12,932 nucleotides of DNA from Akkermansiaceae bacterium (lineage in GTDB: Bacteria > Verrucomicrobiota > Verrucomicrobiia > Verrucomicrobiales > Akkermansiaceae), in assembly GCA_025457805.1 (NCBI GenBank), contig JALOTR010000165.1, forward strand, positions 1 to 12,932, written 5' to 3'. Shown in pieces: positions 1 to 12,932 of this stretch. Each line of letters starts with the position of its first letter. Position 1 is the stretch's first letter. Position numbers and translations under genes: made by a program. The notes under the pieces were generated by a model. That model was not told where the DNA came from. It did not search any database and was given only the letters and a program-made list of their open reading frames with translations.

Positions 1-1
1 T

Positions 2-2560
2 CTTCAAGGCTCCAATTTCGGATTGTCACGAACGGTGACTGTGGGCGGTGAGAGTGCATTCATCACCTCCGGCACCCACACCCAAATCGTGGCCACCCTC
101 CCTGCGGGGGACGGCCTTTCACAGAATGTGCTGGTCACCGTGGATGGCGCATCCAGCAATGCCCTACCATTCGATTACGATCCACCCAGTATCACCGGTT
201 TAAGCCCCACCACCGGATCCACCTCCGGAGGCACTGTGATCACTCTCACAGGAAACAATTTTGGCCTGTCTCCCTCGGTGACCGTCAACACCTCTGAGGC
301 CACCCTTGTTTCCACCAGCCACAGCAGCATCCAGTTCATCCTCCCGCCGGGTCAGGGAACCAATGCGACCATCGCCGTTGAAGCCACTGGCCAGAGCGTG
401 ACCAACCAAAGCTTCAGTTATGCCGCGCCGGTTCTCAGCAATGTCACTGCCGCATCGCGCCCCACGGCAGGCGGAGTGCATCTTACGCTCACGGGTTCCA
501 ATTTCGGAATCAGTCCTCTCGTCTCAGTCGGTGGAAACAGTGCCATCATTGTCGGCACGCCTTCCCATACCCAAATCATCGCGACGCTGCCGCCAGGAGA
601 AGGACTTGGCAAGAGCGTGACCGTGTCGGTTGCAGGACGATCGAGCAATTCACGCCTGCTGGATTACGATGCGCCTTCCGTCTCGGAAATCACCGCCGCG
701 TCCATTCCCACCAGCGGCAATGTCCCCATCACCATCCGCGGGGTAAACTTCGGCCTCGCCCCCATCGCCACCGTCGGGGGGAGCAGCATTGTCGTCACAT
801 CCTCGTCCCACACACAGATCGTCGGCACACTGCCAGCGGGGCAAGGCATCAACCGGCCCCTCGTCGTCACGGCTGCCCTCCAAGCCTCATCGCCTTATCT
901 TTTGAGTTATGATCCTCCGGTGATTTCATCCATCACACCAGGCACCACAAGCACGGAAGGTGGCACCTTGTTGACGATCCAAGGGCATAACTTCGGCGCC
1001 GATCCATTGGTCTTGTTCGGATCACAATCCATCACTCCACTTCTCGGTTCGGTGAGCCACACGCAGTTGGTGATCGAAGCCCCTCCCGGCCAAGGAACGG
1101 ACATCCCTGTCAGGGTCAGTCTGGAGGGTCGGGTAAGTGCGCCGCAATTGTTCAGTTATTCGCCGCCTGTCTTGTCATCCATCACGCCAAACAAAGGCCC
1201 CAGTGCAGGCGGAACCACCATCATCCTCGCGGGTTCGAGTTTCGGCTTGGACCCAAGCGTCACGATCGGTGGGACCGAAGTGACATCCACCCGCCTATCA
1301 CACACGCAAGTATCCGCCATCGTGCCACCCGGTGAGGGAATAAATCGGGAAGTCCGCGTTATTGTGGATGGCAGGCCGAGCAATGCACTGAGCTTCAGCT
1401 ACGATTCGCCCCTGATCACTCTGATCAGTCCGACCACGGGCCCCACCTCGGGCAATGTGCCCCTTACCATCTCCGGCAGCAGCTTCGGTCTCAATCCCAT
1501 TGTGACTGTGGGTGGAAATTCCGCATCCATCCTTTCGTCCACTCACAGCCAGATCATCGTCACCTTGCCGCCCGGGCAAGGAACGGGTAAATCGGTGATC
1601 GTCAATGCGGATAACCAATTATCCAATCCATATTCATTCGACTATCAAGCGCCGCTCCTGACTTCAGTCAGCGCCGCTTCCGTTCCCACCGCTGGCAACG
1701 TGCCTCTCACCGTGCGAGGTGAAAACTTCGGTTTCACGCCGATTGTCATGGTAGGCGGACGGAACGCTCCCCTCACATCCATCTCCCACACGGAACTCAT
1801 CGCCACGCTGCCCGCCGGCGAAGGCATCGACCAGCCAGTGACCGTCTCCGTCGAAGGAAGCAACAGCAATTCACGGCCGCTCAGTTATGATGCGCCCTCC
1901 ATCACATCCATCACACCCGCCAGCGGGCCGATCCGTGGCAATGCGACCATCACCATCCATGGACATAACTTCGGCTTGAGTCCCACCGTGAGACTTCATG
2001 GCAAAAACGCACCGGTGACTTTTGTATCCCACACCTCTGTTCGATGCACGCTTCCGGCGGGAAATGGCCAGAACCGTCCCTTGATCGTCAACGTCGCCGG
2101 GCAGGCCGCCAACTCCACCTTCAGTTATGATACCGAGTCATTCGCCGACTGGGCGGCATCCATCAACTGGGGTGGCCTCGATTCCTCACTCGCAGCAGAT
2201 CCGCGTGGCAACGGATTCACCAATTTGGAGAGTTATGCATTCGGCATCGATCCGCTCACCGCAAATGGCGGCGAAACCGCCTCGCGCAGTCCGACCATCT
2301 ATGGCAAACCGGCATTTACGCGGGATGGACTCGGACGATTGCAATTGTCCTTCTGGCATCGCGCATCGGAGGCCCATCCGGATCTTTCCTATCAGGTTCA
2401 GTTCGGCGATTCGCTGGAGGATCCTGCATGGGAACCTGCCTCGCTCGCACCGCAGGTGGAGGTGGTGGATGAAGTTTGGGAATATCGCACTTATACCGAT
2501 CATTCCGCCGCCGCAGGCAAACGCTTCGGTCGGGTGAAATTGATGACACTTCCCCAGTGA
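2..2560 (+). CDS. IPT/TIG-repeat surface or secreted protein, 5' end outside the window
   Basis: The frame is open from base 2, where the fragment LQGSNFGLS is itself the middle of a TIG repeat, so the real start lies upstream and the TTG at 23 is not a start. The visible 852 residues hold one partial and eight complete immunoglobulin-like IPT/TIG repeats. Each unit has a proline-rich opening, a GG/GN turn, a G-x-N/S-F-G motif, an HTQI-like segment and an LPPGxG turn, and ends in FSYD or similar. After the last repeat, residues encoded by 2132-2557 form a different domain with a DPRGNGFTNLESYAFGIDP motif and a RFGRVKLMTLP end; I associate this tail with verrucomicrobial exported proteins. No membrane anchor or LPxTG-type sorting signal is seen at the C-terminus. 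TIG repeats usually serve adhesion, carbohydrate binding or structural spacing, but the ligand here is unknown. The stop overlaps the next gene by one base (TGATG). Confident on domain type, not on function. Confidence 0.9.
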   Translation, partial: LQGSNFGLSRTVTVGGESAFITSGTHTQIVATLPAGDGLSQNVLVTVDGASSNALPFDYDPPSITGLSPTTGSTSGGTVITLTGNNFGLSPSVTVNTSEATLVSTSHSSIQFILPPGQGTNATIAVEATGQSVTNQSFSYAAPVLSNVTAASRPTAGGVHLTLTGSNFGISPLVSVGGNSAIIVGTPSHTQIIATLPPGEGLGKSVTVSVAGRSSNSRLLDYDAPSVSEITAASIPTSGNVPITIRGVNFGLAPIATVGGSSIVVTSSSHTQIVGTLPAGQGINRPLVVTAALQASSPYLLSYDPPVISSITPGTTSTEGGTLLTIQGHNFGADPLVLFGSQSITPLLGSVSHTQLVIEAPPGQGTDIPVRVSLEGRVSAPQLFSYSPPVLSSITPNKGPSAGGTTIILAGSSFGLDPSVTIGGTEVTSTRLSHTQVSAIVPPGEGINREVRVIVDGRPSNALSFSYDSPLITLISPTTGPTSGNVPLTISGSSFGLNPIVTVGGNSASILSSTHSQIIVTLPPGQGTGKSVIVNADNQLSNPYSFDYQAPLLTSVSAASVPTAGNVPLTVRGENFGFTPIVMVGGRNAPLTSISHTELIATLPAGEGIDQPVTVSVEGSNSNSRPLSYDAPSITSITPASGPIRGNATITIHGHNFGLSPTVRLHGKNAPVTFVSHTSVRCTLPAGNGQNRPLIVNVAGQAANSTFSYDTESFADWAASINWGGLDSSLAADPRGNGFTNLESYAFGIDPLTANGGETASRSPTIYGKPAFTRDGLGRLQLSFWHRASEAHPDLSYQVQFGDSLEDPAWEPASLAPQVEVVDEVWEYRTYTDHSAAAGKRFGRVKLMTLPQ
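182..2131 (+). repeat. Eight tandem IPT/TIG protein repeats
   Basis: Units fall at 182-424, 425-670, 671-913, 914-1162, 1163-1405, 1406-1648, 1649-1891 and 1892-2131, that is 81, 82, 81, 83, 81, 81, 81 and 80 codons. A ninth, partial unit occupies 2-181. The periodicity is very regular at protein level, but the units differ clearly at DNA level, so the expansion is old or under selection to diverge. Units 3, 4 and 8 share the opening pattern A-A-S-x-P-T-(A/S)-G, and units 2 and 7 share S-P-T-T-G, which hints at duplication of blocks larger than one unit (inference). Confidence 0.88.
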
Positions 2561-3291
2561 TGCACAGCGGCAAGGGCGTGGTCATCGTGGTGCCGACCTA
2601 TCAGGAAGCCGCCAATCTCCCGATTTTGTTGGATCAACTCCTGCCCGCCCTGCCGGAAGCGAGGTTGTGGATCGTGGATGATGCCTCCGGCGACGGCACG
2701 CCCGAACAGTTGAAACAACATCCGCTTTTTGGTGAGCGCTTGTTTCTCCTCGAACGCAGCGGAAAATCCGGCCTCGCCTCCGCTTTGTGCGATGGTTTCC
2801 GCATCGCGCTTGCAGAAGGCGCGGAGATCATCGTGCAAATGGATGCCGACCTTTCCCACGATCCCGCCGATGTCGTCCGCTTGATCGAAGCCGCCGCTGA
2901 CGGCGCGGATCTGGCGATCGGCTCGCGCTATTGTGTGGGCGGTGGCATCCGCCATTGGTCGCCCTGGCGGAGACTTCTCAGCCGGGCCGCAGCAGCCTAT
3001 GTGAGAGGCTGGACAGGCATGAATCTGAGCGATCCCACCGCCGGTTTCCGAGCCTTCCGCGCCCCGGCCTTGGCGCGGGCCTTGGAGTCACCGACCGCCT
3101 GCGATGGTTATGGTTTCCAAGTCGAGATGGCCCACACCGTATGGAAACAAGGCGGCGTGATTCGCGAAGTGCCCGTGGTTTTCACCGAACGCCGCGAAGG
3201 CCAATCCAAGTTATCATCCGCCATCGTCTACGAAGCCATCCTCCGTGTGCCACTCCTCTGCTGGCACAGACATCCCCCCCGGGAGCGCTGA
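2560..3291 (+). CDS. Polyprenol-phosphate-mannose-synthase-like family 2 glycosyltransferase
   Basis: This 243-residue GT-A glycosyltransferase most resembles the DPM1/Ppm1 group, which moves mannose from GDP-mannose to a polyprenyl phosphate at the inner membrane face. Visible motifs are VVIVVPTYQEAANL at the N-terminus, the nucleotide-binding DDASGDGT at residues 40-47, the metal-binding DAD at 95-97 within QMDADLSHDP, GSRY at 121-124, DPTAGFR at 158-164, a GYGFQVEM segment, and an EVPVVFTERREGQSKLS segment near the end. Length is typical for the soluble form; there is no C-terminal membrane domain. The start at 2560 is chosen because the conserved core begins seven residues later and the ATG overlaps the previous stop. 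The upstream ATG at 2476 would add 28 residues read out of frame from the TIG gene. Overlap suggests translational coupling. The donor sugar could also be glucose or another hexose. A run of seven C (3274-3280) lies just before the stop. Confidence 0.87.
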   Translation: MHSGKGVVIVVPTYQEAANLPILLDQLLPALPEARLWIVDDASGDGTPEQLKQHPLFGERLFLLERSGKSGLASALCDGFRIALAEGAEIIVQMDADLSHDPADVVRLIEAAADGADLAIGSRYCVGGGIRHWSPWRRLLSRAAAAYVRGWTGMNLSDPTAGFRAFRAPALARALESPTACDGYGFQVEMAHTVWKQGGVIREVPVVFTERREGQSKLSSAIVYEAILRVPLLCWHRHPPRER

Positions 3292-3293
3292 GC

Positions 3294-3340
3294 CGCCCTG
3301 GCCTTCGTAGCCTCGGCGAAGCAGGCAGCTCGGCGCGGAA
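3294..3340. repeat. Candidate REP-like dispersed intergenic repeat
   Basis: The GC-rich stretch between the glycosyltransferase stop and the terminator contains a small hairpin, CTTCG (3303-3307) with CGAAG (3317-3321), in a CTTCGTAGCCTCGGCGAAG context followed by a GCAGCTCGGCGCGG segment. The composition and palindromic form resemble extragenic repeats I recall from Verrucomicrobiota genomes. Only one copy is in this window, so repeat status is inference. Confidence 0.3.
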
Positions 3341-3350
3341 AATTTCCATA

Positions 3351-3369
3351 CAAAAAGCCAGGCTTTTTG
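3351..3369. terminator. Bidirectional hairpin terminator between convergent genes
   Basis: CAAAAAGCC at 3351-3359 and GGCTTTTTG at 3361-3369 are perfect complements around a central A, giving a stem with a three-base loop and an A run on one side and a T run on the other. It lies between the converging glycosyltransferase and cinA stops, so it could end transcripts from both sides. The GC part of the stem is short, so efficiency is uncertain. Confidence 0.6.
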
Positions 3370-3375
3370 ATGACC

Positions 3376-4611
3376 TCAAAGCCCCACCAACGAACGCCTC
3401 ACCGCTTCCAGCGCGGCTTGGCTAACAGCGAGTTTGAAGTCCTGTCGGTTGCGGGGGTGGAAGATCTTGAAGGCAGTGGTGGCTGCGCCTTTCCGTGCCA
3501 GTCCGACCCATGCGGTGCCGACGGGTTTTTCCTCGCTGCCGCCACCGGGGCCGGCGATGCCGGTGACGGAGACGGCGATGTCACCGCCGCTCACGCGGAG
3601 TGCGCCTTCGGCCATTTGGCGGGCGACGGTTTCGCTGACCGCTCCGTGCTCTGCGATGTCGGCTGCGGAGACACCCAGCAAGCCGGTCTTGGCCTCGTTG
3701 GCATAGGTGATGAAGCCATGGGTGAAGACAGCGCTTGAGCCGGGCACGTTGGTGATGCGATGGGAAATGAGTCCGCCAGTGCAGCTTTCCGCAGTGGCGA
3801 GAGTCATGCCTTTTTCTGTTAGAATGCGCACGACGGTGGCTTGCAGGGATGAGCCATCTTCCGAGATGAGAAAGTTCTGGAAGGGTTCCAGAGCAATGGC
3901 GCGTCCTTGTTGAAGAGCTTCCGGAGAACCGATCAAACGCAGGTCCACCTCGCCGATGTGGGCGCAGTAACCGTATTCCAATCCGGGGATGGCGGCGAGT
4001 TTGGCATCGATGCCTTGATGGAAATCGCTCTCGCCAATGCCGGTGAATTTCAATTCCAGCGCCTCATGAACCGTCTCCACTCCGGAGAGGGCACGCAGGC
4101 GTGGGATCACCTCGTCATGCACCATCGGATAGAGTTCGCGCGGCGGACCTGGCAGGAGGAAGACGGCGCAGTGGGATCTTCCATTCAGGCGCGGCGGCAC
4201 ATAGACACCCGGGGCGGTGCCGTTGGCATTGGGCAGGACATCCGCGCCGACGGGGACAAGGGCCTGTTTGAGGTTTGCCTCGGCCATGGCACGTCCGCGC
4301 AGGGCGAAGAAGTCTTCCAACGAACGCAGGGCGGCTTCATCGGTGATCAAATCGATGCCCAGAACCTCGGAAGTGATCTCGCGGGTGAGGTCATCGCTGG
4401 TAGGTCCGAGCCCGCCGGTGACGATGAGCACATCCGCCCGGGCCACGGACTCGGCCATCGCCTCGCGGATCGCCTCGCCATCCGGCACGGTGGTCTGACG
4501 CTCGATGCGCAATCCGAGTTTGAAAAGTTCCCGCCCGAACCATGCGGCGTGGGTGTTCACGGTATTGCCTAACAGAAGTTCGGTTCCGGTATTGAGAATC
4601 TCGATGCGCAT
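3376..4611 (-). CDS. cinA: CinA-family protein (nicotinamide-nucleotide amidohydrolase / ADP-ribose pyrophosphatase type)
   Basis: A 411-residue two-domain CinA. The N-terminal MoCF/COG1058 domain begins MRIEILNTGTELLLGNTVNT and has TGGLGPTSDD at about residues 65-74. The C-terminal domain (from about 258) carries the PncC-type AESCTGG at about 274-280 and SVTGIAGPGGG at about 348-358. Characterised relatives deamidate nicotinamide mononucleotide and hydrolyse ADP-ribose, serving pyridine-nucleotide salvage; in some Firmicutes the gene is competence-linked. Length matches full-length CinA, so it appears intact. The start at 4611 is preferred because family members begin directly with this M-x-x-E-I-L segment. 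An in-frame ATG at 4632 would add seven residues, and neither has a clear Shine-Dalgarno. A terminator lies between it and the upstream thioredoxin-like gene, so it is probably transcribed alone. Confidence 0.93.
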   Translation of the reverse strand: MRIEILNTGTELLLGNTVNTHAAWFGRELFKLGLRIERQTTVPDGEAIREAMAESVARADVLIVTGGLGPTSDDLTREITSEVLGIDLITDEAALRSLEDFFALRGRAMAEANLKQALVPVGADVLPNANGTAPGVYVPPRLNGRSHCAVFLLPGPPRELYPMVHDEVIPRLRALSGVETVHEALELKFTGIGESDFHQGIDAKLAAIPGLEYGYCAHIGEVDLRLIGSPEALQQGRAIALEPFQNFLISEDGSSLQATVVRILTEKGMTLATAESCTGGLISHRITNVPGSSAVFTHGFITYANEAKTGLLGVSAADIAEHGAVSETVARQMAEGALRVSGGDIAVSVTGIAGPGGGSEEKPVGTAWVGLARKGAATTAFKIFHPRNRQDFKLAVSQAALEAVRRSLVGL

Positions 4612-4680
4612 GGCGCGAGTGTCGGCGGGCATCGCAGGGACTCAAGGAGGATATCGGAACTTTTTGACTGCGCCGGAATG

Positions 4681-4710
4681 AAAAACGCCGCCATGCAATG
4701 CAAGGCGGCG
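4681..4710 (-). terminator. Rho-independent terminator of the thioredoxin-like gene
   Basis: Read on the minus strand, a perfect seven-base GC stem (CGCCGCC, 4710-4704, with GGCGGCG, 4692-4686) encloses an 11-base loop and is followed at once by five T (4685-4681). It sits 31 bases past the stop of the thioredoxin-like gene, in the right orientation for it. Confidence 0.85.
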
Positions 4711-4741
4711 CTTGGGAAAACAGGAAATCGATTGTTGGAGA

Positions 4742-5761
4742 TTATTCCTTCGCTTCAGGTTTTTCTTCCGATGGCTCCTCTTTGGCTTCTTCCTTCGCTT
4801 CTTCCTTCGGAGCTTCCTCAGGAGCACCGGCGGCCTGTTTCTTGCCATCTTCGAGGCGCTCGCGGAATTCGTTGATGCCCGGGATCATGGGGTTCTCGGG
4901 AGCGAAGGCTTTGGCTGCATCGACCGCCTTGAGGGCTTCGTCGAATTTTTCCTGTTGGGCGAAAATCACCGCGCGGGTCATCATCATTTGCAGCGTGGCC
5001 TCTTCATCAAAGCCGCCTTCCTTAAGTGTCTTGTCCACGAGAACAAGTGCGCCATCCATGTCCTGCTTGGCGGCGAGTTCCTGCAACTCGTTCTGGAAAT
5101 CCATGACCCGCTTTTTGGCCTCGGCGCGTTTGCCATAACCGGTCTCATCCTTGGGGTCCAAGGTTTTGATTTGTTCAAGAACCGGTCCGTAGAAAATGGC
5201 GATCGCAGCTTCCTCCAGGCCGATTTCATCGAGAGCGGCGACGAGTGCGCTGGCCTTGGCCACGCCTTCGAGTTTGTCTGCGGCGGCGAATGCCTCATCG
5301 CGCTTGGCCTTGCCTTTGCGGAGTTCGTTGAGGTGCTCGACGTATTTTTCCGGACCCCCTTCTTCGTAGCCGGTGGATGCATAGGGACGGCCCTCGGCAT
5401 CTGTTAGAACAATGGAGGGGAAACCCTGGATGGCATATTTCTCCTGGAGTTCCTTGTTCTGCGTCTTCACGGCTTCGGTGAGCTTGGATTCATCCTTGGG
5501 GAAATCCAATTCCACGAGCACGAAACTGTCCTTCACGCCTTCCTTGAACGCGTCTTTCTTGAAAACCTCGTCGTTGAGCTTGATGCACCATCCGCACCAG
5601 TCGGATCCGGTGAAGTCGATGAGCAGGTCCTTCTTGGACTCGGCTGCTTGTTTTTTGGCTCCGGCATAATCGGAGGTCCAGCCTTCGCCGCCTGCGAAGA
5701 CCGATCCGTGGAGCGCGATGAGGGCGGCGCAGAGGGTGGATGGGATGTGGATGAATTTCAT
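4742..5761 (-). CDS. Exported thioredoxin-fold protein with charged C-terminal tail
   Basis: A 339-residue protein with a signal peptide (MKFIHIPSTLCAALIALHGSVFA, likely cut after residue 23). The thioredoxin fold follows: DFTGSDWCGWCIKL has the redox CGWC at residues 56-59, and GFPSIVL carries the cis-proline at 115. Roughly residues 140-310 are helical and Ala/Lys/Glu-rich, perhaps TPR-like (EKFDEALKAVDAAKAFAPEN). The last 27 residues (313-339) are a low-complexity run of Glu, Lys, Ala and Pro. It probably works on disulfides in the periplasm; the partner is unknown. The start at 5761 is fixed by the signal peptide; the frame is open further upstream to 5968 but there it only reads metH out of frame. 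It follows the metH stop by 56 bases on the same strand and may be co-transcribed. Cys11 does not form a proper lipobox. Confidence 0.85.
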   Translation of the reverse strand: MKFIHIPSTLCAALIALHGSVFAGGEGWTSDYAGAKKQAAESKKDLLIDFTGSDWCGWCIKLNDEVFKKDAFKEGVKDSFVLVELDFPKDESKLTEAVKTQNKELQEKYAIQGFPSIVLTDAEGRPYASTGYEEGGPEKYVEHLNELRKGKAKRDEAFAAADKLEGVAKASALVAALDEIGLEEAAIAIFYGPVLEQIKTLDPKDETGYGKRAEAKKRVMDFQNELQELAAKQDMDGALVLVDKTLKEGGFDEEATLQMMMTRAVIFAQQEKFDEALKAVDAAKAFAPENPMIPGINEFRERLEDGKKQAAGAPEEAPKEEAKEEAKEEPSEEKPEAKE

Positions 5762-5817
5762 CGTGGTGTGGAAGGTGAACCGGGGCTTTGGCGGCGTCCA
5801 GTGGAAATCATGGGCGT

Positions 5818-6237
5818 TCAGGACACATAGCCGAGCCAGGGGCCCAGCCATTTTTCCGCTTCGGCGAGGGGCATGCCCTTGCGTTTGGCATAGTCTTCGA
5901 GTTGGTCCTTCTGGAGCTCGGAGATCATGAAGTAGTGGCTGTCCGGATGCGAGAAGTAGAGCCCGCAAACCGCCGCGCCGGGGTGCATGGCGCAGCTTTC
6001 GGTGAGCGTGACCTCGGTTTCGCCGGAGGCATTGAGGAGATCAAACAGGATCGGCTTCTCGGTGTGGTCCGGCTGGGCGGGATAGCCGGGGGCCGGGCGA
6101 ATGCCGCGGTAGTTTTCATGAATGAGCTGGTCGGTGGTGAGCTCGGTCTCGGTTTCGTATCCCCACTCGATCCGGGCGCGGTGGTGGAGCAACTCGGCGA
6201 AGGCTTCGGCGAAGCGGTCGGCGATGGCTTTGACCAT
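5818..6237 (-). CDS. metH: Methionine synthase reactivation (AdoMet-binding) domain, detached by a frameshift
   Basis: This 139-residue frame, opening at [20 protein letters not shown] and ending [12 protein letters not shown], is the C-terminal end of cobalamin-dependent methionine synthase. It contains RPAPGYP (residues 47-53), the R-x-x-x-G-Y motif that contacts S-adenosylmethionine, and FSHPDSHYF near residue 95. In MetH this domain donates the methyl group that rescues the oxidised cob(II)alamin form. It matches the expected continuation of the larger upstream metH frame, which leaves this frame near 6263. The open stretch begins just after an in-frame TGA (6267-6265), with AHDPYGSI preceding the Met at 6237. 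I read it as part of one gene broken by a single-base deletion or sequencing error. Independent translation from the ATG at 6237 is possible but less likely. Confidence 0.85.
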
Positions 6238-8564
6238 GATCGATCCGTAGGGGTCGTGGGCCTTTCATCCGCGCCGTGGATGCCGACGACGAATCCGCCG
6301 ATGAAATCTTTCGCATCTCCGCATGCCACCCAATCGCTGAGGGCGACGTTGGGCTTGCCGGAGTCTTTTTTGATTTGCTGGCGGAGCGTGTGGAAACGGG
6401 TGCGCTCGGTGGAGCGGGTTTCATCGGTCCAGACAATGATATCATCTCCCGTCGCATTGGCCGGGAAGAATCCGTAGATGCCACGGGCGTGGAAACGGTT
6501 TTCCGCGATGATGCGGTCGATCCATTCCTGTGCTTCCTGATAGAGTTTGGCGGCCTCGGCGGCGCCCTCGGTGTTCTTGGACTTGAGCACTTTGTTTTCC
6601 CGATCCCAAACCCCACGCAGTTCCCATGCGTGGAAGAAGGGTGTCCAATCGATATAACTTGCGAGTTCGCGAAGGTCCTGGGATTCGATCACACGGGTGC
6701 CGGTGAAGGAGGGGACTGGCGGTGTGTAGGCGGACCAATCGAACTTGGGCCCGGCCTCGCGTGCCTGGGCGAGCGTGAGGGTTTCCTTTTTGGGTCCGCC
6801 GATGAAGTTATCACGAAGGACTTTCTGCTTGGCCTTGTTTTCCGCGGCGAAGGCTTCGCGTTGGTCCTTGGAAAGCAGCGAGGTGGTGACTGGCACCGAG
6901 CGCGAGGCATCGAGCACGTGAACCACCGCTCCGGAGTAATGTTCCGCAATCTTGATGGCGGTGTGGGCGGCGGAGGTGGTGGCTCCACCGACAAGCAGCG
7001 GCACCTTGAAACCACGGCGCTCCATTTCCTTGGCCACGTGAACCATCTCGTCGAGCGATGGGGTGATGAGTCCGGAGAGACCGACCACATCCGCGCCGAT
7101 CTCGATGGCTTTATCGAGGATCTTGTCGCAGGGAACCATCACGCCCATGTCGGTGACTTCGAAGCCGTTGCAGGCGAGCACCACGCCGACGATGTTTTTG
7201 CCGATATCATGCACATCGCCTTTCACGGTTGCGATGAGGAAGCGTCCGGCGGAGCGACCGCGCTCGGCGAGGCGCAGGGCCTCGGCGTCGGTTAGGTCGG
7301 GGTTCTCCTCTTTGATGGCGGCGATGTCACCGGCGAGGAACTCGGCCTTTTCCGCTTCCATGAAGGGAGTGAGCCAGGCGACCGCCTTCTTCATCACGCG
7401 GGCGGATTTGACGACTTGGGGTAGGAACATTTTTCCAGCTCCGAAAAGATCGCCGACCACGCCCATGCCATCCATCAGCGGGCCTTCGATGACCTTGAGC
7501 GGGCGTCCGTATTTTTCCAGTGCTGCCTGCGTGTCTTCATCGATGTATTTGTCGATGCCCTTGAGCAATGCGTGTTCGAGGCGTTTTTCCACCGGCTCGT
7601 CGCGCCAGGAAAGATCCTCCTCCACCTTCTTGCCGCCCACGCCTTTGAAACGCTCGGCGAGCTCCAAAAGGCGCTCGGTGGAATCGGCGCGGCGGTTGAG
7701 GAGCACATCCTCGACGTGGTCTAACAACTCCTTCGGAATTTCATCATACACTTCCAGCATGCCGGCATTCACGATGCCCATGTCCATGCCGGCGAGACCC
7801 GCATGATAGAGGAAGGCGGAGTGCATGGCCTCGCGCACCTTGTTGTTGCCACGGAAAGAGAAGGAAATGTTGGAAACACCGCCGGACACCTTGGCTCCGG
7901 GCAGGTTCTCCTTGATCCAGCGGGTGGCATTGATGAAGTCCAGCGCGTAGTTGTTGTGCTCCTCGATGCCGGTGGCGACGGTGAGGATGTTGGGATCGAA
8001 AATGATATCATCCTGATTGAAGCCGACTTCATCGACAAGAATCCGGTAAGCGCGTTCGCAGATGCGGATCTTTTCCTCGTAGGTGGCAGCCTGGCCGTTT
8101 TCATCGAAGGCCATCACCACCACCGCCGCGCCGTAGCGCATGATGTGGCGGGCTTGTTTCTTGAAATTCTCCTCGCCTTCCTTGAGCGAGATCGAGTTCA
8201 CGATGCCTTTGCCTTGGAGATACTTCAGTCCCTCCTCAAGGATTTCCCACTTCGAGGAATCGACCATGATCGGCACGCGTGCGACATCCGGCTCGCCTTG
8301 GAGCAGGCGCAGGAACTTGCCCATCATGTCCTTGCCATCGATCAGGCCGTCATCGAAACAGATATCAATGACATTCGCGCCATTGGCCACCTGCTGGCGC
8401 ACCACCTCCACGGCAGCCTCCAGATCGCCGGCACGGACGAGTTTTGCAAACTGCGGCGAGCCCGCCACGTTGGCGCGCTCGCCAATCATCAGAAAGCGTT
8501 TGTCGGAAGTGTGGTTGTAGGCCTCGGTGCCGGAAAGACGGAGGGCGTGGGGAATGGTTCGCAT
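5925..8564 (-). CDS. metH: Cobalamin-dependent methionine synthase, pterin/cobalamin part, frameshifted near its 3' end
   Basis: This is the C-terminal portion of MetH: methyltetrahydrofolate-binding domain (residues about 20-300, with [23 protein letters not shown] and [11 protein letters not shown]), cap domain, and B12-binding domain with DVHDIGKN (D450, H452 as lower cobalt ligand, G455), [13 protein letters not shown] (495-507) and [10 protein letters not shown] from 526. The reactivation domain starts after about 610. Homology ends at [12 protein letters not shown] (about residue 767); the remaining residues to the stop at 5925 are a Pro/Ser/Thr-rich out-of-frame read. Adding one A to the AAA run at 6263-6265 restores [15 protein letters not shown] and joins the frame ending at 5818, giving about 915 residues. 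The start at 8564 ([12 protein letters not shown]) aligns with the linker before the pterin domain. The frame is open back to 8657, but that part is inside the GxxExxY element. The homocysteine domain is a separate gene upstream. Confidence 0.9.
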
Positions 8565-8576
8565 AGAAGAGGGAGT

Positions 8577-8610
8577 TGAAACGCCAAGACGCCAAGAGCG
8601 CCAAGATTTT
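8577..8610 (+). repeat. Left terminal inverted repeat of the GxxExxY unit
   Basis: The first 20 bases (8577-8596), TGAAACGCCAAGACGCCAAG, are a perfect reverse complement of the last 20 bases of the right arm (9074-9093). After a two-base difference, CGCCAAG matches again and is followed by a T-run (ATTTT here, TTTT in the other arm). The arm thus holds three copies of CGCCAAG. Confidence 0.92.
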
Positions 8611-8616
8611 GAAGAA

Positions 8617-9006
8617 TCAGGATTCGTTGAATTGGTTGGCGATCCGCCGGATGCCATGTTTGATCAGTGGAACATTGAAATTGATGAGCAGTCCGAGCGT
8701 TTTCTCGGAAAGCCTCAGATAGGTCATCAGTTGTGCCTGATGGATGGGAGCCAGTTGCTCGACTGCCTTCAGTTCGATAATCACCGAGTCGTTGACGAGA
8801 ATGTCCAAGCGATAACCAACTTCGATTTCAATCCCGTCATAGTGAACAGGCTGAGGTTTTTGGCGCTCCACCACGAATCCTCGTTTCGTGAGTTCATGAG
8901 CCAGGCATGCCTCGTAAGCGCTTTCCAACAATCCGGGCCCAAGCTTGCTATGAATCTTGAAGGCAGCATCCACGATTTCTTTGGCTATTTCATCAATGGT
9001 ATTCAT
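8617..9006 (-). CDS. GxxExxY-family protein (PD-(D/E)xK nuclease-like)
   Basis: A 129-residue protein of the GxxExxY family (PDDEXK_3-like). The name motif is GLLESAY at residues 25-31, within [22 protein letters not shown]-(D/E)xK-type core follows: D68 in YRLDILV and E78-x-K80 in IIELKAV, then [20 protein letters not shown]. No function is established for the family that I know of; the fold suggests DNA or RNA binding or cleavage. Length is typical and the frame is intact. The gene points the same way as metH and is wrapped by inverted repeats, which suggests it came in as a cassette. The start at 9006 gives the usual N-terminus of the family ([17 protein letters not shown]). No Shine-Dalgarno is seen. 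Confidence 0.92.
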
Positions 9007-9060
9007 GTCAGGAATTTATGTTTGAAAGAGAGGAAAAGGAGTAAAGATCCAACTGATCTA

Positions 9061-9093
9061 AAAACTTGGCGAACTTGGCGTCTTGGCGTTTCA
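9061..9093 (-). repeat. Right terminal inverted repeat of the GxxExxY unit
   Basis: Read on the minus strand this arm is TGAAACGCCAAGACGCCAAG, then TT, CGCCAAG and TTTT, matching the left arm except for the two-base difference and one extra A. Its outer edge lies one base past the TAG stop of the upstream metH half (9097-9095), so the coding end and the arm are almost flush. Confidence 0.92.
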
Positions 9094-9094
9094 C

Positions 9095-10189
9095 CTAACC
9101 AATCACCGGCACGACACGCGGTTGATGTCTGGCGACTCCCTTGGCGATGGCGGCGACGTGTTCGGGGGTGTTGCCGCAGCAGCCGCCGGCGAGGTTGAGG
9201 AGGCCGGCTTCCGCGAAGTCGGACATGAATTTTTCCATGTGCGGGGGTTCGAGGTCGAAGCCGGTGGGTGCGAGCGGATTGGGCAAACCGGCATTCGGAT
9301 AACACGAAACATGAGTGGTGGCGCACTCGGAGAGTTCTTCGAGGTGCGGCTTCATGAGGTCTGGGCCGAGCGAGCAATTCAGACCGATGGCCAGAGGATG
9401 GGTGTGGGCGAAGGCATTCCAGAAGGCTTCCACTTTCTGGGCGGAAATCATGGTTTCCCCACCGAGGCCGACGGCGGCGGAGATGATGATGGGCAAACGC
9501 AAACCGTCTTCCTGATAGACTTCCTGCACGGCGACGGCGGCGGCTTTCGCGTTGAGGGAATCGAAGATCGTTTCGATCATCAAAATATCACAACCGCCTT
9601 CGATGAGGCCGCGGATCTGGTGTTTGTAGGCGGTGAGGACTTGATCGAAGTTCACCACGCGGAAGCCAGGATCATTGGCGTCCGGCGAGTTGGTGAGGGA
9701 AACGGTGAGCGGCCCGATGGCTCCGGCGACGTAGCGCTTGCGGCCGGTGTCGCTGGCGATGTTGTCCGCCCATTTGCGGCAGAGGCGGGAGGATTCGACG
9801 TTCATTTCCCAGGCGAGTTCGTTGAGAAAGGGGTTCTCGATGATTTTCTGGAAGAACTCCGGATCCTTGCGTCCGCCGTGCTCGCGCGGGTCATCGACGA
9901 AGAATTCACTCTGCGCGATGCTGGTGGCGGAGAAGGTGTTGGTTTCGCAAATGTCGGAACCCGCTTCGTAAAAACGCTTGTGGATGTCGCCGATCACGTC
10001 GGGGCGGGTGATGCTCAGGATGTCGCCATTGTTGAGCAAATCCTTGTCCGTATCCGCAAAGCGCGGGCCGCGGGCATCGGCTTCGTTGAGGCCGTAGGTG
10101 CGGATGGTCGTCCCCATCGCCCCATCGAGGACGAAAATCCGTTCGGCGAGGGCGATTTTGAGTTCGTGAGTGCTATCGGGCTGCGGCAT
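9095..10189 (-). CDS. metH: Methionine synthase homocysteine-binding domain as a separate gene
   Basis: A 364-residue homocysteine S-methyltransferase domain equal to the N-terminal module of MetH. It opens with LAERIFVLDGAMGTTIRTYGL and has the ETNTF segment (82-86), GAIGP (156-160) and the three zinc-binding cysteines: C272 in GLNCSLGP and C337, C338 in GGCCGNTP. In intact MetH this domain activates homocysteine to accept the methyl group from methylcobalamin. The protein ends PRVVPVIG then TAG, where fused MetH continues through a short linker into the pterin domain. That continuation is found from 8564 onward, beyond the GxxExxY unit. The two halves together (about 364 plus 915 residues) equal a normal full-length MetH. 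It could work in trans with the other half. The candidate promoter ends only six bases before the ATG, so the mRNA may be leaderless. Confidence 0.93.
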   Translation of the reverse strand: MPQPDSTHELKIALAERIFVLDGAMGTTIRTYGLNEADARGPRFADTDKDLLNNGDILSITRPDVIGDIHKRFYEAGSDICETNTFSATSIAQSEFFVDDPREHGGRKDPEFFQKIIENPFLNELAWEMNVESSRLCRKWADNIASDTGRKRYVAGAIGPLTVSLTNSPDANDPGFRVVNFDQVLTAYKHQIRGLIEGGCDILMIETIFDSLNAKAAAVAVQEVYQEDGLRLPIIISAAVGLGGETMISAQKVEAFWNAFAHTHPLAIGLNCSLGPDLMKPHLEELSECATTHVSCYPNAGLPNPLAPTGFDLEPPHMEKFMSDFAEAGLLNLAGGCCGNTPEHVAAIAKGVARHQPRVVPVIG

Positions 10190-10195
10190 GGCAGC

Positions 10196-10224
10196 AGATT
10201 AGTGGAAATGGAAACCAGATTCAA
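10196..10224 (-). promoter_or_regulatory. Candidate sigma-70-type promoter of metH, possibly leaderless
   Basis: On the minus strand TTGAAT (10224-10219) and TAATCT (10201-10196) are separated by 17 bases. The -10 box ends six bases before the ATG at 10189, so initiation would fall on or next to the start codon. A six-base inverted repeat (CCAGAT 10215-10220 with ATCTGG 10240-10245) overlaps the -35 region and could bind a regulator. I see no S-adenosylmethionine, S-adenosylhomocysteine or cobalamin riboswitch in the 90-base leader space. Prediction by eye only. Confidence 0.4.
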
Positions 10225-10279
10225 GCAACAAATCGTCGTATCTGGATATGATGATGGGAAGTTTCGTGAGAAAACGAGA

Positions 10280-10313
10280 AGGGCCGGGGTGCGGATGAAG
10301 CGACCCCGGCCCT
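10280..10313 (-). terminator. Terminator of the MarR-type regulator gene
   Basis: An 11-base perfect stem (AGGGCCGGGGT at 10280-10290 with ACCCCGGCCCT at 10303-10313) encloses a 12-base loop, 21 bases after the marR-type stop. On the minus strand it is followed by a T-rich TCTCGTTTTCTC stretch. It should insulate metH from the regulator's transcript. Confidence 0.8.
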
Positions 10314-10334
10314 GCGCAGAATGAGCGATCTGGA

Positions 10335-10796
10335 TCAGGCGATCTGGGTGGAGGCGAGGGCGCGCTTGGTGTGCTCGACGGTTTCGGCGGCTTCTTCGTC
10401 CATGGAGGAAAGAATGCCGGCGAGGTCGGTGGCGATTTCCTTGCGCATGTGGGAAACGATTTCCACGCCTTTGGAAGTGATGCGGACCATGATTTTGCGG
10501 CGGTCATCGGAGGCATGGGTGCGCTCGACGTAGCCAAGCTTCTCGATGCGGTCCACAAGGCCGGTGGCGGCAGCGGTGGAGTGGCCCATCTTTTTCGCGA
10601 TGTCCGTCATGGTGAGGTATTCCTCGCTGGAGAGGTAGGTCAGGAGGAAGAACTGCGGATAGGAAAGATTTCCACGGTTCAACTCTTTCGAGAGGTTGAG
10701 AATGCAGCTGCGCTGGGTGAACAGGACGAAGTCTGCGAGGCGGCTGGCATCAGCCTTGATCAGAGCACTCTGGGTGCCCGAAGGGGTGTGTTTCAT
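10335..10796 (-). CDS. MarR-family transcriptional regulator
   Basis: A 153-residue winged helix-turn-helix protein of the MarR family. Residues 59-86 (EYLTMTDIAKKMGHSTAAATGLVDRIEK) form the helix-turn-helix, with the recognition helix at about 72-86. The wing is at 90-105 with the conserved DDRR at 97-100 (YVERTHASDDRRKIMVRIT), followed by a TSKG segment. The N- and C-terminal helices that form the dimer interface are present, and length is typical. Such proteins usually repress their own gene and one or more neighbours and release DNA on binding a small aromatic ligand or on cysteine oxidation; a single Cys31 is present. Its target is not evident: metH downstream is insulated by a terminator, and the metalloprotease lies divergently about 550 bases away. 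The start at 10796 has no Shine-Dalgarno; the preceding bases are a C-run. Confidence 0.92.
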   Translation of the reverse strand: MKHTPSGTQSALIKADASRLADFVLFTQRSCILNLSKELNRGNLSYPQFFLLTYLSSEEYLTMTDIAKKMGHSTAAATGLVDRIEKLGYVERTHASDDRRKIMVRITSKGVEIVSHMRKEIATDLAGILSSMDEEAAETVEHTKRALASTQIA

Positions 10797-10830
10797 GGGG
10801 GGGATGTGGGGTGGGGGAAACTCTCGGGGG
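10797..10830 (+). other. G-quadruplex-forming motif just before the marR-type start codon
   Basis: On the plus strand, four G-runs of 7, 4, 5 and 5 bases (10797-10803, 10808-10811, 10813-10817, 10826-10830) are separated by spacers of 4, 1 and 8 bases. That fits a four-tetrad-capable G4 motif, except that the last loop is one base longer than the usual seven-base limit; longer runs can shift the loops. It lies on the template strand in the presumed 5' untranslated region, so the mRNA leader would be C-rich. Confidence 0.55.
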
Positions 10831-10832
10831 AG

Positions 10833-10861
10833 AGATTAGCAAATTGCTTGCTGACGTTCAG
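10833..10861 (-). promoter_or_regulatory. Candidate promoter and operator of the MarR-type gene
   Basis: On the minus strand CTGAAC (10861-10856) and TAATCT (10838-10833) are 17 bases apart. The palindrome AGCAA-A-TTGCT (10838-10848), with a further GCTTGC step to 10852, lies inside the spacer and touches the -10 box. TTGC/GCAA half-sites overlapping the promoter are typical of MarR autorepression. The -10 hexamer equals the one proposed for metH. Confidence 0.4.
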
Positions 10862-11347
10862 ACCCTGGCAGATTTTCGGACACACCGATATTACGCAATC
10901 GCGTGACAACGGCAAATCCCCCGAAACCCGCGTCCGCTGGCTGGGGAAGCGGGTGCCCGGACGAATCCGAAACCTACCGCTTCACCGCATCCCTCTTCTC
11001 CGGTTGGACCCAAACCACCCGCCGGGGCAGGGATGCATGGGACAAGCCTTGCAGGAAAATCGCCATGATTCCGAGAGTTTGTCGATTTTCGTTAACCTGC
11101 GGCCGTTCTGCGGAATAGGGTCCGCCATGGGTGCCCCCGTGACGCCACCTCTTCACCACCGTCCAGTCATCAACCCATCCGATGGGATCACGTGAGGACC
11201 TCATCCATTCCTTCTCCATTCTTGATTATTGTGGCTGCAACTTCGGATCTCAGGAAATCAGCGGACTCTCGATTCCATTGATTTCCACTGCCGCTGATGC
11301 ACCATGAAGCAGCGTTGTCATTGACTTCCGAGTTCGACCTCAAACCC
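10862..11347. other. Gene-free divergent intergenic region with inverted repeats
   Basis: No open frame here looks like a protein; the longest (minus, 10974-11219, 81 codons) has no recognisable motif. The region holds several inverted repeats: ACCCGC/GCGGGT (10926-10931 and 10949-10954); GAAAATCG/CGATTTTC (11055-11062 and 11083-11090), framed by GCAGG/CCTGC; and two overlapping eight-base stems at 11253-11298. It must contain the metalloprotease promoter, which I could not place. A decayed gene or an unannotated small RNA is possible. Confidence 0.5.
11253..11298 (+). promoter_or_regulatory. Two mutually exclusive leader hairpins upstream of the metalloprotease
   Basis: GGAAATCA (11253-11260) is a perfect complement of TGATTTCC (11279-11286), while ATCAGCGG (11257-11264) is a perfect complement of CCGCTGAT (11291-11298). 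The stems share bases 11257-11260 and the downstream partner of the first lies in the loop of the second, so only one can form at once. They sit 50-95 bases before the ATG. A switch role is conjecture. Confidence 0.3.
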
Positions 11348-12932
11348 ATGAGACTGATTTCCATCCTGGCCCTGGTGCTTGCCTCATCCCTTGCGCAGGC
11401 GCAGACGATCAATGCCGTCTATTTCGGCCAAACCCATGTGTTGAAGGCCACGGATCCTTATTTCGGGCTGGTTGGCAATCGGGAAGCCCTGATCAAGGTG
11501 CACGTGACCGCACCCGGGGCACCTGCATCCCCTGCGGTCACGGCTACACTTTCACTCAGCGGGCAGCCCAACCTGGTGCTGACGCTCACCGGTCCGGCCA
11601 CGCTGCCGGCATCCATTCCTGACGGGCTTGGGGTGGTGCAGCATTCGTTTGCCAACACCTTCACCGGCTACATCCCCGCCACCTACGTGAAAACGGGCCT
11701 GCAGGTCACCGTGAATGCGGGGACGGCCACCACCACGATCACGAACATGAAGGTCGGTGCGCCCACCAAGGTCATCATGACCATGACGGATGTGCAGTAT
11801 TTCTCGGACACCAACTCGGACTACCCCAGCGGGATCTTTGCCGAGGTCGAGGCCAAGTGGCCGGTGGCGGATTTGGAAGTAAGACGCCTCGGGCATGTCG
11901 TTTTCCCTGAGCTGGTCATTCCGCCTCGCGGGGATGTGGGAGCCAAGGCTGTGCGCATCCGGTCCAAGGCGGAATATACGGCCAAGACCGGCCTTGCGTT
12001 TGATGGGGAACAAGCCGCCGCGCTGGCATGGAACGGTGCCCTCAAGCGGGCGGCCGGTCGCTCTGGCCGCTGGAGTTTGTTTTACCTGAATGTTTACAAT
12101 GCTTTTGCCGGCGGCCAGGCCGGTGGCTTCGCAGGCGTCGGCAGCGGCACTTCAGTGGGCATCCTCCACCACGAGCTGGGGCATGCGCTGTCGCTGCCGC
12201 ATTGGGGCGATAGTGCAGCCTATCCTTACAAGGGAGCCATGCATGGCATCTCGGCCCCATCGAATTACAACGGCACCCACGCGGGGCCTGCCTGGGCGTT
12301 CCACTTGCCCACGAAAAAGTTCATTCCGCCCACAGTGCAAACGGGCAACGTCGGAGGAAAGCCTGTGGGAACCTACAAGGTGGACCCGATGCAAGGCGGC
12401 GGCACTGGTTTCCAAGAGCCGGGTTACCTCTTGAATCACTTCTCCGATTACTCGGTGAATCAAATGCGCAACTACCTTCAGGGCCACGTCGTGGTGTGGA
12501 ACCCGGCGCTCGGGACCAGCGGCAGTTGGGCGCAGTGGAACCAGACGACGGGTGGCTACACGACGGCCGTCTCGAACAACGGTGTGCAGTTCCCCACCAC
12601 CCGCGACACCCAGGTGATAAGCATCATGGCTTCCATTTCCGGCTCGGATCCGGATGTGACCATGGTTTACCCACCGATCGGCCCCTACACGTCCGGCTTG
12701 ATCCGCTTGTTCGATCCCACGGTCGCGGCGGACCGCACTGCGGCCAACAACACCTTCAGTCCCACCAACGGCTCGGACCTTTGTGTGCGGGTGGTGCAGG
12801 GCGGCGTGACGAAGACTTATATGTTGGCCGCCTCGTGGGTGACCAACCAGGACCCGTTTTCCAGTGGCAGCCTCGTCACAGAAGCGATCAACCTCCCGGC
12901 TTCCGGTGGCACAGTGACCAAGATCGAATTGC
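11348..12932 (+). CDS. Secreted StcE/M66-like zinc metalloprotease, 3' end outside the window
   Basis: The frame is open from ATG 11348 to the window end (528 codons). Residues 1-18 (MRLISILALVLASSLAQA) are a signal peptide, probably cut before QT. The N-terminal part (YFGQTHVLKATDPYFGLVGNREALIKVHVTA) resembles the Ig-like lead-in of StcE/TagA-type M66 peptidases. The zinc site is HHELGHALSLPHWG: H275, E276, H279 and third ligand H285. A likely Met-turn is DPMQGGG with M348, so the order fits a metzincin. In the HExxHxxGxxH pattern the usual Gly is Ser282. StcE relatives cut mucin-type O-glycoproteins outside the cell; whether this one does is inference. The ATG at 11348 is chosen for the signal peptide; no Shine-Dalgarno is present. 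The 3' portion and any C-terminal sorting domain are not visible. Confidence 0.82.
   Translation, partial: MRLISILALVLASSLAQAQTINAVYFGQTHVLKATDPYFGLVGNREALIKVHVTAPGAPASPAVTATLSLSGQPNLVLTLTGPATLPASIPDGLGVVQHSFANTFTGYIPATYVKTGLQVTVNAGTATTTITNMKVGAPTKVIMTMTDVQYFSDTNSDYPSGIFAEVEAKWPVADLEVRRLGHVVFPELVIPPRGDVGAKAVRIRSKAEYTAKTGLAFDGEQAAALAWNGALKRAAGRSGRWSLFYLNVYNAFAGGQAGGFAGVGSGTSVGILHHELGHALSLPHWGDSAAYPYKGAMHGISAPSNYNGTHAGPAWAFHLPTKKFIPPTVQTGNVGGKPVGTYKVDPMQGGGTGFQEPGYLLNHFSDYSVNQMRNYLQGHVVVWNPALGTSGSWAQWNQTTGGYTTAVSNNGVQFPTTRDTQVISIMASISGSDPDVTMVYPPIGPYTSGLIRLFDPTVAADRTAANNTFSPTNGSDLCVRVVQGGVTKTYMLAASWVTNQDPFSSGSLVTEAINLPASGGTVTKIEL

Follow-up and report, generated by a model that had tools for sequence, protein, structure and literature searches.

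What is a short, low-GC cassette made of one small gene and two inverted repeats doing inside a gene for methionine synthase, and are its gene and its repeats functionally related? The window in which this locus lies is the whole stretch of 12,932 bp that was analyzed, contig C340 of an Akkermansiaceae genome that is 59% complete and in 736 contigs. In the cassette (Table 1) a GxxExxY gene is flanked by two inverted arms, each with three CGCCAAG heptamers at steps of 8 and 9 bp, and the 20 outer bases of the cassette, TGAAACGCCAAGACGCCAAG, at 8577-8596 are identical to the inverted sequence of 9074-9093. The arms form the longest inverted repeat listed for the window (37 nt, 89% complementary). 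The GC fraction of the cassette is 0.472 compared to 0.595 for the rest of the window, and a value this low is found in 0.3% of 517 bp windows. An earlier note on this DNA had described a low-GC GxxExxY cassette with inverted CGCCAAG arms, and the identical outer bases, the heptamer positions and the GC values confirm that description; it was also right that the cassette has no transposase, as there is a single gene and PDDEXK_3 is the sole Pfam family above cut-off for its protein. A count of the triple CGCCAAG pattern over the genome to which the window belongs gave 13, compared to 0 for the reversed control pattern.

The cassette and the split metH gene

The cassette lies between the two halves of metH, so that a metabolic gene is split in two by such an element. 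The earlier note made no mention of this split, and the finding is larger than was first reported. The first ATG of the C-terminal half in this reading is 12 bp outside the cassette end at 8577. The MetH activation domain has a separate frame break at ~6237-6262 (Pfam positions 1-136 in one frame and 152-273 in another), which is either a true frameshift or an assembly error. An Rfam search of the window at gathering thresholds gave 0 matches, neither to an intron RNA around the GxxExxY gene nor to an rRNA.

Table 1. Positions of the cassette, its parts and the neighboring metH reading frames in the window.
Feature	Position (bp)	Strand	Remarks
Cassette	8577-9093		517 bp
Left arm	8574-8610	+	CGCCAAG heptamers at 8582-8588, 8590-8596, 8599-8605
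Right arm, inverted	9060-9096	-	Heptamers at 9065-9071, 9074-9080, 9082-9088
GxxExxY protein gene	8617-9006	-	129 aa; predicted PD-(D/E)xK fold
metH N-terminal half	9095-10189	-	Homocysteine S-methyltransferase domain; stop codon touches right arm
metH C-terminal half	5925-8564	-	Pterin-binding, B12-binding and first part of activation domain
Remaining MetH activation domain	5818-6237	-	Other frame; frame break or assembly error

The GxxExxY protein

The assignment of the gene to the PD-(D/E)xK-like GxxExxY family, as originally proposed, is upheld by its profile scores of 153.7 bits against TIGR04256 (cut-off 35) and 148.1 bits against PF13366 (cut-off 22). The residues G25xxE28xxY31, D68, E78xK80 and Q92 are invariant in 54 of 54 aligned relatives. 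The folds nearest to the AlphaFold model of the protein are nucleases, and the fold is predicted to be of the Cas4/RecB-like PD-(D/E)xK type. Its Pfam Cas_Cas4 score is 14.4 bits, below the cut-off of 22.7, and a search of defense families gave E values of 0.00088 for Cas4 and 0.011 for Cas4b; solved structures searched by sequence gave no convincing match (best E 0.78), and the best E in a search of phage families was 0.32.

GxxExxY matches are present in 46 of 96 sampled genomes of the phylum, with up to 12 in a single genome. Genes with one internal stop were seen at G096:C77:642-995, G098:C77:1254-1601, G110:C51:365-715 and G125:C79:4042-4389, and twice in G099 (G099:C1:1649646-1649996 and 2926961-2927302); those of G096, G098, G099 and G125 match the gene of locus L011 in DNA, and the arms listed near the one in G096:C77 are CACGGAA/CACAGAG-like. 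In the accessible parts of the open-access literature (subscription papers and preprints are outside this scope) GxxExxY, PF13366, PDDEXK_3 and IPR026350 are mentioned in passing with function undescribed; nothing in it concerned TIGR04256 or PDDEXK_3 with inverted repeats, and its titles and abstract starts had nothing on such arms. An earlier description is possible.

Arms accompany GxxExxY genes and differ between them

How regularly do such arms accompany GxxExxY genes? An inverted arm pair (score ≥30) is present at 65 of the 78 assessable named GxxExxY loci, compared to 3 of 390 positions drawn at random from these loci. The named loci are the best 80 of 521 confirmed loci and were found with the window's protein, so they are its close relatives; 78 of them have enough flanking DNA. 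The 65 arm-bearing loci span ~12 phyla as read from record titles, among them Verrucomicrobiota, Bacteroidota, Cyanobacteriota, Chloroflexota, Planctomycetota, Acidobacteriota, Desulfobacterota, Pseudomonadota and Calditrichota, and they are not independent because orthologous Flavobacterium and Verrucomicrobia loci make up a good part of them. When the named loci were pooled with the metH loci and with 80 further stretches, chosen from the GxxExxY matches listed for genomes of the phylum with contig-edge and weaker ones excluded, 3 cassettes were too short and 168 of 203 assessable cassettes reached an arm score of 30, and several of the 35 below this cut-off have recognizable heptamers.

A typical arm consists of three heptamers CRCNRAD separated by 1-3 bp spacers, and this strict triple is present on both flanks of 90 of the 203 cassettes; CACTGAA-like and ACAGGAT-like arms were also seen. 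Cassettes differ in heptamer word and in spacing, whereas the left and right arms of a single cassette match in both. Spacer lengths are equal on the two sides in 84 of the 90 strict cassettes, compared to 22% when cassettes are paired at random. The left and right arms are 0.89-1.00 identical at all heptamer positions but the fourth (0.65), with positions 1, 3 and 6 fixed by the search pattern itself, and 0.52 identical in the spacers. Between different cassettes of equal spacing, the arms have identities of 0.54, 0.34, 0.65 and 0.75 at positions 2, 4, 5 and 7, respectively. These comparisons place the window's cassette in a very widespread family of compact elements, each with a gene and two inverted arms that are typically triple heptamers.

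Paralogues within one genome tend to have arms of their own. For example, the two further GxxExxY genes in the window's own genome have the arm words CACGGAA (L010) and CACTGAA (L011). The mean arm score within a cassette is 46.4 (n=95, selected for a score ≥30), and between cassettes of one genome it is 12.7 (148 pairs, each the mean of four comparisons). Arm similarity tracks protein identity within genomes (r 0.41), a value reached by 0 of 2000 within-genome permutations. At the sequence level, arms are shown by this to match the lineage of their GxxExxY gene.

A close arm pair in L003, the one pair that was folded as DNA, gives a strong hairpin (-30.2 kcal/mol, z -7.7), and five single arms folded as DNA do no better than shuffles (z -1.21 to 1.19). 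An RNA stem is unlikely to be the main constraint on the arms because the spacers differ between them.

Arms dispersed without a gene

The strict arm pattern is present in 43 of the 96 genomes of the phylum, and a reversed control pattern occurs 0-2 times per genome. Thirty-nine genomes have GxxExxY and arms, 7 GxxExxY only, 4 arms only and 46 neither (Fisher 4e-15, uncorrected for kinship), and there are 1524 strict arms in the 46 GxxExxY-bearing genomes compared to 7 in the 50 others. Among the gene-only genomes, G090 has an ACAGGAT-like word and G040 has arms that lack the AACC start demanded by the pattern (L032 and L020). The contrary possibility raised in the earlier note, that the arms are widespread repeats with no tie to GxxExxY, holds in that most arms have no adjacent gene, and fails in that arms are found almost only in genomes that also have GxxExxY. 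On these counts, dispersed gene-less arms, many of them in inverted pairs, co-occur with GxxExxY across genomes.

The orientation of neighboring arms was tabulated as follows: within 600 bp the typed lists hold 27 convergent, 0 divergent and 8 same-strand neighbors, further typed lists (including G004) hold 26, 6 and 22, respectively (one convergent pair is common to both), and with a looser pattern the pairs less than 150 bp apart in the analyzed loci number 75, 25 and 37. Inverted pairs prevail among arm neighbors, and tandem arms are common. Strictly inverted pairing, suggested at first by 27 of 27 convergent opposite-strand neighbors, was abandoned with the 6 divergent pairs in the further lists.

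In five congeneric genomes there are 4-23 CGCCAAG triples and no GxxExxY protein that reaches 67% identity to that of the window; the 23 are in G113, which is 97% complete. Genomes with CGCCAAG triples are 6 of the 7 that have such a gene and 8 of the 14 that do not, and G124 has 15 arms and no match to the window's protein. A strict tie of one heptamer type to one gene type within the genus therefore fails for CGCCAAG. CACTGAA arms are listed only in G000, G101, G109 and G113, all of which have that cassette (14 first-look candidates were scored per genome). At L007 (1501-1802) a CACTGAA-like pair is nested inside a CGCCAAG arm pair with no GxxExxY gene. Arms in genomes without a matching gene may be relics or may have been moved by another enzyme; REP singlets are taken as relics in the available portion of one account (PMC3116915).

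Filled, empty and exchanged sites

Does the cassette come and go as a unit? At the metH linker of 19 congeneric genomes (the window's own included) a GxxExxY gene lies between the halves in 14, metH is split without the gene in 3, contiguous in 1 (L152, where the contig ends and the C-terminal half matches over 45 residues at only 60% identity) and cut off in 1 (L142). One of the split genes without GxxExxY, L143, has a single arm. In the other two, L131 and L132, a GAAACG that resembles an arm's outer end is left, which may be an arm remnant or the scar of an excision or deletion. Elsewhere in the order, 11 of 11 genomes from outside the genus have metH in one piece and in frame, and four further named records (L045, L051, L061 and L075) have a cassette at the metH site, with L058 partial. 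The protein identity of both metH halves is ~80-93% in the 13 further congeners with a cassette at this site. In most genomes of the genus that were seen metH is divided into a pair of conserved frames, which possibly encode a working two-piece methionine synthase.

The cassettes at this site differ much more than their surroundings. The 13 congeneric metH-site GxxExxY genes are 38-53% identical to the window's, and the adjoining metH part is 86-93% identical. L045 and L125 are an example: their metH protein parts are 99.0% and their flanking DNAs 93.7-95.1% identical, and their GxxExxY proteins are 54.6% identical with CGCCAAG arms in one and CGCGGAG arms in the other. The corresponding metH and GxxExxY values are 98.5% and 56.9% for L126/L128 and 96.7% and 52.1% for L133/L135 (L127 was left out of the pair comparison as its match is short), and in such pairs the high similarity stops at the arms. 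Turnover is not constant, because other close pairs share their cassette (L126/L129 at 99.2% and L134/L136/L137 at 91-94%). The genes at one site are so far apart in identity that replacement is not fully distinguishable from very rapid evolution in situ.

A second site is the gap between pheS and pheT. Six congeners have the window's gene type there (67-82% identical protein), with exact CGCCAAG triples on both sides in G105 and G099 and on one side in G108, and with shorter or altered arms in G103, G109 and G125. The window's own genome has only 61 bp and no cassette between these genes, G106 and G100 have an arm-only pair, G098 has a single arm, and the gap is nearly empty in G111 (1 bp) and G096 (8 bp). 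In G110 and G104 (L324 and L325) it is occupied by a four-helix-bundle gene (PF05635) with inverted arms of 7 bp period, whose arm score is clear in G104 (36 compared to a shuffle maximum of 29) and marginal in G110 (25 compared to 24); four-helix-bundle genes are perhaps a second gene family with the same inverted-arm layout. Elsewhere, G109, G113 and G101 have a cassette at the L011 site, which is empty in G096, G108, G111 and G125, and the L010 site has no cassette in G125 and G113. The search proposed in the earlier note, for many arm copies flanking GxxExxY genes or for empty sites, has thus turned up both. Judged from the aligned genomes, gene and arms are present, absent or replaced together at chromosomal sites such as the metH linker and the pheS-pheT gap. 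No target-site duplication of constant length was seen: direct repeats of 6-10 bp flank 8 of 167 cassettes compared to ~2.5 expected, an excess of varying length that is partly A-rich.

A putative repeat-nuclease system and its alternatives

We favor, at a probability of roughly 60%, a repeat-nuclease system that works like REPIN/RAYT, in which a Cas4-like PD-(D/E)xK protein would recognize and move the arms. The protein would recognize the heptamers of its own arms and would nick or cut at paired arms, or at a hairpin formed by them, and host repair or replication could then carry a copy of the cassette, or of an arm pair, to a new position or exchange one cassette for another. A stably inherited enzyme would in this way maintain dispersed inverted repeat pairs as in REPIN/RAYT, with an unrelated enzyme and an unrelated repeat. 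We know of no case in which a PD-(D/E)xK nuclease fold drives transposition alone. The purifying selection and mostly conserved arms in Flavobacterium (below) also count in its favor. Against it speak the absence of a target-site duplication of constant length, the CGCCAAG arms in genomes with no close gene and the 15 arms of G124, the 35 cassettes below the arm cut-off, and arm neighbors that are not in every case inverted. The earlier note proposed a compact cassette with arms that are recognized by the nuclease-like protein or by a host enzyme. This is partly supported overall: association, co-variation and site turnover speak for arms that belong to the nuclease-like protein.

Could the arms instead be terminal repeats mobilized by a different enzyme, such as a RAYT/TIRYT-like tyrosine transposase, with GxxExxY genes as passengers settling between paired arms? 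TIRtrons, in which a RAYT-like gene lies between TIRs that have further copies dispersed in the genome, are known from the accessible text of PMC3733652. The PF05635 gene with its inverted 7 bp-period arms shares the pheS-pheT site in two congeners, so the use of such arms is apparently not confined to a single small gene family, and arm-bearing genomes without a matching gene exist. However, 81 of 83 convergent pairs 150-600 bp apart (looser pattern) contain GxxExxY, a count biased by loci that were chosen for GxxExxY or are flanks of GxxExxY sites and with seven wider pairs outside it, and the arms track the identity of the GxxExxY protein, which is not required of a passenger. We consider this explanation unlikely.

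Less probable still is that GxxExxY is a domesticated host protein, such as a regulator or a repair or defense nuclease, and that the arms by its gene and elsewhere are its binding sites, with no movement of DNA by the protein. In its favor, purifying selection is strong in the one locus analyzed in 14 Flavobacterium species (dN/dS 0.05 over 66 pairs), where four of the five arm blocks are 0.85-0.92 conserved and the fifth 0.47, compared to ~0.61-0.67 for the surrounding upstream intergenic DNA. Likewise, few plasmids (8 of 72,556 records) and no phages (0 of 50,697 records) have a match to the window's protein, and carriage by either was rejected. Such a host protein is at odds with the empty and filled orthologous sites, with the differing cassettes at one site and with the same gene type at two loci in the genus. 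An RNA-level intervening sequence, whose arms would pair in the transcript and be processed as in 23S rRNA intervening sequences, is very improbable: the L003 hairpin (folded as DNA) and the interruption of metH fit it, but the agreement between arms in spacers (0.52) and at heptamer position 4 (0.65) is unlike a pairing constraint, each of the two metH frames that remain ends or begins with a stop or start of its own, and the window has no Rfam match.

If the repeat-nuclease system exists as proposed, it would explain a large class of short intergenic repeats (the 1524 strict arms in 46 genomes). The arms are candidate substrates for GxxExxY proteins; they lie beside most of the genes and differ between paralogues, and the function is therefore directly testable. 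The gene-arm sets constitute a natural collection of candidate protein-DNA recognition pairs.

Comparison with known systems

The cassette resembles a classical insertion sequence in having terminal inverted repeats around a gene, but no DDE, HUH, tyrosine or serine transposase is encoded in it. A group I or group II intron with a homing endonuclease would include an intron RNA, for which the window gave 0 Rfam matches. Among the Cas4/RecB-like nucleases, SSO0001 has 202 residues compared to 129 in the window's protein, which also scores below the Cas_Cas4 cut-off (above). Intervening sequences of 23S rRNA are similar in that a small gene lies in a short element, the S23/four-helix-bundle gene element in Coxiella is called a selfish element in the available part of PMC4990558, and a congeneric four-helix-bundle gene with inverted arms uses the pheS-pheT site. 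They differ in that an unrelated S23/four-helix protein lies in rRNA, whereas here PDDEXK_3 lies in metH with no rRNA match, and the four-helix-bundle arm unit in the genus is GATNGNA-like with a period of 7 (by eye), other than the GxxExxY arm unit.

TIRtrons, as outlined in the accessible text of PMC3733652, have a RAYT-like gene between terminal inverted repeats with repeat copies elsewhere in some genomes, and so share with GxxExxY cassettes a single gene between inverted repeats that have copies elsewhere. Their enzyme is a tyrosine transposase, unlike GxxExxY. Triple-heptamer arms go unmentioned in the descriptive text available, and some TIRs might equal the arms described here.

The closest parallel is REPIN/RAYT. 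According to the portions of PMC3116915 and PMC8049555 available, it has an enzyme gene beside repeats, dispersed repeats of which many are inverted pairs with a short spacer and can form hairpins, a repeat type tied to the enzyme lineage, and long chromosomal persistence with hardly any presence on plasmids. Within that reading of the two papers, repeats both adjacent to the gene and dispersed, many of the latter as inverted pairs able to form hairpins, a lineage-tied repeat type, long chromosomal persistence and rarity on plasmids are common to it and the GxxExxY system. REPIN/RAYT repeats are for the most part inverted doublets; here inverted pairs prevail and tandem arms are common. However, the REPIN/RAYT enzyme is an HUH tyrosine transposase of the IS200/IS605 group whereas GxxExxY has a predicted PD-(D/E)xK fold, the single REPIN/RAYT repeat is a folding palindrome whereas the single GxxExxY arm is three direct heptamers that fold like shuffles, and GxxExxY, unlike REPIN/RAYT, is multi-copy, with up to 12 matches in a genome, and is not the same in relatives at one site. 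The element has a fair chance of deserving a class of its own. We tentatively suggest, with somewhat less than even confidence, a class of elements, mobile or domesticated, present in about a dozen bacterial phyla, whose lone Cas4-like PD-(D/E)xK protein of ~120-130 residues would read the tandem heptamers of its own inverted arms as a code, with a word and a spacing particular to each lineage, and would keep gene-less arm pairs in the genome, REPIN-like in its working and independent in origin.
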